From positions 124,001 to 188,000 of the forward strand of contig JAUICN010000004.1 in NCBI GenBank assembly GCA_030427835.1: a stretch of 64,000 nucleotides of DNA. The letters are read 5' to 3'. Positions 1-64,000 of the stretch are shown one piece after another. Both the position numbers and the translations under genes were made by a program. Source of the stretch: Polyangia bacterium. GTDB taxonomy: Bacteria; Myxococcota_A; Polyangia; Polyangiales; JAUICN01. The notes under the pieces are model-generated. The model was not told the origin of the DNA and ran no database searches. It saw only the letters and a program-made list of their open reading frames with translations. How positions within the stretch are numbered: the stretch's first letter is position 1; the number at the start of each line of letters is the position of its first letter.

Positions 1-1045
1 CCCCAAGGGGTGTGATGTCCTCGCCCCGCTCGTCCAACTCCTGAATGCGCATGCGGCCCACCCGGTAACGGGGGCCCTCGTTCACCGTCAACGTCACGTC
101 GATGTAACGGCGGTCCGCACTGACTTCCACGTAGGGCGTGCCCACGCTAACCTTGAGAAACCCTCGATCGTAGTAGATCGCCTGCAGCCGTTGCAGGTCC
201 TCGTCCAAAATGGACGCGTCGTACCGGTTGCGCTTGCCCATGAACGAAAGAAACGAGGTCTCCCGCGTTTGCAGGAACTTGCGCAGGGTCGACTCGGGGA
301 CCTCGCGGTTGCCAATGAACCTCAAGTTACGCACCACCACCTTGGCGCCCTCATCGATGATGAACTTTACCGTCACCGATTCGTTTTCCGCATCCTCCAA
401 CTCGTAGCGCACACGGGCCAGGAAAAAGCCCTCACCGGTGTACACCTCACGAATGCGCTGCAAATGGGCCTTCACATCCCGCAGAAGGAGCACTTCCCCC
501 TCCTCCAGTTGGATCACCTCATCGATCTTGTCCTGGTTGACCCGTTTCACACCCTCAAACACCACCGAGGCCAGGGCCGGGCGTTCCACCACCTCCACAA
601 TCAGATCAATGGCGCCCTCGCCCACGGGTGTGGCCGCCACAGCAATATCGTCAAAAAATCCCAACTGCCACAGGGCCTTGGCGTCCCGTGTGACCCGGGC
701 GTCCGTGCACAGGTCACCGGCTTTCAGCGTTAACGTGGCTCGCACATCCTGCTCGGACACCCGGTGCGTTCCGGTCACATGCAGGTTTCGAATATCCATT
801 CCGTCGCAGAGCGTCTGGGGAAGGGCCGGGGGTTCCGGGTCCAACCCCGCTTCCGGATCCGCCCAGGGGTCCAGGGTTTCGCCGCTTTGTACACCGGCAC
901 CCATGGGTGCTGGATCGTCGCCCCCAAACCCATCTTCCACGTCCTGGGCCCGGGCGTTCACGGCCAAACTTGCGTGTCCCAAGCAAACCCATCCCAAATA
1001 AAGGAGAAAGGATGCCCACCATCCGGCTGAACGAAACATCTGCAT
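1..1045 (-). CDS. bamA: Outer membrane protein assembly factor BamA, N-terminal POTRA part (cut by window edge)
   Basis: The minus-strand frame opens at ATG 1045 (or ATG 1039) with a signal peptide ending near a VNARAQ stretch, then an acidic linker, then repeated POTRA-like modules: an 'IRNLHVTGTHRVSE' block, a 'LASVVFEGVKRVNQDKI' block and a 'VVRNLRFIGNREVPESTL' block. These are the periplasmic POTRA repeats of BamA, which receives unfolded outer-membrane proteins and inserts them into the outer membrane. The beta-barrel half lies beyond position 1. It is the last visible gene of the prfB-lysS-lolC/E-lolD operon and follows lolD by 68 bp. Lol lipoprotein transport and Bam assembly genes sitting together supports the call. 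A general Omp85/TamA relative is less likely given the repeat number and context. Confidence 0.88.
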   Translation of the reverse strand, partial: MQMFRSAGWWASFLLYLGWVCLGHASLAVNARAQDVEDGFGGDDPAPMGAGVQSGETLDPWADPEAGLDPEPPALPQTLCDGMDIRNLHVTGTHRVSEQDVRATLTLKAGDLCTDARVTRDAKALWQLGFFDDIAVAATPVGEGAIDLIVEVVERPALASVVFEGVKRVNQDKIDEVIQLEEGEVLLLRDVKAHLQRIREVYTGEGFFLARVRYELEDAENESVTVKFIIDEGAKVVVRNLRFIGNREVPESTLRKFLQTRETSFLSFMGKRNRYDASILDEDLQRLQAIYYDRGFLKVSVGTPYVEVSADRRYIDVTLTVNEGPRYRVGRMRIQELDERGEDITPLG

Positions 1046-1113
1046 GAAAAGCCAAGCACGGCCCCCGCGGGGACCAAGAGCGCCGGGGTCCTTAGCCATG
1101 GCCCCAAAGCGGG

Positions 1114-1893
1114 TCAAGCACGGTCCCCCATTTCGGGCCCCAAATCCCCCGTTTCAAGCGCCAATCCTCCGCCCAGCGCCGTCCCCCCGCCCAGCGCCAG
1201 TCCATCGTCCAGCACCCGACCATCCTGCATGGTGACCACCCGCGTCATTTGTTGGGCCAGGGCCGGATTGTGGGTCACCACCAAAAAGGTCGTTCCCCGG
1301 GTTTCATGAATGCGAAAAAACAAATCGTGCACAAGCGCACTGGATGCGCTGTCCAAATTTCCCGTGGGCTCGTCTGCCAGCACAAGTGGCGGTTCCATCA
1401 TCAGCGCCCGGGCCAGGGCCACCCGCTGCTGTTCCCCACCCGAAAGCTCCCCCGGTCGATGGGCACGCCGGGCGCTCAACCCCATCTCCTCCAGCAACGA
1501 TTCCGCCCGTTCCGTGGCCGCCCGGGTGCGGTCGCCGGAAATCCACGCCGGCATCAACACGTTCTCCACCGCCGTAAACTCCGGCAGCAGGTGATGAAAC
1601 TGGAACACAAAGCCCAGGTGCCGGTTGCGAAAATCCGCCAACTCCCGATCGTCCAATTCCGAAAGATCCTGCCCCCCAAAAAAGACCTTTCCATCGGAGG
1701 GTCGATCCAGTGTCCCAAGCAAATGCAACAGCGTGCTCTTGCCCGCGCCCGAGGCCCCCACCACGGCCAACATGTCGCCGGTGTTCACCGAAAGGCTCAC
1801 CCGGTCCAGTACCGTCAGGGTGTCCCCGTCCCGATCAAACCTCCGGGTAAGGCCCTGTGCTCGAATGAGAGGGGTTTCCGTAGGCTCATCCAT
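1114..1893 (-). CDS. lolD: Lipoprotein-releasing system ATP-binding protein LolD
   Basis: A 259-residue ABC ATPase. Visible motifs are Walker A (GASGAGKST), the signature [15 protein letters not shown] and Walker B followed by [10 protein letters not shown], the last typical of the LolD/MacB/FtsE group. LolD powers extraction of outer-membrane lipoproteins from the inner membrane by the LolC/E permease. ATG 1893 is chosen because it overlaps the stop of the upstream permease gene by 8 bp and begins just before the conserved domain; a longer frame to 1956 would run deep into that gene. The last 30 residues form a Gly/Leu/Ala-rich tail absent from typical LolD, so the C-terminus may be lineage-specific. 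Confidence 0.92.
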
Positions 1894-4126
1894 ACCGCAC
1901 CGCGTCGACCGGGCTTCGTGTACTGGCGATGTGGGCGGGTACCATGGTGGCCACAAGCGTAGTCAGCACGGACACAAGCGCCACCATCGTGAGCTCCAGG
2001 GGTTCAAAATGAATGGGGAACGAATCGATGTAGTAGACCTCCGGGTTCAATGGCAGCCCCGCACGTTGCACCACCATGCAAAGCCCCACCCCAAGCCCCA
2101 CACCCAACAACGACCCCAAAACCCCCACCCCGAGCCCCTCGAGCAGGAAGATCTGCAGGATGTCCCGCCGTGAACTCCCCATGGCACGCAGCACGCCCAC
2201 CTGGTTGCCCTTCTCCTCCACCATGAGTGTGAGCGTGGCAAACACACAGAAGCCCGCCACCACCACCCCAAGCGCAAGCACCACAAACATGGCCAATCGC
2301 TCCAGTGCAAGGGCCCCAAACAGGTTCCGGTTTTGCCCCTGCCAATCCCGCACCCGGTGTCCCGCAAACCGTGCATCCCGTGCCATCACCTGCGCCACAT
2401 GGGGGGCCTGCTCCAGGCTCGAGACCCGAAGGCCCACCGCGCTCACCGTTCCCACCATGCGCATCAACCGTGCCGCTTCCTCGCGCTGCACGTAGGCGTT
2501 CTTCATGTCGTATTCGTACATTCCTGAATAAAACACACCCGCCACCCGAAACGTGGAGCGGGTGGGCATCATGCCCTGGGGGCCCAGCGTGCCCCGCGGT
2601 GTGACGATTTGCAGTTCGTCACCCACATGCAGCCGTAGGGAAAAGGCCAGCTCCCGGCCGATCACAATCCCAGGGAGCACCTCAAGGGATCCCTTCGGGC
2701 GCTCCGCAGGTTTGAACCCAAGATCCTTCTTGGCGCGGTCCACTGTTCTGGGGTCCACCGCTTTGGGGTCCACCGCCTTGGGGTGGGTCGGTGATTCAGC
2801 ATCCCCAGGAGACCCGCGGGTGATCCCACCGCGAAGCACCACCGTGCCACCGGAGGGAACCCTCGGCGCCTGGATGCGTTCCGGGGCATCCAGCCAGGCA
2901 AGATCCCCCGATTCCATTTGCTCGTCCAACCTCACCACCGACGAAAACTCCGCAGCATCGATCCCATAGAGCTCCACCCCGGCCAGATTGGTCGCACTGG
3001 TCACCATCACCTTACCCTGCACAAACGCCGTGGCAGCGACCACGCCCTGCACATCCCGGCTCTGCCGTACCACCCGTGCCCATTGCCCCATGGGCACCAA
3101 CCCTGCGCCCTGGGTGCCGTTCGTTCCGGTGGCCTGTACCAGCACATGGGGGTGGTTGCCCAACATCTTTTGTTTCAGGTCCATGCGAAACCCGCCCATC
3201 ACACTCAGGGTAATGGCAAGCGCACAGGAAGAGAGCACCACCGCCAGGATCGACAGCCAACCGATCACCGTCAGAAACCGGCTCTTCCGTGCGGTCAGAT
3301 GCCGCAAGGCCACCTTCACCCGAAAGCTACGCCGCTCCATCCAACGAAGCACCCCTGGCGCCGCCCGAAGAATCAGGCGAACCAGTACCCAAAAGCCGAG
3401 CGCGGGTGCCCAGGCCAACCCCGTCGCTTCCGTCGACCTGCTTGAACCATTTAGCGCAGTTGGCCCTCCACTGAGCATGAACCCAAGCCCGGTCAGAGCG
3501 CCCACATCGAGGCCCAACCACACCGCCCAGCGAGTCCCGGGGCGAAGCGTTCGCCACTGCAGCAAGCCAAGCAGCGCCATCAGCACCGCGGTCCCCACAG
3601 TCACTGCAGCCAACAGATTCAGGGGCGTCGCCCCGCCGAAACTCTCCCCCAGGGCCATCATCGGATCCGATTCAAACCCGGTCACGGACTGGGGGCTCGA
3701 ACCGAAAGGAAGCTGAAGCGAAACCCCGCTCCCACCCGTTGCAGCACCGTTGCCGCCGGTCATCCACTGGATCCATGGGCTAGAGGGAAAACTCCAAGCG
3801 ACCCAGGCCGTGCCGAAGCACAGAAACATGGAAACGTAGTGCAGCAATCCCAAGACCGAGAATCCTCGCCACAGGCCGGTCCCGTGCTTCCATCTTGACC
3901 CGTGCTTCCACGCCAGGAGCAGCGCTGGCACCATCACCAGAAGCGATCCCGTGGCGGACGCAGCCCACAGACCTTTCCAAAACCAAGATACCTCGCCCAG
4001 GGAAAGCGGCATCCACGGAAGGGTCCAGGCCAACACCCAAAACAGGGCATGGGCAAGGCTTGCCAGGATCACGGCATCCGCCCACCGGGGGCGAACGGGC
4101 GCTACGGGTGGCACGTCAGTCCCCAT
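1886..4126 (-). CDS. lolE: LolC/LolE-type lipoprotein-releasing permease with extra N-terminal membrane domain
   Basis: This 746-residue protein is much longer than the usual ~400-residue LolC/LolE. Residues ~275-746 show the family layout: a first membrane helix after an ALRHL..RKSRF segment, a large periplasmic domain, then three C-terminal helices with [17 protein letters not shown] and ending PVDAVRYG, the FtsX-like permease core. Residues 1-270 add about six further hydrophobic segments not found in the standard subunit. The periplasmic domain contains a short repeat-rich insertion ([15 protein letters not shown], around 2735-2785). Being the only permease gene next to lolD, it probably works as a homodimer. 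It overlaps lysS by 11 bp and lolD by 8 bp. Whether to call it LolC or LolE is not decidable here. Confidence 0.88.
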
Positions 4127-5801
4127 CGGTGCTGACAGCCGGGCGAAGCAATGGAAACAACAACACCTCCCGAATGGAGGGTTGCCGGAACATCAACATC
4201 ACCAACCGGTCCACCCCAAGGCCAAAGCCCGCCGCAGGTGGCATGCCGTGGCGCAGGGCGCGTACGTAGTCCGCATCAAAATCCATGGCTTCCTCGTCGC
4301 CGCCCTCCCGTCGAAGCAGTTGATCCTGGAACCGCCCGGCCTGGTCCTCCGGGTCGTTGAGTTCGCTAAAGGCGTTGGCCACTTCCTTGCCGTCCACAAA
4401 CAACTCAAACCGATCCACCCACTGGGGGTCGGCGTCCTTGCGACGGGCAAGTGGAGACACCTCAATGGGAAACTCCGTGATGAACACCGGCGCATCCTGG
4501 CTTCCATCCGCGGATCGGTAAAGCGAGGTCAGGTGGGGCTCCACCAGCGCCTCAAACAACCCGTAAATCTTGCTGCCGTAGGTGGTGCACTTGGCCAGGG
4601 CCTCCCGGTGCTCCCGCCCTACTTTTTCCATCACCTGGGCGAAGACCTTTTCCAGTGCCTCCCCGTGCATGACCGCATCCGTTGTCAGCAGTGCTTCCAC
4701 GCCCGTGGGGTGCAGCCCCTCACGCCCGGCCACGCGATCCAAAATGGACTGGCGCATGGTCACCCGGTGAAACGGCACATCAAAACTGCGGAATCCCGTG
4801 CCGTCGCCGTCCACATTCGGTTCATCCGAAGCGTCGTCTGCGCCGGGTGGATTCACCAGGGTAGGGTGGGCCTGGGCCGCCACCCGGGAAACCTCCCGCA
4901 GCATGGCCTCGCAGTTGTCCATCAGGTCATCGCAGTTGGCGTAGGCCTGGTAGTACTCAAGGATCGTGAACTCCGGGTTGTGCCGGGTGCTCACCCCCTC
5001 GTTGCGAAAGCACCGGCCAATTTCAAACACCCGTTCCAGGCCCCCCACCAACAATCGCTTCAGGTACAACTCCGGCGCTACCCGCAAATAGAGCGGCAGG
5101 TCCAGGGTATTGTGGTGCGTTGAAAAGGGCTTGGCCGTGGCACCTCCGCGAATGGAATGCAAAAGCGGTGTTTCCACCTCCAGAAACCCCTGGCCCTGGA
5201 GAAAATCGCGCAGGGCCCGCACAATGGTGGACCGCGCCCGAAACAATTCGCCCACCCTGGGGTTGGCAAAGAGGTCCACGTACCGTTCCCGGTAGCGCTT
5301 TTCCACGTCCTTGAGCCCGTGCCACTTGGCAGGCGGGGGCAACAACGCCTTGCCCACATGTTGGTAGTGGGTCGCCCGCACCGCCGCCGCTCCAGTCCGT
5401 GTACGGATCGCCGGGCCCCGCACGGCCGCATGGTCGCCCAGATCCACCACCTTCAGTGCGGCTGCATCCGTTTCCCCAAGGGCATCCGCCCGCACCAGGG
5501 CCTGGCCGTCCCCCTCGGGCGTTCGAATCACCAAAAACGGCCCCCGCTTGGCCACCACGCGGCCAAACAGCCACACCTCGGGCTCATCACCTGTCAGTCC
5601 GTCTTCCATCGGCAACGCTTCCCGAGCGACCGGTCGACCTGGCTGCTCGCCTACCAATTCACTGCCACTCAGTGCCACAAACGCCTGGCGGCTTTGCATC
5701 ATGTCTACCGTGGCACGAAACCCATTTGGAAAGGGCCCCAATTCCCCAAGGGCCTCCCCGTGCTTGGCCCGTGCGGCCATCAGTTCTGCTTCAGTCGCCA
5801 T
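4116..5801 (-). CDS. lysS: Lysyl-tRNA synthetase (class II)
   Basis: A 561-residue class II aminoacyl-tRNA synthetase. It has an N-terminal OB-fold anticodon-binding part (around residues 70-150), motif 2 with the FRNEGVSTRHNPEFT signature, and motif 3 with GLGVDRLVM followed by RQPSIREVLLFPLLRP, which is characteristic of LysRS. It charges tRNA-Lys with lysine in the cytoplasm. It is about 55 residues longer than E. coli LysS; part of the excess is an acidic insertion around the sequence ADDASDEPNVDGDG between motifs 2 and 3. The start at 5801 overlaps the prfB stop by 11 bp, indicating translational coupling. Confidence 0.96.
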   Translation of the reverse strand: MATEAELMAARAKHGEALGELGPFPNGFRATVDMMQSRQAFVALSGSELVGEQPGRPVAREALPMEDGLTGDEPEVWLFGRVVAKRGPFLVIRTPEGDGQALVRADALGETDAAALKVVDLGDHAAVRGPAIRTRTGAAAVRATHYQHVGKALLPPPAKWHGLKDVEKRYRERYVDLFANPRVGELFRARSTIVRALRDFLQGQGFLEVETPLLHSIRGGATAKPFSTHHNTLDLPLYLRVAPELYLKRLLVGGLERVFEIGRCFRNEGVSTRHNPEFTILEYYQAYANCDDLMDNCEAMLREVSRVAAQAHPTLVNPPGADDASDEPNVDGDGTGFRSFDVPFHRVTMRQSILDRVAGREGLHPTGVEALLTTDAVMHGEALEKVFAQVMEKVGREHREALAKCTTYGSKIYGLFEALVEPHLTSLYRSADGSQDAPVFITEFPIEVSPLARRKDADPQWVDRFELFVDGKEVANAFSELNDPEDQAGRFQDQLLRREGGDEEAMDFDADYVRALRHGMPPAAGFGLGVDRLVMLMFRQPSIREVLLFPLLRPAVSTDGD

Positions 5802-6934
5802 CGTTCTTCTCCTTGGTGGCCGTCCGATTCGATTTTTGAATCAGGTAGGACTCCACAAACTCATCCAAATCCCCATCCAACACCGCCTGGGCCCGGGAGC
5901 TTTTGTGCCCCGTGCGTTCGTCCTTCACCATCGTGTAGGGCTGCAGCGTGTAGGACCGCACCTGGGATCCAAACCCAATCTCCATGCGGTCCGACCCGTA
6001 GGCCTCCTCAAAACTCTTTTCACGCTCCTGCCGTTGCAACTCGTACAACCGGCCGCGCAGCATCTTCATGGCCGTGGCGCGGTTCTTGTGTTGGGAACGT
6101 TCCGCCTGGCACTGCACCACCACACCCGTGGCCAGGTGAGTCAGGCGAATGGCCGACTCCGTCCGGTTCACGTGCTGCCCACCCGCACCACTGGCCCGGT
6201 AGGTGTCCACCCGAAGATCCTCGGGCCGAATCTCCACCACGGTGTCGTCGTCCTCAAGTTCCGGTACCACAAACAACGCCGCAAAGGACGTGTGCCTTCG
6301 CGCGTTGGAATCAAATGGCGAAATCCGAATCAGCCGGTGCACGCCGCTCTCTGCCCGGAGGTAGCCGTAGGCGCTTTCCCCCCGCACCGCGAACGACACC
6401 TCCTTGATGCCCGCCTCATCCCCCGGTGCCTGGTGCAAAATCTCCACCTTGTAGCCCTTGGAGTCACACCACCGCAGGTACATGCGCATCAGGATCTCCG
6501 CCCAGTCCTGGGCATCCACCCCGCCGGCCCCCGGGTGAATCGTCACAATGGCGTTCGCCCCGTCCTCGGGCCCGCTCAACATGCGCGCCAGCTCCATCTT
6601 GCGTAGGCGCGATTCCAGCTCCGGCAGCTGGCCCTCCACCTCGGAAAGCAAATCCTCGTCCAGCTCCGAAGCCGCCATCTCCACCAGCTCCGGCAATGCC
6701 GCAAGTTCATCGGAGAGCTTCTCGTAGGCCCCCATCCGCGATTCCAGCCCCGAGCGCTCCTGCAGCAACTTCTGCGCCGCCTCCTGGTCGTCCCAAAACC
6801 CCTCCTGGGAGCTCAGCGCCTCAAGGTGTTCAAACCGGTGCCGCATCGAAGCCAAGTCAAAGAGACCTCCCCAGCACCCCAAGGCGCTGTTGCAGCTCCG
6901 AAAGCCCTTCCTTCAATTCCCCAGCGGTCATCAT
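5791..6934 (-). CDS. prfB: Peptide chain release factor 2, expressed by +1 programmed frameshift
   Basis: RF2 terminates translation at UGA and UAA. The main frame shows the SPF tripeptide in RISPFDSNAR, the anticodon-like motif specific to RF2, and the GAGGQHVNRTESA catalytic GGQ motif. The protein cannot be read in one frame. A short zero frame starts at ATG 6934 (a second ATG is at 6931), runs 25 codons (MMTAGELKEGLSELQQRLG...) and meets UGA at 6859-6857 in the context CTT-TGA-C; the rest continues in the +1 frame with D-L-A-S-M-R. The total is about 380 residues. The UGA is codon 26, as in E. coli, and low RF2 should promote the slip (autoregulation). It is the first gene of the operon. 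Confidence 0.95.
6856..6872 (-). promoter_or_regulatory. prfB +1 recoding site
   Basis: On the minus strand the slippery CTT-TGA-C lies at 6862-6856, and a Shine-Dalgarno-like GGGGAGG sits at 6872-6866, three bases upstream of CTT. This internal SD spacing is the known stimulator of RF2 frameshifting. The T at 6859 is skipped so that GAC becomes the next codon. Confidence 0.93.
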
Positions 6935-7015
6935 ACCAACCCCGCCAACCTACCCGAAGTGGATCGCAGGTCAACGCGACCTTCTCCCCCTGTAGACCAC
7001 GCTGTACATGTCGAT

Positions 7016-7300
7016 CTACTCCGGCGGGTCGAGGGGGTTGCGGCGTTTTTGGGAGGCTAGCATGAGCTGGTCGTAGAGGTCGGTGCCTAGCTTTTCCTTC
7101 ATCAATGCCTCCACCTGTTCCTGCATGGCGGAGCGCTCGGCCTCGTTTTCAAACAGAAACGCAATCCCCATCCCCGCGGGCTGCTCGTCTGTCGCCTGTT
7201 CCTCCGCAATGGCCCACAGCACCCGGCCCTTGATCACGAGTCTTTTTTCAGAATAGGGGGTAATCGGGGGGAACGTCTCAGAGCGCACAATCATCCCCAC
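7016..7300 (-). pseudogene. Truncated 3' end of a PilZ-domain gene (left copy of a duplicated block)
   Basis: From the TAG at 7016 to 7236 this sequence matches 17427-17647 without indels and with roughly ten mismatches by eye. The last ~70 residues are the same as in the intact PilZ protein (IKGRVLWAIAEEQAT.EQPAG ... RRNPLDPPE) with a single D/E difference, so most base changes are synonymous. Upstream of 7236 the similarity stops abruptly, and the frame continues into unrelated sequence (GMIVRSETFPPITPYSEKR). The RxxxR and NxSxxG motifs that bind cyclic-di-GMP lie in the missing N-terminal half, so this copy should not work. It marks the left junction of the inserted block. Confidence 0.85.
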
Positions 7301-7536
7301 CAGGAATTGAGGATCGACTTTCTAGTCGCGCGTGGCACATTCGACCGGGAGCTCATGGATGGCCGTTCACAGCGCCTTGCGATGCCCAATAACCCGATGT
7401 TTATTGGCACGCTGGGGGATTGATACCCGCATCGTGTGCAGGCGTTGGTTGGGGTAGGCCGATTCTCTGAATCCCATATTAGGACAATTGACGAACAGTA
7501 CGCGACCAAACCTCGAACCCATGCACGGATAACCCT

Positions 7537-8172
7537 ATGCGAGAACTCAAACACCTTTTTGACAACAACCGGAAGTGGGCGGAGCAGATGCGGCAGCAGG
7601 ACCCTGGCTTCTTCACGAAGTTGGCCGAGCAGCAAGCACCTCCCTATTTGTGGATAGGGTGTGCCGACAGTCGAGTTCCAGCGAACCAGATAGTGGGGCT
7701 TGATCCCGGTGAGGTGTTCGTTCACCGAAACGTAGCCAACGTGGTGTCCCATACCGATTTTAACTGCCTCTCTGTGATTCAGTACGCAGTGGAGGTCCTA
7801 AAAGTACGCGATATCATCGTGTGTGGACACTACGGTTGCGGTGGCGTCGCAGGCGCTCTGGCGGATGTGCCGTTGGGGCTCATCGACAACTGGCTGCGCC
7901 ATATCAAGGACGTGTACGAAGCAAGCGATCTCGTGCATGGGGCAAAAAATGGGGCGAAGGAAGCCGACACACTGTGCGAGCTCAACGTGGCCGCTCAGGT
8001 TCGCAACGTCTGCTACACAACCATCGTTCAAGACGCCTGGCGCCGAGGTCAGAACCTGTCCGTGCACGGGTGGATTTATTCCCTCGATGACGGCCTGCTC
8101 AAAGACCTTGATCTTTGTATCTCGGACCCGGACCAGCTTGCCGCAATCTATCGAATGCGGGGTACCGGGTAG
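7537..8172 (+). CDS. can: Beta-class carbonic anhydrase (Can-like)
   Basis: A 211-residue cytoplasmic enzyme interconverting CO2 and bicarbonate. Zinc ligands and the Asp-Arg dyad are visible at C42, D44, R46, H98 and C101 (WIGCADSRVP and CGHYGCGGV), at the same residue numbers I recall for E. coli Can. The length and flanking motifs (HRNVANVV, DTLCELNV, SVHGWIYSLDDGLL) match clade-B beta-CAs throughout. It lies about 680 bp upstream of the SulP-DabA-DabB run on the same strand. A CA next to carbon uptake genes suggests a role in handling accumulated bicarbonate, although it may also simply supply bicarbonate to carboxylases. ATG 7537 gives the family-typical N-terminus; no strong ribosome binding site is seen. 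Confidence 0.95.
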   Translation: MRELKHLFDNNRKWAEQMRQQDPGFFTKLAEQQAPPYLWIGCADSRVPANQIVGLDPGEVFVHRNVANVVSHTDFNCLSVIQYAVEVLKVRDIIVCGHYGCGGVAGALADVPLGLIDNWLRHIKDVYEASDLVHGAKNGAKEADTLCELNVAAQVRNVCYTTIVQDAWRRGQNLSVHGWIYSLDDGLLKDLDLCISDPDQLAAIYRMRGTG

Positions 8173-8856
8173 ACGCAAGCGTCTGGATCCGGATCCGAGC
8201 GGTCGTTCGCCTGGAACCTCGAAGGCTTTTGCGGCCTGGTGGAGTCGAGCTCAGCCAGTTCAGCGAAGGTCTCAAAGTATTCAATGTGGAGTAGGTTGCG
8301 CTAAACTACGGTCTGTGGGAAAAGCAACGCCAAGGCGAGGGTTCGTTCCCTCCTGGACTCATCACAACAATGGCTAGCAAAGAAAGCGCAGGATCGAACA
8401 CCCCGACCATGTTTTCAGGTGGTGCGGTCCTCGTTGTCTTTTTCGTCGCCCACGGGCTTCTAGCCTGGAATGCCCCTCGACTCTCTGCCCCCGATGGGTC
8501 CGGCTCGAGTTTTGTTCAATCATCCCACGCCGGCCTTGTTCACGGCGCGAAGCGACCAGATCCTCCCCTCCGCGACTTCTCGGCTGTGGAGGTCGAAGAG
8601 GAAGAGGATAAAGGCTCCCGTACGTTCGCTCGGAGATCTCACTTCGGAGAGATACCAGCTCTGGAAGTACCGGATCTCAACCGATTTAGTGTTGTATGGG
8701 CTGGTAAACTGCCTGGGCACCACAATGCCCGTGGCGCCCGCTCTCCTCCCTCCGCCTAGTGCACACACTGGTTTTCTAACCCGCTGAGTCCGCCGCGTCG
8801 CCACGCCCATCGCGTGGGCGACCTGCGGCAGGGCTCCGCCACGGCACGGGGAGTAT
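8173..8856. other. 684-bp gap without a confident gene between carbonic anhydrase and SulP
   Basis: Several overlapping frames are open but none shows a recognised domain. The best plus-strand candidate is listed separately (8370-8759). There is no strong terminator hairpin with a T-run. The last 20 bases hold a plausible ribosome binding site (GGGAG) for the SulP gene. Confidence 0.5.
8370..8759 (+). CDS. Possible small membrane-anchored hypothetical protein
   Basis: An open frame of 129 codons (ATG 8370, or ATG 8409). From the second ATG it would begin with a hydrophobic segment (GGAVLVVFFVAHGLLAW) that could be an anchor, followed by a polar, Glu-rich region. I recognise no family. Other frames are also open here and no clear ribosome binding site precedes either ATG, so this may be non-coding. 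Confidence 0.2.
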   Translation: MASKESAGSNTPTMFSGGAVLVVFFVAHGLLAWNAPRLSAPDGSGSSFVQSSHAGLVHGAKRPDPPLRDFSAVEVEEEEDKGSRTFARRSHFGEIPALEVPDLNRFSVVWAGKLPGHHNARGARSPPSA

Positions 8857-10455
8857 ATGATGAGCGTAGACACGTCCGCACACGCCAGCGGCTTTCCAGT
8901 TAAAGATCTTAAATCCGGATTTCTAGTTTTTCTGATTGCGCTTCCCTTGTGCCTTGGGATCGCAATGGCGAGCGGTTTTCCTCCGGTAGCCGGAGTCCTG
9001 ACTGCAATCGTCGGCGGCGTCGTCGTGACGTTTCTTGGCAGCACGCGATTGACAATCAAAGGTCCTGCAGCGGGCCTCATTGTGATCGCCCTCGGTGCCG
9101 TACAGGAACTCGGCATGGGCGACCCTAGGGTCGGCTATAAACGGGCGCTCGCAGTGGGAGTGCTCGCAGCAGTCGTACAGATCGTCTTTGCTTTGGCACG
9201 TGCGGCCACCGTCGGCGTCGCAATGTCGCCGTCGGTTGTCCACGGAATGCTAGCAGCGATCGGCGTGATCATTGTTTCCAAGCAGGCTCACACGATGGTG
9301 GGCGTATCCCCAGAAGCCAAAGAACCGTTGGAACTTCTGTTGGAACTTCCCAGTAGCTTACTACACGCCAATCCTGAGATTCTCATGCTTGGGGGGCTCT
9401 CCTTATTGATTCTCTTTGGCTGGCCTTTTCTGCGGTTGCGCTGGGCCAAAATGGTGCCTGCACCCATTGTCGTTCTGCTTCTCACGATACCCCTTGGTCT
9501 CTGGTTCGATCTCGACCACACGCATGACTACCGATTACTCGCACACAGCCATCATGTGGGCCCCGAGTTCCTGGTGCAGCTCCCAGGTTCCCTGCTCGAG
9601 GCTGTTGCTTTTCCAGATTTTTCGATGGTCTTCACTCCTACCTCTCTGAAGTACGTGGTCATGTTTGCTCTCGTCGGTACGATTGAATCTACGCTGAGTG
9701 TGATCGCCGTCGACTCGATGGATCCAAAGAAGCAAGCGTCCGATCTCAATCGTGATCTTTTGGCGCTCAGCATAGGCAACTTGGTGTCCGGCTTGCTCGG
9801 CGGGCTACCGATGATCTCCGAAATCGTGCGTAGCAAAGCAAACGTTGATGCCGGTGCGCAGAGCCGGTGGTCGAACTTTTTTCACGGCATTTGTCTTCTC
9901 GGATTCGTGGTGCTTCTGCCTCAGCTACTGAGTGAAATCCCACTTGCCGCACTAGCGGCGATGCTTGTCTATACCGGCGTGCGTCTCGCCTCTCCGTCCG
10001 AGTTTATTCACGCGAAACACCTTGGGCTCGACCAACTGGCTCTGTTTTTAGTCACCTTAGTAGTTACGCTTGCCACCGATCTACTCATCGGTGTGGGTGT
10101 GGGATTGGCCTTGAAGTTTGGATTGCATCTCTTCCGTGGTGTATCGATTCGTTCCCTCTTTCGACCAAAGGTGCACGTCAGTAGTAGCGAAGACGTGCTC
10201 ACTGTGTCGGTCGACGGTGCCGCAACGTTTATGGCGATACTAGCCGTTCGGCGTGCATTGACAGTGGTTCCACCCGGTGTTCGGGAGGTGCGCGTGGACG
10301 TTTCCGGGGCGACCTTGGTTGACCACACTTTTCTTAGTCGACTTGAGTCCATGTCCCACGAATGGAGCCATGCGAAACTCAATCTATATGGTCTTGATGC
10401 CTTTGAAGCTGCGTCGGATCACCCACAGTCCACACGAAAGAGCCTCAGGCCATGA
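8857..10455 (+). CDS. SulP/SLC26-family anion transporter with STAS domain (candidate bicarbonate transporter)
   Basis: A 532-residue membrane protein with about 11 hydrophobic segments over residues 20-430 and a C-terminal STAS-like domain (about 440-525; VSGATLVDHTFLSRLE). N-terminal SulP features are visible: FLVFLIALPLCLGIAMASGFPPVAGVLTAIVGG and GPAAGL. The family carries sulfate, bicarbonate and other anions. Here the 4-bp ATGA overlap with dabA and the nearby carbonic anhydrase point to bicarbonate, but the substrate cannot be read from sequence. A GGGAG ribosome binding site sits just before the paired ATGs at 8857/8860. It opens the translationally coupled run. Confidence 0.88.
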   Translation: MMSVDTSAHASGFPVKDLKSGFLVFLIALPLCLGIAMASGFPPVAGVLTAIVGGVVVTFLGSTRLTIKGPAAGLIVIALGAVQELGMGDPRVGYKRALAVGVLAAVVQIVFALARAATVGVAMSPSVVHGMLAAIGVIIVSKQAHTMVGVSPEAKEPLELLLELPSSLLHANPEILMLGGLSLLILFGWPFLRLRWAKMVPAPIVVLLLTIPLGLWFDLDHTHDYRLLAHSHHVGPEFLVQLPGSLLEAVAFPDFSMVFTPTSLKYVVMFALVGTIESTLSVIAVDSMDPKKQASDLNRDLLALSIGNLVSGLLGGLPMISEIVRSKANVDAGAQSRWSNFFHGICLLGFVVLLPQLLSEIPLAALAAMLVYTGVRLASPSEFIHAKHLGLDQLALFLVTLVVTLATDLLIGVGVGLALKFGLHLFRGVSIRSLFRPKVHVSSSEDVLTVSVDGAATFMAILAVRRALTVVPPGVREVRVDVSGATLVDHTFLSRLESMSHEWSHAKLNLYGLDAFEAASDHPQSTRKSLRP

Positions 10456-13406
10456 ACGTATCCACTAGGGTAGCGACGTCCCGGCAGACTGAACAGGGCC
10501 CGCGCGGAAGTCTTCCGTCGGTTCAGGAGATCGTAGAGGAAGCAGCACATCTTCTTCCAGAGCAGGCACCCCTTCATGCCTTTGTGCACCACAACACGCT
10601 TCACGCGTTTGAGCACCTGTCGTTCGACGAGGCCGTTGTCGAAGCGGCTAGCGTTCTCGGCACAGAACCGTTTCAACAAGAGTCGGAGTTTACAAAGTTC
10701 CTCGAAACAGGGCGTATTCGGCCACGGGATATTGCAGACGTCGTCGCGGATACGACGCGCGAGGGAAATGACCCAATTTTCCCTGGCGGTCCCACACATA
10801 CCGAGTTTCGTCGATGGCGACTACAAATCCAGTTCGAGATTCCACGTGGACATGCTCTAAGCTTTCTCCTGGCGGAGCGAAACGCATCGACTCGGTTTCA
10901 CCCATCAGTTCCTCGTCGTCGACGGCGCGACATTTTGGATGAAATGAAGGCGCAGACCGAAAACTCTTCGATTCCTCAGAGCCAAACAGGAGTTCTCCGT
11001 GATCTTTGGGAGTGTCTCTTGTCCCATGCGCCAGCCCAGTCCATGGATTCCAAACAAGGGGGAAGACGGCGCGACGATCTTCTCGAAGCGACCTCTACTG
11101 ACACCGACGAGCTCGTTCACCCTCTGCTTGTCCGCCTATGTGCAGCTTTTCTGGACCAGGGTATCGCGTACTGGCCCATGCCCGATCGCTCAAAGGGGTT
11201 CCTGAGAGCAGTTCGTCGCTTGTATGGGCTTCCCATTTCGGGGCCCGGCAGAACGTTTCGAGGGATAACAAGCCAACTGTATCGGCAAGAGCAAGAGAAC
11301 TGGACCGCTGAACGAACCGTCGTATGGGCCCTCTCCGAGCTTGGCGTTTCGCCAGAAAAGTATCCCGCGTACATCAAAGAAAGCCTGCTGGCGCTCCGTG
11401 GGTGGGCCGGCATGATGCGTCAACTCGAGCTTCGACCAGACAAGGCGCCGGTCCATCCGCCCAGATCCTCGTTGCTGGAGTTTCTTGCGGTCCGTTTGGT
11501 GCTCGATGTGTTTGCTGCAAAGAGCGTATTGCACGATCACTTCGGGGAGCACGCTAGTTTCGAGACCCCAAACGAACGTCGTCGGGATCTCGCCGGCCTC
11601 GAAGGCGTTGCGGACGCCCAGACGGACATCGAACTCGTTTACGAAGCGTTCGTTCTCGCCCAGAGACTTCCGATTTGTTGGGCCGCGCTAATGAAGGCAA
11701 AACATGCGAGGCTTTGGCTTCAGGAAGTTCGTGAGCTCAGTTCGTTGCAACGGCGACGACTGCTACAGTTGGCTCTTGAGCGTCGGCATCGCACTGAAAT
11801 GCTCGACGGGCTACAAGCACACGCCAGGGCGATGCGACCACACCCACCCCGTGCAAGTGAGGTCCAGGCCGTGTTCTGCATAGACGATCGTGAAGAATCG
11901 ACCCGGAGGCATCTCGAGGAAGCCAGCGTTCAGGTGCGCACCTATGGATATCCGGGCTTTTTCGGCGTTGCGGCGTTCTTCCGATCGATGGACGATCATC
12001 GACCCAGGCCGCTATGTCCGGTGTCGATTCGGCCAAGGCACCTCATAGAAGAAGAACCAACCGTTGGCCACAAATACAACCATTGGCATTCGACGCTGCT
12101 GCACCATCACCACGTTGGCAGGCTAACCCTGTGGCGCGGAATGTTGATCGCTCTGCTGATTGGCCCGTTCGCCATGCTCCCGTGGATTGCGGCGGCGTTG
12201 CTCAGAGGAAGAGCCGGTAGACTGCTCGCGCCTTTGCGCCGTCGCGCCGAAAGTCGAATCGACTTTCGCCACAGCGGTACGTTCGTAGACCGCCTCCAGA
12301 AGGGGTTTCGAATCGACGAAATGGCTGGCATTGTGGAGTCGCTTCTTGTTCAGACAGGAATCCTCAAAGACGGGATTTCTCCGCTTGTTGTACTTGTTGG
12401 CCACGGCTCCTCGAGCGTCAACAATCCACACTTGGCTGCCTATGGCTGCGGTGCAACGGCAGGGGGATGCGGCGGGCCTAACGCACGGGTATTTGCGATG
12501 ATGGCAAACGATGCCGAAGTCCGACGCGTGCTTGCACAACGAGATGTTGTCATTCCCGAGACAACCCACTTCGTAGGCGCGATGCACGACACATGTAAGG
12601 ACTCGATCGAATGGTTCGACGTTGCATCAGTTCCGGCCCAACTTGCAGACGTGTATGGCCGGTTTGACGCCGCTTTCAAACGGGCACTTGTCCGCAACGC
12701 CAAAGAACGCACACGGTTATTTGGGACGGTTTCTCTCAACGCTACTCTCGGTGCCGCGAAGTGGCTCGTGGAGGCACGATCGATGGACCTTTCGGAGGCC
12801 CGTCCGGAGTACAATCATGCAAAGAACTCACTCTGCATTTTTGGCCCCAGAGACGTCACCAAAGGGCTATTCCTCGACCAGCGTGCCTTTTTGGTGTCAT
12901 ACGATTCATCCGAGGACGAAAACAGCCTGCGGCTCTGCCAAGTGCTCAAAGGAAGCCTTCCGGTCTGCGCTGGAATAAATCTCGAGTACCTATTCAGCAC
13001 GGTCGATCCTATTCGGTACGGCGCGGGATCGAAGCTGCCGCACAATATTACGGGCCTGCTAGGTGTCATGGACGGGCACGCTTCGGATCTACGAACGGGC
13101 CTCTACCAACAGATGGTGGAACTGCACGAACCGGTACGCCTCACTGCAATTGTGATAGCCGAAAGCGAACAAGTCAGCCGAGCGTTGAGTCTCGATGCCG
13201 CGTTACGCAATCTCATCGACAATCAATGGCTCTCGCTTGCCGTCATGGACCCGGAAACGGCAGGGGTAAGCGTATACGAAAAAGGGAAATTTCGTGCATA
13301 CCGAGCGCAAGTGAATACGATCGGGACGGCAGTCGATAGCTTGGCGGCATGCGCGGCCACCAGGTCTCCGGTCTCACCCATCGCGATTCGTGGGGAGGCG
13401 GCGTGA
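10452..13406 (+). CDS. dabA: DabA, DUF2309 / UPF0753 inorganic carbon transporter subunit
   Basis: A 984-residue protein of the DabA (formerly DUF2309) family. The four residues that form the carbonic-anhydrase-like zinc site in characterised DabA are present: C476 and D478 in VFCIDDREES, and H651 with C666 (VGHGSSSVNNP ... YGCGATAGGC), with the 15-residue H-to-C spacing expected. DabA with DabB is an energy-coupled CO2 uptake machine that hydrates CO2 vectorially to bicarbonate. Several His-rich stretches (HHNTLHAFEH, HWHSTLLHHHH) are also family features. The start overlaps the SulP stop (ATGA), and its own stop overlaps the GTG of dabB. Confidence 0.94.
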   Translation: MNVSTRVATSRQTEQGPRGSLPSVQEIVEEAAHLLPEQAPLHAFVHHNTLHAFEHLSFDEAVVEAASVLGTEPFQQESEFTKFLETGRIRPRDIADVVADTTREGNDPIFPGGPTHTEFRRWRLQIQFEIPRGHALSFLLAERNASTRFHPSVPRRRRRDILDEMKAQTENSSIPQSQTGVLRDLWECLLSHAPAQSMDSKQGGRRRDDLLEATSTDTDELVHPLLVRLCAAFLDQGIAYWPMPDRSKGFLRAVRRLYGLPISGPGRTFRGITSQLYRQEQENWTAERTVVWALSELGVSPEKYPAYIKESLLALRGWAGMMRQLELRPDKAPVHPPRSSLLEFLAVRLVLDVFAAKSVLHDHFGEHASFETPNERRRDLAGLEGVADAQTDIELVYEAFVLAQRLPICWAALMKAKHARLWLQEVRELSSLQRRRLLQLALERRHRTEMLDGLQAHARAMRPHPPRASEVQAVFCIDDREESTRRHLEEASVQVRTYGYPGFFGVAAFFRSMDDHRPRPLCPVSIRPRHLIEEEPTVGHKYNHWHSTLLHHHHVGRLTLWRGMLIALLIGPFAMLPWIAAALLRGRAGRLLAPLRRRAESRIDFRHSGTFVDRLQKGFRIDEMAGIVESLLVQTGILKDGISPLVVLVGHGSSSVNNPHLAAYGCGATAGGCGGPNARVFAMMANDAEVRRVLAQRDVVIPETTHFVGAMHDTCKDSIEWFDVASVPAQLADVYGRFDAAFKRALVRNAKERTRLFGTVSLNATLGAAKWLVEARSMDLSEARPEYNHAKNSLCIFGPRDVTKGLFLDQRAFLVSYDSSEDENSLRLCQVLKGSLPVCAGINLEYLFSTVDPIRYGAGSKLPHNITGLLGVMDGHASDLRTGLYQQMVELHEPVRLTAIVIAESEQVSRALSLDAALRNLIDNQWLSLAVMDPETAGVSVYEKGKFRAYRAQVNTIGTAVDSLAACAATRSPVSPIAIRGEAA

Positions 13407-14776
13407 CGAGTTTGTTGTCGCTTCTCGGAACCGTGTCGCTGGTGGTGGTACCAGGTGTTGTTAGCGCTGGAATTGGGATTGCAATGTGGTTTCGAAGGAC
13501 GATTCCGGAACAGGCCGAGAAGCATGTTGCCTCGACCATTGCTGCCTCGTTCTTGATCTGTGCCGCGGCGTCTCTCCTTCCTCTGTACGTGTATTTCTCG
13601 ACCAATGGCGCAGTAAATCACCACACACTAACCTCCTGGTTTTCCGTAGGGCACTACGACTTCTCGTGGGTCCTCATGTCCGATCCCCTGTCCCTTTTCT
13701 CGGCTCTCCTATGTGGAACGTTGCTCGGGTTGGTTGGCCTTTTTTCGCGCCGGTACCTTCATCGAGAGCCCGGTTACTTCCGTTTCTATTTCTTGCTAAC
13801 GCTCTTTGGCGCGGGTGTTGAACTCATCGTGTTGGCAGCGAGTCTCGATCTGGTCTTCGTAGGCTGGGAGATTGTCGGAATGACCTCGGCAATGCTCATT
13901 GCATTCTTCCATGAACGACGACAGCCCGTGGAGCATGGCCTTCGCGCATTTGTCACCTATCGTTTCTGCGACATCGGCCTTCTCGCCGCGATAGTATGGA
14001 CCCATCACACGGTTGGGAGTACGCATTATGTCGGAGGCCAATCAGGACCATGGAGCGGGTTGCCCGTTCCAGAGTCCGCATTCGATACTACCGTCATTGG
14101 CCTGCTGCTTCTTTGGGCTACGATGGGAAAATCGGCGCAGGCACCACTTGGAGGGTGGCTTCCGCGTGCGATGGAGGGTCCGACGCCATCGAGCGCCATT
14201 TTTTACGGTGCAATCTCTGTGCATCTCGGACCGTATCTGCTTCTGCGAGCTTCTCCTATTTTGGAGGCGAGTAACACCGTTGGCACCGCGGTGATCATCG
14301 TTGGCACCCTTACCGCACTTCATGCGACTTTTGTAGGCCGCGTGCAGACCGACATAAAAAGCGCGTTGGCATATGCATCGATGACTCAGGTGGGTCTTAT
14401 CTTCGTAGAAATCGGGCTCGGCTTCTACCACTTCGCGCTGTTTCACATGGTGGGACACGCAACGATTCGAAGTTTGCAAATTCTACGCTCGCCAAGTCTT
14501 TTGTACGATCAACATCGCCTTGAACAAGCGATGGGCCGCGTTCTTCCCAAGACAGGAGCATATCTCGAAAGGCTGATTCCAGTGGCCTTGCAGCGATGGC
14601 TGTATCGTCAAGCGCTCGAACGCGGCTATTTCGATGGCTTTCTGAGCGACTGGGTCATCGGCACCTTCATGAGGGTGTTTCGCACGCTAGATCAAGTTGA
14701 TCAACGGTTTACTGCGTGGCTCGCCGGAAGATCCGAAAAACGTGGCCCTTCCCCTCCTCAAACAGGGAGAGTTTGA
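13403..14776 (+). CDS. dabB: DabB-like NuoL-family proton-channel subunit (short form)
   Basis: A 457-residue polytopic membrane protein related to NuoL/MrpA antiporter subunits. GTG 13403 is chosen because it overlaps the dabA stop (GTGA) and has a perfect GGGGAGG ribosome binding site; a longer frame to 13349 would lie inside dabA. Proton-path residues are visible: Glu in FVGWEIVGMTS, Lys in MGKSAQAPLGGWLPRAMEGPTPSS, and Lys in DIKSALAYASMTQVG. The C-terminal part of full NuoL proteins is missing; the protein ends soon after a FLSDWVIGTFMRVFRTLD segment. It would couple proton-motive force to DabA. A second NuoL/M-like gene follows directly and may supply the missing half. Confidence 0.88.
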   Translation: MTSLLSLLGTVSLVVVPGVVSAGIGIAMWFRRTIPEQAEKHVASTIAASFLICAAASLLPLYVYFSTNGAVNHHTLTSWFSVGHYDFSWVLMSDPLSLFSALLCGTLLGLVGLFSRRYLHREPGYFRFYFLLTLFGAGVELIVLAASLDLVFVGWEIVGMTSAMLIAFFHERRQPVEHGLRAFVTYRFCDIGLLAAIVWTHHTVGSTHYVGGQSGPWSGLPVPESAFDTTVIGLLLLWATMGKSAQAPLGGWLPRAMEGPTPSSAIFYGAISVHLGPYLLLRASPILEASNTVGTAVIIVGTLTALHATFVGRVQTDIKSALAYASMTQVGLIFVEIGLGFYHFALFHMVGHATIRSLQILRSPSLLYDQHRLEQAMGRVLPKTGAYLERLIPVALQRWLYRQALERGYFDGFLSDWVIGTFMRVFRTLDQVDQRFTAWLAGRSEKRGPSPPQTGRV

Positions 14777-16143
14777 TGGTTTTTCTGGGTCCCACTGTTC
14801 TTGCGGTGATTTTCGGCTCGTGCAGTGCTTGGGTCCGAGGCTCTGGTGATGCAGGCATCGCGCGGAAACGATGTGCCTCCGTTGCCGTTGTGGGTGTCCT
14901 ATTGGAAGCCGGGTTTCTTTTTGTGCCAAACGCCTTTCCGGTGAATGCGAACGGCTGGATGCCGAGTGGCATGCTCGCAATAGCGCCGCTTGTCACCGCA
15001 TTGGTTGCCTTGATTTCAGTCGGAGCCGCGGCACTTGCGACTCACGATCAGGCAACGTTTGCCCGGATGATGCTGTTGTTTGCCGTTGCTGAAGCCTTTT
15101 TGGCCACAGACCATCCCCTGATACTCGTGCCTCTGTGGGCAGCCTCCTCAGGCATTGCCTGGGCAGACGTTCGACAGCGGTGCCATGAGCACGCGTGGCA
15201 TCGGGTGTTTGGGTTCTATCACTTTACGAGTCTGGCTGGCTTTGCCGCGGGTGCGATCCTTCTGTGGAGAGGCGTTGACGCGAGAGCGGCAACTGTTGCG
15301 TTGCTGTTGGGTATCGCCATTCGTGAGGGAATCATGCCCGTTCACAGTTGGTTTCCTCGTTTCGTGGAACATGCGCCGATGGGGATCGTCGTCGCGTTCA
15401 TCGCGCCGCAGCTCGGGGTGTACGCACAGCTCCAGCTTCTACACCAAAGTCAGCTTGGAGGTTTTCCCCAGGTAGTGGCCACTTTCGGTGCGGTGACGGC
15501 CGTGGCAGCGGCCATGCTTGGCGTTGTACAGGTCAAGGCACGTAGGGCCTTGGCCTATCTCATATTGAGTCAATCAGGGTTGGTTGCATTTGGACTGGAG
15601 AGCCAATCAAGCATCGGGCTGGTAGGAGCACTTCTCAACTGGCAGGTCCTGGCGATTGCAACCTCGGGTTTTGCGATGGCACTAAAAGCGCTTGAGGCTC
15701 GGCGCGGTCCAATGACATTGGCAACCCCCCAAGGAAGCTTCAGCCAGACGCCAAAGCTCGGTGTTGCCTTTCTCGTTCTTGGACTTGCGAGCGTGGGCTT
15801 TCCACTTACGTTGGGCTTCATCGCCGAAGATTTGCTCGTGCAAGGCACGGTGGAAGAGTTTCCAGTCTTAGGCTTGTCACTCGTTGTTGCCACCGCCTTC
15901 AACGGCGTCACGGTTCTGCGGGCGTTTTTCTACCTTTTCACCGGCACCGGGAAAACACTGGGTGAGCCAGACCTAGACCGACGGGAAGGGTATCTGTTTG
16001 GCTTCGCGATGACCGTGTTGCTGGTGTTTGGTCTTTTTCCCGGGCTTTTGGTGTCGTTTGAGGATCCAAAAACAGAGGACGCAAAACAACTGCCCCACGT
16101 CGACCAACGCCAAGTGCTAACCCCCGGCGACGCGCATCCATGA
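14776..16143 (+). CDS. Second NuoL/NuoM-like membrane subunit in the dab operon
   Basis: A 455-residue membrane protein with about 13 hydrophobic segments. The proton-translocating module is recognisable from IREGIMPVHSWFPRFVEHAP (equivalent to VK.P.HTWLPDAH..AP in NuoM, with Glu where NuoM has Lys) and VKARRALAYLILSQSG (Lys retained). The start ATG 14776 shares one base with the dabB stop (TGATG) behind an AGGGAGAG ribosome binding site. Canonical DAB systems have one DabB; here the antiporter-like part is split or doubled. It is not complex I, since no other nuo genes are present. Its exact role is inferred. Confidence 0.8.
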   Translation: MVFLGPTVLAVIFGSCSAWVRGSGDAGIARKRCASVAVVGVLLEAGFLFVPNAFPVNANGWMPSGMLAIAPLVTALVALISVGAAALATHDQATFARMMLLFAVAEAFLATDHPLILVPLWAASSGIAWADVRQRCHEHAWHRVFGFYHFTSLAGFAAGAILLWRGVDARAATVALLLGIAIREGIMPVHSWFPRFVEHAPMGIVVAFIAPQLGVYAQLQLLHQSQLGGFPQVVATFGAVTAVAAAMLGVVQVKARRALAYLILSQSGLVAFGLESQSSIGLVGALLNWQVLAIATSGFAMALKALEARRGPMTLATPQGSFSQTPKLGVAFLVLGLASVGFPLTLGFIAEDLLVQGTVEEFPVLGLSLVVATAFNGVTVLRAFFYLFTGTGKTLGEPDLDRREGYLFGFAMTVLLVFGLFPGLLVSFEDPKTEDAKQLPHVDQRQVLTPGDAHP

Positions 16144-16934
16144 ATGACAACGAGGTTACCGCGGTCGGGCAACGCACCCTTTTGCTATCGTGTGAAGAGA
16201 TCGTTGACCGGCTTCGTCGTGGAAAGCGTCTACCAGATCACGTCTTTGATCGGTTCTTAAGCAAAGAGGCACGCAGTGCCTCCACCCGCTTTTGGACTCC
16301 CTTGCACGTAGCAGCCCGCGTCGGAGCTTGGGTTCGCGAACTTGGCATGGATCGGCTGGTAGACGTGGGCGCCGGAACAGGAAAATTCTGTGTGATTGTA
16401 TCGCTCGTCACGGATTGTCAGGTTGTTGGAGTCGAACAACGCCCCCACCTGGTTCGGGAAGCTAGAAAATTGGCGCAAGCCTTCGGCGTGGAACAGCGAA
16501 TTGAATTTGTTTGCGGTGCGCTTGGACTCAGGGGGCAGTGGCCCCGGGCGGACGCGTACTACTTCTACAATCCCTTCGGCGAAAATGTTGTTGGCACAGC
16601 CTCTCAACTCGACCAAACCGTGGAGTTGAATCCCCGCCGCTTTCAGCGCGACGTAGAAATGACAGAGCGGTTCTTACAGGATGCACCTCTCGACACGGTC
16701 GTTATCGACTACAATGGCTTCGGCGGAACGATGCCCGCAAGCTATGAGGTGATATGCGAGAACCGAGCGGCCCCTTTTCTCCTTCGAGCGTGGAAAAAGC
16801 GACCCGACGACGCCAGCGCGACGGACAACTCGGACCGGGTAGTCTCGCAACATCCTTTAAGAGACTGTCGGATGGGAGTTGGAGATCGTGGTAAATCCCG
16901 TGATACAGGGCGAACACCCGATCGCGGACGATAG
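16140..16934 (+). CDS. Class I SAM-dependent methyltransferase coupled to the dab operon
   Basis: A 264-residue frame with Rossmann motif I (VDVGAGTGKFC), an acidic motif II residue (VVGVEQRPHL) and an NPF motif (YYFYNPFGENV) where the catalytic NPP/NPF loop of class I methyltransferases lies. Architecture resembles small DOT1-like or generic methyltransferases; the substrate is unknown. ATG 16140 overlaps the preceding stop (ATGA), the fourth consecutive coupling in this run, so it is co-translated with the transporter. The last ~45 residues (after RAWKKRP) are Arg/Asp-rich, lack domain character and overlap a minus-strand frame, suggesting the original 3' end was replaced or the stop was lost. 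Confidence 0.75.
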   Translation: MNDNEVTAVGQRTLLLSCEEIVDRLRRGKRLPDHVFDRFLSKEARSASTRFWTPLHVAARVGAWVRELGMDRLVDVGAGTGKFCVIVSLVTDCQVVGVEQRPHLVREARKLAQAFGVEQRIEFVCGALGLRGQWPRADAYYFYNPFGENVVGTASQLDQTVELNPRRFQRDVEMTERFLQDAPLDTVVIDYNGFGGTMPASYEVICENRAAPFLLRAWKKRPDDASATDNSDRVVSQHPLRDCRMGVGDRGKSRDTGRTPDRGR

Positions 16935-17284
16935 GATAACTTGCGGTAAGGAGGCACACGCGCAGTTTGGGCACGTCGACAAGTGGCTCGTGAGCACCGG
17001 TCTCCTCCCAAGCTGATAGCGAGGCCCTTTGTGATTCGGCAGCGACGCAGACGCCGGAATCCTTTTCGAGCTTTTCTTGAAGCGCTTCAGCCATTCGGAA
17101 AGCATGGGCCCGGGGCGACAACCGCACTCGATACTGGGTGATCAAGCCCGCTCACGTGGACAGCGGCTTGGCACACAGAAATCTCTCGTGAAATAGAACC
17201 AAAAGCCAACTCACCTTCGTTTTCACACCTGTCGGCCACGCCGCACAACAAGGTGACCTCCCCGGGGGTACGGTGTTCACTCAA
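16702..17284 (-). pseudogene. Uncharacterised minus-strand coding remnant, possibly frameshifted
   Basis: Two minus-strand frames join end to end. One begins at ATG 17284 (MSEHRTPGEVTLLCG ... SREISVCQAAVHVSG). The other runs from TTG 17145 (LITQYRVRLSPRAHAF ... KLRVCLLTASYPIVRDRV). A single-base shift near 17145 would fuse them into one plausible protein of about 190 residues. I recognise no family. The 3' part overlaps the tail of the methyltransferase frame. It could be a decayed regulator or an unrelated cargo gene. Confidence 0.25.
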
Positions 17285-17426
17285 CCGACACCGCTTAAGG
17301 GCGATGTCTTCAGCGTTCCGGTTCCGTGATGCGGCCAGCCGCCACCGATGACACCCAATCAGGGGTCGCAGTTGCGCTCATCTGTGCACACTGATCCCCC
17401 TGCCCATCGGACCTTGCTCGAAGCGC
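16935..17426. other. Gap at the right end of the island
   Basis: Apart from the possible minus-strand remnant reaching to 17284, I see no gene, tRNA, integrase or strong hairpin here. The stretch 17285-17426 is featureless to the stop codon of the intact PilZ gene. Confidence 0.4.
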
Positions 17427-17894
17427 CTACTCCGGGGGGTCGAGGGGGTTGCGGCGTTTTTGGGAGGCTAGCATGAGCTGGTCGTAGAGATCGGTGCCCA
17501 GCTTTTCCTTCATGAGCGCCTCCACCTGTTCCTGCATGGCGGAGCGCTCGGCCTCGTTTTCAAACAGAAACGCAATCCCCATCCCCGCGGGCTGTTCTTC
17601 GGTGGCCTGTTCCTCCGCAATGGCCCACAGCACCCGGCCCTTGATCATCAACCCCTCTTCGAAGTGGGGGGCGATGAAACGGAACATGAACTCCGTGCCC
17701 ACGGCCAGGGGCTGCTTGGTTTCAATGAACGTGCCGCCCTTGCTGATATTCCGTGTGTAGTCGGAGAACAGGGAGTTGATCCGTCGGTACTCCACCTTCA
17801 GTTCAATCGGGGTTCTCCCGTGTACCCGACGATCCTCGCCGGTGGACGTGCCGTCCAGGCCGCTATCTCCAGCGTTGTCCCCAGCGTCGCTCAC
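17427..17894 (-). CDS. PilZ-domain protein (TIGR02266-like), intact copy
   Basis: A 155-residue protein with an Arg-rich RxxxR-type motif (EDRRVHGRTPIELKVEYR, residues ~22-38) and a downstream NISKGG motif (residues ~49-54), the two cyclic-di-GMP contact elements of PilZ domains, followed by a beta-barrel (FIETKQPLAVGTEFMFRF). It resembles the TIGR02266 PilZ group abundant in Myxococcus. It is likely a cytoplasmic c-di-GMP effector in motility, adhesion or signalling. The 3' 221 bp are duplicated at 7016-7236. If the island hypothesis holds, the 5' half is host sequence and the 3' half came with the island. The C-terminal KEKLGTDLYDQLM helix lies outside the PilZ fold. Confidence 0.85.
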   Translation of the reverse strand: MSDAGDNAGDSGLDGTSTGEDRRVHGRTPIELKVEYRRINSLFSDYTRNISKGGTFIETKQPLAVGTEFMFRFIAPHFEEGLMIKGRVLWAIAEEQATEEQPAGMGIAFLFENEAERSAMQEQVEALMKEKLGTDLYDQLMLASQKRRNPLDPPE

Positions 17895-18022
17895 CTAGGC
17901 TGCACCTTCCATCACAGCACCAGCATCCTACAGAACCCCCACATCCGTAAAGGGCCCTGGGAACGCCCATGGGCTTGACCACCCTGAAAAGGCACCATAG
18001 ACCGAGCCCTTCGAGCCAAAAC

Positions 18023-20545
18023 ATGTCCGAAACTCCCCAAGAAACCTCCCCAGAAACGGCGACTCCTTCCGAGGGCGCCGTTCCAGTCAACGTGGCCGCC
18101 GATCCATCCGCAGGAGCGCCGGTCGATGGGGCCCCTTCCACGGAGACCCCCGGCACCACCACGGAAGCTGCCCAGGTCGCTCCAGTCGAGGCCGCCCCAA
18201 CCCCGGAGGCCGCAGCCCCAGACGCCCCAATCCCGGAGGCTGCAGCCCAAACTTCCGGAAATAGGCCTGCCAAAAAGAAAAAGAAGAAAAAAGCGCCCGT
18301 AAAAACCTCCCCCTACACCGAGGCGCTCAAAAAGGCCCAACGCAACCATGGGTTCTCCCCGGGTGAAATCGTGGCCGGCCGCCTCCTTCGAACCGACGCG
18401 CATTGGGCCTGGGTGGACCTCTTTGGTAAAGCCACCGCCGTCATTCCCCTCACCGACCCCCTCACCCCCCAGGACATTCCCGATCCAACTCCAGCGCCCG
18501 TCCCAGCAACCGCCCCAGCAAGTGCCCCGGCAACTGCCCCAGCAACTGCAGAGTTAGCGAGCACCGGGCCTGAGTCTCCAGCCGCACAACCAGAGAACGC
18601 AACGTCTGACGCAGAAGCTCCAGCTCCCGAAGCTCAACTTGCCGAAGCTCAACTTGCCGAAGCTCAACTTGCCGAAGTCCAACCTCCAGAGACTACAGAG
18701 GCCACCGCCCCCTCGGACGAAGCAATGCCCGAGGGTTCTGAGACGGTAACGGCAGAGGAGGCCGTGGTGGTTCCCCCCGCACCGGAACCCCTGCCCCTGG
18801 AAGAGACCATCGCCTCCCTCCAACCCGGCGCCGTGGTGCGCGGCCGGGTGGTCGCCACCGCCGAAAGTGGGCAAATCATGCTCATCAACCGCTACCAGCC
18901 CCCACAGGACATCCGCGCACGCATCAAGGCCCAGCACCGGGCCAAGCAACGGATCCAGGGCCTGGTCTTTGGTTTCAACCGCGGCGGCTTTGACGTATGG
19001 TTCGAGGGCGTGCGCGCCTTCTGCCCCGTGAGCGGCATGTTCCTGGAGGGCACCGGAAGCCCCGAGGAGTGGGTCAACCAATCCCTCGAGTTCTCCATCG
19101 TGGAGGCCAAAGAAAAGGGCGACGTAGTGCTCGGTCGGCGCTCCATCCTGGAGCGGGAACGGCGCAAGGCCCGCAAGAAGGTCCTCAAAACCCTAGAGGT
19201 GGGCCAGGTGGTGGAAGGCCGCGTCACCCAGGTGCGTGAGTACGGCCTTTTTGTGGACATTGGTGAAGGGGTAGAGGCCCTGTTGCACCAATCGGAGCTG
19301 GCCTGGAGCCGTGGCGTACGGCCCGGGGACGTGGCCATTCCCGGCGCTACCCTCACCGCCAAAATCATCAGCATCGAAACCCCCGAAAGGGAACCTGCGC
19401 CCGAGTCGCCCAAGGGTGCGGAGGCAAGTGCTCCCGATGCTCCAGAAGACGAGGCATCCGCCGATGAAAACGCTCCCGAAGCCTCCCAGGTTTCAGGAGA
19501 CGAGCAGTCCACTTCCACAGGTGCTCCTGCAAAGAAGAAGCGCAGGCGTTCGAAGAACCTTCCCACACGGGTTTCCCTTTCCCTGAAAGCGCTCCAGGAT
19601 CACCCCTGGGAGAAGCACAAGGAACTGCTGCGTCCCGGTCGCCCGGTCATGGGTACCGTGGTCAGCACCACCGACTTTGGCGCCTTTGTTCGTGTGGCCC
19701 CTGGGCTTGAGGGGTTGCTGCACATCAATGAGCTTGGCTCCAACCTCAAACACGCCGATCAGGCCACCAAGTCCGGCGAACGGTTGCTTGTCATCATTGA
19801 GCGGTGCGACCGAAAGCAGGAACGCATTGCCCTCTCCAAGGCCCGCCCCTGGGAGGTGAAAGCCTTTGATGAGTTGCTGGTGGAACAGCAGACGACGGAA
19901 CAACAGGTGGCGGCCCAGGAGGTTGCTACTCAGGAAGTGGCAGCCCAGGAGTCGTCGGCCCAGGAGTCGTCGGCCCAGGAAACCCCCGTCGCCGAAGAGG
20001 CTACAGAGGACGCTCCGGTACGAGCCGCACCCCTAGAAGAGGCCGCACCCCCTGGAGAGGCCGCACCCCTGGAAGAGACTGAGGCATCCGTGGACGCACC
20101 TGTGGTGCAAGCCACGTCTGAGGCAACTCCATCTTCCGAAACACCCGAGGAAGCACCGGTCACTGCGCTGGCCTGGAAACCCGGCCCACCCCCACCCAAG
20201 CCCGGTTCCCACGTGAAGGTCAAGGTGGTCAAGACCGAGTCCAAGGGCATGCATCTTCAGGTCCTGGGGGTATGGGGGCGCCGCGGCCGTGGCTTCCTAC
20301 CCAGCCGTGAAATGCCCAAACCGGGGGAAGGCGCCAAGGGCGCACCCAAGGCCTCCCAAAAGCCCCCAAGCCTGGGGGATGAGCTGCATGTGAAGGTCGT
20401 GGCGGTGGAGCGTGACGGCACCCTCAAGTGCTCCCTGCGCGCCCGGGAAATGGACGAGGAGCGCAGCGCCGTGCGCGACTACAAAAAGGAATCCGCAAAA
20501 CAGGGCTTCGGTACCTTTGGGGATTTGCTCAAGGCCAAGCTGTAG
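18023..20545 (+). CDS. Multi-S1-domain RNA-binding protein with long Ala/Pro/Glu-rich linkers
   Basis: An 840-residue protein with at least four S1-type OB folds: around residues 310-385, ~391-450 (GQVVEGRVTQVREYGLFVDIGEGVEALLH), ~536-610 (GTVVSTTDFGAFVRVAPGLEGLLHINEL) and ~728-800; weaker copies are near 111 and 262. S1 repeats bind single-stranded RNA, as in ribosomal protein S1. Between them lie low-complexity linkers, including three exact tandem copies of the 15-bp unit GAAGCTCAACTTGCC at 18629-18673 (AEAQL repeats) and Glu/Gln/Ser-rich stretches near 19880-20130. ATG 18023 is preferred over 17969 because the Ala/Pro-rich N-terminus begins there. The lysine run KKKKKKK near residue 92 may also contact RNA. 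It may be an S1 paralogue or the organism's main S1; this cannot be decided here. Confidence 0.85.
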   Translation: MSETPQETSPETATPSEGAVPVNVAADPSAGAPVDGAPSTETPGTTTEAAQVAPVEAAPTPEAAAPDAPIPEAAAQTSGNRPAKKKKKKKAPVKTSPYTEALKKAQRNHGFSPGEIVAGRLLRTDAHWAWVDLFGKATAVIPLTDPLTPQDIPDPTPAPVPATAPASAPATAPATAELASTGPESPAAQPENATSDAEAPAPEAQLAEAQLAEAQLAEVQPPETTEATAPSDEAMPEGSETVTAEEAVVVPPAPEPLPLEETIASLQPGAVVRGRVVATAESGQIMLINRYQPPQDIRARIKAQHRAKQRIQGLVFGFNRGGFDVWFEGVRAFCPVSGMFLEGTGSPEEWVNQSLEFSIVEAKEKGDVVLGRRSILERERRKARKKVLKTLEVGQVVEGRVTQVREYGLFVDIGEGVEALLHQSELAWSRGVRPGDVAIPGATLTAKIISIETPEREPAPESPKGAEASAPDAPEDEASADENAPEASQVSGDEQSTSTGAPAKKKRRRSKNLPTRVSLSLKALQDHPWEKHKELLRPGRPVMGTVVSTTDFGAFVRVAPGLEGLLHINELGSNLKHADQATKSGERLLVIIERCDRKQERIALSKARPWEVKAFDELLVEQQTTEQQVAAQEVATQEVAAQESSAQESSAQETPVAEEATEDAPVRAAPLEEAAPPGEAAPLEETEASVDAPVVQATSEATPSSETPEEAPVTALAWKPGPPPPKPGSHVKVKVVKTESKGMHLQVLGVWGRRGRGFLPSREMPKPGEGAKGAPKASQKPPSLGDELHVKVVAVERDGTLKCSLRAREMDEERSAVRDYKKESAKQGFGTFGDLLKAKL
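18629..18673 (+). repeat. Three tandem 15-bp coding repeats
   Basis: Three exact copies of GAAGCTCAACTTGCC inside the S1 protein gene encode consecutive EAQLA pentapeptides; a fourth degenerate copy follows. Such arrays expand and contract by slippage. Confidence 0.95.
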
Positions 20546-20571
20546 CCCGAGCACTCTTGGCGACAGGCCCT

Positions 20572-20622
20572 CCATGGCAACAGGCCGTCCATGGCAACAC
20601 GCCGTCCATGGCAACACGCTTT
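20572..20622 (+). repeat. Three tandem 17-bp repeats between the S1 gene and tRNA-Val
   Basis: Units at 20572, 20589 and 20606 read CCATGGCAACAGGCCGT, CCATGGCAACACGCCGT and CCATGGCAACACGCTTT, with a partial unit upstream. Each holds an NcoI-type palindrome (CCATGG). No gene is present between 20546 and 20700. Confidence 0.9.
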
Positions 20623-20700
20623 GCAGGGAAGGGCCTTCACTGCTAAGCCTCCGCGCTCACCGCAAGGGGTGCCTCCAGGGGCCCTCGAGCGGCAAAACCC

Positions 20701-20775
20701 GGGCGATTAACTCAGTGGTAGAGTGCCACCTTCACACGGTGGAAGTCGCTGGTTCAAGTCCAGCATCGCCCACCA
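20701..20775 (+). tRNA. tRNA-Val (anticodon CAC)
   Basis: The cloverleaf is clear. The acceptor GGGCGAT pairs with ATCGCCC, and the D arm ACTC/GAGT encloses AGTGGTA. The anticodon stem CCACC/GGTGG carries the loop TTCACAC, giving CAC at positions 34-36, which reads the Val codon GUG. The T arm GCTGG/CCAGC carries TTCAAGT. The 3' CCA is encoded (20773-20775). The meaB-like gene starts 25 bp downstream. Confidence 0.96.
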
Positions 20776-20800
20776 ACTTCAGGTCAGCTACAGTTCACCC

Positions 20801-21844
20801 ATGCCAAGGCCAACCCCCACGGTGGAGGATCTCACCCAAGGAGTGCTTGCGCGCAACACCCGGGCGGTGGGCCGCGCATTGCGGTGGGTGGACGATCGAT
20901 TGCCCCAGGCCGATGCGTTGCTCAACGCCCTACACCCCCTGGGCGGCCACACCCACGTCATCGGCGTAACCGGCCCCCCCGGTGCCGGCAAAAGCACCCT
21001 GGTCTCCGCCCTGGTCCACCAGTACCGCGCCCAGGAAAAGACCGTGGCCGTACTCGCCGTGGACCCTTCCAGCCCCTACACCGGCGGTGCCGTCCTCGGC
21101 GACCGCATCCGCATGCAAAAACACTTTCTGGACCGGGGTGTCCTCATTCGCTCCATCGCCACACGCGGGCACCTGGGCGGCCTTTCCATCTCCGCCGCCG
21201 ACATGGTCACCGTGCTCGACGCCGCGGGCTTTGACGTGGTCATCCTGGAAACCGTGGGCGTCGGCCAGGACGAACTGGACATCTCCCGCGTGGCCCACAC
21301 CACATTGCTCGTGGTGGCTCCCGGGCTGGGCGACGACGTACAGGCCATCAAGGCCGGGATTCTCGAAATCGCCGATATCTTTGTGGTCAACAAGGCCGAC
21401 AGGCCCGGCGCTGACGCCGCCGTGGTGAACCTCCAGCAAATGATGGCCCTGGAGGCCGCCGTCAAAAAGAGCAACGCGCCAGAAAACAACGGCGACCACC
21501 ATGCCCACCATCACCATGCCCACGGCCACCACAGCGCGTCCCCACCAATCACGGAAACCAACAAACCCGTCCTAAAAACCATAGCCATCAAAGGCGAAGG
21601 CATGGCCGAACTCTGCGCCGCCTGCACCGAACACACCCGCCACACCGCCGACCCCAGGGCCCGCGCCCGCCACCTACTCCACAGCCTCGCCCACGAACGC
21701 CTTGAGAACTGGCTCCACGCCCACCCCCAAACCACCGGCCCTCTCATCGAAGCCATCACCCAACGCACCCAAAGCCCCCGCCAGGCCCTCGAACCACTCT
21801 GGCAAGCACTCAGGAAGTGGGTGTCCCAACGTTTCGAGCCCTAG
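20801..21844 (+). CDS. meaB: MeaB/ArgK-type GTPase (methylmalonyl-CoA mutase chaperone family)
   Basis: A 347-residue G3E-family P-loop GTPase. Walker A is GVTGPPGAGKST (residues ~55-66), followed by VLAVDPSSPYTGGAVLGDRIRM, METVGVGQ-like ETVGVGQDELDI and the NKAD guanine motif. MeaB proteins protect and load B12-dependent acyl-CoA mutases, but no mutase gene lies in the window. A His-rich loop (NGDHHAHHHHAHGHH, around residues 228-243) is inserted after the NKAD motif and is unusual; it could bind metal. ATG 20801 fits the conserved N-terminus; upstream is the tRNA. A thiolase and an enoyl-CoA hydratase nearby suggest acyl-CoA metabolism. Confidence 0.88.
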   Translation: MPRPTPTVEDLTQGVLARNTRAVGRALRWVDDRLPQADALLNALHPLGGHTHVIGVTGPPGAGKSTLVSALVHQYRAQEKTVAVLAVDPSSPYTGGAVLGDRIRMQKHFLDRGVLIRSIATRGHLGGLSISAADMVTVLDAAGFDVVILETVGVGQDELDISRVAHTTLLVVAPGLGDDVQAIKAGILEIADIFVVNKADRPGADAAVVNLQQMMALEAAVKKSNAPENNGDHHAHHHHAHGHHSASPPITETNKPVLKTIAIKGEGMAELCAACTEHTRHTADPRARARHLLHSLAHERLENWLHAHPQTTGPLIEAITQRTQSPRQALEPLWQALRKWVSQRFEP

Positions 21845-21900
21845 GTTCGACTTGTTGCGGCCTGTTTGCCGCCGTCCCCGAAATCTGTCAGGCCGTGGGC

Positions 21901-23076
21901 ATGACTGACGTTGTGATTACCGCCGCCACCCGTACACCCATTGGTTCTTTTCAGGGGGCGCTTTCGGGGGTTTCCGCTCCTGAATTGGGCGCCGCTGCCA
22001 TTCGTGCCGCCGTAGGGAAGTCGGGCACAACGGCAGAATCAGTGGACGAAGTGTACATGGGCAACGTGCTCAACGCCGGTGTGGGCCAGGCCCCGGCGCG
22101 GCAGGCAGCGATTGCGGCCGGTCTTCCCAACCACGTTCCTGCCACCACCGTGAGCAAGGTATGCGGCTCCGGGCTCCAGGCCGTGATTCTGGGTGCCAAG
22201 TCCATTCTGTTGGGCGATGCGTCGGTCGTCGTTGCAGGCGGCATGGAGAACATGAGCCAGTCGCCCTACCTGCTTCCCAAGGCGCGTGCGGGCTACCGCA
22301 TGGGCAACGGGGAGATCATCGACTCCATGGTGCACGACGGCCTGTGGGACCCTTACAACAACTTCCACATGGGCAAGGCCGCCGAGCTCTGCTCCACCGA
22401 ACACAAGCTTACCCGCGAGGCCCAGGATGCCTTTGCCAAGCAATCCTACGAGCGCGCCCAGGCCGCCCAAGCCGATGGCAAGTTCACAGCCGAGCTCACC
22501 GCGGTCACCATCAAGGGCCGCAAGGGTGACACTGTCGTGGACACCGACGAGGAGCCGGGCCGGGCACGCTTCGACAAGATCCCCCAACTGCGCCCCGCCT
22601 TTGACAAGGAGGGCACCATCACCGCCGCCAACGCTTCCAAAATCAACGACGGCGCCAGCGCCCTGGTGCTCATGTCCGCCGAGAAGGCAAAGGAGCTAGG
22701 CGCACCGGTGCTCGCAAAAATCGTCTCCTACGCGGGCCACGCCCAGGAGCCCAAGTGGTTCACCACCGCGCCCATCGAGGCCATGAAGAAGGCCGCGCAA
22801 AAAGCGGGCGTTGGCTTTGGTGATGTGGACCTGTTCGAAATCAACGAAGCCTTTGCCTGCGTCACCATGGCCGCGGCCCAGTCCCTAGACATCCCAGCCG
22901 ATAAGGTGAACGTACACGGCGGTGCCGTGGCCCTGGGCCACCCCATCGGGGCTTCCGGGGCACGCATTCTCACCACCCTCGTACACGCCATGGCTGACCG
23001 CGGCGCCAAACGCGGCGCCACCGGCATCTGCATCGGCGGCGGCGAAGCCCTCTCCCTCATCGTAGAACGCCCGTAA
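21901..23076 (+). CDS. Acetyl-CoA C-acetyltransferase (thiolase II)
   Basis: A 391-residue thiolase that condenses or cleaves acyl-CoA with acetyl-CoA. The catalytic triad is visible: nucleophile C88 (VSKVCGSG), H347 (ALGHPIGASG) and C377 (GICIGGGEA). ATG 21901 starts the classic TDVVITAATRTPIGSFQGAL sequence. It is probably biosynthetic/degradative acetoacetyl-CoA thiolase, given length and the exact fit to that class. It follows meaB by 56 bp on the same strand, so the two may be co-transcribed. Downstream a fold-back element separates it from the enoyl-CoA hydratase. Confidence 0.95.
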   Translation: MTDVVITAATRTPIGSFQGALSGVSAPELGAAAIRAAVGKSGTTAESVDEVYMGNVLNAGVGQAPARQAAIAAGLPNHVPATTVSKVCGSGLQAVILGAKSILLGDASVVVAGGMENMSQSPYLLPKARAGYRMGNGEIIDSMVHDGLWDPYNNFHMGKAAELCSTEHKLTREAQDAFAKQSYERAQAAQADGKFTAELTAVTIKGRKGDTVVDTDEEPGRARFDKIPQLRPAFDKEGTITAANASKINDGASALVLMSAEKAKELGAPVLAKIVSYAGHAQEPKWFTTAPIEAMKKAAQKAGVGFGDVDLFEINEAFACVTMAAAQSLDIPADKVNVHGGAVALGHPIGASGARILTTLVHAMADRGAKRGATGICIGGGEALSLIVERP

Positions 23077-23148
23077 CCCTTCTCCAAAAACTTCCCGATG
23101 TGGATCTTCTGCTCATCATTCGTGGTTCGATGGTTGAAGTCTGGTTGA

Positions 23149-23396
23149 GACAGGAAACGGGAAGGGGTGTGCCCGGAGGAAGTGCCAACTATTGCGCACC
23201 TCATTCGATCTGATCGAGTTTTGACCTTGATCTTTGGCTCTGGATCCGCGTCGTACGTGCTCGCCGTAGCTTTGGCTACGCCTGCGCGCGCCTCCTCGCT
23301 CCAAAACCAAATCTGCAGCGGCCAAATTCTCAATCATCTCAAATGAGGTGCGCTGTAAACCACGTACGGAGGGTGCACCCCTTCCCGTTTCCTGTC
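23149..23396. repeat. Fold-back element A: nested inverted repeats with interrupted shared core
   Basis: A perfect 21-bp inverted repeat (23149-23169 with 23376-23396) forms the outer arm. Just inside are the two halves of the core seen in elements B and C (TGTGCCCGGAGGA... and ...CGGAGGGTGC). The core is split by about 170 bp that is itself an imperfect inverted repeat beginning GCGCACCTCATT on one side and its complement AATGAGGTGCGC on the other. The whole 248 bp can therefore fold into one long hairpin. It fills the gap between the thiolase and enoyl-CoA hydratase genes; no gene is seen in it. Confidence 0.85.
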
Positions 23397-23446
23397 CCTG
23401 AAGTTGCACCTAGACTTTTCTTTTCCGTCGTCCAAAGATTCAGCCC

Positions 23447-24208
23447 ATGAGCCTCGTCCAAACGACCCTCCACAGCGGCGTGCTTACCGTCACACTCCAT
23501 CGACCCAAGGCCTACAACGCACTCAATGCCGAGTTGCTCACAGCGTTGCTCGAAACCGTAGAGCAACACCGAAACGACCCTGCCGTAAGGGTGTGGCTCT
23601 TTCGCGGGGAAGGCCGCGCCTTCGTGGCCGGTGCCGACATTCGTGAAATGTCCGCCATGGATCCCGAGCAAGCCCGCCAGTACGGCGCCCTGGGCCACCG
23701 GGTGATGACCGCCGTGGACACACTGCCCCAGGTCACCCTGGCCGCCGTCCACGGTGCGGCCCTCGGGGGAGGGTGCGAACTCATGCTCTGCTGCGACATG
23801 GTGCTCGCCCGGGAGGGAACCATGCTCGGTTTGCCCGAAGTGGGCCTGGGCCTCATCCCCGGCTTCGGCGGCACCCAACGCCTGGCACGGCGCATCGGTT
23901 GGGGTAGGGCGCGCGCCTGGTTGCTCACCGGTGAAACCCTCCCCGCAGAAAACGCCCTCGCCGCAGGCCTTGTGGATCAGGTGTTTGCCAAGGGTGCGTT
24001 CGACACCTCGGTCGAAGAACTCGCCTCCCGCGTCGCTGCTCGAAGCGCCCACGCCATCGCCACAGCCAAAGCCTGCCTCGCCGATTCCCAACCCAACCTC
24101 GAACCCGGCCTCGAACGGGAATCCCAAAACTTCGCCCAACTCTTCAGCCACAAAGACGCCAAAGAAGGCCTCACCGCCTTCCAAGAAAAACGCCCCCCCA
24201 AGTTCTAA
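23447..24208 (+). CDS. Enoyl-CoA hydratase/isomerase (crotonase family)
   Basis: A 253-residue crotonase. The oxyanion-hole region GGGRAFVAGADIREM-like (EGRAFVAGADIREM) and the two catalytic glutamates E111 (GGGCELMLCCD) and E131 (GLPEVGLGLIPGFGGTQRL) are present, which predicts hydration of 2-enoyl-CoA rather than a mere isomerase. It fits fatty-acid or amino-acid beta-oxidation together with the nearby thiolase. It is probably transcribed from its own promoter, since a 370-bp gap with a long hairpin precedes it. Confidence 0.92.
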   Translation: MSLVQTTLHSGVLTVTLHRPKAYNALNAELLTALLETVEQHRNDPAVRVWLFRGEGRAFVAGADIREMSAMDPEQARQYGALGHRVMTAVDTLPQVTLAAVHGAALGGGCELMLCCDMVLAREGTMLGLPEVGLGLIPGFGGTQRLARRIGWGRARAWLLTGETLPAENALAAGLVDQVFAKGAFDTSVEELASRVAARSAHAIATAKACLADSQPNLEPGLERESQNFAQLFSHKDAKEGLTAFQEKRPPKF

Positions 24209-24258
24209 CCCATGCCCTCGCGAACGGCGGTTCCTTTAGTTCGCCTAAACTCCCTCAC

Positions 24259-25038
24259 TTACCCAAACGTGGCAACTACGGGCGCGTGATCGGAGGGTTT
24301 ACTGCCCTTGCGTTCGTCCCGGTCCACTACGACGTCTTCACACCGTGAGGCCATGGAATCGGTGGCCAACACAAAATCAATGCGCAGCCCATTGTTTTTT
24401 GGAAACGCCAACTGCCGGTAGTCCCACCAGGTAAAATCCTGCCCCTCAGGGTATTTTTCCCGGTACAGATCCCGCAAACCCCACGTCACAAGTTCATTCA
24501 ACCGGGTGCGGATGTCTGTGTGAGTCATGGCGCCGTCCTTCCAAAGTTCGGGCTTGCCCGCGTCCATGTCCGTGGGGGCCACATTAAAATCACCACAGAG
24601 AACCACCGACTGATCCACGGTGTGGTTCTCCCTGAAATACTGATTCCAACGATCCATCCATTGCAACTTGTGGGCCCACCGGGGCCCATCCACCTCGCCC
24701 CCATTGGGCACGTAGCTGCAGTACACATGCAACGGCTCCCCATCGTGACGAAACACCCCACCCAAAAACCGTGCCTGGGTGTCCTCCTCGTCACCCGGAA
24801 GACCCCGAACCACGGATTCAGGCTCCGCCAAACTAAGCAGGGCCACCCCATTGTAGGTTGGCTGCCCAAGCACCGTGCAGTGGTAACCCAGGGCCCCAAA
24901 CGCCTCCCGGTCGAACACATCCTCCTGCACCTTGAGCTCCTGCAAACACAGCACGTCTGGTCGGTGCCGTTCCAACAGGGCCAAGCACCGGTCGTGCCGG
25001 GCGCGAATCGAGTTTACATTCCAGGAAATAATCTTCAT
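24259..25038 (-). CDS. xthA: Exodeoxyribonuclease III (AP endonuclease)
   Basis: A 259-residue exonuclease III family protein. Metal and catalytic residues are visible: N7 (SWNVNS), E34 (CLQELK), the CGDFNVAPTD motif, and the terminal SDHAPVVA. It nicks DNA at abasic sites and degrades 3' ends in base excision repair. ATG 25038 gives the canonical MKIISWNVNSIRAR start; the open frame extends upstream through the hairpin region but without coding character. It is transcribed divergently from ridA, with fold-back elements B and C in the shared upstream region. Confidence 0.95.
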   Translation of the reverse strand: MKIISWNVNSIRARHDRCLALLERHRPDVLCLQELKVQEDVFDREAFGALGYHCTVLGQPTYNGVALLSLAEPESVVRGLPGDEEDTQARFLGGVFRHDGEPLHVYCSYVPNGGEVDGPRWAHKLQWMDRWNQYFRENHTVDQSVVLCGDFNVAPTDMDAGKPELWKDGAMTHTDIRTRLNELVTWGLRDLYREKYPEGQDFTWWDYRQLAFPKNNGLRIDFVLATDSMASRCEDVVVDRDERKGSKPSDHAPVVATFG

Positions 25039-25142
25039 GCCCGTTTGCACCTTCCTCCCCAACCTCCTACCACCTAGGTGCCCAAAAGACACACCCCAAC
25101 CCTTACTCAGACCACCTACCACCCCAAAAGCGTGTGTAGGCT

Positions 25143-25214
25143 CGGGGGAGAAGAGGTGTGCCCGGAGGAGACGCCAATTAAACCGTCGACGGAGGGTGCT
25201 CCTCTTCTCCCCCG
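25143..25214. repeat. Fold-back element B: 44-nt core with 14-bp unique arms
   Basis: Arms CGGGGGAGAAGAGG (25143-25156) and its exact complement (25201-25214) enclose a 44-nt core (25157-25200) starting TGTGCCCGGAGG and ending CGGAGGGTGCT, with a CCGTCGACGG palindrome within. The core matches that of element C except at one base. The arms share only their innermost GAAGAGG with C. Confidence 0.9.
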
Positions 25215-25298
25215 GGCCCCCACCAGAACACTTCACGACTCCACGAACAAGAACATACCCCAACCCCACATCGAGAACCCCTAACCCAAGTCGAGAGC

Positions 25299-25390
25299 TG
25301 CGGAGTCCCCACACCGAAGAGGTGTGCCCGGAGGAGGCGCCAATTAAACCGTCGACGGAGGGTGCTCCTCTTCGGTGTGGGGACTCCGCA
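25299..25390. repeat. Fold-back element C: same 44-nt core with 24-bp unique arms
   Basis: Left arm 25299-25322 is exactly complementary to 25367-25390. The core 25323-25366 equals that of element B but for one A/G change (GGAGGAGA versus GGAGGAGG). It ends 15 bp before the ridA start, so it would sit in the ridA leader if transcription begins upstream. No gene is seen in 25039-25405. Confidence 0.9.
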
Positions 25391-25405
25391 CAACACAACA
25401 TACCC

Positions 25406-28447
<3,042 letters not shown>

Positions 28448-28491
28448 GGTCGCACGGCTTGCCAGACTCTAAAGCAATTGCAAGGTCGGGC

Positions 28492-29166
28492 ATGGCCAAT
28501 CCCCAAACCCGCGCAGGGCAGTACCTGTTGGACGAAAACATTCTTGCCTGGGCCCAGGAGGTCCATGTCTCTGACCCTACGGTTTCAGGGCAAGCCCTCC
28601 AACGGGCGTTCCAGTCCCCTTCGCAACACAATATTCCGCCCATTCAGATAGGGCCCCTGGAGGCGGGTCTGCTTCGCTGGTTGGTGGCCTCAGCGGGCGC
28701 GAAGACCGTGGTGGAGATTGGGACCCTCGCCGGGTACTCCGCCATCGCCATGGCCCAGTCGCTTCCTGAGCACGGATCCCTGTGGACCCTGGAGCTTGAC
28801 CCCGCCCATGCCGCGATCGCCCGCGACAACCTGGAGGCCGCAAAACTCCCCTGCGCGACCGAAGTCCTTGTGGGCCCCGCAACCGACTCCCTAGCGAGCC
28901 TCGCCAAACAGGGACCCTTCGACGTGGTATTTGTGGATGCGGACAAGGAGAGCTACCCCGCCTATGGGCGTTGGGCCGCGCAGAACCTCGCCCCCGGCGG
29001 CCTGCTAATTGCCGACAATGTCTTTCTTTTTGGCCAACTTTTGGACTCTTCCCCGGTGGCCCAGGCCATGCGGGAGTTTCACCAACAGGTCACCGAGCAC
29101 TTCCATACCGCGTGTATTCCCACGCCGGACGGCTTGCTTGTGGGCCGTCGCCGGAAAAATTCCTAG
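28492..29166 (+). CDS. CCoAOMT-like O-methyltransferase
   Basis: A 224-residue class I methyltransferase of the caffeoyl-CoA O-methyltransferase / COMT family. Visible motifs are VVEIGTLAGYSAIAMA (SAM-binding motif I), LELDPAHAAIARDNLE, FVDADKESY (metal and SAM ligand Asp) and IADNVFLFG. Such enzymes need a divalent cation and methylate catechol-like hydroxyls; the bacterial substrate is unknown. ATG 28492 is chosen because the conserved N-terminal helix (QYLLDENILAWAQ) begins shortly after. It is transcribed divergently from hisZ. Confidence 0.88.
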   Translation: MANPQTRAGQYLLDENILAWAQEVHVSDPTVSGQALQRAFQSPSQHNIPPIQIGPLEAGLLRWLVASAGAKTVVEIGTLAGYSAIAMAQSLPEHGSLWTLELDPAHAAIARDNLEAAKLPCATEVLVGPATDSLASLAKQGPFDVVFVDADKESYPAYGRWAAQNLAPGGLLIADNVFLFGQLLDSSPVAQAMREFHQQVTEHFHTACIPTPDGLLVGRRRKNS

Positions 29167-29273
29167 GCATTCGCCTGACCATGCGATCGGGCAACCCCAT
29201 CAAGAATGCATACATTCGTAAGGCAATCGCTTAGGATGCGTTCGAAATCACACACGGAAACGGCCAACAGGAC

Positions 29274-29302
29274 TTGAGTCAAAACAACCACTCATCTATA
29301 AG
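29274..29302 (+). promoter_or_regulatory. Sigma70-like promoter of the act-cox operon
   Basis: TTGAGT (29274-29279) and TATAAG (29297-29302) are separated by exactly 17 bp. A start near 29309 would give a ~36-nt leader to ATG 29345 of actA. The 178-bp gap after the O-methyltransferase holds nothing else evident. Confidence 0.6.
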
Positions 29303-29344
29303 GGCTCCGTTCCCATGCGTCATCGGTGGGGAACCAAACACACT

Positions 29345-29980
29345 ATGCAGCTTTTTCCTCGAACCCTGAACTACCTACCCCTTGTGGGCGCGGTGCTTGG
29401 CACAGTGGGGGCTGGCGCCGCCGTTTTCGTGTTTTGGTACTATTTCTCCCCCAGCAACTTGCAGGTGGGCTACCGGCCTGAACAGCCCATCGCCTACAGC
29501 CACCGCTTGCACGCCGGTGAACTGGGCATCGATTGCCGGTACTGCCACTCCAGCGTGGAGCAATCCCATGAGGCCATCATTCCGCCCACCCAAACCTGCA
29601 TGGGCTGCCATGCCGTGGTGAAGCCCGATTCTCCAAAGCTGGAGAACCTTCGCAAGAGCTGGCAAGAGGGCACGCCGGTGCAATGGGTGCGTGTCCACAA
29701 GATCCCCGACCATGCGTATTTTAACCACTCGATCCACGTCAATTCCGGCGTGGGTTGCGTGTCCTGCCACGGCCGGGTGGATCAAATGGAGGTCGTGAGC
29801 GTGCAAAAGCCCATGAGCATGGGTTGGTGTCTGGACTGCCATAGGGATCCTGGCCCCAACCTCGTTCCACCTACCCAGGTGACCAACCTCGGTTGGCAAC
29901 CCGGTGACGGAGACGATGAATTGATCCTGGATCCCGCCACACTTCACCCACCGGAATACTGTTCAGGGTGCCACCGATGA
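29345..29980 (+). CDS. actA: Alternative Complex III subunit ActA, pentaheme cytochrome c
   Basis: A 211-residue periplasmic multiheme cytochrome with one N-terminal membrane anchor (residues ~12-35). Five CxxCH motifs are visible (CRYCH, CMGCH, CVSCH, CLDCH, CSGCH), the number known for ActA. ACIII oxidises quinol and reduces periplasmic electron carriers or a fused oxidase heme. ATG 29345 (MQLFPRTLNYLP) is preferred over ATG 29315 because it matches the family start and gives a normal leader. Its stop overlaps actB (ATGA). Confidence 0.93.
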   Translation: MQLFPRTLNYLPLVGAVLGTVGAGAAVFVFWYYFSPSNLQVGYRPEQPIAYSHRLHAGELGIDCRYCHSSVEQSHEAIIPPTQTCMGCHAVVKPDSPKLENLRKSWQEGTPVQWVRVHKIPDHAYFNHSIHVNSGVGCVSCHGRVDQMEVVSVQKPMSMGWCLDCHRDPGPNLVPPTQVTNLGWQPGDGDDELILDPATLHPPEYCSGCHR

Positions 29981-32900
29981 GTCGACGAACACCACACGCG
30001 CTAACTTCTTCCAACGCGGATTCGCCACAAATGTGGCGTAGCCTGGACGAAAAAGATCAATCCGCGGAAACGCGCACAGAACAGGCACAATCCGAGTTTG
30101 GCCGCACCACCGCTGCGGGCGACGAAATGGTGGACGCCTCTTCCTTAACCGGCGAAAGCAGCGGTTTTGGTCGCCGGGGTTTCATGACCCTTTCCGGTGC
30201 GACTGCGGCCGTGGTCGGGCTTCAGGCCTGCATACGTCGGCCCGTGGAGATGATTCTCCCCTACACCGACAGTGTGGAACACATCGTTCCGGGCGTGCCC
30301 ATGCACTTCGCCACGGTCACCGCCCGACGCACCGATGCCCTCGGCCTTGTGGTCACAAGCCACCAGGGCCGCCCCACCAAGGTGGAAGGCAACCCCGCGC
30401 ACCCCTCCAGCCGCGGCGGCACGGACGTCTGGGCCCAGGCAAGCCTGCTCGACCTCTACGATCCGGATCGATCCACCATTGCCTTCTCCAAGTCCGTCAA
30501 GGATCTGGCCCCCACCAATCCTGCCCTGCGCCGCGCGTCCCGCGCCCAGGTCGAGCAGGAACTGCTGAGCGCGGTGGCGGCGCACAAGGCCAATGCGGGT
30601 GCCGGTTTGCGCTTCCTTGCGCCACCCAGTCTTTCCCCCTCCTGGATGCGCGTCCGGGATCAAATTTTGGGCTTTTTGCCCAAGGCCCAGTTCCACACCC
30701 ACGCATCGGTCCACGACTGGAATGCCCGTGAGGGTGCCACCGTGGCGTTTGGTCAACCGGTGCATGCCATTGCACGCATCGAACGGGCCAAAGTCATCCT
30801 CTCCCTGGATTGCGACTTCCTGGGGACCGACACCGGTTCTGTCGCCTCCAGTGCAGCGTTCGCCCACGGCAGGCGTGTGCGCTCCGGCAGCGATCCCATG
30901 AACCGCCTCTACGTGGTGGAGCCCACGCTTTCCAATACGGGGGCCAATGCAGATCATCACCTGCGCCTGCCCGCAAGCCAGGTCGGTCGCTACCTACGCG
31001 CCATCGCCCAGCACTTGAAAGAGGTGCACCAAATCGACAGCGCAGGAGTGGGCCCCGCCCTGGGCAAGTACGATCCCTCAGGCATCCCCAATGAATGGCT
31101 CACTGCCGTTACCAAGGACCTGGTGGAAAACCGTGGCCGGTCCGTGCTGATGGTGGGCGCAAGGCAGCCCGGGTGGGTCCATGCCCTGGCCCACGCCGTA
31201 AACGAAGGCCTGGGAAATACGGGGCGTACCGTTTCCTACGCGGCCGTGCAGGACAGCCAAGAGGAGCATCCCGAGCAAAGCCTACGCACCCTGGTGCAGG
31301 ATATGTCCAAGGGGGCCGTTCGAACCCTACTCATCCTGGGTGGCGATCCGGTACACGACAGCCCCGCGGATTTGGATATGGCCGGTGCCCTGTCCAAGGT
31401 GGCGTTCAGCTTGCACCTTTCGGACCGCCGCAACGGCACCACCGCCGCCTGCAACGCGCACATCCCGGAAACCCATGAGCTTGAAGCCTGGGGGGACCTG
31501 GTCTCCCGGGACGGTACCTACGCGGTGCAACAGCCCCTGGTGGAACCCCTCTTTCACGGGATGTCCAGCCTGGAGTTGCTCAACGTGGTGCGCTCCGCAA
31601 AGACCGTGGCCGATGGGGCAATAAGTGGCCATGACCTTGTTCAGGAGACACTGAAGTTCCGCATGGCCGGGCGCGTACCCAACTTTCAACGGGTATGGCG
31701 TTCTACCCTGCATCGCGGCGTGTTCCGGCGCGGCCGGCCCATCCAACCCCCCACCGTCATGACAGGCCCCGTGGCCCAGGCGGTTCAAACCGGTCTTGCA
31801 CAGGCTGCCAAGAAGCTCTCCAAGGACAATCTGGAAGTGGTGTTCGCGCCCTGCAACAAGTTGTTTGACGGCCGTCACGCCAACAACCCCTGGCTGCTGG
31901 AGCTTCCCGACAACGTTACCAAGGTCTGTTGGGACAACGTCGCCATGATTTCGCCTCCCACAGCCCGCGAGTTTGGGCTGTCCAATGGGGACATGGTGGA
32001 AATCACCGTCGGCCCCAACGCAGTCGAGGTGCCCGCATGGGTGCAACCAGGCCACGCCGACAATTCCGTTTCCCTGAGTCTTGGTTGGGGCAGGGAAGGG
32101 GTCGGTCGCTACGGCAAAAACCAGGGATTTGATGTCCAGGGCCTGCGTCGAAATGGCCAAATGTGGATCACCACCGGAAGCCTGAAGCCCAAGGGCACCC
32201 GTTACTTCATCGCCCAAACCCAGGATCACGACTCCATGGAAGGGCGCCCCATCGCAATCGACGCGACCCAGGAGCAGTACAAAAACGATCCCATCTTCGC
32301 CAAAAAGAAGAGCGTGGATATGACCCAGGTGGCGCCGCCGCTTTGGAAGACCGAAGACTACTCCAAGGATGCCATCGCCCCATTTCACAAGTGGGGAATG
32401 ACCATCGACCTTTCCGCTTGCACGGGTTGCAACACCTGCGTGGTGGCCTGCCAGTCCGAAAACAACATTCCATCCGTGGGCAAACGCCAAATCGCCCGCG
32501 GCCGTGAAATGTATTGGATTCGCATCGACCGCTACTTTGTGGGGGATGACGAGAACAACCCCCAGGTGTCGGTACAGCCCGTGGGTTGCCAACAATGCGA
32601 GCAGGCCCCCTGCGAAAACGTGTGCCCGGTCAACGCCACCGTGCACAGCCCCGACGGCTTGAACGACATGGTCTACAACCGGTGCATCGGTACCCGGTAC
32701 TGCGCCAACAACTGCCCCTACAAGGTGCGCCGGTTCAACTACCGGGCCTGGCATGGCTACCTGGACGACCCCATGGCCAACTACGACGAGCTCCCTGAGA
32801 TTCGCAAGATGCAATACAACCCCAACGTCACCGTGCGCATGCGTGGTGTCATGGAGAAATGCACCTACTGCGTGCAGCGCATTCGCCGCTCCCACATCAC

Positions 32901-33162
32901 CCGTGAAAACGAGGGCCGTGAATACCGCGATGGGGACGTGACACCCGCCTGCGCCCAGGCCTGTCCCACCCGCGCCATCACCTTTGGTGACCTCAACGAC
33001 AGCAACAGCCGCGTGGCCCGTTCCGCCTCCATGGACCGTAGCTATCGTTTGCTCGCGGAGCTTGGAACCCGGCCCCGTACCATCTATCTCGGTAAGATTC
33101 GAAATCCGAATCCCGCCATGGAAACCCACGCATCGAATCAGGCATCGGAGAACCAGGCATGA
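29977..33162 (+). CDS. actB: Alternative Complex III subunit ActB (molybdopterin-oxidoreductase-like plus Fe-S protein)
   Basis: A 1061-residue protein. A twin-arginine-like segment ([11 protein letters not shown], residues ~65) leads into a hydrophobic stretch ending LQAC, resembling a lipobox. Residues ~80-740 are the molybdopterin-oxidoreductase-like domain, which in ActB lacks cofactor. The C-terminal ~250 residues are a ferredoxin-like domain with four Cys clusters: [37 protein letters not shown] and CTYCVQRI...CAQACP. The third cluster has Thr-Arg-Tyr in place of one Cys, consistent with a [3Fe-4S] site. It faces the periplasm and relays electrons inside ACIII. It overlaps actA and actC by 4 bp each. 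Confidence 0.94.
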
Positions 33163-34628
33163 GCGCCCACGCACCTGTCGAAGAGATTGGGGAGCGCCCC
33201 CTTCTTCCCCCCGGGACCACCTTCCACGACATTACGGAAGATGTCTCTCGGATCACTGAGAACCCCGCACCCCGCGGCTGGTGGATTCTGTTCATGCTCG
33301 CGTTGGGCCTGGCAGGTCTCCTGGGTGCCGCACTCACCTATCTGCTCACAGTAGGTGTGGGTTCCTGGGGAAACAACAGTCCCGTCGCCTGGGCCTGGGA
33401 CATCACCAACTTCGTGTGGTGGATTGGTATCGGTCACGCCGGCACGCTCATCAGCGCCATCCTGTTTTTGTTCCGGCAGAAATGGCGTACCAGCATCAAC
33501 CGTTTCGCCGAAGCCATGACCATCTTCGCGGTCATGTGCGCGGGTATCTTTCCCGGCATTCACACGGGCCGGCCCTGGTTCGACTACTACATGTTTCCCC
33601 TGCCCAACCAGATGGAAATGTGGCCCAACTTCAAGTCCCCCCTGATGTGGGATATCTTTGCGGTCAGTACCTACTTTACGGTTTCAGCGCTCTTCTGGTT
33701 CACGGGGCTCATTCCCGACTTCGCCACCCTGCGCGACCGGGCCAAAAACCCCATTCGAAAATGGGTCTACGGATTTCTCGCCCTGGGTTGGCGCGGTTCC
33801 AACCGGCATTGGCGCAACTACGAGCGCGCCTACCTGATCCTGGCGGCCATCTCCACCCCCCTGGTGTTGTCTGTGCACTCCATCGTGTCCTTCGACTTCG
33901 CCACATCGGTGCTCCCGGGTTGGCACACCACGATTTTCCCTCCCTACTTCGTGGCAGGGGCCGTGTTTAGTGGTTTCGCCATGGTGCTTACCCTCCTTCT
34001 CATCACGCGAAGTGTGTTTGGAATGCACAACCTGGTCACCATGAAGCACCTGGAGCTCATGAATAAGTTCATGCTCGCGACCGGTACCCTGGTGGGTTAC
34101 GCCTACGCCATGGAGTTCTTCATCGCCTGGTACTCCGGCAACCCCTACGAGTGGCATGTCTTCCGTTACAACCGGTTGGCGGGCCCCTGGGAAGGGGACA
34201 ACGCAGGGCCGCTTTGGTGGGCTTACTGGGCCATGATCAGTTGCAACGTGCTGGTGCCCCAGTTGTTCTGGTCCAAGAGGATGCGAACCAGCATTCCGGT
34301 AATGTTTGTGGCCTCTATTCTCATCAACATTGGAATGTGGTTTGAGCGCTTTGTGATCATCGCCACGTCACTGCACCGGGACTTTTTGCCCTCCTCCTGG
34401 GGTTATTTCAGCCCCACCATGATCGACATTGCCCTTTACCTGGGAACCTTCGGTCTGTTCTTTACACTCTTCCTACTCTTCATCCGATGGATCCCCATGA
34501 TTGCCATCGCTGAGGTAAAGGGTGTATTGCCCCAGGCCGATCCCCACTACGCGCCCCCTCCCGGATCATCCAGTGGTGGAACCGATTCGGTGGCACCCCA
34601 GGGTGGAGCGGAGGTGAGCCATGCCTAA
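33159..34628 (+). CDS. actC: Alternative Complex III subunit ActC (NrfD-like quinol site)
   Basis: A 489-residue integral membrane protein of the NrfD/PsrC family with about ten hydrophobic helices. Conserved features include [19 protein letters not shown] and [17 protein letters not shown], which shape the quinol-binding site near the periplasmic face. ActC is a main membrane subunit of ACIII. The gene overlaps actB (ATGA) and actD (8 bp). Confidence 0.94.
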
Positions 34629-35205
34629 GAACAACAGCCGTACCGTGCTCGCCCTGGCAGAGTTTCAAACTTCAGGCGATGCCTTGCATGCCGCGGAGAA
34701 AGTCCGGGATGCGGGCTACAAGCGATGGGATGTGCACACCCCGTTTCCTGTCCATGGAATGGACGACGCCATGGGCCTTGGCCAGTCCCACCTGGGTTGG
34801 ATCGTCTTCATCATGGCCGCCACTGGATGCCTAGGTGGCTTTTCCATGATCATGTTCATGAATGGGGTGAACTATCCTCTCATCGTGGGTGGCAAGCCCG
34901 CCGGCGCGTTTCTCTCCATGATTCCCATCCTCTTTGAGTGCACCATTTTGCTTGCTGGGTTTGGGGCGGTTTTCGGCATGCTGGCACTCAACAAGCTCCC
35001 CCAGCATCACCACCCGGTGTTCTATTCGAATCGCTTCGAAAAATGCAGCGACGATCACTTCTACATCTCCATCGAAGCGGACGACCCCATGTTTGACCCA
35101 GAAAAAACGGCCGACTTCCTGAAGTCCCTTACGCCATCCCACCTAGAGATCGTGGAAGAGACCGTTGCCCCCGCACCCGCGGACAAGGGAGGGCACCATG
35201 GCTAG
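34621..35205 (+). CDS. actD: Alternative Complex III subunit ActD (DUF3341)
   Basis: A 194-residue protein with two membrane helices (about residues 57-80 and 98-120) flanked by conserved DUF3341 segments ([37 protein letters not shown]). ActD is a peripheral/transmembrane structural subunit of ACIII. It overlaps actC by 8 bp and actE by 8 bp. A C-terminal Pro/Ala tail ends in KGGHHG. Confidence 0.92.
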
Positions 35206-35827
35206 TCATCCCGTGGCCCCTGGTCGAGGATTTCTTTTTGCCCTGTGCGTGGCTCTTCCCATGGTGCTCGGCGCCTGCCGCGGCCAACCCTCAGGTGAAC
35301 CGCCTGTGGTGGTCATCCGCAATATGCACGACCAGCCCAGGTACGATCCCCAGGCGGGCAGTGGCCTTTTTGAGGACGGCCGTGCCATGCGCCCTCTCCC
35401 CAAGGGAACGTTGCCCCGGGAAGCTCCCATCCTTGTGGAGGTCGCCCACGGTACGACCGAAACGGGGGATTGGGTGCTGGAGATCCCCCGACCGGTGGTC
35501 GCCCGTGCCGGCGGACCCGAGCGATTGGTTCAACGTGGGCAGCAGAGGTACGGAATCTACTGCGCGCCTTGCCATGGTGCTGCCGGTGACGGCAAGGGGG
35601 TTGTGTCGGTGAGGGCCGCGGAGGTGGGTGCCGCTGCGCTTCAGGCCACCACGCTTCACGATGAGCGCATTCGACACATTCCAGATGGGCAGCTCTTTGG
35701 CACCATCAGCAACGGCATTCGCAACATGCCCGCCTACCGCCATTCCATTCCAACCGAAGACCGCTGGGCCATTGTGGCCTTCGTGCGTGCCCTGCAACTG
35801 ACCCAATCCAAGGGGCTGACTCCATGA
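35198..35827 (+). CDS. actE: Alternative Complex III subunit ActE, monoheme cytochrome c lipoprotein
   Basis: A 209-residue lipoprotein: a hydrophobic signal ends in a VLGAC lipobox with C27 as the lipidated residue. A single CAPCH heme motif lies near residue 123, followed by the cytochrome c distal Met region (RNMPAYRH). ActE carries electrons out of the ActA/ActB hemes to the acceptor. ATG 35198 overlaps the actD stop; the stop overlaps actF (ATGA). Confidence 0.92.
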   Translation: MASHPVAPGRGFLFALCVALPMVLGACRGQPSGEPPVVVIRNMHDQPRYDPQAGSGLFEDGRAMRPLPKGTLPREAPILVEVAHGTTETGDWVLEIPRPVVARAGGPERLVQRGQQRYGIYCAPCHGAAGDGKGVVSVRAAEVGAAALQATTLHDERIRHIPDGQLFGTISNGIRNMPAYRHSIPTEDRWAIVAFVRALQLTQSKGLTP

Positions 35828-37200
35828 GTGCCACCGATACCACCGTTCACACACCGGATTCCTACCGCCTTCCCACCACGGGCCCCTGGGCCAACGCCTG
35901 GAAAATCGCGCTGGGCATAGGTGTTCTCGGTGTGGCGCTTGCGGCCCTGGGCTGGTCCATGGACTCGAGGCGTTTTGCCTTCTCCTGGCTCTTTGCCTTC
36001 ATGGGTGTGCTGACCGTGGGTCTTGGCGGCATCTTCTTCGTATTCATCCAACACCTCACTGCCTCCGGCTGGAGCGTGTCCGTGCGCAGGTTGGGCGAGT
36101 TCATGCTCACGGGCCTTCCCATCATGGCCATTTTGTTTTTGCCCGTTGTCCCATACACCGCGGAACTTTTTGAATGGGACGCCCACGCCAGCCATGGAGA
36201 CGCCAGCCATGGAGATGACAACCACGGAGACGGCAGCCACGGGGACAGTGGCCATGGAGAGGGGTCCGCTGAGGCCGTGAATCATGGGGCAACCCATGCT
36301 GTGGACAAGGGAGTGGAGCAAGACCATCACACCGACGCCTCCGCGCCGTTTCACGAACTTCACGAGGAGCTGCTGGCGCACAAGAAGCCCTACCTGAACA
36401 AGCCCTTCTTTTTGGGCCGAGCGGCGTTCTATTTCCTGTCTTGGATTGCACTCACGCTCTTTTTCTTTGTGTTCTCCACCCGGCAGGATTACTCGCGGGA
36501 CAAGTCCATCACGGCCCTGTTCCAGAAGGCCTCCCCGGCGGCAGCCGCCCTGTTTGGAATCACGCTGACCTTTGCTGCCTTCGACTGGATGATGTCCATG
36601 GAGCCCACCTGGTATTCCACCATCTACGGGGTCTACGTATTTGCGGGTGGTGCCATCACCTCCCACGCGGTGGTGACGCTGCTTGCCCTGGGATTGAAAA
36701 AGCAGGGGGCCCTTGGGAACGTGGTGCATACCGAGCATTTTCACGACCTCGGAAAGATGACCTTCGCGTTTGTGGTCTTCTGGGCATACATCGCGTTCAG
36801 CCAGCTGATGCTTCAATGGTACGCCTCCATTCCAGAAGAGGTGGCCTACTACCACCAACGTTGGAACGTACCCGGCTGGAAGCACGTGAGCCTGTTTCTG
36901 GTTCTAGGTCACTTCCTCATTCCCTTTTTGTTCATGATGTCCCGGAACATCAAACGACGGCTTAGCCTTCTGGGCGTGGGAAGCGCCTGGATGCTGATCA
37001 TGCACATGGTGGACATCTACTGGTTCATCATGCCGAACTACGATCGAAGCCGGTTCTCACCCCATTGGATGGATGTGGCCTGCCTGCTTGCGGTGGGTGG
37101 TTTGTACATGACCGTGGTGTTTGCAGTCATGCGTCGCCATTCCCTTGTGGCCGTGGGTGACCCCCGGCTGTCACGGGCCATTCACCACGTGAGTGGATAG
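35824..37200 (+). CDS. actF: Alternative Complex III subunit ActF with His-rich loop
   Basis: A 458-residue polytopic membrane protein, a structural homologue of ActC without full helix symmetry, found in all ACIII. About ten helices are visible. Between helices 3 and 4 is a loop with SHGD repeats (HASHGDASHGDDNHGDGSHG, around residues 120-145) that is longer and richer in His than usual. The DNA there consists of short tandem repeats (36180-36260). The loop would face the aqueous side and could bind metal ions. A proton-channel-like acidic residue pattern in helices is a family property, not demonstrated here. Confidence 0.92.
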   Translation: MSATDTTVHTPDSYRLPTTGPWANAWKIALGIGVLGVALAALGWSMDSRRFAFSWLFAFMGVLTVGLGGIFFVFIQHLTASGWSVSVRRLGEFMLTGLPIMAILFLPVVPYTAELFEWDAHASHGDASHGDDNHGDGSHGDSGHGEGSAEAVNHGATHAVDKGVEQDHHTDASAPFHELHEELLAHKKPYLNKPFFLGRAAFYFLSWIALTLFFFVFSTRQDYSRDKSITALFQKASPAAAALFGITLTFAAFDWMMSMEPTWYSTIYGVYVFAGGAITSHAVVTLLALGLKKQGALGNVVHTEHFHDLGKMTFAFVVFWAYIAFSQLMLQWYASIPEEVAYYHQRWNVPGWKHVSLFLVLGHFLIPFLFMMSRNIKRRLSLLGVGSAWMLIMHMVDIYWFIMPNYDRSRFSPHWMDVACLLAVGGLYMTVVFAVMRRHSLVAVGDPRLSRAIHHVSG

Positions 37201-37238
37201 CTCAGAAAGCCACACAGCTACCAGGCCAGAGGACGAAT

Positions 37239-37694
37239 ATGGGATACGAAAATACACAGCCAAAAACAGGGATGCTCGCCCTTGTGATGTTGGGATCCGT
37301 AGTGCTTTTGGCCCTAATCCAGTGGGGAGTGTCTTCCTACTTTGATATCCAGGTTGAGGGCGAGAAGGAACGGACCATTGCCCACACCCCGTTGGTGGAT
37401 AGGGCGACTGCGGCTGACCATGCCGCCAAACTCCTTAGCTCGGGCGCCGTGACCCTAAGTCGCGCCATGGAGGATTGGTCCACCGGCGCAAGGCCCCAGG
37501 CCATCACGGCCGAGGCTTCCCAGGATTTCAGTGCCTGGGCCGGTTGGAGCCACGCCAGGGATGCCGAACGTCGCTCCGCTGAAGCCAAGGAAATGCAGGA
37601 AATGGCAGAAGCCGCGCTTGCGCTCTCAAGCAGTAACGCGGACGTGAGTTCCTCGGACGGCGCTCCAGAGTCCCCTGAAGCCCCTCGGAACTGA
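37239..37694 (+). CDS. Small single-pass membrane protein within the ACIII-caa3 operon
   Basis: A 151-residue protein with one N-terminal helix (residues ~12-32, MLALVMLGSVVLLALIQWGV), then a periplasmic region rich in Ala and Glu with likely coiled-coil (DAERRSAEAKEMQEMAEAALAL) and a Ser-rich tail. I do not recognise a named family. Its position between actF and the SCO gene suggests an accessory or assembly subunit, perhaps equivalent to the small extra ACIII subunits described in other phyla; this is inference. The 38-bp spacer to actF suggests co-transcription. Confidence 0.7.
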   Translation: MGYENTQPKTGMLALVMLGSVVLLALIQWGVSSYFDIQVEGEKERTIAHTPLVDRATAADHAAKLLSSGAVTLSRAMEDWSTGARPQAITAEASQDFSAWAGWSHARDAERRSAEAKEMQEMAEAALALSSSNADVSSSDGAPESPEAPRN

Positions 37695-37701
37695 CGGGCG
37701 A

Positions 37702-38748
37702 ATGTTCGGGGTGGCTGCTGTGTCAAGGGCTGCTGCTGTATCGAGGGCGGCTTTTGCGCGAGCAACCTTGCTGGCCCTATGGAACCTGCTGGCCCTGTGT
37801 AGCCTGGTGGTTGTGCCCGTACTCAGCCTAGGCCCGTTTGCCGCAGCGCAGGTCGCGGACGTAGGCCCGGAGCTGGATCGCATCGGCATCGACGAGCACC
37901 TGGGTCAACGTCTCCCCCTCGACATGCCGTTTCACGACGAGCAGGGGCAAGCGGTGGTCCTAGGGGATTTTTTTGACGGAAAGCGGCCCGTGGTACTCAC
38001 GCTGGCCTACCATACCTGCCCTGTCATCTGTTCCCAGGTGCTTCACGGAGCGGTCACCGCCATGGGTAGGCTCCCGTGGTTGATGGGCAAGGAATACGTG
38101 GCGGTAAACATCAGTATCGACCCCAGAGACACTGCCCAGGGAGCCCAAAAACTTCGGAAAGAAAAGATGGCGGAGTACGGGCGAGAAGCGGCTGAGCCCT
38201 GGCATTTTCTTACGGGTTCGGAGGATGCGATCGCCCAAGTCGCGAAAAAGGTGGGACTCAAATACTTTTACGATGAACGGCAAGCCCAGTATGCCCACCC
38301 GGCGTTTCTCGTGCTTGCTACCGGCGAAGGCAACATCTCCAGGTACTTTTACGGGTTGGGGTTTCCTCCTGATCAGGTGAGAATCGCACTTCTTGAGGCG
38401 GCCCAAGGAAACGTCACGTCCACCCTGGAAAGGGTGTTGATGTACTGCTACCGATTTGATCCCCAGGGCGGAAAATACGTAATTGTGGCGGTGCGAGTCA
38501 TGCAGATCGGTGGCGCGCTCATCGGCCTCGCCGTGGCCGCGTTCCTGCTGGGGGGGTGGCGGTGGGAACGGCGAAAACGAAACCTGTCGACAAATCCCCT
38601 TACCGGTATCACAAACGGCCTGGGTACACGGCCTTCCAGGGCCGGGCGGGGCAAAGCCCCGGAGGATCCCCTTTCGGAAAACCCCACCCCAGGAAAACCG
38701 ACAGCGAAAGACCGCGAAAACGTTGAAGGGGAGCATGCGAGCGCGTAA
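37702..38748 (+). CDS. SCO1/SenC-type copper chaperone with C-terminal membrane helix
   Basis: A 348-residue protein with a thioredoxin-like SCO domain. The Cu-binding CxxxC is C106-C110 (HTCPVIC), and the distal His is in QYAHPAF near residue 199. SCO proteins deliver copper to the CuA centre of oxidase subunit II. An N-terminal hydrophobic segment and a second helix near residues 260-285 (VMQIGGALIGLAVAAFLLGGW) would leave the domain in the periplasm; the second helix and the Pro/Lys-rich tail are longer than in typical SCO1. It lies directly before coxB. Confidence 0.88.
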   Translation: MFGVAAVSRAAAVSRAAFARATLLALWNLLALCSLVVVPVLSLGPFAAAQVADVGPELDRIGIDEHLGQRLPLDMPFHDEQGQAVVLGDFFDGKRPVVLTLAYHTCPVICSQVLHGAVTAMGRLPWLMGKEYVAVNISIDPRDTAQGAQKLRKEKMAEYGREAAEPWHFLTGSEDAIAQVAKKVGLKYFYDERQAQYAHPAFLVLATGEGNISRYFYGLGFPPDQVRIALLEAAQGNVTSTLERVLMYCYRFDPQGGKYVIVAVRVMQIGGALIGLAVAAFLLGGWRWERRKRNLSTNPLTGITNGLGTRPSRAGRGKAPEDPLSENPTPGKPTAKDRENVEGEHASA

Positions 38749-38805
38749 TGTAGCGCCCGTATTCGAACCTCCGGAAATCCCACGAGAACCGAAGGCCTAT
38801 CAGGA

Positions 38806-40215
38806 ATGGAAATGACACTGGCGAACCCACAGGACACAGCCCCCGACCGGAGGGATTCCACGCAACGGAACAAATCCCAAGGGGTTCCACAGGTGGATCT
38901 ACGATCGGACACTCCGTGTGCTCAAGCGCGGGTTATCTCGGCCCGAAACATCCTTGTTTGGGGGGTCCTTGCCCTTGGGGCATGGCTTGCCGGTTGCGGT
39001 CGTCCCGAAGGTACCATTCAAATGCCAGAGCAGGCCTCCACGGTGGCGGCAGACGTGGACTGGCTTTACTACTTTATCTTCTGGGTGAGCGTGGTGTCCT
39101 TCGTGGGCATCGTGGGCACCATGGTGGTGTTCGTCATCAAGTACCGCCAGCGTGAGGGTGGACGTGCGGAACCCACGGGTCACAGCAACTTTCTCGAAAT
39201 TTTTTGGACCTTCTCGCCACTGATTGTACTGGCCATGCTTTTTCACTGGGGGTTCCAGGGCTACGTAAAGGGGTCTGTGGCACCCCCGGATGCCCTGGAG
39301 ATCCGCGTACGGGGCATGCAGTGGCAGTGGGAGTTTGAATACCCCAACGGCGCGGTGGACATCGGCAACCTACGGGTTCCCGCCAATACTCCGGTAAAAC
39401 TTGTGATGTCCTCCCAGGATGTTCTGCATAGTTTTTTTGTGCCCACGTTTCGCGTCAAACGGGACGTGGTTCCCGGCATGTACACCAGCATCTGGTTCAA
39501 TGCCCTTGAGGAAAACCAAAAGCAGATGGGCGCCGACGGAAAAGCGGTGGCCTGCAACGCGGATGACGACTGTGGACCGGGCTTTGGTTGCATCGCCAAC
39601 CAGTGCACCCAGTTCCATCAGGTGTTCTGCGCGGAGTACTGTGGTGCTCCCCTGGACAAGGGCGGCAACGTGGGGCACTCGGGGATGCTTGCCCGTGTGG
39701 CCGTGGTTTCCCAGCAAGAGTACGACACCTTCATGCAAGAGGGGCCCGCCATGCCGCCCAGCTGTGAGGCGGACGAAAACCCCGCAGCCTGCTGGGGGCG
39801 ACAGCTCTATGAAACAAGCGGCTGCCCCACCTGCCATGGGGTCGATGGAGTGGCCCAGGCCCCTGCTCCAAACTTCAAGGGGCTCTATGGCCGCCAGGAA
39901 AAGATTGCGGACGGTTCCAGCGTCATGGTGGACGAGAACTACGTCCGAGAATCCATTCTCATGCCCCAGGCGAAAATCGTAGACGGTTACACCGGAGTGA
40001 TCATGCCCGCGTACCGATTCTCTGACCGACAGCTCGGAGCCATCATCGGATACATCCGCTCGCTCGCACCTGAGGCTGGAACTGCACAGGATGGGGCACA
40101 GCAAGAGAACTCCGCCGTGGAAGAACCCGCGCCAGAAAAAAGCACGCCAGAAGACAGCGAAACAGATGACCTCGCAATGGAAGACAATGCGAACAAGGAC
40201 GAAGTGAACCCATGA
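38806..40215 (+). CDS. coxB: caa3 cytochrome c oxidase subunit II with fused cytochrome c and a Cys-rich insertion
   Basis: A 469-residue lipoprotein-like subunit (lipobox LAGC, C64), two membrane helices (~85-112 and ~130-152), a cupredoxin CuA domain and a C-terminal heme c domain (C340-x2-C343-H344, CPTCH). CuA ligands are H208, C275, E277, C279, H291 and M294. Two oddities are seen: an insertion with C250, C256, C262 and C267 just before the ligand loop, and eight extra residues between C279 and H291. The fused cytochrome makes this a caa3-type enzyme able to take electrons directly from ACIII. The C-terminal tail is acidic and Glu-rich. ATG 38812 is an alternative start. Confidence 0.94.
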
Positions 40216-41876
40216 CCGCCCCCGCTGCCACAGCAGATCACGCTGCCCACAGCTCCCATGACGATCATCACGGGAACTACCTCACGGCCACCTCCGGACT
40301 GAAGTCCTGGTTGCTTACCGTCGACCACAAGCGCATCGGTCTGATGTACCTTGTGGCGGTTCTGTTGGCGTTCCTTGCTGGCGGTGTCTTTGCGTTGCTC
40401 ATTCGAACCGAGCTGCTCTTTCCGGGCGAGACCATGATGCAGGCCCACACCTACAACCAGGTGTTCACGCTTCACGGCATCATCATGGTGTTCCTGTTCA
40501 TCATCCCGAGCATTCCTGCTGCCCTCGGAAACTTCTTTCTTCCCATCATGCTGGGCGCCAAGGATGTGGCGTTCCCAAAGCTCAACCTGGCGAGTTTTTA
40601 CATCTACCTCCTGGGCGCGATCCTGGCGCTCGCCGGCATCGTGGTGGGAAGCGTGGACACCGGTTGGACGTTCTACACACCCTACAGCTCAAGCCCGGCC
40701 CGGTCCGCGTCCGTACTGTGGTTGGCCATGTCCGTGTTCATCATGGGCTTTTCCTCCATTCTTACTGGCGTGAACTTCATTGCCACCGTTCACAAGATGC
40801 GCGCTCCGGGGTTGACCTGGAACCGGTTGCCCCTGTTCGTATGGGGAATGTACGCCACAGCCGTGATCCAGGTATTGGCCACACCGGTTCTGGCCATTAC
40901 CGTGCTTTTGCTGTTCATGGAGAAGCTAGTGGGTCTCGGGATTTTTGATCCTCGCATGGGAGGTGACCCGGTACTGTTTCAGCACTTCTTCTGGTTCTAT
41001 TCCCACCCTGCGGTGTACATCATGATTTTGCCCGGCATGGCCGTGGTCAACGAGATCATTGCCACCTTCTCCAGGCGTAAGATCTTTGGGTACATGTTCG
41101 TGGCCATGAGTTCCGTGGCCCTCGCCCTATTGGGTTTCCTCGTTTGGGGGCACCACATGTTTACCTCCGGAATGAGTGAGTTTGGAACCACCGTGTTCAG
41201 TGCACTGACATTCCTGGTGGCGATTCCCTCAGGCGTGAAACTATTCAACTGGGTGGCCACCCTTTACCGGGGACAGATTTCCCTGGCTTCCCCCATGTTG
41301 TACGCCCTTGCATTCATTGCCCTGTTTTCCATCGGTGGCCTCACCGGCCTCTTCCTTGGAACACTCTCCGTGGATATTCACCTGCATGACACCTATTTCG
41401 TGGTGGCCCACTTTCACTACGTCATGGTGGGCGGCACGGTGATCGGTTTCCTGGGGGGATTGCATTACTGGTGGCCAAAGATGACAGGAAAGCTCTACAG
41501 CGAGAGCCTGGCGCGGGTCTCCTTCGTACTTGTATTCGTGGGCTTCAACCTGGCTTTCATGCCCCAGTTTGTCCTCGGTTCCCGGGGGATGCCCCGTAGG
41601 TACTACGACTATTTGGAGCAGTTCCATGGGTTGCACGCGGCTTCCACGGTGGGTGCCTACATTCTTGGGGTGGGGTTTGTGATTATGGCGTACATGTTTG
41701 TGCAGTCCCTGACCAAGGGAAAGAAGTCCCCTGCCAACCCCTGGGCCTCTGCCGGATTTGAGTGGATGACCGCAACGCCACCGTCGCTTCACAACTTCGA
41801 TGAGGATCCCATCATCGATCGAGGACCCTACGACTACGACAAGACACCTGAGCTAGGAAACGTACCCAAATACTAG
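40212..41876 (+). CDS. coxA: caa3 cytochrome c oxidase subunit I, A2-type
   Basis: A 554-residue heme-copper oxidase core subunit. Ligands seen: heme a H88 and H402, heme a3 H400, CuB H265, H314 and H315, with cross-linked Y269. The motif YSHPAVY (Y263-S264) replaces the GHPEVY of A1 enzymes, marking an A2-type oxidase that uses Tyr-Ser instead of Glu at the top of the D-channel. K343 (GVKLFNW) retains the K-channel. It reduces O2 to water and pumps protons. The N-terminus is His-rich ([11 protein letters not shown]). ATGA overlap with coxB. Confidence 0.97.
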
Positions 41877-41915
41877 TTCTTGACCACGGCAAGACACCCA
41901 CTCGCAGGTAAGCAT

Positions 41916-42656
41916 ATGTCCGCAACTTCAGACTCAAGCCCCATTCCCCAGCACAACAGCTCCCAGCACGACAGGCACCAGCACGACAAGCACCAACACC
42001 AGGGTTCGTCACGGAACCCCCTGGCCCATCATTTTCACTCCATGGCCCAGCAGCTGGATGCCGCCAAGATTGGAATGTGGTTTTTCCTTGCCCAGGAAAT
42101 TCTATTCTTCAGCGGTCTGTTTGTGGCCTATGGCATCTATCGGTCCTGGTACCCGGAGGCTTTTTCGGCGGGCTCGCACCTGCTCGACCGCACCATGGGC
42201 GCTGCCAACACCGTCGTGTTGTTGTTCAGCAGTTTGACCGTGGCGTTGTCCATTCGATCGATCCAACTTGGAAAACGATCCCAAGCCACCACCTACCTCG
42301 TCATTACCATACTCTGCGCCTGCTTCTTCATGGTGGTGAAGTACATGGAATACTCCCACAAGTTCCACGTGGGATACTTACCCGGCATCCACTTTTCGCC
42401 CACGGAGTTTCCAGAGGGAATCGAAGCCGTTCCCTACGCCACGCGCTCCTTCTTCGGGATCTATTTCATGATGACGGGAGTGCATGGACTTCACGTACTG
42501 GTGGGGATTGGCCTCATGGTGTGGCTCATCATCAAAAATAATCGGGGGGACTTTACCCCCGAGTACTACACGCCCGTCGAAATGGTGGGTCTCTACTGGC
42601 ACCTGGTGGATCTGATTTGGATCTACCTCTTTCCCCTGCTTTATCTTATCGACTAG
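41916..42656 (+). CDS. coxC: Cytochrome c oxidase subunit III
   Basis: A 246-residue membrane protein with about five helices, the short form common in caa3 oxidases. Family residues are visible: KIGMWFFLAQEILFFSGLF and HGLHVLVGIGLM, and the C-terminal YWHLVDLIWIYLFPLLY. Subunit III stabilises the D-channel. ATG 41916 has an AGGTAAG ribosome binding site; a TTG at 41880 is less likely. The N-terminal 40 residues are His- and Gln-rich (HDRHQHDKHQHQ) and unrelated to the family core. Confidence 0.94.
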   Translation: MSATSDSSPIPQHNSSQHDRHQHDKHQHQGSSRNPLAHHFHSMAQQLDAAKIGMWFFLAQEILFFSGLFVAYGIYRSWYPEAFSAGSHLLDRTMGAANTVVLLFSSLTVALSIRSIQLGKRSQATTYLVITILCACFFMVVKYMEYSHKFHVGYLPGIHFSPTEFPEGIEAVPYATRSFFGIYFMMTGVHGLHVLVGIGLMVWLIIKNNRGDFTPEYYTPVEMVGLYWHLVDLIWIYLFPLLYLID

Positions 42657-42719
42657 CGATCCCTGTTCACCGAATGACATCGGCTCATGAAGTGAAAACA
42701 AAACACGAGGCTTAGGACC

Positions 42720-43202
42720 ATGGAACATACAGAACATCAGGATCACGGTGGTGAAGACAGCCACGCACCCCACATTGCAGGAATGTCGATGTACCTCGGC
42801 GTGTTTGGGATCCTCATCGTGCTCACCCTGCTTACGGTCGCCATTTCCTACGTCCACCTCGGTTCCCTGAACCTGGGAATTGCCATCGTGATCGCCACCA
42901 TGAAGGCGGCGCTCGTGGTGTTGTTTTTCATGCATCTCTGGTGGGACGATAAGTTCAACAGCCTCATTCTTGTGGGCGCCGTGCTCTTTGGCGGCGTGTT
43001 TCTTGTGTACACCCTCAACGACACCGCGTTTCGTACCGCCGTGGATCCGGAGAAGGGTGCGCGTTACAGTCCTGCCACCGGTCAATGGGCAGCAGGGTCC
43101 GGCGAGGGTGTGGGTGAAATGGTGAGAGCATCGGGTGGGGGGCACGGGTCCCACCATGAACCTGCCGCTTCTGGCGACAACGAAGGTTCTGAGCAGCACT
43201 GA
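42720..43202 (+). CDS. coxD: Cytochrome c oxidase subunit IV (prokaryotic type)
   Basis: A 160-residue small subunit with three predicted helices (about 25-47, 55-77, 83-100), matching the prokaryotic COX4 family (MSMYLGVFGILIVLTLLTVAIS, KAALVVLFFMHLWWDDKF). It probably stabilises the oxidase. A hydrophilic Gly/His/Ser-rich C-terminal tail of ~55 residues is longer than usual. It is the last gene of the act-cox operon; a 120-bp gap follows with no clear terminator. Confidence 0.88.
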   Translation: MEHTEHQDHGGEDSHAPHIAGMSMYLGVFGILIVLTLLTVAISYVHLGSLNLGIAIVIATMKAALVVLFFMHLWWDDKFNSLILVGAVLFGGVFLVYTLNDTAFRTAVDPEKGARYSPATGQWAAGSGEGVGEMVRASGGGHGSHHEPAASGDNEGSEQH

Positions 43203-43322
43203 CCTCCATGTGAAGACGGGTACGGGACAATGGGGGTCCCGAACACGGTCTCCAAACGAAAAGCTCCCGTATCCACCTCCAGGGATTGACTCTCGCGGTA
43301 GGGAAGATAACCCTCCAATGCC

Positions 43323-43970
43323 GTGCGAGCCGGTCTACCCAAGGGCAAGCGTCCACTCATTCTGGACGACGCCATCAACCTTCCCAATGCGCTTACCCTT
43401 TCGCGCATTGTTGGGATCCCCTTTGTCCTCTGGTTCATGGACAGCGGTACCCCTAAACACAATTTCTACGCCGCCTTGATTTATGTGGGCTGTGCGGTGA
43501 CCGACGCGTTGGATGGATGGCTCGCGCGTAGGCAGGGCATCACCAGTATCGTGGGGAAGTTTTTGGACCCCCTGGCGGACAAGCTGCTCATTATGGCCAC
43601 CCTGGTATTCGTGATCTACGACCACCGTGTGGGTTTTTGGGGCACCATGGCCATCATCGTCATTCTTGCTCGGGAGATTTCCATCACGGCACTGCGGGGC
43701 ATCGCGGCTGGAGAGGGGCTTGTGCTTGCCGCCGCCCAGGGGGGCAAGGATAAAACGGCCCTTCAGATGGTGGCGATTCTCATGCTGATTCTCTACCATC
43801 CGTACCCGCTGAATTTTTTCTTTGCGACCTATCCCGTGGACCTGGCCCGTGTGGGTGAGTTTCTCATGTACCTTTCCCTGTTGTTGGCCCTCACAAGCGC
43901 CGGAAGCTACGTGTCCACTTTCGTTCGCGCAGTGAACCAACGTTCTGAGGACGCGGCGGTGGACAGCTGA
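43323..43970 (+). CDS. pgsA: CDP-diacylglycerol-glycerol-3-phosphate 3-phosphatidyltransferase
   Basis: A 215-residue integral membrane enzyme of the CDP-alcohol phosphatidyltransferase family. The metal-binding signature DG-x2-AR-x8-G-x3-D-x3-D is intact (DALDGWLARRQ...GKFLDPLADK). It catalyses the committed step of phosphatidylglycerol synthesis. GTG 43323 is the start that covers the conserved INLPNALTLSRI segment; a nearby ATG at 43318 is out of frame. The stop overlaps the next start by one base (TGATG). Confidence 0.92.
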   Translation: MRAGLPKGKRPLILDDAINLPNALTLSRIVGIPFVLWFMDSGTPKHNFYAALIYVGCAVTDALDGWLARRQGITSIVGKFLDPLADKLLIMATLVFVIYDHRVGFWGTMAIIVILAREISITALRGIAAGEGLVLAAAQGGKDKTALQMVAILMLILYHPYPLNFFFATYPVDLARVGEFLMYLSLLLALTSAGSYVSTFVRAVNQRSEDAAVDS

Positions 43971-44794
43971 TGTCCCAAGAGCGCACGAGCTCCCGCGCTG
44001 CCACCACGGTGGCTGTGGCCAGCACCAAGGGTGGTGTGGGAAAGACCACCATTTCCCTAAACCTTGCCTACGCACTTGCAAAACGGGGCTACCGAATATT
44101 GCTGGGGGATTTGGATCCCCAGGGCGCCGTGGGGCTGTCGGTCGGGCAGTCGGTGAGTGAGGCGCCCGGCATCTGTGGTTGGGTACGGGAGGGCAGGGGG
44201 CCGGTGGATGGATTTCTCGTGCACACCCGCTTGCCGGAGTTGTCGATCCTACCCTTTGGCCCCTGCTCCTGGAACGAAGCCCAGCAGGTGGATCATCTCG
44301 CCGTCCATGGGGTGCATCGTCGGCTGGGCCAGTCTTTCGACGTGATTCTCTGGGATACCCCAGCAGGCCTTGGTGGGTTTACGGAGTCTGCATTGCGCCA
44401 CTGCGAACATGTGCTGCTCCCCGTCCAGGCAGCACCGCTTGCCGCCCGGGCGCTTCCCCAAATGATGACCTATCTTGGGGACCTTCGGCGAATGGGGGCT
44501 TCCGTGGAGCTTACCGCCGTGGTGCTTTCCATGGTCAACCTAAGGGAAAAGGCCTCCCTGGCGGTGGCCCAGGAGGTTTGGGATCTCTTTCCGCCGTCCC
44601 TGGTATTGGATACCATGATTCCTGAGGATCCCGCGTTTCGACAGGCCAGTGCGGACGCCGTTCCCGTGTCCCTCATGGGGCGCCGACCCCCTGCCGTGGC
44701 GGCTTCCTTCGAGCGAATGGCCGCAGAACTTGAAAAGAAGCTTCACCTCGGGTTGGATGAACACCATGGCACGCCACTCCGTCTCGTGGATTGA
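43970..44794 (+). CDS. ParA-family ATPase (orphan)
   Basis: A 274-residue deviant Walker A ATPase. The motif STKGGVGKTTISLNLAYALA, the switch-like DLDPQGAVGLSVG and the WDTPAGLG segment place it among ParA/MinD/Soj partition proteins. No ParB or parS-like pair is seen nearby, so it is an orphan that may position a cellular cargo rather than the chromosome. It shares one base with pgsA's stop, so translation is coupled to phospholipid synthesis genes. Confidence 0.85.
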   Translation: MSQERTSSRAATTVAVASTKGGVGKTTISLNLAYALAKRGYRILLGDLDPQGAVGLSVGQSVSEAPGICGWVREGRGPVDGFLVHTRLPELSILPFGPCSWNEAQQVDHLAVHGVHRRLGQSFDVILWDTPAGLGGFTESALRHCEHVLLPVQAAPLAARALPQMMTYLGDLRRMGASVELTAVVLSMVNLREKASLAVAQEVWDLFPPSLVLDTMIPEDPAFRQASADAVPVSLMGRRPPAVAASFERMAAELEKKLHLGLDEHHGTPLRLVD

Positions 44795-45081
44795 TCCCAA
44801 GGCCTGGCGCGAGGCCCTGCGAGGGTGTGCGCCCTCTGCCGCAAAGGGCAGTACTCCACCCCACATGCCAGCCGCTGCGCCCCTTGTGGAACATCGCACC
44901 GTGCGGGCCAGCTGCAATCCAGTGGCCCAAAGTTCGCAAGAGAGCTTGGGAGCTTCCGAGTCACCGGCACCCAAGAACGTGGGGTAGGGCGTCCCGTATT
45001 CGGGCGCTCCCCAAAGTTTTGCAAGACATATTTGACGGGCCGTCGTCCTTCCCGCACATTGATCCTTACACGTTGTCATGA
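44766..45081 (+). pseudogene. Possible decayed small gene between ParA and TVP38-like genes
   Basis: Three plus-strand frames each hold a fragment that looks protein-like. ATG 44766 gives MARHSVSWIDPKAWREALRG. A second frame gives a zinc-ribbon-like CALCRKGQYSTPHASRCAPCG (about 44820-44890). A third ends ALPKVLQDIFDGPSSFPHIDP, with its stop overlapping the next start (ATGA at 45078). Either one of the open frames (44766-44987 or TTG 44791-45081) is real, or the gene carries frameshifts. I do not recognise the product. Confidence 0.3.
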
Positions 45082-45641
45082 GTTCCCTGTTCGATGGTTT
45101 GCGTCGATACCGCTTTTTGCTGTTTATTCTTCTGATCGCCAGTTTTTACCTGGTGGGTCAGTGGACGGACCTGTTTGCGGGGTGGAACACCCAAACCGTA
45201 CACACCTGGTTGGAACAGGCAGGCCCCTGGAGCGTGCCCCTATTTGTGGTGGTGGTGACCATCGGGGAACTGGTGAGCATTCCAGGGATGATTTTCGTGG
45301 GGGCGTCCGTATTGGCCTATGGGCAAATGCTGGGGTTTGTCATCATTCTCGGCGCCGCCGTGCTTTCCTCCTGCGTGAGCTTTGTCATCGCCCGCCGCAT
45401 CGGCGGAACCGTACTGGCCGATCCCAAATCCAAACTCATGAAGCGCCTTCTCATCCCCATCAACCGCCGCCCCGTAACCACCGTAAGCGCCTTGCGTGCC
45501 CTTTTCTGGATGGCCACCACCCTGAGCTATGCCCTGGCCGTCACAAAAATAAGTTTCCGTGACTATGTGGTGGGCACCACCATCGGATTGATCCCACCCA
45601 TATTGGCGGCCACGTTTCTATTTGATTGGCTACTGGTCTAG
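45078..45641 (+). CDS. TVP38/TMEM64 (VTT) family membrane protein
   Basis: A 187-residue polytopic membrane protein with about five helices. The VTT/SNARE-associated domain is indicated by GELVSIPGMIFVGASVLAYG and the conserved GG..VL..LK stretch with an Arg-rich loop (RRIGGTVLADPKSKLMKRLL). The family includes DedA-like scramblases and transporters acting on membrane lipids; function here is unassigned. Proximity to pgsA fits a lipid-related role, but that is inference. Confidence 0.75.
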   Translation: MSSLFDGLRRYRFLLFILLIASFYLVGQWTDLFAGWNTQTVHTWLEQAGPWSVPLFVVVVTIGELVSIPGMIFVGASVLAYGQMLGFVIILGAAVLSSCVSFVIARRIGGTVLADPKSKLMKRLLIPINRRPVTTVSALRALFWMATTLSYALAVTKISFRDYVVGTTIGLIPPILAATFLFDWLLV

Positions 45642-45654
45642 GGCAGGGACAAAC

Positions 45655-46074
45655 ATGCAACCATCCGATGACAGCAACGACCCTGAGGATTCACAGGGCA
45701 CAACCCTCTCCTGGGGCCAGGTGGCCCAAGCCAGCCAGCAACAGGCCAGCCAACAGCAGACGAGCCAGCAACAGGCGCAACCTGTGCCCCTAAATAGGGC
45801 CGCGACGCCGAGGCAATCCACCGCCAGGGCCCCTGAGGCAGGTGCACCCCAGGGCATCTTCGTGCCCAAGCGAAAGGATTGGGTGCAACATCCCAACCTG
45901 GGCCTTTGCGAAGTGGAGGTGGTGCGCGGGGATCAAATCATGCTGAAGCTGCCGTCGGTACGGCGTAAGTGGTTTCGGCTGAGCTATCTCCAGTTTGGCT
46001 CGCCGGAGCACGACGAACGGGGCCGCCGTATTTTTCCGGCTACTGTCGGGCGCGTGGATCCAACCAAGCCGTAG
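45655..46074 (+). CDS. Uncharacterised small protein with Gln-rich N-terminus and beta-rich C-terminus
   Basis: A 139-residue protein. The first ~60 residues are disordered, with SQQQ repeats (QASQQQASQQQTSQQQAQ). Residues ~70-135 are compact and beta-rich: WVQHPNLGLCEVEVVRGDQIMLKLPSVRRKWFRLSYLQFG, resembling small beta-barrel nucleic-acid or CarD-like folds, though I do not assign one. ATG 45655 follows an AGGGCAGGG site. It ends inside the 3' end of the convergent permease gene (35-bp overlap). Confidence 0.6.
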   Translation: MQPSDDSNDPEDSQGTTLSWGQVAQASQQQASQQQTSQQQAQPVPLNRAATPRQSTARAPEAGAPQGIFVPKRKDWVQHPNLGLCEVEVVRGDQIMLKLPSVRRKWFRLSYLQFGSPEHDERGRRIFPATVGRVDPTKP

Positions 46075-47008
46075 CCAGGTCGGCAGTGACGTTGCCAAGT
46101 TGCACAGCAACGGAGATCACGACCACCAATCCCACCACAATGGGCGCATCCATGGCCACCACCGATTCAAGGGCAAGTTTTCCAAGCCCAGGCCAGGCAA
46201 AAATCTCTTCGGTGACAATGGCTCCAGAGACAAGCAATGGAAGATCCAAGCCGATCAACGTGACCACCGGAATGAGCGCGTTGCGCACCCCGTGCACCCA
46301 CAGGACCCGTGTGGGGCTGAGCCCCTTGGCCCGTGCCGTGCGCACGTGATCCAACGACAGGGTATCCACCAGCTCCCCCCGCATGAGGCGCGCGTAGGTC
46401 GCCGCACCCAACGCGCCAAGCACCATGGAGGGCAGCAGCGCATGGCGGACGTGATCCATCGCGCCTACTCCGTAGCCGCCCACCGGAAACCAGCCCAATA
46501 GAAAAGCCGGGCCATGCAGGGCAAAGATCCCCAGTAGGAATCCGGGAATACTGATCATCAGGAACGTAAAGCTCATCAACAACGTGTCCATGGGCTTTCC
46601 CCGATACACTGCCGCGGCAACGCCGATGGCCACGCCCAGCACCACCTGAAACAACAGGGCCAGCCCCCCGAGCAACGCGGTGCGTGGCAGCCGCCTCCAC
46701 ACCACTTCGGTCACCGGATCCCCATGGACCAACGATTCCCCCAACTCCCCCTGAAGCAGCCCATGTCGTACGCCGTCGGGGCCTGGGGTGATCCCCAGGT
46801 AGCCCAGGAGTTGGACGCTGAGCGGTCGATCCATCCCCAGTTGCACATGGCATGCCTGTAGCTGTTCCGGGCGTGCGTTGGCGCCCAATTTGCCCACACA
46901 CGGATCACCCACCCCGTACATCAACGTAAACACCAGTGTCACTGACGCCAGCACCACAACCATGGCCCAACCTGCGCGCCGCACCGCAAACCGTAGAACG
47001 GAGCTCAT
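46040..47008 (-). CDS. Peptide/nickel-type ABC transporter permease (DppB-like)
   Basis: A 322-residue inner-membrane permease with about six helices and the EAA-like loop (GELVDTLSLDHVRTARAKGLSPTRVLWVHGVRNALIPVVT). The N-terminal LRFAVRRAGWAMVVVLASVTLVF matches the DppB/OppB group. With a partner permease it forms the channel for oligopeptides or similar solutes. ATG 47008 overlaps the stop of the binding-protein gene (ATGA). Confidence 0.88.
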   Translation of the reverse strand: MSSVLRFAVRRAGWAMVVVLASVTLVFTLMYGVGDPCVGKLGANARPEQLQACHVQLGMDRPLSVQLLGYLGITPGPDGVRHGLLQGELGESLVHGDPVTEVVWRRLPRTALLGGLALLFQVVLGVAIGVAAAVYRGKPMDTLLMSFTFLMISIPGFLLGIFALHGPAFLLGWFPVGGYGVGAMDHVRHALLPSMVLGALGAATYARLMRGELVDTLSLDHVRTARAKGLSPTRVLWVHGVRNALIPVVTLIGLDLPLLVSGAIVTEEIFAWPGLGKLALESVVAMDAPIVVGLVVVISVAVQLGNVTADLATAWLDPRARQ

Positions 47009-48708
47009 GGCTTTGCGTCTCCCTTGCGTACAGGCCCGTCGATCCACACAAATCGATAGTCGCCGGCCACCACCGGGTTGATGCGGTAGTTCTTCACGTA
47101 GGGTTGCCAGGCCTCAAAGGTGGTGCTGTTCCAAATGAAGGCCCAGGGCGCGTCCCTTGCCACCAGGTTGGAAGCACGCCGGTACATCTGTTCCCGCTGA
47201 CGGGGGTCCAGGGTTCGTCGGGCCCCATCCAGCAGGTCGTCGAGTTCCGGGTTGCAGTAGAACGACGTGTTGTTGGAGCCCGTATCGGAAATACTCCCGC
47301 AATGCCAAAGTACATCAAAGAAGCTTGTGGCGTCCGGGTAGTCCTGGTTCCACCCGGAAAAAAAGAAGGGCACCTGCCCCCGTTTTGCGGTCTCCTGCAG
47401 GTACACGGCAAAGGACACGGGTTTCAGGGTAATGCGTAGCCCAATCCTGGCCAGATCCGCCTGGGCCAGTTCTCCGTAGAGGCGCGAGGCATCCCCCTCT
47501 CCAATCCATAGCGCAATGGTGTGGGGGTAGCCCCCAGGGTAACCCGCCAGGGCCATCTCCTGTTTAGCGAGGGCCAGGTCGTACGTTTGCTCATGGGGGA
47601 GTTGTGGATCGTGACCCGCAATCTGAGGGGGCAGTGGTTGGCCCGTAAGGCGTAGTTGACCCGCCTTTGCCTGGTTCCACTGTTCACGGTGGATGGCGTG
47701 GGCCACCGCCCGGCGAACGTGCACATTGTCAAAGGGAGGAATCTCATTGTTCATCACCAGGCCCCAAATGGTGGCTTCGGCCTCCTTGGCCACATAGGGC
47801 TGCCACGCTTTCGCCGATTGAAACCACAGGTAATCCGCCAGGGAAAAGGCATTCGTGGTGGAAAGTTCGCCCGACCGAAAACGCAATGTTGCCACTTCCC
47901 GGCCGAGGTTCTCGAGGTACACCATCTGATCCACGTAGGGAAGGCCTGGCCGCCAATAGCGCTCGAATCGCTGAAAAGTCAGCCGGACTCCCCGTTCCCA
48001 CCCCCCGGGTTTCAAAACAAACGGTCCCGTTCCCAGGGGTTGGGTTTGGGCATCCACGTTCCTGTCGTCGTAGTGTTCCCGGGGAAGGGGGTAGGCAAAC
48101 GTCAACGCCATGGCGTTGAGAAAGGCCTGGTCGGCTTCCGTCAATGTGAATGCGATGGTGTGGGAATCCAATACCTCAATCCCTGCGATCCGCGCCGCGG
48201 TGCCCTCGCGAAAACGGTGGACCCCCACGAGCTTTTTGAAAAACGGAAACCCCGGAGAGCCGGTGGCAGGATTCAACATGCGGTGCATGGACCAGTCCAC
48301 GTCCGCGGCGGTCAGCAAGCGGCCGTTGTGAAACCGAACATTCCGTCGAAGACGAAAGACGAGCTCTGTTCCATCGCCAGAAACTTCTGGCAGGGACTCT
48401 GCGATGCTTGGAACCAACTTAGCGTCCTGGTAGTCCAGCAGCCCATCAAACATCAGGCGAATCGCAGTGTAAGATAGCTGGTCGTAGGCCACGTGGGGAT
48501 CCAACGTGCGTACATTGGATCCCGCCCCAAACACAAACGTTCCGCCGTATTGGGGATCACGGTGGCCTGCACCCCACACCCGCGGCCCCTGGGGCGCCTG
48601 GGGCAAAAGGGACCGAAGGGATACCCTGTCGCACAGCCCAAGAGCCGTGGCGCCCAGACCGGCCACAAGGAAGAGGGCTAAAATCACCCGCGGGCGGGGG
48701 CTACCCAT
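47005..48708 (-). CDS. ABC transporter substrate-binding protein, family 5 (peptide type)
   Basis: A 567-residue solute-binding lipoprotein. A hydrophobic signal ends ATALGLC, a lipobox-like motif. The SBP family 5 signature is clear: GGTFVFGAGSNVRTLDPHVAYD, VRFHNGRLLTAADV, and NNTSFYCNPELDDLLDGAR. Such proteins capture peptides or other solutes outside the inner membrane for the permease pair. It is sandwiched between the two permease genes (8-bp and 4-bp overlaps), an unusual order. Confidence 0.9.
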   Translation of the reverse strand: MGSPRPRVILALFLVAGLGATALGLCDRVSLRSLLPQAPQGPRVWGAGHRDPQYGGTFVFGAGSNVRTLDPHVAYDQLSYTAIRLMFDGLLDYQDAKLVPSIAESLPEVSGDGTELVFRLRRNVRFHNGRLLTAADVDWSMHRMLNPATGSPGFPFFKKLVGVHRFREGTAARIAGIEVLDSHTIAFTLTEADQAFLNAMALTFAYPLPREHYDDRNVDAQTQPLGTGPFVLKPGGWERGVRLTFQRFERYWRPGLPYVDQMVYLENLGREVATLRFRSGELSTTNAFSLADYLWFQSAKAWQPYVAKEAEATIWGLVMNNEIPPFDNVHVRRAVAHAIHREQWNQAKAGQLRLTGQPLPPQIAGHDPQLPHEQTYDLALAKQEMALAGYPGGYPHTIALWIGEGDASRLYGELAQADLARIGLRITLKPVSFAVYLQETAKRGQVPFFFSGWNQDYPDATSFFDVLWHCGSISDTGSNNTSFYCNPELDDLLDGARRTLDPRQREQMYRRASNLVARDAPWAFIWNSTTFEAWQPYVKNYRINPVVAGDYRFVWIDGPVRKGDAKP

Positions 48709-49561
48709 GGCGTGGATCCTGCGCGTCCCGAAGGCCTTCTCCCATCAGATTGAACCCAAAGACCGCAAGCAAGATCATCAGGCCAGGGAGGAGCACCAAA
48801 CGGGGTGCGTACCCAAGCAGCTCCTGGCCCTCCCGAAGCATGCTGCCCCAACTGGGCGTGGGAGGGGCGACCCCCAGGCCCAGGTAGGAAAGGGCGGACT
48901 CGGCCAGAATCATGGAAGCCGCAAGCGAGGTGCCCAGAATCCATACCGGGCCCAGTACGTTGGGAAGGACATGGGTGAAAACAATACGCACCGGGCTTGC
49001 TCCCATGGAACGTGCCGCTTGCACATATTCCAGCCCCTTCACCTGCTGGGTCTTGGCCCGAACAATTCGGGCAAGCGTCATCCAGGACAACAGGCCCAAC
49101 ATGATGCACAGGCTCCAGATATTTGAGGAGGCCACCACCGCCTGCACCGCAATGGCGATCAGCAAAAACGGCAAGCTCAACATCAAATCCACCAGACGCA
49201 TGAGCAGACGGTCCCAGGCACCGCCCACGTATCCCGTATACATCCCCACAAGCAACCCCAGGGTCACGGCCACCAGGGATCCCACAAAGGCCACGGTCAG
49301 CGACACCCGGCCGCCATGGAGTAGGCGTGCCAACACATCGCGGCCCAGGGTATCGCCCCCCAGCGGGTGGCCTGTGACGTCACCGATGCCCGCTGGAATG
49401 CCACGGGTGCCAAGTGCACCGTTGCCCAGAAGTTGCTCCCGGAACTGGGTGTCTGGAGCATGGGGAGAAAACCAGGGCCCGACCACAGCCACGGCCACCA
49501 CCGCCACGACCAAAACCAACCCCACAAGTACCCTGGAATCTCGCCATCCACGCCAACCCAT
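48701..49561 (-). CDS. Peptide-type ABC transporter permease (DppC-like)
   Basis: A 286-residue permease with an N-terminal helix, the HPLGGDTLGRDVLARLLHGGRVSL segment typical of DppC/OppC, and the EAA loop VQAARSMGASPVRIVFTHVLPNVL. It pairs with the DppB-like permease. No ABC ATPase gene lies in this cluster, so ATP-binding subunits must be encoded elsewhere or shared. It starts six bases after the hydrolase stop. Confidence 0.9.
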   Translation of the reverse strand: MGWRGWRDSRVLVGLVLVVAVVAVAVVGPWFSPHAPDTQFREQLLGNGALGTRGIPAGIGDVTGHPLGGDTLGRDVLARLLHGGRVSLTVAFVGSLVAVTLGLLVGMYTGYVGGAWDRLLMRLVDLMLSLPFLLIAIAVQAVVASSNIWSLCIMLGLLSWMTLARIVRAKTQQVKGLEYVQAARSMGASPVRIVFTHVLPNVLGPVWILGTSLAASMILAESALSYLGLGVAPPTPSWGSMLREGQELLGYAPRLVLLPGLMILLAVFGFNLMGEGLRDAQDPRHG

Positions 49562-49567
49562 GCCGGG

Positions 49568-50383
49568 CTAACGTAGCGCAAAATCCGTGATCAGCCGCGA
49601 CAGTTTCTCCGGTCGTTGCTGAAGCGGTGCATGGCCACAGCGTTGGATCCGTTCAAGGCGACCGCGAGGAAGCTCTGCGGCCAACCGTTCACCAAGTGCG
49701 AGTGGAAAGATACGGTCTTCTTCTCCCCACACCACAAGGGTATCCACTCCGATGTGTGGGATGCGCGGGCCCAGGGTCGTGGGTTCTGCCAGATGTTGAA
49801 AAGCAGCATAGGCACCACGCCTTGCATGGGGGCGAGCAAACCGCGAGAAATAGTAGTCCAGATCCTCCTGAACCATCAACGATCGATCCCCATTGAACAC
49901 CTGATCCCGAAAGTGCTGCATGAATACCCGGCGCCCGTAGAACTTGCGAAAGAGCACTTCACCCATCTTCGGCAAAAGCACCAAACGGCCACTCAGGGGT
50001 AGGGTGAACGGGTAGCAATGGCTGTTCACTAGAATCTGCCGCTCCGCCCGCTCCGCAAAGAGATGAGTCCAGGTGAGGGCAATGCCACCCCCCATGGAGT
50101 GGCCCACGACCGTACAGGACGCCACCTGCAGTTGGTCCAACACGTCCGTCAACGTACGGGCGTGGGCCTCCCGGCTGAAGTCAAAGCCAGAGGTCGGCAC
50201 GGCACTCTCCCCGTGTCCCAGCAGATCGACGGAGATACAGCGAAAACGGGGCGCGAGTTGAGAGCAAACCATGGCCCAGTCCCGGGAAGACACCAGGTAG
50301 CCGTGCACAAACAACAGCGTTGGTCCCGATCCTTCATCGTTGATAACGATCTCATGTCCACCCGAATGCAGCCGCTTCTCCAT
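49568..50383 (-). CDS. Alpha/beta hydrolase
   Basis: A 271-residue alpha/beta-hydrolase-fold protein. The nucleophile elbow is GHSMGG (S96), the oxyanion region is LLFVHGYLVSSRDW, the acid is in WGEEDRIFP and the catalytic His in RCGHAPLQQRP. The substrate is unknown; esterases and C-C hydrolases share these features. ATG 50383 is chosen over a frame to 50434 lacking family similarity. It heads the minus-strand run leading to the ABC importer genes, so it may process the imported ligand. Confidence 0.85.
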   Translation of the reverse strand: MEKRLHSGGHEIVINDEGSGPTLLFVHGYLVSSRDWAMVCSQLAPRFRCISVDLLGHGESAVPTSGFDFSREAHARTLTDVLDQLQVASCTVVGHSMGGGIALTWTHLFAERAERQILVNSHCYPFTLPLSGRLVLLPKMGEVLFRKFYGRRVFMQHFRDQVFNGDRSLMVQEDLDYYFSRFARPHARRGAYAAFQHLAEPTTLGPRIPHIGVDTLVVWGEEDRIFPLALGERLAAELPRGRLERIQRCGHAPLQQRPEKLSRLITDFALR

Positions 50384-50519
50384 CCCCTGAGCGTGACCCA
50401 GGAGAGGGAAACCGCGCAAGTGAAGAGGCAACATCCCCGCAAATCAGCCCTAACTCCATGAAATTATGGGGTCTGGCCCGACTGGGATCACTGTGGATGA
50501 TTCGGTTGAAAAAAAAGCG

Positions 50520-50549
50520 TTGACACGATTCGCTTAAAACGAATACATT
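50520..50549 (+). promoter_or_regulatory. Promoter with palindromic operator in its spacer, upstream of the MerR-like gene
   Basis: TTGACA (50520-50525) and TACATT (50544-50549) are 18 bp apart. Inside lies the inverted repeat ATTCG-CTTAAAA-CGAAT (50528-50544). MerR-family regulators bind palindromes between -35 and -10, so the site probably mediates autoregulation. Confidence 0.6.
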
Positions 50550-50566
50550 CACGCGCATCCAAGGAA

Positions 50567-51157
50567 ATGACAACGCGTCAACGAAATAAGAGCTCTTCAG
50601 GAGCGGCGGGAGGCCAGGGCGGAGCGGAACATGGTTCCTCCCCGAAGGCTGTGGCCGGGGGCCGCAAGCGACTCCAGTTCGATGTGCTCGAAGCAGAGCA
50701 TCCCCAAGGTTTGACGGTTCAGCAAGTTATCGACGCAGTCACCGCCGACGGGGAGAAGCTGACCGAAGCTGCATTTCGAAAATACGTACAGCTTGGGTTG
50801 CTCCCCCAGAGCACACGGGTCGCCCGTCGAGGGCGCAACCGGGGCTCCCAGGGGCTCTACCCGGTCACCATCGTGCGCCAGATCCATCGCTTGCGTGAGT
50901 GGATGGCTTCGGGGTTGACCATGGATGAAATCCTGCGGGATTTTCTATTTCTACGGGGAGACATCGAATCCCTCCGTAGGCAGTTGGGTCGCATTGAAGA
51001 GACCGCGCGCAACGCCACCGATGACCGTGCGGCCGACCTTGAACTTCATCGTGCATTGAAGCGTTCCACCGAGCTTGGGCAGGAACTGATTGCGGTTCTG
51101 GAAGAGATGGAAACGCGATTGACGATACGCGCACGCATGGATCGGGCCGCCATCTAG
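50567..51157 (+). CDS. MerR-like helix-turn-helix regulator
   Basis: A 196-residue protein. Residues ~47-115 form a winged HTH of the MerR type ([11 protein letters not shown] ... [16 protein letters not shown] ... [27 protein letters not shown]), where the [15 protein letters not shown] part would be the wing. The C-terminal ~80 residues are charged and helical, likely a dimerising coiled coil ([28 protein letters not shown]). No effector-binding cysteines are seen. The N-terminal 30 residues are Gly/Ser-rich. Its promoter carries a palindrome in the spacer. Confidence 0.75.
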
Positions 51158-51237
51158 GCACGCACAGAACACGCGCTCCCCTTGGGGGGCGTTTGGAAAA
51201 CCACAGGAACAGAAAAGCCAGGAAAAAGAGGAGAATC

Positions 51238-51867
51238 ATGAGCACAAAGAAGAAGGTCGTTTTGCAACAAGTTCAAGAAGTGCCTCCCCACATGGAAGGT
51301 GCCCTGGCACGGGACATGGGAGTCGACGAGTCCATGGGGGATGTACAAGAGGAGCCCCGCCGCAAGCGACGTAGCCGTGAACGGGCCCGTACCATTTCCA
51401 TCCGCCGCTTGAGCAAGGCGGAGCTAAACCGTGGTCGTGAACTGTACCCCGAGATGGATTACTGGCGCCCCACCAATCGATCCGAGTGTGCTTCTGTGCA
51501 ACGCCCCTGCCCCTACGTGGCGTGCAAGCAACATTTGTACATCGACGTGCACCCCGAACGGGGGTCCATCAAACTCAACTTTCCGGATCTCGAGGTCTGG
51601 GAAATGCAAGAGACCTGTGCGTTGGACGTGGCGGACCGCGGTGGCATCACGTTGGAAGAGGTGGGCGAGATCATGAACCTCACCCGCGAGCGTGTGCGGC
51701 AGGTGGAAACCGTGGGGCTCTCGAAACTCCAGGGGGAAGACGGTGTCAACGTGTTGCGCGACTACGTGGACGAGGACCTACTGGATGGATCCTACGTGGA
51801 ACAGGATTCCACCGGCAACGAAGAGGCGCCGGCGCTTCAACTCAGCCCCTGTCACCACAACGACTAG
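51238..51867 (+). CDS. Sigma-factor region-4-like DNA-binding protein
   Basis: A 209-residue protein with a sigma70 region-4.2-like HTH near residues 124-164 ([21 protein letters not shown]). It lacks sigma regions 2 and 3, so it cannot be a complete sigma factor. A basic N-terminus ([18 protein letters not shown]) and a cysteine set (C84, C91, C96, C127) that could bind zinc are visible. It is preceded by a strong AGGAG ribosome binding site. I infer a transcription factor that contacts core polymerase or -35-like DNA; this kind of protein is conserved in myxobacteria as far as I recall. Confidence 0.65.
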
Positions 51868-51887
51868 AAGGCCCGGTACACGCCTGG

Positions 51888-51916
51888 TTGCACGATCTCT
51901 AGAAACCTCACACGAT
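51888..51916 (+). promoter_or_regulatory. Candidate promoter of the RNase P RNA gene
   Basis: TTGCAC (51888-51893) and CACGAT (51911-51916) are spaced by 17 bp and end six bases before the predicted RNA 5' end. The -10 box is weak (three of six consensus bases). Confidence 0.4.
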
Positions 51917-51921
51917 CCCCC

Positions 51922-52316
51922 ATGAAGATGAGGATGGGATCGCTAGAGCTCCAACGTTCGCCCCTGGGGTGGGTTTTGGGGTGAGGAGGAAAGTCCGAGC
52001 TCCGCCGGACAGGGTGCCAGGTAACGCCTGGCGGGGGTGACCCCGGGAAAGTGCCACAGAGAGCAGACCGCTGTTTTCCTTGAAAACAGTAAGGGTGAAA
52101 GGGTGAGGTAAGAGCTCACCGGGTCCACGGTAACGGGGATCGCACGGTAAACCCCACCCGGAGCAAGATGAAATAGGAAGGCGTTTGAGGGTGGTCCACC
52201 TGAGCCTTCGGGTATGCATCGCTAGAGGGTACTGGTGACAGTGCTCCCAGATGAATGATCGCAGGAACGGCCCTTACGGGTCGCGCCAACAGAACTCGGC
52301 TTACAATCGTCTTCAG
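51922..52316 (+). ncRNA. rnpB: RNase P RNA (bacterial class A)
   Basis: The catalytic RNA of RNase P, which matures tRNA 5' ends. Conserved core blocks are readable: GAGGAAAGTCCGAGCTCC, GACAGGGTGCCAGGTAACGCCTGG, CCACAGAGAGCAGACCGC, GTAAGAGCTCACCG, GGAGCAAGATGAAATAGG, and near the 3' end AGATGAATGATCGC then ACAGAACTCGGCTTAC. Helix P1 pairs TGAAGATGA (51923-51931) with TCGTCTTCA (52307-52315), setting both ends to within a few bases. A strong terminator follows at once. Confidence 0.96.
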
Positions 52317-52319
52317 CAA

Positions 52320-52356
52320 AGGGGCCTCCAGATTTCCTGGGGGCCCCTCTGTTTTT
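52320..52356 (+). terminator. Rho-independent terminator of rnpB
   Basis: A 12-bp stem (AGGGGCCTCCAG with CTGGGGGCCCCT, one G-T pair), loop ATTTC, then CTGTTTTT. It starts four bases after the RNA end. Confidence 0.92.
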
Positions 52357-52466
52357 ACGGGTGGTATTTGGTAATTGCCTGTGACCGCGTGGTTCAACCG
52401 CCTCTTTTCAGGAAACCGCCGGACAGCGCCCTGCAAACGCGCTAACAAAACCGCCTGAGGTGAACC

Positions 52467-52721
52467 GTGAACGAGCTGGCCGAACTCCTGATAAGAAGCA
52501 TGATCATTGATTTTGAGGGTGACCTGGACGTGGAGGCCGCCCGTCAGTGTCTACGCAAGGACGATAGTCCCCAGGCCCGGGCCCTATTGTCCAAGTTGAT
52601 CGAAGACAAGGGCATCGACGATTTGCTCATCACGGTCGCCGATTGCCTCAAGGAACACTTGCCCACGGGGGTGCAAGGCCAAACGGTCGCTACCCTGCTG
52701 AGCAGCTACGGAGAATCCTAG
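52467..52721 (+). CDS. Small acidic conserved-looking protein
   Basis: An 84-residue protein starting at GTG 52467 behind GAGGTGA. It is predicted mostly helical (ELAELLIRSMIIDFEGDLDVEAARQCLRK ... LLSKLIEDKGIDDLLITVADCLKEHL) with no signal peptide. I do not recognise the family. It lies between rnpB and the DsbA-like gene, one base before the latter's start, so the two are probably co-transcribed. Confidence 0.6.
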   Translation: MNELAELLIRSMIIDFEGDLDVEAARQCLRKDDSPQARALLSKLIEDKGIDDLLITVADCLKEHLPTGVQGQTVATLLSSYGES

Positions 52722-52722
52722 G

Positions 52723-53874
52723 GTGAGAGGTCGTTGGGAGCCCCCTCCGGGGGTCACTGAGGAGCCTGGATTACCCATTCCGGTGCAGACCCTTTCTGGC
52801 AATCTACCTGTTGGCGGCCTGCCCACTGCCGGCCTGCTAGCGATCGGTTTGCTGGCGGGTTGTGGTTCCCGTGGCGATGCAAACGTGACGGAGCCTCCAG
52901 AGGGGAGTGCGGGGCAGGAGGTCTCGTCCAACGAGCCTCCCGGAGAAGGCGAGAGCCCCTCCGAACCCCCCGAAGGGGAGACTCCGCGTAGCCTCATCCA
53001 CCGGTTGCCGTTTCCCTGTGGTGGCCCCTGGGAGGAGGAGTTTGTACCCGCCGATCAGAGCCTTGCCCAGTGTCACCGTGGCACCCCGCTACCGGGAGAA
53101 GCGTCTGGGGACCCTGCCGCATGCCGAACCTGTGGCACCGCATTGGCCTACATGGACCGATTGGAGAGGGCCGGGTTGAGCCAAAACGATCAACGCATTC
53201 TCTACTACATTCGGTTTGCTCCCGAGACGCGAGAATCCCTGGAGCTCGTGGGCACGCCCTTTCGGGGCCCCGCGGACGCGCCAGTATCCGTGGTCCTATT
53301 TAGTGATTTTCAATGCCCCTACTGTGCGGTGGCCCACAGGGGGCTTGTGGAACTGCTGCAATCGCGTCCCGACCAGGTGCGAGTGGCGTTCAAACACTTT
53401 CCACTCACCTCCATCCACGAGCAAGCTCTCCCTGCCGCCTGTCTTGCCACGGCGGGAGAAGAGAAAGGGCGTTTCTGGGAAGTGCACGATGCACTTTTCG
53501 ATGCCCAGGGGCAATTGGGCCCGGAGCTGTACCAGCAGCTGAGCAAACGGTGGGGGCTTGCCCTAGAAGGGGACTCGGAGGGCGGATCCAGCGGTCCATG
53601 CACACCCGCTCGAATGCAGCGCGTGGAGTTGGATCGCAACGAGGCCCAACGGCTTGGGCTGCGAGGAACCCCCAGTATTTTTGTCAACGGGCGCCGCTAC
53701 TACGAACGCCTGGAAGACCTCGGAGACTACGTGGATGAGGCGACCCTGTCTGCGGATGCATGGGTACAGCCTGCGATCGACCCAGCTCGATCGGAACCAG
53801 CTCGATTGGACCCTGCTGGATCGGACCCTGCTGGATCGGGGCCAGCAGGCATGTCCGACACCACCGTGGAATAA
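52723..53874 (+). CDS. DsbA-like thioredoxin-fold lipoprotein
   Basis: A 383-residue protein. A hydrophobic segment ends in a LLAGC lipobox (C47), then a Pro/Glu-rich linker, extra cysteines (C99, C117, C134, C137), and a DsbA/DsbG-type domain with CxxC C198-C201 (DFQCPYCAVAHR) and cis-Pro in GTPSIFVNG. It would work in the periplasm on thiols of secreted proteins. The C-terminus has tandem repeats (PARSEPARLDPAGSDPAGSGPAG) from a ~15-bp DNA repeat. GTG 52723 is used; the first 25 residues before the hydrophobic segment are unusually long, so a later start is possible. Confidence 0.82.
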   Translation: MRGRWEPPPGVTEEPGLPIPVQTLSGNLPVGGLPTAGLLAIGLLAGCGSRGDANVTEPPEGSAGQEVSSNEPPGEGESPSEPPEGETPRSLIHRLPFPCGGPWEEEFVPADQSLAQCHRGTPLPGEASGDPAACRTCGTALAYMDRLERAGLSQNDQRILYYIRFAPETRESLELVGTPFRGPADAPVSVVLFSDFQCPYCAVAHRGLVELLQSRPDQVRVAFKHFPLTSIHEQALPAACLATAGEEKGRFWEVHDALFDAQGQLGPELYQQLSKRWGLALEGDSEGGSSGPCTPARMQRVELDRNEAQRLGLRGTPSIFVNGRRYYERLEDLGDYVDEATLSADAWVQPAIDPARSEPARLDPAGSDPAGSGPAGMSDTTVE

Positions 53875-53920
53875 ACCCTGCCTCCCACGCGTCCCAGGGT
53901 TGTAGTAGGTCAAGGAACCC

Positions 53921-54655
53921 ATGTTTGCTTCAAAATCACATAGGCTTTCTCCGGGGGCAGCAGTGTCCCGTCGTGCAAAACGATGGGCCCGTCGTGCGGT
54001 GCTTGCCCTGACTCTAGCCCTGTCCATGGCCCTCCCGTCCGTTGGGGTGGGCCCAAAAACTGCCAGGGCCCTGGACACGGGGGTGCCTGCTCCACCCATG
54101 GAGGCCACCACCTCCACGGGGCAGCGATTCAATCTCCAGCAGCAACAGGGCCAGGTGGTATGGGTGGACTTCTGGGCATCCTGGTGCGGCCCATGCAAGG
54201 AGGCCCTGCCTTTTCTGGAGCGCATGCATCAAAAGTACAAAGACCGGGGGCTTGTGGTGGTCGGAGTGAATGTGGACAGCAAGGCCTCGCGCATGGCCAA
54301 GTTCCTGGAGGGGACACCCGTCACCTTTGCGGTGGTGCACGATCGGGATCACAGGTTGGCACAACGGTTCCAGCCCTCCACCATGCCCACCTCCTACGGG
54401 ATTGGCGTAGGTGGGCGCATACGATCCATACATCGCGGTTTTCACCGTCGGGACGAACGGGCCATTGAGGCGCGCATGGTGGAATTGCTCAACGAGATCC
54501 GCCCCCGTCCTGTCGCTTCTTCCACACCCGCCGCTTCGGTTCCGACGGTGACCCAACAGGGTTGTGTTACATCCCCTGGGTCCGCTGAACACCCGCCAGA
54601 AACTCCGCCGTCTTCGTCCCAATGTAATGACCCACATTCGCATCCTCAGGACTGA
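53921..54655 (+). CDS. TlpA/ResA-like periplasmic thioredoxin
   Basis: A 244-residue protein with a twin-arginine-containing, signal-like N-terminus (RRAVLALTLALSMALP), then a TlpA domain with WASWCGPCK (C89, C92) and a cis-Pro region (FQPSTMPTSYGIG). Such proteins reduce disulfides for cytochrome c maturation or CuA assembly, both needed by the act-cox locus in this window. It follows the DsbA-like gene. The Ser/Pro-rich last ~50 residues overlap 89 bp of the convergent GAF gene. Confidence 0.82.
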   Translation: MFASKSHRLSPGAAVSRRAKRWARRAVLALTLALSMALPSVGVGPKTARALDTGVPAPPMEATTSTGQRFNLQQQQGQVVWVDFWASWCGPCKEALPFLERMHQKYKDRGLVVVGVNVDSKASRMAKFLEGTPVTFAVVHDRDHRLAQRFQPSTMPTSYGIGVGGRIRSIHRGFHRRDERAIEARMVELLNEIRPRPVASSTPAASVPTVTQQGCVTSPGSAEHPPETPPSSSQCNDPHSHPQD

Positions 54656-56060
54656 AGCCAGGCGAACTGCCAGTACCTGAACTACCAGTACCTGAACTAC
54701 CGTTGCCTGAGCTATCAGGGCAGCTCGATACACGGTTGAGCAGCTGCACCACCCCAAGTAAGTGCCCTTCGTGCAGCAGGGGAATGTACATGAGAGAGGA
54801 GGGCGTGAGTGACTCCCGGGCATCCACGTGGGCATCGTATTCGGGGTGGGAGGACGGATCCTGCACGGTCAGCACGGCCCCAAGTTTGGAGCGGAGCGAA
54901 GACAGGATCCCCCGGTTGGCAGGCCACGCCGTGGCCTTCAAGGCTTCCGCGCCAGGCCCCTGGGCGTCCACCACGCGAAACTCGTGGGTATTGATGTCGT
55001 AAAGTGCGCCAGCCATGCCCTCACAGGGGACCAACCGATGCAGCACTTGACCCACGTAGGCCATTCCCTCGCCGGTGGTACTCAAGAAGAAAACCTCCTG
55101 CATGGCCTCAAAGGCCCGTGCGAGCCGCGTGTGATCCCCGGATGCCCTGGGCCGGGGCATGGGCTCCGCCGCGGCCACATCCGCCTCTGCCGCTAAATCC
55201 AAGTCTGCCGCTAAATCCAACTCCCGCGGCAACGGGTCTCCCGGGGAAGAGGTTCGTTTCGATCCTGTTCCGGCTCCCGCTCCCGTTTCTTTTTGAGGCT
55301 GCGCATGTTGAGCTTGCGCACGGGCAGGTGCAGGGTCCACCGAAGCGCCTTCGGTGGAGGAGGGAGGGTGGGTTGGGGTGGCGCCCAAAAAGTGCACCCC
55401 CTCTTTCCAGTCCTTCCATTCCAGTAGGGCCACGGGCGCGGCATCGGGCCTACCCTCCCAGGCGTGATCAAACAGGGCCAACCGAACAAAGCGCCCCTCG
55501 GGGGCCCCAGAGATCTCCCGTTGAACCTCCGACAAGCGCTCCAGCAACCAGGCGTCTGCCGCAGCTCCGGGTTCGATGTTGGGGAGGGCGTAGGCCCGTT
55601 CCCGGTAGGTGAGTGGGTGGTCGTCGCTCGGGTCCCTGTCCACCGAAGAAAGCACGTGCAAACTTGGGGTGGCTTCCCCTTCCCAGTGGGTGCCATCGGT
55701 TCCAACACTGGACGCCCTGGACGTGGCTCGAACGGCGTCGACCACCGACCCTGCCCCCGATTGCCGCAACCGGTAGGTCACCCGCAATGCGTGGTCGTGG
55801 GCCTCCACAAGCCCTGCCGAAAGGGTGCAAGAGGCCCATCGGCGTGCCGGCTCCTTCCCTTCCTGTGCTTTCCCTTCCTGTGAGTTGTTCGCATCATCGC
55901 CGGCGCTTAGGTGATCCTCCAGGGCCTGTTTCCAGTTGGCTCCCCGCACCGACACAGGCTCCGCATCGGGTGCTTCGGACGCGCCCCAGGGGCGAACTTC
56001 CAGCGAAAAAGCCAAATCCACAACCGGTTGCGAAGGGGGATCGTGAGTATTCGGGTCCAT
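54567..56060 (-). CDS. GAF-domain protein
   Basis: A 497-residue cytoplasmic protein. The C-terminal ~170 residues form a GAF domain (TRLARAFEAMQEVFFLSTTGEGMAYVGQVLHRLVPCEGMAGALYDINTHEFRVV ... GILSSLRSKLGAVLTVQD ... SSLMYIPLLHEGHLLGVVQLLNR). The N-terminal ~250 residues are of unknown fold, joined by an Ala/Gln-rich linker. GAF domains bind small molecules or mediate dimerisation; no output domain is visible. Near the C-terminus there are SSGTGSSGTG repeats. ATG 56060 is preferred to a TTG at 56072. Confidence 0.72.
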   Translation of the reverse strand: MDPNTHDPPSQPVVDLAFSLEVRPWGASEAPDAEPVSVRGANWKQALEDHLSAGDDANNSQEGKAQEGKEPARRWASCTLSAGLVEAHDHALRVTYRLRQSGAGSVVDAVRATSRASSVGTDGTHWEGEATPSLHVLSSVDRDPSDDHPLTYRERAYALPNIEPGAAADAWLLERLSEVQREISGAPEGRFVRLALFDHAWEGRPDAAPVALLEWKDWKEGVHFLGATPTHPPSSTEGASVDPAPARAQAQHAQPQKETGAGAGTGSKRTSSPGDPLPRELDLAADLDLAAEADVAAAEPMPRPRASGDHTRLARAFEAMQEVFFLSTTGEGMAYVGQVLHRLVPCEGMAGALYDINTHEFRVVDAQGPGAEALKATAWPANRGILSSLRSKLGAVLTVQDPSSHPEYDAHVDARESLTPSSLMYIPLLHEGHLLGVVQLLNRVSSCPDSSGNGSSGTGSSGTGSSPGFSPEDANVGHYIGTKTAEFLAGVQRTQGM

Positions 56061-56162
56061 GGCGTGGCCCAAAGCTAGCAGAACGGCAGCCGCAGTTCAT
56101 CCTGAGCGTGGATTCTCCCTTGGGTAACCTGCCTGTCGCAACCCTGCTAGGGTCTGCCCGGA

Positions 56163-56843
56163 ATGTGGGTACTCGTCGTCGGTAGGGAATCCCAAGTGGA
56201 ACGACCCGAGGGGTGCGCCCAGTTGCTTCGTCAGCTTGGCTGCGCGGTGGACACGGCGGACCTTTGGGAGCTCAACGACACCACGGGAAGCGAACGAAAG
56301 AAGCCCCCCGCAACCGTCGTGGTGGAAGCCCTGGATGAAACCCACGTGGGGCACGCGGTGCTACGTCGCCTGGCGGAAATCGAGCACCTGGCCTGTGTGC
56401 CAGCTCTCCTGGCGGTCACCGTAGCAGGGGCATCCCAGTTGGAGCCGTCCCAGCCGTTTCAGGACTTTGTGCTTGCCCCCTACGTGGACGTGGAGCTGTA
56501 CGCCCGCATTCGCATGTTGCAGTGGCGCGACAGCGAGTTTGTATCCCAGGAGCAAATCAAGATCGGTAGCGTGGTCATCGACGTGGCATCTCGAGATGTA
56601 CAGGTGGAGGGCCGCCGTGTTTCCCTGACCCATCAGGAGTTCGAACTGCTGAAGTTTCTCTCCGAGAACCGGGGGCGGGTGTACTCCCGTTCCCAGTTGC
56701 TCAAACAGGTGTGGGATGTGGAGCACTACGGGGGGAGCCGCACCGTAGACATTCATGTGAGGCGCCTTCGCATGAAACTCGGCACCCAGGCGCTGCCCAT
56801 CGAAACGGTGCGTGGCTCTGGCTACATCATGCGAGAGCCCTAG
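56163..56843 (+). CDS. OmpR/PhoB-like regulator with a degenerate receiver domain
   Basis: A 226-residue protein: residues ~1-115 receiver-like, ~130-226 winged HTH of the OmpR group (GRRVSLTHQEFELLKFLSENRGRVYSRSQLLKQVW ... SRTVDIHVRRLRMKL). The receiver lacks the phosphoacceptor: the Asp position is E55 (ATVVVEALDE) and the conserved Lys is missing (VLAPY). The acidic pair near the N-terminus is also absent. It is likely controlled by something other than phosphorylation, or is constitutively in an active-like state. No histidine kinase gene is adjacent. Confidence 0.82.
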   Translation: MWVLVVGRESQVERPEGCAQLLRQLGCAVDTADLWELNDTTGSERKKPPATVVVEALDETHVGHAVLRRLAEIEHLACVPALLAVTVAGASQLEPSQPFQDFVLAPYVDVELYARIRMLQWRDSEFVSQEQIKIGSVVIDVASRDVQVEGRRVSLTHQEFELLKFLSENRGRVYSRSQLLKQVWDVEHYGGSRTVDIHVRRLRMKLGTQALPIETVRGSGYIMREP

Positions 56844-56864
56844 GATGGGATTCCGAAGCCAATC

Positions 56865-57914
56865 ATGAATGCATCTGACAGTTCACCGAGCCACAACGGG
56901 TCTTCTAAAACCCATCCGGTAGTCCCTTCTACAACGCGACCGTTGGCGGTCTCCACAGGAGATCCCTCGGGCATCGGACCCGAAATCAGCGTTCAAGCAG
57001 CCGCGGCCCTGGGCTCCGAGATCCCCATGACATTGTTTGGTGACGGCCCCTGGCTCGCCGCCCGGTGCAAGGCACTGGGGGTGCATCCAACGGCCGTGAC
57101 TGTGGTGGACACGGGATCGGTGCACGAGCAGATTCGAAATGCCGCAGTCCCCACACCCGTGGGCGGCGCTCGACAGCTCCAGGCCCTGCAACAGGCCACC
57201 AGGCGCGTTCAGTCGGGCACCCATGGCGCGCTGGTCACCGCACCCATGAGCAAGGAAGCGGTCACCCTTTCCCAACCCGAGCAACCGTTTCGTGGCCACA
57301 CCGAATGGCTCGCCCAGGCCGCGGGGCTCCCGAGCGATGCGGTCACCATGATCTTTGCAGGCCCCCGGCTGCTGACCGGATTGGTGACCACGCACGTGCC
57401 CGTGGCCGCACTAAGCCAAGCCATCACTCCCGCTCGCGTTCAACGCACGCTGGATCATCTGGCCCAGGTTGCCCTACGGCTTCTCCCGAGCGGGCCCGTG
57501 AAGTTGGCGGTTGCGGGCTTGAATCCCCACGCGGGAGAGAATGGTTTGCTGGGCACCGAGGAGCTCGCGGTGATTGCCCCCGCGGTACAACGGGCCGTGC
57601 AGCACAGCAATGCCCCGTGGCAAGGGCGTGTGCAGGTCATGGGCCCCTTGGGTGCCGAAACGGCCTTTCGGTGGGCCGCCTCCGGAAAAGTGCACGGTGT
57701 GGTCGCCATGTTCCACGACCAGGCCACCATCGCCTCTAAAATCCTGGACTTCGGCGATGCCGTAAACCTCACCTGGGGCCTCCCTTTCATCCGCACCAGT
57801 GTTGACCATGGAGTCGCCTACGACGCCGCAAAAGAAGGAAACGCCGACCCCGCCGGCATGATCGCCGCCGTAAAACTAGCCGCGCAACTAACCACAACTA
57901 CCCCCACGCGGTGA
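56865..57914 (+). CDS. pdxA: 4-hydroxythreonine-4-phosphate dehydrogenase
   Basis: A 349-residue enzyme of vitamin B6 synthesis, oxidising 4-phosphohydroxy-L-threonine with NAD. Family features: STGDPSGIGPEI near residue 30, APMSKEAV, the FRGHTEWLA metal-site His, GLNPHAGENGLLGTEE and MFHDQATIASKIL with further metal His residues. About 25 residues precede the usual start. It is convergent with the next gene, overlapping it by 17 bp. Confidence 0.93.
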   Translation: MNASDSSPSHNGSSKTHPVVPSTTRPLAVSTGDPSGIGPEISVQAAAALGSEIPMTLFGDGPWLAARCKALGVHPTAVTVVDTGSVHEQIRNAAVPTPVGGARQLQALQQATRRVQSGTHGALVTAPMSKEAVTLSQPEQPFRGHTEWLAQAAGLPSDAVTMIFAGPRLLTGLVTTHVPVAALSQAITPARVQRTLDHLAQVALRLLPSGPVKLAVAGLNPHAGENGLLGTEELAVIAPAVQRAVQHSNAPWQGRVQVMGPLGAETAFRWAASGKVHGVVAMFHDQATIASKILDFGDAVNLTWGLPFIRTSVDHGVAYDAAKEGNADPAGMIAAVKLAAQLTTTTPTR

Positions 57915-59328
57915 GGGCATTCTCGAAGCAATCGGTCACCGCAATGCTGGCCTCCTGCAGTTCAATGGAGCCGTCCGCAAGGATGGAAAGAGGGTTCACT
58001 TCGACGGCGCCCACCGCATCCCGTTGTTCGTGAACAAAAAGCGCCAACCGATGGAACCATTGGTGCAACGGAGCCACCCAACTGGGATCCCTGGGCTCAC
58101 CCGCAGGCCCGAAAGCCTTCCGTAATAGGCCACACCCCTGAAGTCGCGAAAGCACCTTCTCAAAGCTGCCAGGGGAGCAGGGCAGCAGTGTGGTCTGTGC
58201 ATCCCCCGCCGCACGGCCGTGGGCATCCGCAAAGCCAAACTCCACCCGCACGCGCGGGGGCCCTTCGGTATCTGAGGTTTCCGGGGAGTGCAACGGTTCC
58301 ATGCGCACCCACAACTCCGCCATGGACGGTGCGCCCACCGAAACCCATAGGCCAAGCACCCGCGATTGGGGATCCACCCGCTGCGCCCAGGCCGACATTT
58401 GGCGAAACACGTCCCGCACCCGAGCTCCGTTGTCCACACCTGCCTGGCGAAGCTCCGGGTGGTCCCACACCCGAAGATCCGGTGATGCCAACGTCATGCG
58501 CACCGGAAATCCCAACCGTGCCGCCTCCACCGCCGCCCGTGAGGGGCTGGAGCAAAGCACCTCCGTGGGCAACTGGAGCCCATAATGCTGCAACACTTGC
58601 TTGGATGAGGGATCCGAAAGAATCCGCTGCGGTCCAAACAGGGTCTCCCTTGCCCTCTCGGGGTCGGCCCGAAAACCGCCAACAGAGCCCGTCGGGCCCG
58701 CGCCGGGATCCCCTAAAAACGTGTCCCAGGAGGGCGTGGCATCCTGCCTGCATTGGCGGAGCACATCCACCGCCTGGGCCACATCCTCAATGCGCCCGAG
58801 CGTGAACTGTTCTCCCTCGGCATTGCTCCAGCCGAGAACGCCGCGGATCTCGCTAAACAGTTGGCCCGCACCCAGGGAAGGGCGTTTGCCGTAGGGGGTC
58901 ACCCGGGTGAGCCGTGCCCGGTCCATGGCCCCAAGGGGCCGCAGGGAAGCCTTCCACGGAGCCGTGGCCCCCGCGTCCATCAAAGCCACGATCGCCCCCG
59001 CGGTTCCCAGGTCGGGTGTGGCCGCGATCCCCAAATCCCATGCCCAACCCCGTTGTTGATCGGTCATGCGAGGGCAGCACCACACGTCCACAGGGGTATG
59101 GGCCAGTACCACTCCCTCCGGTGCGTCCTGGGAAATCACCATCACCGCGGTCGAAGACGAGCCAGCGGTGGAGTTGGGCCCCTGGGTGCGCCTCTCCAAG
59201 ACACAGGTGAGGGCAGAATCCCAGGGTGGCCCTTCGCAGGAGAGATCCACCTGGATCCCACGTTCCGCGCAGCCGTTGGCGAGCTCCACACCTAGTTCCG
59301 GAGAGTCCGAAAACACACGCCAGTTCAT
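57898..59328 (-). CDS. Degenerate acyl-CoA-synthetase-type ATP-grasp protein
   Basis: A 476-residue protein. Residues ~230-476 resemble the ATP-grasp (beta) part of NDP-forming acyl-CoA synthetases: SKQVLQHYGLQLPTEVL, AAVEAARLGFPVRMTLASPDL and the closing GAVEVNPLSILADGSIELQEA. Key ATP-site residues look changed: the Lys of VVLKV is absent (VRMTL) and HKSD is replaced by VWDH. Residues 1-230 show CoA-binding-like stretches without clear motifs. It may be a non-catalytic or sensory relative. ATG 59328 is used; an upstream start at 59379 is possible. Confidence 0.65.
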   Translation of the reverse strand: MNWRVFSDSPELGVELANGCAERGIQVDLSCEGPPWDSALTCVLERRTQGPNSTAGSSSTAVMVISQDAPEGVVLAHTPVDVWCCPRMTDQQRGWAWDLGIAATPDLGTAGAIVALMDAGATAPWKASLRPLGAMDRARLTRVTPYGKRPSLGAGQLFSEIRGVLGWSNAEGEQFTLGRIEDVAQAVDVLRQCRQDATPSWDTFLGDPGAGPTGSVGGFRADPERARETLFGPQRILSDPSSKQVLQHYGLQLPTEVLCSSPSRAAVEAARLGFPVRMTLASPDLRVWDHPELRQAGVDNGARVRDVFRQMSAWAQRVDPQSRVLGLWVSVGAPSMAELWVRMEPLHSPETSDTEGPPRVRVEFGFADAHGRAAGDAQTTLLPCSPGSFEKVLSRLQGCGLLRKAFGPAGEPRDPSWVAPLHQWFHRLALFVHEQRDAVGAVEVNPLSILADGSIELQEASIAVTDCFENALTAWG

Positions 59329-59567
59329 CGTGGGAGACCCATGGGCGGCAGTGTACCCAACCCACCCGAAGCCCGCCAAAATGCGCCAAAAACTGCATGT
59401 TTATTCAGTGTCACCCCGGAAGGCAGCCTGCGCGTGCGTTCAAGTAGATCCATGTGCGGAAAAAAGTTTTTGCTGTGCGGTACAATGTGCAGAAAAAATC
59501 ACGATGGCCTTTTCGACCCCGCAAGGCGTAGGATTGCAACGTGGTTTTTTGGGGTTGGGTCGATTCC

Positions 59568-60701
59568 ATGGGGCGTTCGAAACGCGGTCATGGCCCGTTC
59601 GGTTTCTGGGGCCAACGGAATCTCCGCTGGGGTCTCCGCTGGGGTCTCCGTTGGGGGTTGGGGTTGATGGTCCTTGGTTTCGCCCCGGCGGCCCCGGCCC
59701 AGGCCGTCCTGGAGATCGACGCGCCGGTCATCGACGTGGACGCTGAATCCCCCGAAGAGCGGGCCAACCGTGCCAGAAACTACTTTGAGCAGGGCATGGG
59801 CCAGTACCAGAGCGGCGAATATCGATCCGCCATCCAGACCTTCAAACGGGCGGCCCACATCGTGCCCAGCTCCGATCTTTGGTTCAATATTGCCCGTTCC
59901 TACGAAGCCCTGGGCCAGGCCGCTCCCGCCGTGCGTTTTTACCGCAAGTACCTGCGGGACCGGGTGGATGCTCCCGACAGGATGCAGGTGCAAGCCGTTG
60001 TGGAGGAGTTGGAAAGGCAGGCGGACCAGGGGCGTCGCCGACGTCGGGCAGCGCCATCCACCGCCACAGTGGAGCTCCACGCCAACGGGCCCGGCGCCCA
60101 AATTCAAATCGCCGGGCAGTCCCTCGGCACCTCCCCACTGGTGCTCCCAGTACGGTTGCCCCCGGGAACCCACCGTGTCTCTGCCCAGCGGCCAGGCTAC
60201 CTTCCCTTCGAAGCCGACCTCACGATCGGGGCAGGCGATCATGTTCAGGCCCAAATTCACATGGGTCGGGCCACCGCCTACCGGGCCGTTCAACGGAAAA
60301 AAGTGTGGACCTGGATCCTGGGCGGGACCTCCGCCCTGGCCCTGGGGTTGGCTGGCATCGGTGGCATCGAAGCCCTCTCGCAGCATGGCCAAGGCAATCT
60401 AGACGCCAGCCGTGAAGCCGCGGTTGCTTCCGATTTTTTCCTGGGAACTTCCATGCTTTTTGGCCTTGGAGCCACGATTGCGTACTACGCCGAAGGCCGG
60501 GCGGTTCACACGGAAAAGGGGTGGGCGGACACCACACTTCCCCTGGGCCAATCCACGGGCAAACCCCCTCGTAGCCCCACCTCCAGGACCGCGGATCGCA
60601 CCGCTGCCGGTACCCATTCTCCCCGCGCCACCCTGCCACCGAATGGACACACACCTTTACCCACCCCTCGGACAGTCTTGACCCCGTTTGCGTTCCGATG
60701 A
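59568..60701 (+). CDS. TPR and PEGA-domain exported protein
   Basis: A ~377-residue protein. The N-terminus is a signal-like segment of tandem RWGLRWGL repeats (12-bp DNA repeat) ending ALA/AQA. Residues ~75-140 hold TPR helices (ARNYFEQGMGQYQSGEYRSAIQTFKRAAHI), ~165-235 a PEGA-type surface domain (VELHANGPGAQIQIAGQSLGTSPL), then two hydrophobic helices near 250-330 and a Pro/Thr-rich tail. Such proteins are common in deltaproteobacteria and anchor or scaffold envelope structures. GTG 59541 is an alternative start. Confidence 0.72.
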   Translation: MGRSKRGHGPFGFWGQRNLRWGLRWGLRWGLGLMVLGFAPAAPAQAVLEIDAPVIDVDAESPEERANRARNYFEQGMGQYQSGEYRSAIQTFKRAAHIVPSSDLWFNIARSYEALGQAAPAVRFYRKYLRDRVDAPDRMQVQAVVEELERQADQGRRRRRAAPSTATVELHANGPGAQIQIAGQSLGTSPLVLPVRLPPGTHRVSAQRPGYLPFEADLTIGAGDHVQAQIHMGRATAYRAVQRKKVWTWILGGTSALALGLAGIGGIEALSQHGQGNLDASREAAVASDFFLGTSMLFGLGATIAYYAEGRAVHTEKGWADTTLPLGQSTGKPPRSPTSRTADRTAAGTHSPRATLPPNGHTPLPTPRTVLTPFAFR

Positions 60702-60791
60702 TACGAGTACCGGCACAAGAGAGGTCTGGATCCAAGGATTCACAACCTCAAACCAGGGAATTGGGCCCAGAAGGGCCGAGGGGAAGATTAG

Positions 60792-62297
60792 ATGCGGCTT
60801 AAAATCATTGCGGGAAACTTCGTCGTTCTTGTGGTTACGGGGTTGGCCGCCTACACCGTTGTACGGTCCCAGATCCGAGAAGAGATCAACCACAGCATTG
60901 ACTCCGAAATCCTTCGCGACAGCCATTTGTTCCACAGGTCCTGGCGCCTCACGGCCAGCCACTTCCTGGAATACGTGGAAAACCGTGCGGGCAGCCAGCA
61001 AATGCGTGACGTATTCGGAGGCCTCGACCTGTCCACGCGGAGAAACCGAGCCTTCGATGCCGCCTCCCGTACCTCCCAGTGGTTTGGGGATCCTGCCCGA
61101 GGCAGAAGCGGTGCGCCCGATATTGTGGCCATCACCGACGAAACCGGAAAGGTCCTGGCGCGCGACAAGGATCGCAACCGCCTCTACGGCGTCCAGCTGG
61201 GCCAACGTTTGCCCGTCGTGCAGGAAGTCCTAAGGGACGGAGTCCCTCGCCACGACACCTGGGTGCGGGACGAGGACCACAAGATCCTTCAAGTAGGGGT
61301 CTCGGCCGTGCGCAACGAAGGGGGCGCCACCCTTGGCACCCTCGTGGTGGGCTACGATCTTTCCAACGGCCTTGCCGCCTCCGAATCAAAAATCCTAGGT
61401 AGGGACGTGGCATTCGTGTCCGACGGACGGGTGTACTCCTCTTCGCTGGCGGGCGATCTCCGCGGAGAGCTTGAAACCAAACTTTTTGGTGGGCTCAAGG
61501 CGCAAACCCAGAAGGCCCTCAATGGCGGAGAAGAATCCTCTGCCTGGCATGTGGAAATGGGTGGAGATGACTGGATTGGCGTGGTCGCACACCTGCCCAT
61601 GTCACCCAGCGCCGCCCTGGGTTACGTGGTTGTGGCCAACCGGTCCGCCCAACTCGCCATGGCGGACGTGGCGAATATCATCCTCGTGCTGACCGTATTG
61701 GGGGCCCTCATCATGGTGGTCTACGGCTTCATCGTAGGTAGCGGGTTGCTCAAACCCCTCGAAGAGATCGAGGAGGGTGTGCTTGCGGTCATCAACGGCC
61801 GTACGGACCTGCGCCTAAACACCGACAGCAATGAGTTCGGTGGGCTCGCCTTCCGCATCAACCAGCTGATCAACGTGTTCACCGGCGTTTCTGAGGGAAG
61901 CGAAGATGGGGCGGAATCCGGTGGCGGCGACTCCGGAGATGTGTGGGCGGCAGCCCCGGCTGCACCGGCGGGGGGATCAAGCTCTGCGAGTTCCAGTACC
62001 GGTTCCAGTGCGGGCACCGCGGCGTCCGGCGGGTCCGACGTGATTGATGATCCCGCGGTCGCCGGGCCACTCGCAGCCCAGGAGGAGGCAGCCTATCTGG
62101 GTCAACTGTTCCAACAGTACGTGCAGGCCAAAACTGCCGCAGGTGAAAACGTGTCCAATATTCCAGAGGACAAGTTCTCCCAACGTGTGCTGCGCAACGC
62201 CCAAACCCTTGCCAAAAAGCACGGTGTAAAAGACGTTCGCTTCCAGGTGGAAAACCGAGCGGGCCAGATCGTGCTTCGCCCCGTGCTCATCCGGTAG
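60792..62297 (+). CDS. MXAN_5187-like membrane sensor with HAMP-like region
   Basis: A 501-residue protein: membrane helix (residues ~5-25), a periplasmic sensor region of about 260 residues with PAS/Cache-like stretches (AITDETGKVLARD ... AVRNEGGATLGTLVVGYDLSN), a second helix (~290-315), HAMP-like segment (LKPLEEIEEGVLAVINGRTDL), a Ser/Gly/Ala-rich linker, and a C-terminal domain (AYLGQLFQQYVQAK ... DKFSQRVLRNAQTLAKKHGVKDVRFQV) like that of Myxococcus MXAN_5187. It probably passes an extracellular signal to an unknown partner; no kinase or cyclase domain is present. Confidence 0.78.
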   Translation: MRLKIIAGNFVVLVVTGLAAYTVVRSQIREEINHSIDSEILRDSHLFHRSWRLTASHFLEYVENRAGSQQMRDVFGGLDLSTRRNRAFDAASRTSQWFGDPARGRSGAPDIVAITDETGKVLARDKDRNRLYGVQLGQRLPVVQEVLRDGVPRHDTWVRDEDHKILQVGVSAVRNEGGATLGTLVVGYDLSNGLAASESKILGRDVAFVSDGRVYSSSLAGDLRGELETKLFGGLKAQTQKALNGGEESSAWHVEMGGDDWIGVVAHLPMSPSAALGYVVVANRSAQLAMADVANIILVLTVLGALIMVVYGFIVGSGLLKPLEEIEEGVLAVINGRTDLRLNTDSNEFGGLAFRINQLINVFTGVSEGSEDGAESGGGDSGDVWAAAPAAPAGGSSSASSSTGSSAGTAASGGSDVIDDPAVAGPLAAQEEAAYLGQLFQQYVQAKTAAGENVSNIPEDKFSQRVLRNAQTLAKKHGVKDVRFQVENRAGQIVLRPVLIR

Positions 62298-62336
62298 GCC
62301 TTGACCAGGGGTGGGTTTTCCATCACTCCGGTGCCC

Positions 62337-63056
62337 ATGGGTTGGTTGGATTTCTTTCGCTCGGACAGTCCCCGGGCGCTCAAAAAGCACACGGAGCGGG
62401 TAGCCAACCGGCGCGCCCAGAACCCGGACCGTTGGGAATCCATTCAGGCCCTTGCAAAGGTGCCCTCTGCGGAGACCTCCGCTGCGCTAATGCAGCGTTT
62501 TGGGTTTCGTGTGGACCCAAGCATCGTCGACCAGGAAGAAAAGGAACTGGTGGTGCAAACCCTGGCGCAGGTGGGGGACATCGCCATTGAGCCCGTCCGT
62601 GCCTACCTCAACCAATGCGAATCCATCGGGTGGCCCATCAAGGTGCTTTCCCAGTTGGTGGACGAGGTGGAAGTGCACGCAGCGGTGCTCAGCCTGCTCG
62701 ACGCCATGGACACCGAGTACGAGCGCGACCCCCAAAAGAAAATCCAGGTCATCGCCTACTTTGAGGAACACAGGGCCACCGGTGTTCTCGAGTCCGTCAC
62801 GCCGTTTTTGAACGACATGAACGAAACTGTCCGCTTCCATGCCGTGGGTGCCCTGCTCGCCCAGGGGGCCGACGCCGCCCCGGCGCTGCTCGCCCGGGTA
62901 CCAAAAGAAGATTCCGTCCGTGTGCAAACCCGCATCCTGGATGCCGCCGCAGAGAACCAATGGCCCCTGGCCCCCGACCTGCGCGACCACATCAAACAGG
63001 GCCCCCTCAACGACCGCTACTCCCTCACCAAAAACAGCTCCCTCGCCAAGAAGTAG
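62337..63056 (+). CDS. HEAT-repeat protein
   Basis: A 239-residue all-helical protein of HEAT-type repeats (WESIQALAKVPSAETSAALMQRFGF, VRFHAVGALLAQGADAAPALLARV). It starts MGWLDFFRSDSPRALKKHTERV, a pattern I associate with myxobacterial small HEAT proteins beside MXAN_5187 homologues. No catalytic motif is present; a protein-protein scaffold role is likely. It follows the sensor gene by 39 bp. Confidence 0.75.
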   Translation: MGWLDFFRSDSPRALKKHTERVANRRAQNPDRWESIQALAKVPSAETSAALMQRFGFRVDPSIVDQEEKELVVQTLAQVGDIAIEPVRAYLNQCESIGWPIKVLSQLVDEVEVHAAVLSLLDAMDTEYERDPQKKIQVIAYFEEHRATGVLESVTPFLNDMNETVRFHAVGALLAQGADAAPALLARVPKEDSVRVQTRILDAAAENQWPLAPDLRDHIKQGPLNDRYSLTKNSSLAKK

Positions 63057-63119
63057 CTCCCCGATGGCGCAGGGGCCGGAGCCGGAGCCGGCGGGGCGCA
63101 GGCGGCGCAGGCGCAGGGC

Positions 63120-64000
63120 CTAGGGCGTGTAGGAGACCTTAGGGGGGACGTAGAAGACGGCGCCCAGGCTGAACATGTGGTTGAACCAGGGGATGCGGTC
63201 GTCGGCATTGATGACGCCGTCAGAGAACTTGCCCGCGGGCCCCGCCTCGTCGGTGCCCGAGGTGTTCCAGGCGAAGGGCAGGCCCCGCCATTCGAGCGCC
63301 ATGCCGGCCCAGTCGGAGAACATCAACGTCAATGCGGCCCCAAAGGTGGGCGCAAGGGTGCTGCGGCTGATCCGCGCCACCTGACTCTGGAGACACGCCG
63401 GAGAGGCGGTCACCCCCGAGCAGATCGACGGGTCAATGAGACTCTGACGCTCTTCCACGCCCACCATGGCAGCCCCGGCAAACACCTGAAAGTCCGCGTC
63501 CACAAACACCTTCTGAAACAGCGCAAGCTTGCCCCGCAGGGGAATAAAACTCAGCTGCAATGCCGTGAACCACTGAATGCGCCCCACCTGCTCCGCAAAG
63601 TTGTCCGCGGAGGGCAGGCTCAACACGTTGAACTCCGTGGTTTGTCCCTCACGGCCAATCTCCCGGGTAAGGGGAGTCTCGGAATCGGACACGTTGAACG
63701 CACCCACAAGCCCAAGGCCAAGCCAATCCATCAGGTGGTAGGAAACCTGGGCACCCAGCAGGCGATGCCGCACATATTGATCCTGAAGTGTGAACGCCAG
63801 AAACGGCTGCACCTGCAGGCGTCCCTCCCGGTACACACGGCAGTGACGGCAGGCCGGCGCATCCGCCAGGGGCCCTGTGAGTTGAATGTCTTCTGCCAGG
63901 GCCGAACCCGCACCCAGGGTGAGGCAAGCGGCAGCCAGCACCACGAGCAAAGGGTTGCGTGCGCCACGACACCGACGGCCAAACGACAGCCGGGAGACGT
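63120..64000 (-). CDS. Outer-membrane beta-barrel-type protein (5' end beyond the window)
   Basis: An open minus-strand frame that ends at TAG 63120. It begins within a signal peptide (GRRCRGARNPLLVVLAAACLTLGAGSALA), and the Arg-rich n-region continues to the window edge, so the true start probably lies past 64000; TTG 63950 is a possible internal start. The mature part has alternating aromatic and polar strands (LQVQPFLAFTLQDQYVRHRLLGAQVSYHLMDWLGLGL) and resembles the outer-membrane barrel family common in myxobacteria. A CRHC motif follows the signal sequence. It may be a porin or an assembly protein; nothing more can be said. Confidence 0.62.
   Translation of the reverse strand, partial: VSRLSFGRRCRGARNPLLVVLAAACLTLGAGSALAEDIQLTGPLADAPACRHCRVYREGRLQVQPFLAFTLQDQYVRHRLLGAQVSYHLMDWLGLGLVGAFNVSDSETPLTREIGREGQTTEFNVLSLPSADNFAEQVGRIQWFTALQLSFIPLRGKLALFQKVFVDADFQVFAGAAMVGVEERQSLIDPSICSGVTASPACLQSQVARISRSTLAPTFGAALTLMFSDWAGMALEWRGLPFAWNTSGTDEAGPAGKFSDGVINADDRIPWFNHMFSLGAVFYVPPKVSYTP

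Follow-up and report, generated by a model that had tools for sequence, protein, structure and literature searches.

A clade-C DabA operon of a Polyangia bacterium with a truncated DabB, an additional NuoM-like subunit and a possible proton path divided over both

The only structurally solved relative of the system reported here is DAB2 of Halothiobacillus neapolitanus (DabA2/DabB2, PDB 9rd0, PMC13144422), in which a DabA resembling beta-carbonic anhydrases (beta-CAs), with a Cys-Asp-Arg/His/Cys zinc site, is combined with a NuoL-like DabB. Cryo-EM and mutants have assigned the periplasmic half of its proton channel to TM12-13 of DabB together with an essential glutamate in the membrane finger of DabA, and Ala mutants of His260 and Lys347 in DabB impair the complex (PMC13144422). 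Leu658 of DabA2 is strictly conserved across 150 homologues, and canonical beta-CAs carry Gln or His at this position; DAB2 with the substitution L658Q remains without activity in vitro (PMC13144422). DAB1 of the same organism (DabA1, the small transmembrane protein Hneap_0908 and DabB1) is also described as a three-subunit system, but its third subunit is, by the description in PMC13144422, a small hypothetical membrane protein and not a NuoM homologue. MpsAB of staphylococci likewise consists of DabB and DabA homologues, here in a heterotroph, but has two subunits only, with DabB first. In L197, a copy from a staphylococcal plasmid, Leu658, the finger glutamate E444, His260 and Lys347 are all present.

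Additional membrane subunits beside DabA have been reported before. The accessible text of PMC5700660 (2017) defines a "clade C" in which ybcC (DabA) lies upstream of nuoL, together with COG0659 (SulP) and COG1008 (NuoM) genes. It gives no function, guesses at an exergonic ion pump and proposes, by analogy with complex I, that added membrane subunits move more ions. The locus described below has the same gene content and order, and is a member of this clade. The gene layout and the idea of an enlarged machine are therefore already known, and the gene set that an earlier note on this DNA described as an enlarged uptake machine had been anticipated. The accessible text makes no mention of a truncated DabB, a lost finger glutamate, a switch to His in the pocket or a fusion of subunits, and no later description of the clade-C system was found in the literature searched, which was thin on subscription journals and preprints. 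The changes that set the whole clade apart from the DAB2 structure appear to be undescribed.

The window, meaning the whole stretch of 64,000 nucleotides that was analysed, carries five intact open reading frames with four overlapping junctions (Table 1). Inspection of the coordinates confirmed all five and each junction exactly as claimed earlier: ATGA between SulP and DabA, GTGA between DabA and DabB, TGATG between DabB and the NuoM-like gene, and ATGA between the latter and a methyltransferase gene. The operon is an intact DabA-type inorganic-carbon cluster, and none of its five genes encodes a redox or quinone subunit of complex I. The 3.3 Mb genome, which is 98% complete, encodes one DabA; a RuBisCO large chain was not found in it, and its other three PF00361 genes form a separate complex I cluster on contig C15.

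Table 1. Features of the operon (8857-16934) and its surroundings; positions are those of the window.
Feature	Position	Strand	Basis or remark
Left direct repeat, truncated copy of PilZ gene 3' end	7016..7260		245 nt, 91% identical to right repeat
Beta-carbonic anhydrase	7537..8172	+	NCBIfam PRK10437, 282 bits (cut-off 251)
SulP-family anion transporter, weak C-terminal STAS-like domain, 532 aa	8857..10455	+	PF00916, 191 bits
DabA, long clade-C type, 984 aa	10452..13406	+	PF10070, 711 bits (cut-off 25); alignment to 9rd0 chain A
DabA membrane finger, residues 561-580	12132..12191	+	acid-free where DAB2 has E444
His789 codon of DabA (DAB2 Leu658, beta-CA transition-state position)	12816..12818	+	
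DabB, truncated NuoL-like subunit, 457 aa, TM1-11 then amphipathic tail	13403..14776	+	PF00361 and PF00662
NuoM-like third subunit, 455 aa, full 14-TM antiporter fold	14776..16143	+	PF00361
E351-D352 codons of NuoM-like subunit, conserved acid at TM12 break	15826..15831	+	
Class I SAM methyltransferase, overlapping passenger gene	16140..16934	+	methyltransferase folds (Pfam)
Right direct repeat, 3' end of intact PilZ gene (17427-17894, minus)	17427..17671		

DabA was found in 25 of 57 genomes of the same order, where it occurs in two kinds of locus. One is the canonical pair with DabB in front of DabA; in the other a long DabA precedes a short DabB and a NuoM-like gene, and a SulP gene is usually close by. 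A scan of named genomes yielded 80 further loci from Planctomycetota, Verrucomicrobiota, Acidobacteriota, Actinomycetota, Armatimonadota, Alphaproteobacteria and Myxococcota. The long DabAs group in a single clade with support 100, in a quickly built tree whose branches at the base of the clade are long. DabB follows DabA in 88 of the 90 clade-C loci with enough flank, and SulP lies near DabA, on either side, in 40 of 57. The neighbourhood comparison proposed in the earlier note upheld the second antiporter-like subunit, which is near-universal in the clade (77 of 79 testable loci, with a natural fusion of DabB and NuoM among the two exceptions) and forms one chain with DabB in two alphaproteobacterial genomes. 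Since it recurs in 77 of 79 testable loci, the order DabA, DabB, NuoM-like is not due to chance. Neither a NuoM-like gene nor SulP was seen near any of nine canonical loci. The three genes are a conserved core across several phyla, with the methyltransferase and the beta-CA outside it.

Some loci depart from this arrangement. A Verrucomicrobiaceae MAG (L085, 8902-20714) contains two clade-C clusters tail to tail and two SulP genes, and in a Schlesneria genome (L094) no recognisable DabB or NuoM-like gene lies within 9 kb downstream of the clade-C DabA. A six-gene variant (L062, G009:C162, 2789-15822, minus strand) encodes SulP, NuoM-like, DabA, DabB and two more NuoM-like proteins, hence four antiporter-like subunits. 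Its DabA reading frame is very long (1413 codons) and has the clade-C His but keeps an Asp in the finger, and its DabB is full-length and keeps His260 and Lys347. This locus branches at the base of clade C, contamination of the MAG is possible, and 284 genomes of the phylum yielded no second locus of the type. A search for relatives of the NuoM-like protein on viral contigs found none, and the eight plasmid DabA records examined, which were used as controls, contained only canonical two-gene systems.

The nearest solved chain to the SulP protein is BicA (6ki1), and its score against the NCBIfam BicA model NF050096 is 123.7 bits, with a cut-off of 880. SulPs transport many anions; only the SulP family is assigned here, and the protein may move bicarbonate. 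The beta-CA, a good match to the "can" type and the only intact one of the genome, was correctly placed upstream by the earlier note, but ends 684 bp before SulP and is therefore not translationally coupled to it. It was rejected as a part of the machine, only four of 98 loci having a beta-CA within 7 kb. The spacer (8173-8856) holds overlapping short reading frames in several frames with no clear gene, and is possibly decayed. An N-terminal fragment of a second beta-CA is located at G000:C3:142489-142689, the rest of the domain being absent nearby. The methyltransferase, for its part, had been proposed as a component. Within the order, only three clade-C loci have it as a neighbour, two of which belong to one genus, and about 80 clade-C loci from other groups yielded none with it. 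The proposal was dropped because homologues of the enzyme are mostly found away from DabA, in genomes or places without one, and the gene is probably a passenger outside the complex.

From the beta-CA to the methyltransferase the GC content is about 0.56, compared with 0.62-0.64 outside. This low-GC block lies between the PilZ repeats (7016-17671 with the repeats included), of which the genome has only these two copies, and adjoins a release-factor-2-like gene (RF-1/PCRF domain) and an S1-domain gene; no integrase was noticed. The gene cluster was probably horizontally acquired, and the block looks like one insertion, for example of a circular molecule that recombined into the PilZ gene. If it entered as a single insertion, the overlapping gene set including the methyltransferase may reflect the operon of the donor. 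The low GC of the block, the partial gene duplication at its flanks and a methyltransferase C-terminus that extends beyond its homologues would also suit decaying foreign DNA without function in this host; however, all five overlapping frames are intact and the clade-conserved residues are kept, and we regard decay as very improbable.

For the comparison of residues, 98 clade-C DabAs, 91 DabBs and 85 NuoM-like sequences (the last including one mis-picked complex I NuoM, L077) were aligned with DabA2/DabB2, NuoL and NuoM of E. coli, and 17 canonical pairs from Polyangiales, Actinomycetota, Alpha- and Gammaproteobacteria, Staphylococcus and haloarchaea. The zinc site of DabA (C476, D478, R480, H651 and C666 in our locus) is conserved in all 98 clade-C sequences, as in DAB2. 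The finger is not: the E444 position is Glu or Asp in 18/18 two-subunit DabAs, whereas any acid in the finger core is found in only two of the 98, and residues 561-580 of this locus contain none. The pocket has changed as well. Leu is present at the Leu658 position in 18/18 two-subunit DabAs, while clade C has His (92) or Asn (6), and the protein described here His789. With Leu658 strict in the DabA2 homologues and Gln or His in beta-CAs, the His/Asn of clade C would agree with a different chemistry or coupling, in which DabA hydrated CO2 without membrane energy, or the complex either coupled Na+, as claimed for MpsAB (PMC13144422), or worked with SulP as a bicarbonate porter. Yet the change to Gln leaves DAB2 inactive in vitro, and the membrane subunits are nearly always co-encoded with DabA. 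We consider such a change of chemistry or coupling unlikely.

The DabB of this locus shares with DAB2 a NuoL-like TM1-11 and most residues of the cytoplasmic half-channel, retaining E156, R187, D190, K243 and K319. It differs in that Tyr268 replaces His260 and Arg356 replaces Lys347 (DAB2 numbering for the replaced residues), exchanges that are found in 90 and 88, respectively, of the 91 clade-C DabBs. In addition, the Ile151 position is Glu in 91/91. This is the position of E144 in NuoL, which sits at a subunit interface in complex I (PMC13144422), and a regained TM5 Glu is to be expected if DabB meets the NuoM-like protein as NuoL does NuoM. The chain is also short, as the earlier note had observed: 101 residues follow TM11 here and about 105 in clade C, compared with 175-204 in two-subunit DabBs. 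This tail has no hydrophobic segment in 81 of 84 clade-C sequences, whereas two-subunit DabBs and NuoL have 3-5 TM helices there. An AlphaFold2 single-chain model (pLDDT 91.9) matches NuoL and has 11 TM helices followed by an amphipathic tail; TM12-15 of DAB2 are missing.

In the NuoM-like subunit the fold is complete and the inlet charges are reduced. Its AlphaFold2 single-chain model (pLDDT 90.9) has 14 TM helices and a Foldseek TM-score of 0.84 to NuoM, and TM12 is broken between residues 338 and 346, just before E351/D352. In this protein TM7 has Arg183 instead of Lys, the TM5 Glu and TM8 Lys are absent, and the TM12 acid is present. The same holds across the set: TM7 Lys is replaced by Arg in 81 of 85 members, the TM5 Glu and TM8 Lys are lost in nearly all, and 83 of 85 have an acid at position 351 or 352, the two without it being actinobacterial (L065 and L070). 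The claim that both subunits retain the Lys/Glu proton path is accordingly right for DabB (E156, K243, K319) but not for the NuoM-like protein, where only the TM12 acid is left.

These losses bear on whether DabB and the NuoM-like protein each form a complete channel and move one proton per CO2, so that the coupling would be doubled. In favour of such a pair of channels are the two PF00361 subunits in each operon and the complex I analogy drawn in PMC5700660. The earlier note had left the choice between a two-part and a double-coupled channel; two-part fits and double does not, because the NuoM-like protein is without inlet residues (no TM5 Glu or TM8 Lys, Arg for the TM7 Lys) and DabB without the outlet helices TM12-15. 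A natural fusion argues in the same direction. In an alphaproteobacterial MAG (L136, 11331-13664, plus strand) a truncated DabB and the C-half of a NuoM-like protein are encoded in a single 778-aa reading frame, in which the TM12 acid is still present but the TM7 Arg motif is not, and the same frame occurs in a second small alphaproteobacterial genome (95% identical). Two complete channels are hence in our judgement improbable. The fusion is the best evidence that DabB and the NuoM-like protein act as one unit, and suggests that the C-half is what is required.

The NuoM-like protein could also serve as a structural scaffold, packed into the groove where helices of DabB are missing; protons would then reach DabB from water or from the lipid side, and the TM12 acid would lie off the path. 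Its degenerate N-half and the lack of the acid in L065 and L070 would agree with this. The acid is, however, kept in 83 of 85 members amid variable neighbouring positions, and the fusion has it too; we would give a pure scaffold roughly one chance in five or six.

The observed gene order, residue pattern, topology and natural fusion are best explained, taken together and with the methyltransferase as passenger, by a proton path split over DabB and the NuoM-like protein, and we lean slightly towards this reading. From residues and topology we infer complex formation, proton route, direction and substrate as follows. DabA, the short DabB and the NuoM-like protein would form a three-subunit, membrane-energy-driven CO2-hydrating complex with SulP as partner, CO2 being hydrated at the zinc site of DabA. 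A single proton wire would run through both membrane subunits, the TM12 acid of the NuoM-like protein supplying the periplasmic half-channel and E156, K243, K319 and H348/H352 of DabB the lateral and cytoplasmic half. The two would touch as NuoL and NuoM do in complex I: TM1-11 of clade-C DabB retain the NuoL interface residues and the NuoM-like protein has the NuoM fold. Unlike in complex I, redox subunits are lacking, and one half of each clade-C subunit has lost charges or helices.

Several observations count against the split path. The replacement of His260 by Tyr and Lys347 by Arg also alters the cytoplasmic half; the two actinobacterial NuoM-like proteins have no TM12 acid, and the L094 DabA has neither partner nearby. 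Moreover, the beta-CA of the same block would dissipate cytosolic bicarbonate if co-expressed. Of the role first suggested for the operon, proton-driven inorganic-carbon accumulation in a non-photosynthetic host, the putative DabA-type complex with an additional NuoM-like subunit and the absence of RuBisCO stand, whereas the double coupling does not. In a host without RuBisCO, bicarbonate supply for biosynthesis would be the likely role.

In addition to its extra subunit, clade C has the DabA gene upstream of DabB, the reverse of DAB2. It is possible, although we put it somewhat below even, that clade C is a second mechanistic class of membrane-potential-driven carbonic anhydrases in at least six phyla, in which the periplasmic half-channel has moved from DabB and the DabA finger into a NuoM-like subunit (re-fused in one lineage), the pocket again has the His of beta-CAs, and coupling is enforced otherwise than in DAB2. 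Clade C, a large sister clade, breaks the finger glutamate, DabB TM12-13 and the pocket Leu all at once while the zinc site stays, and how proton flux drives CO2 hydration thereby becomes testable by comparison. It also suggests that treating the DAB-like systems of many heterotrophs, Planctomycetota among others, as two-gene units would be mistaken, in annotation as in engineering.
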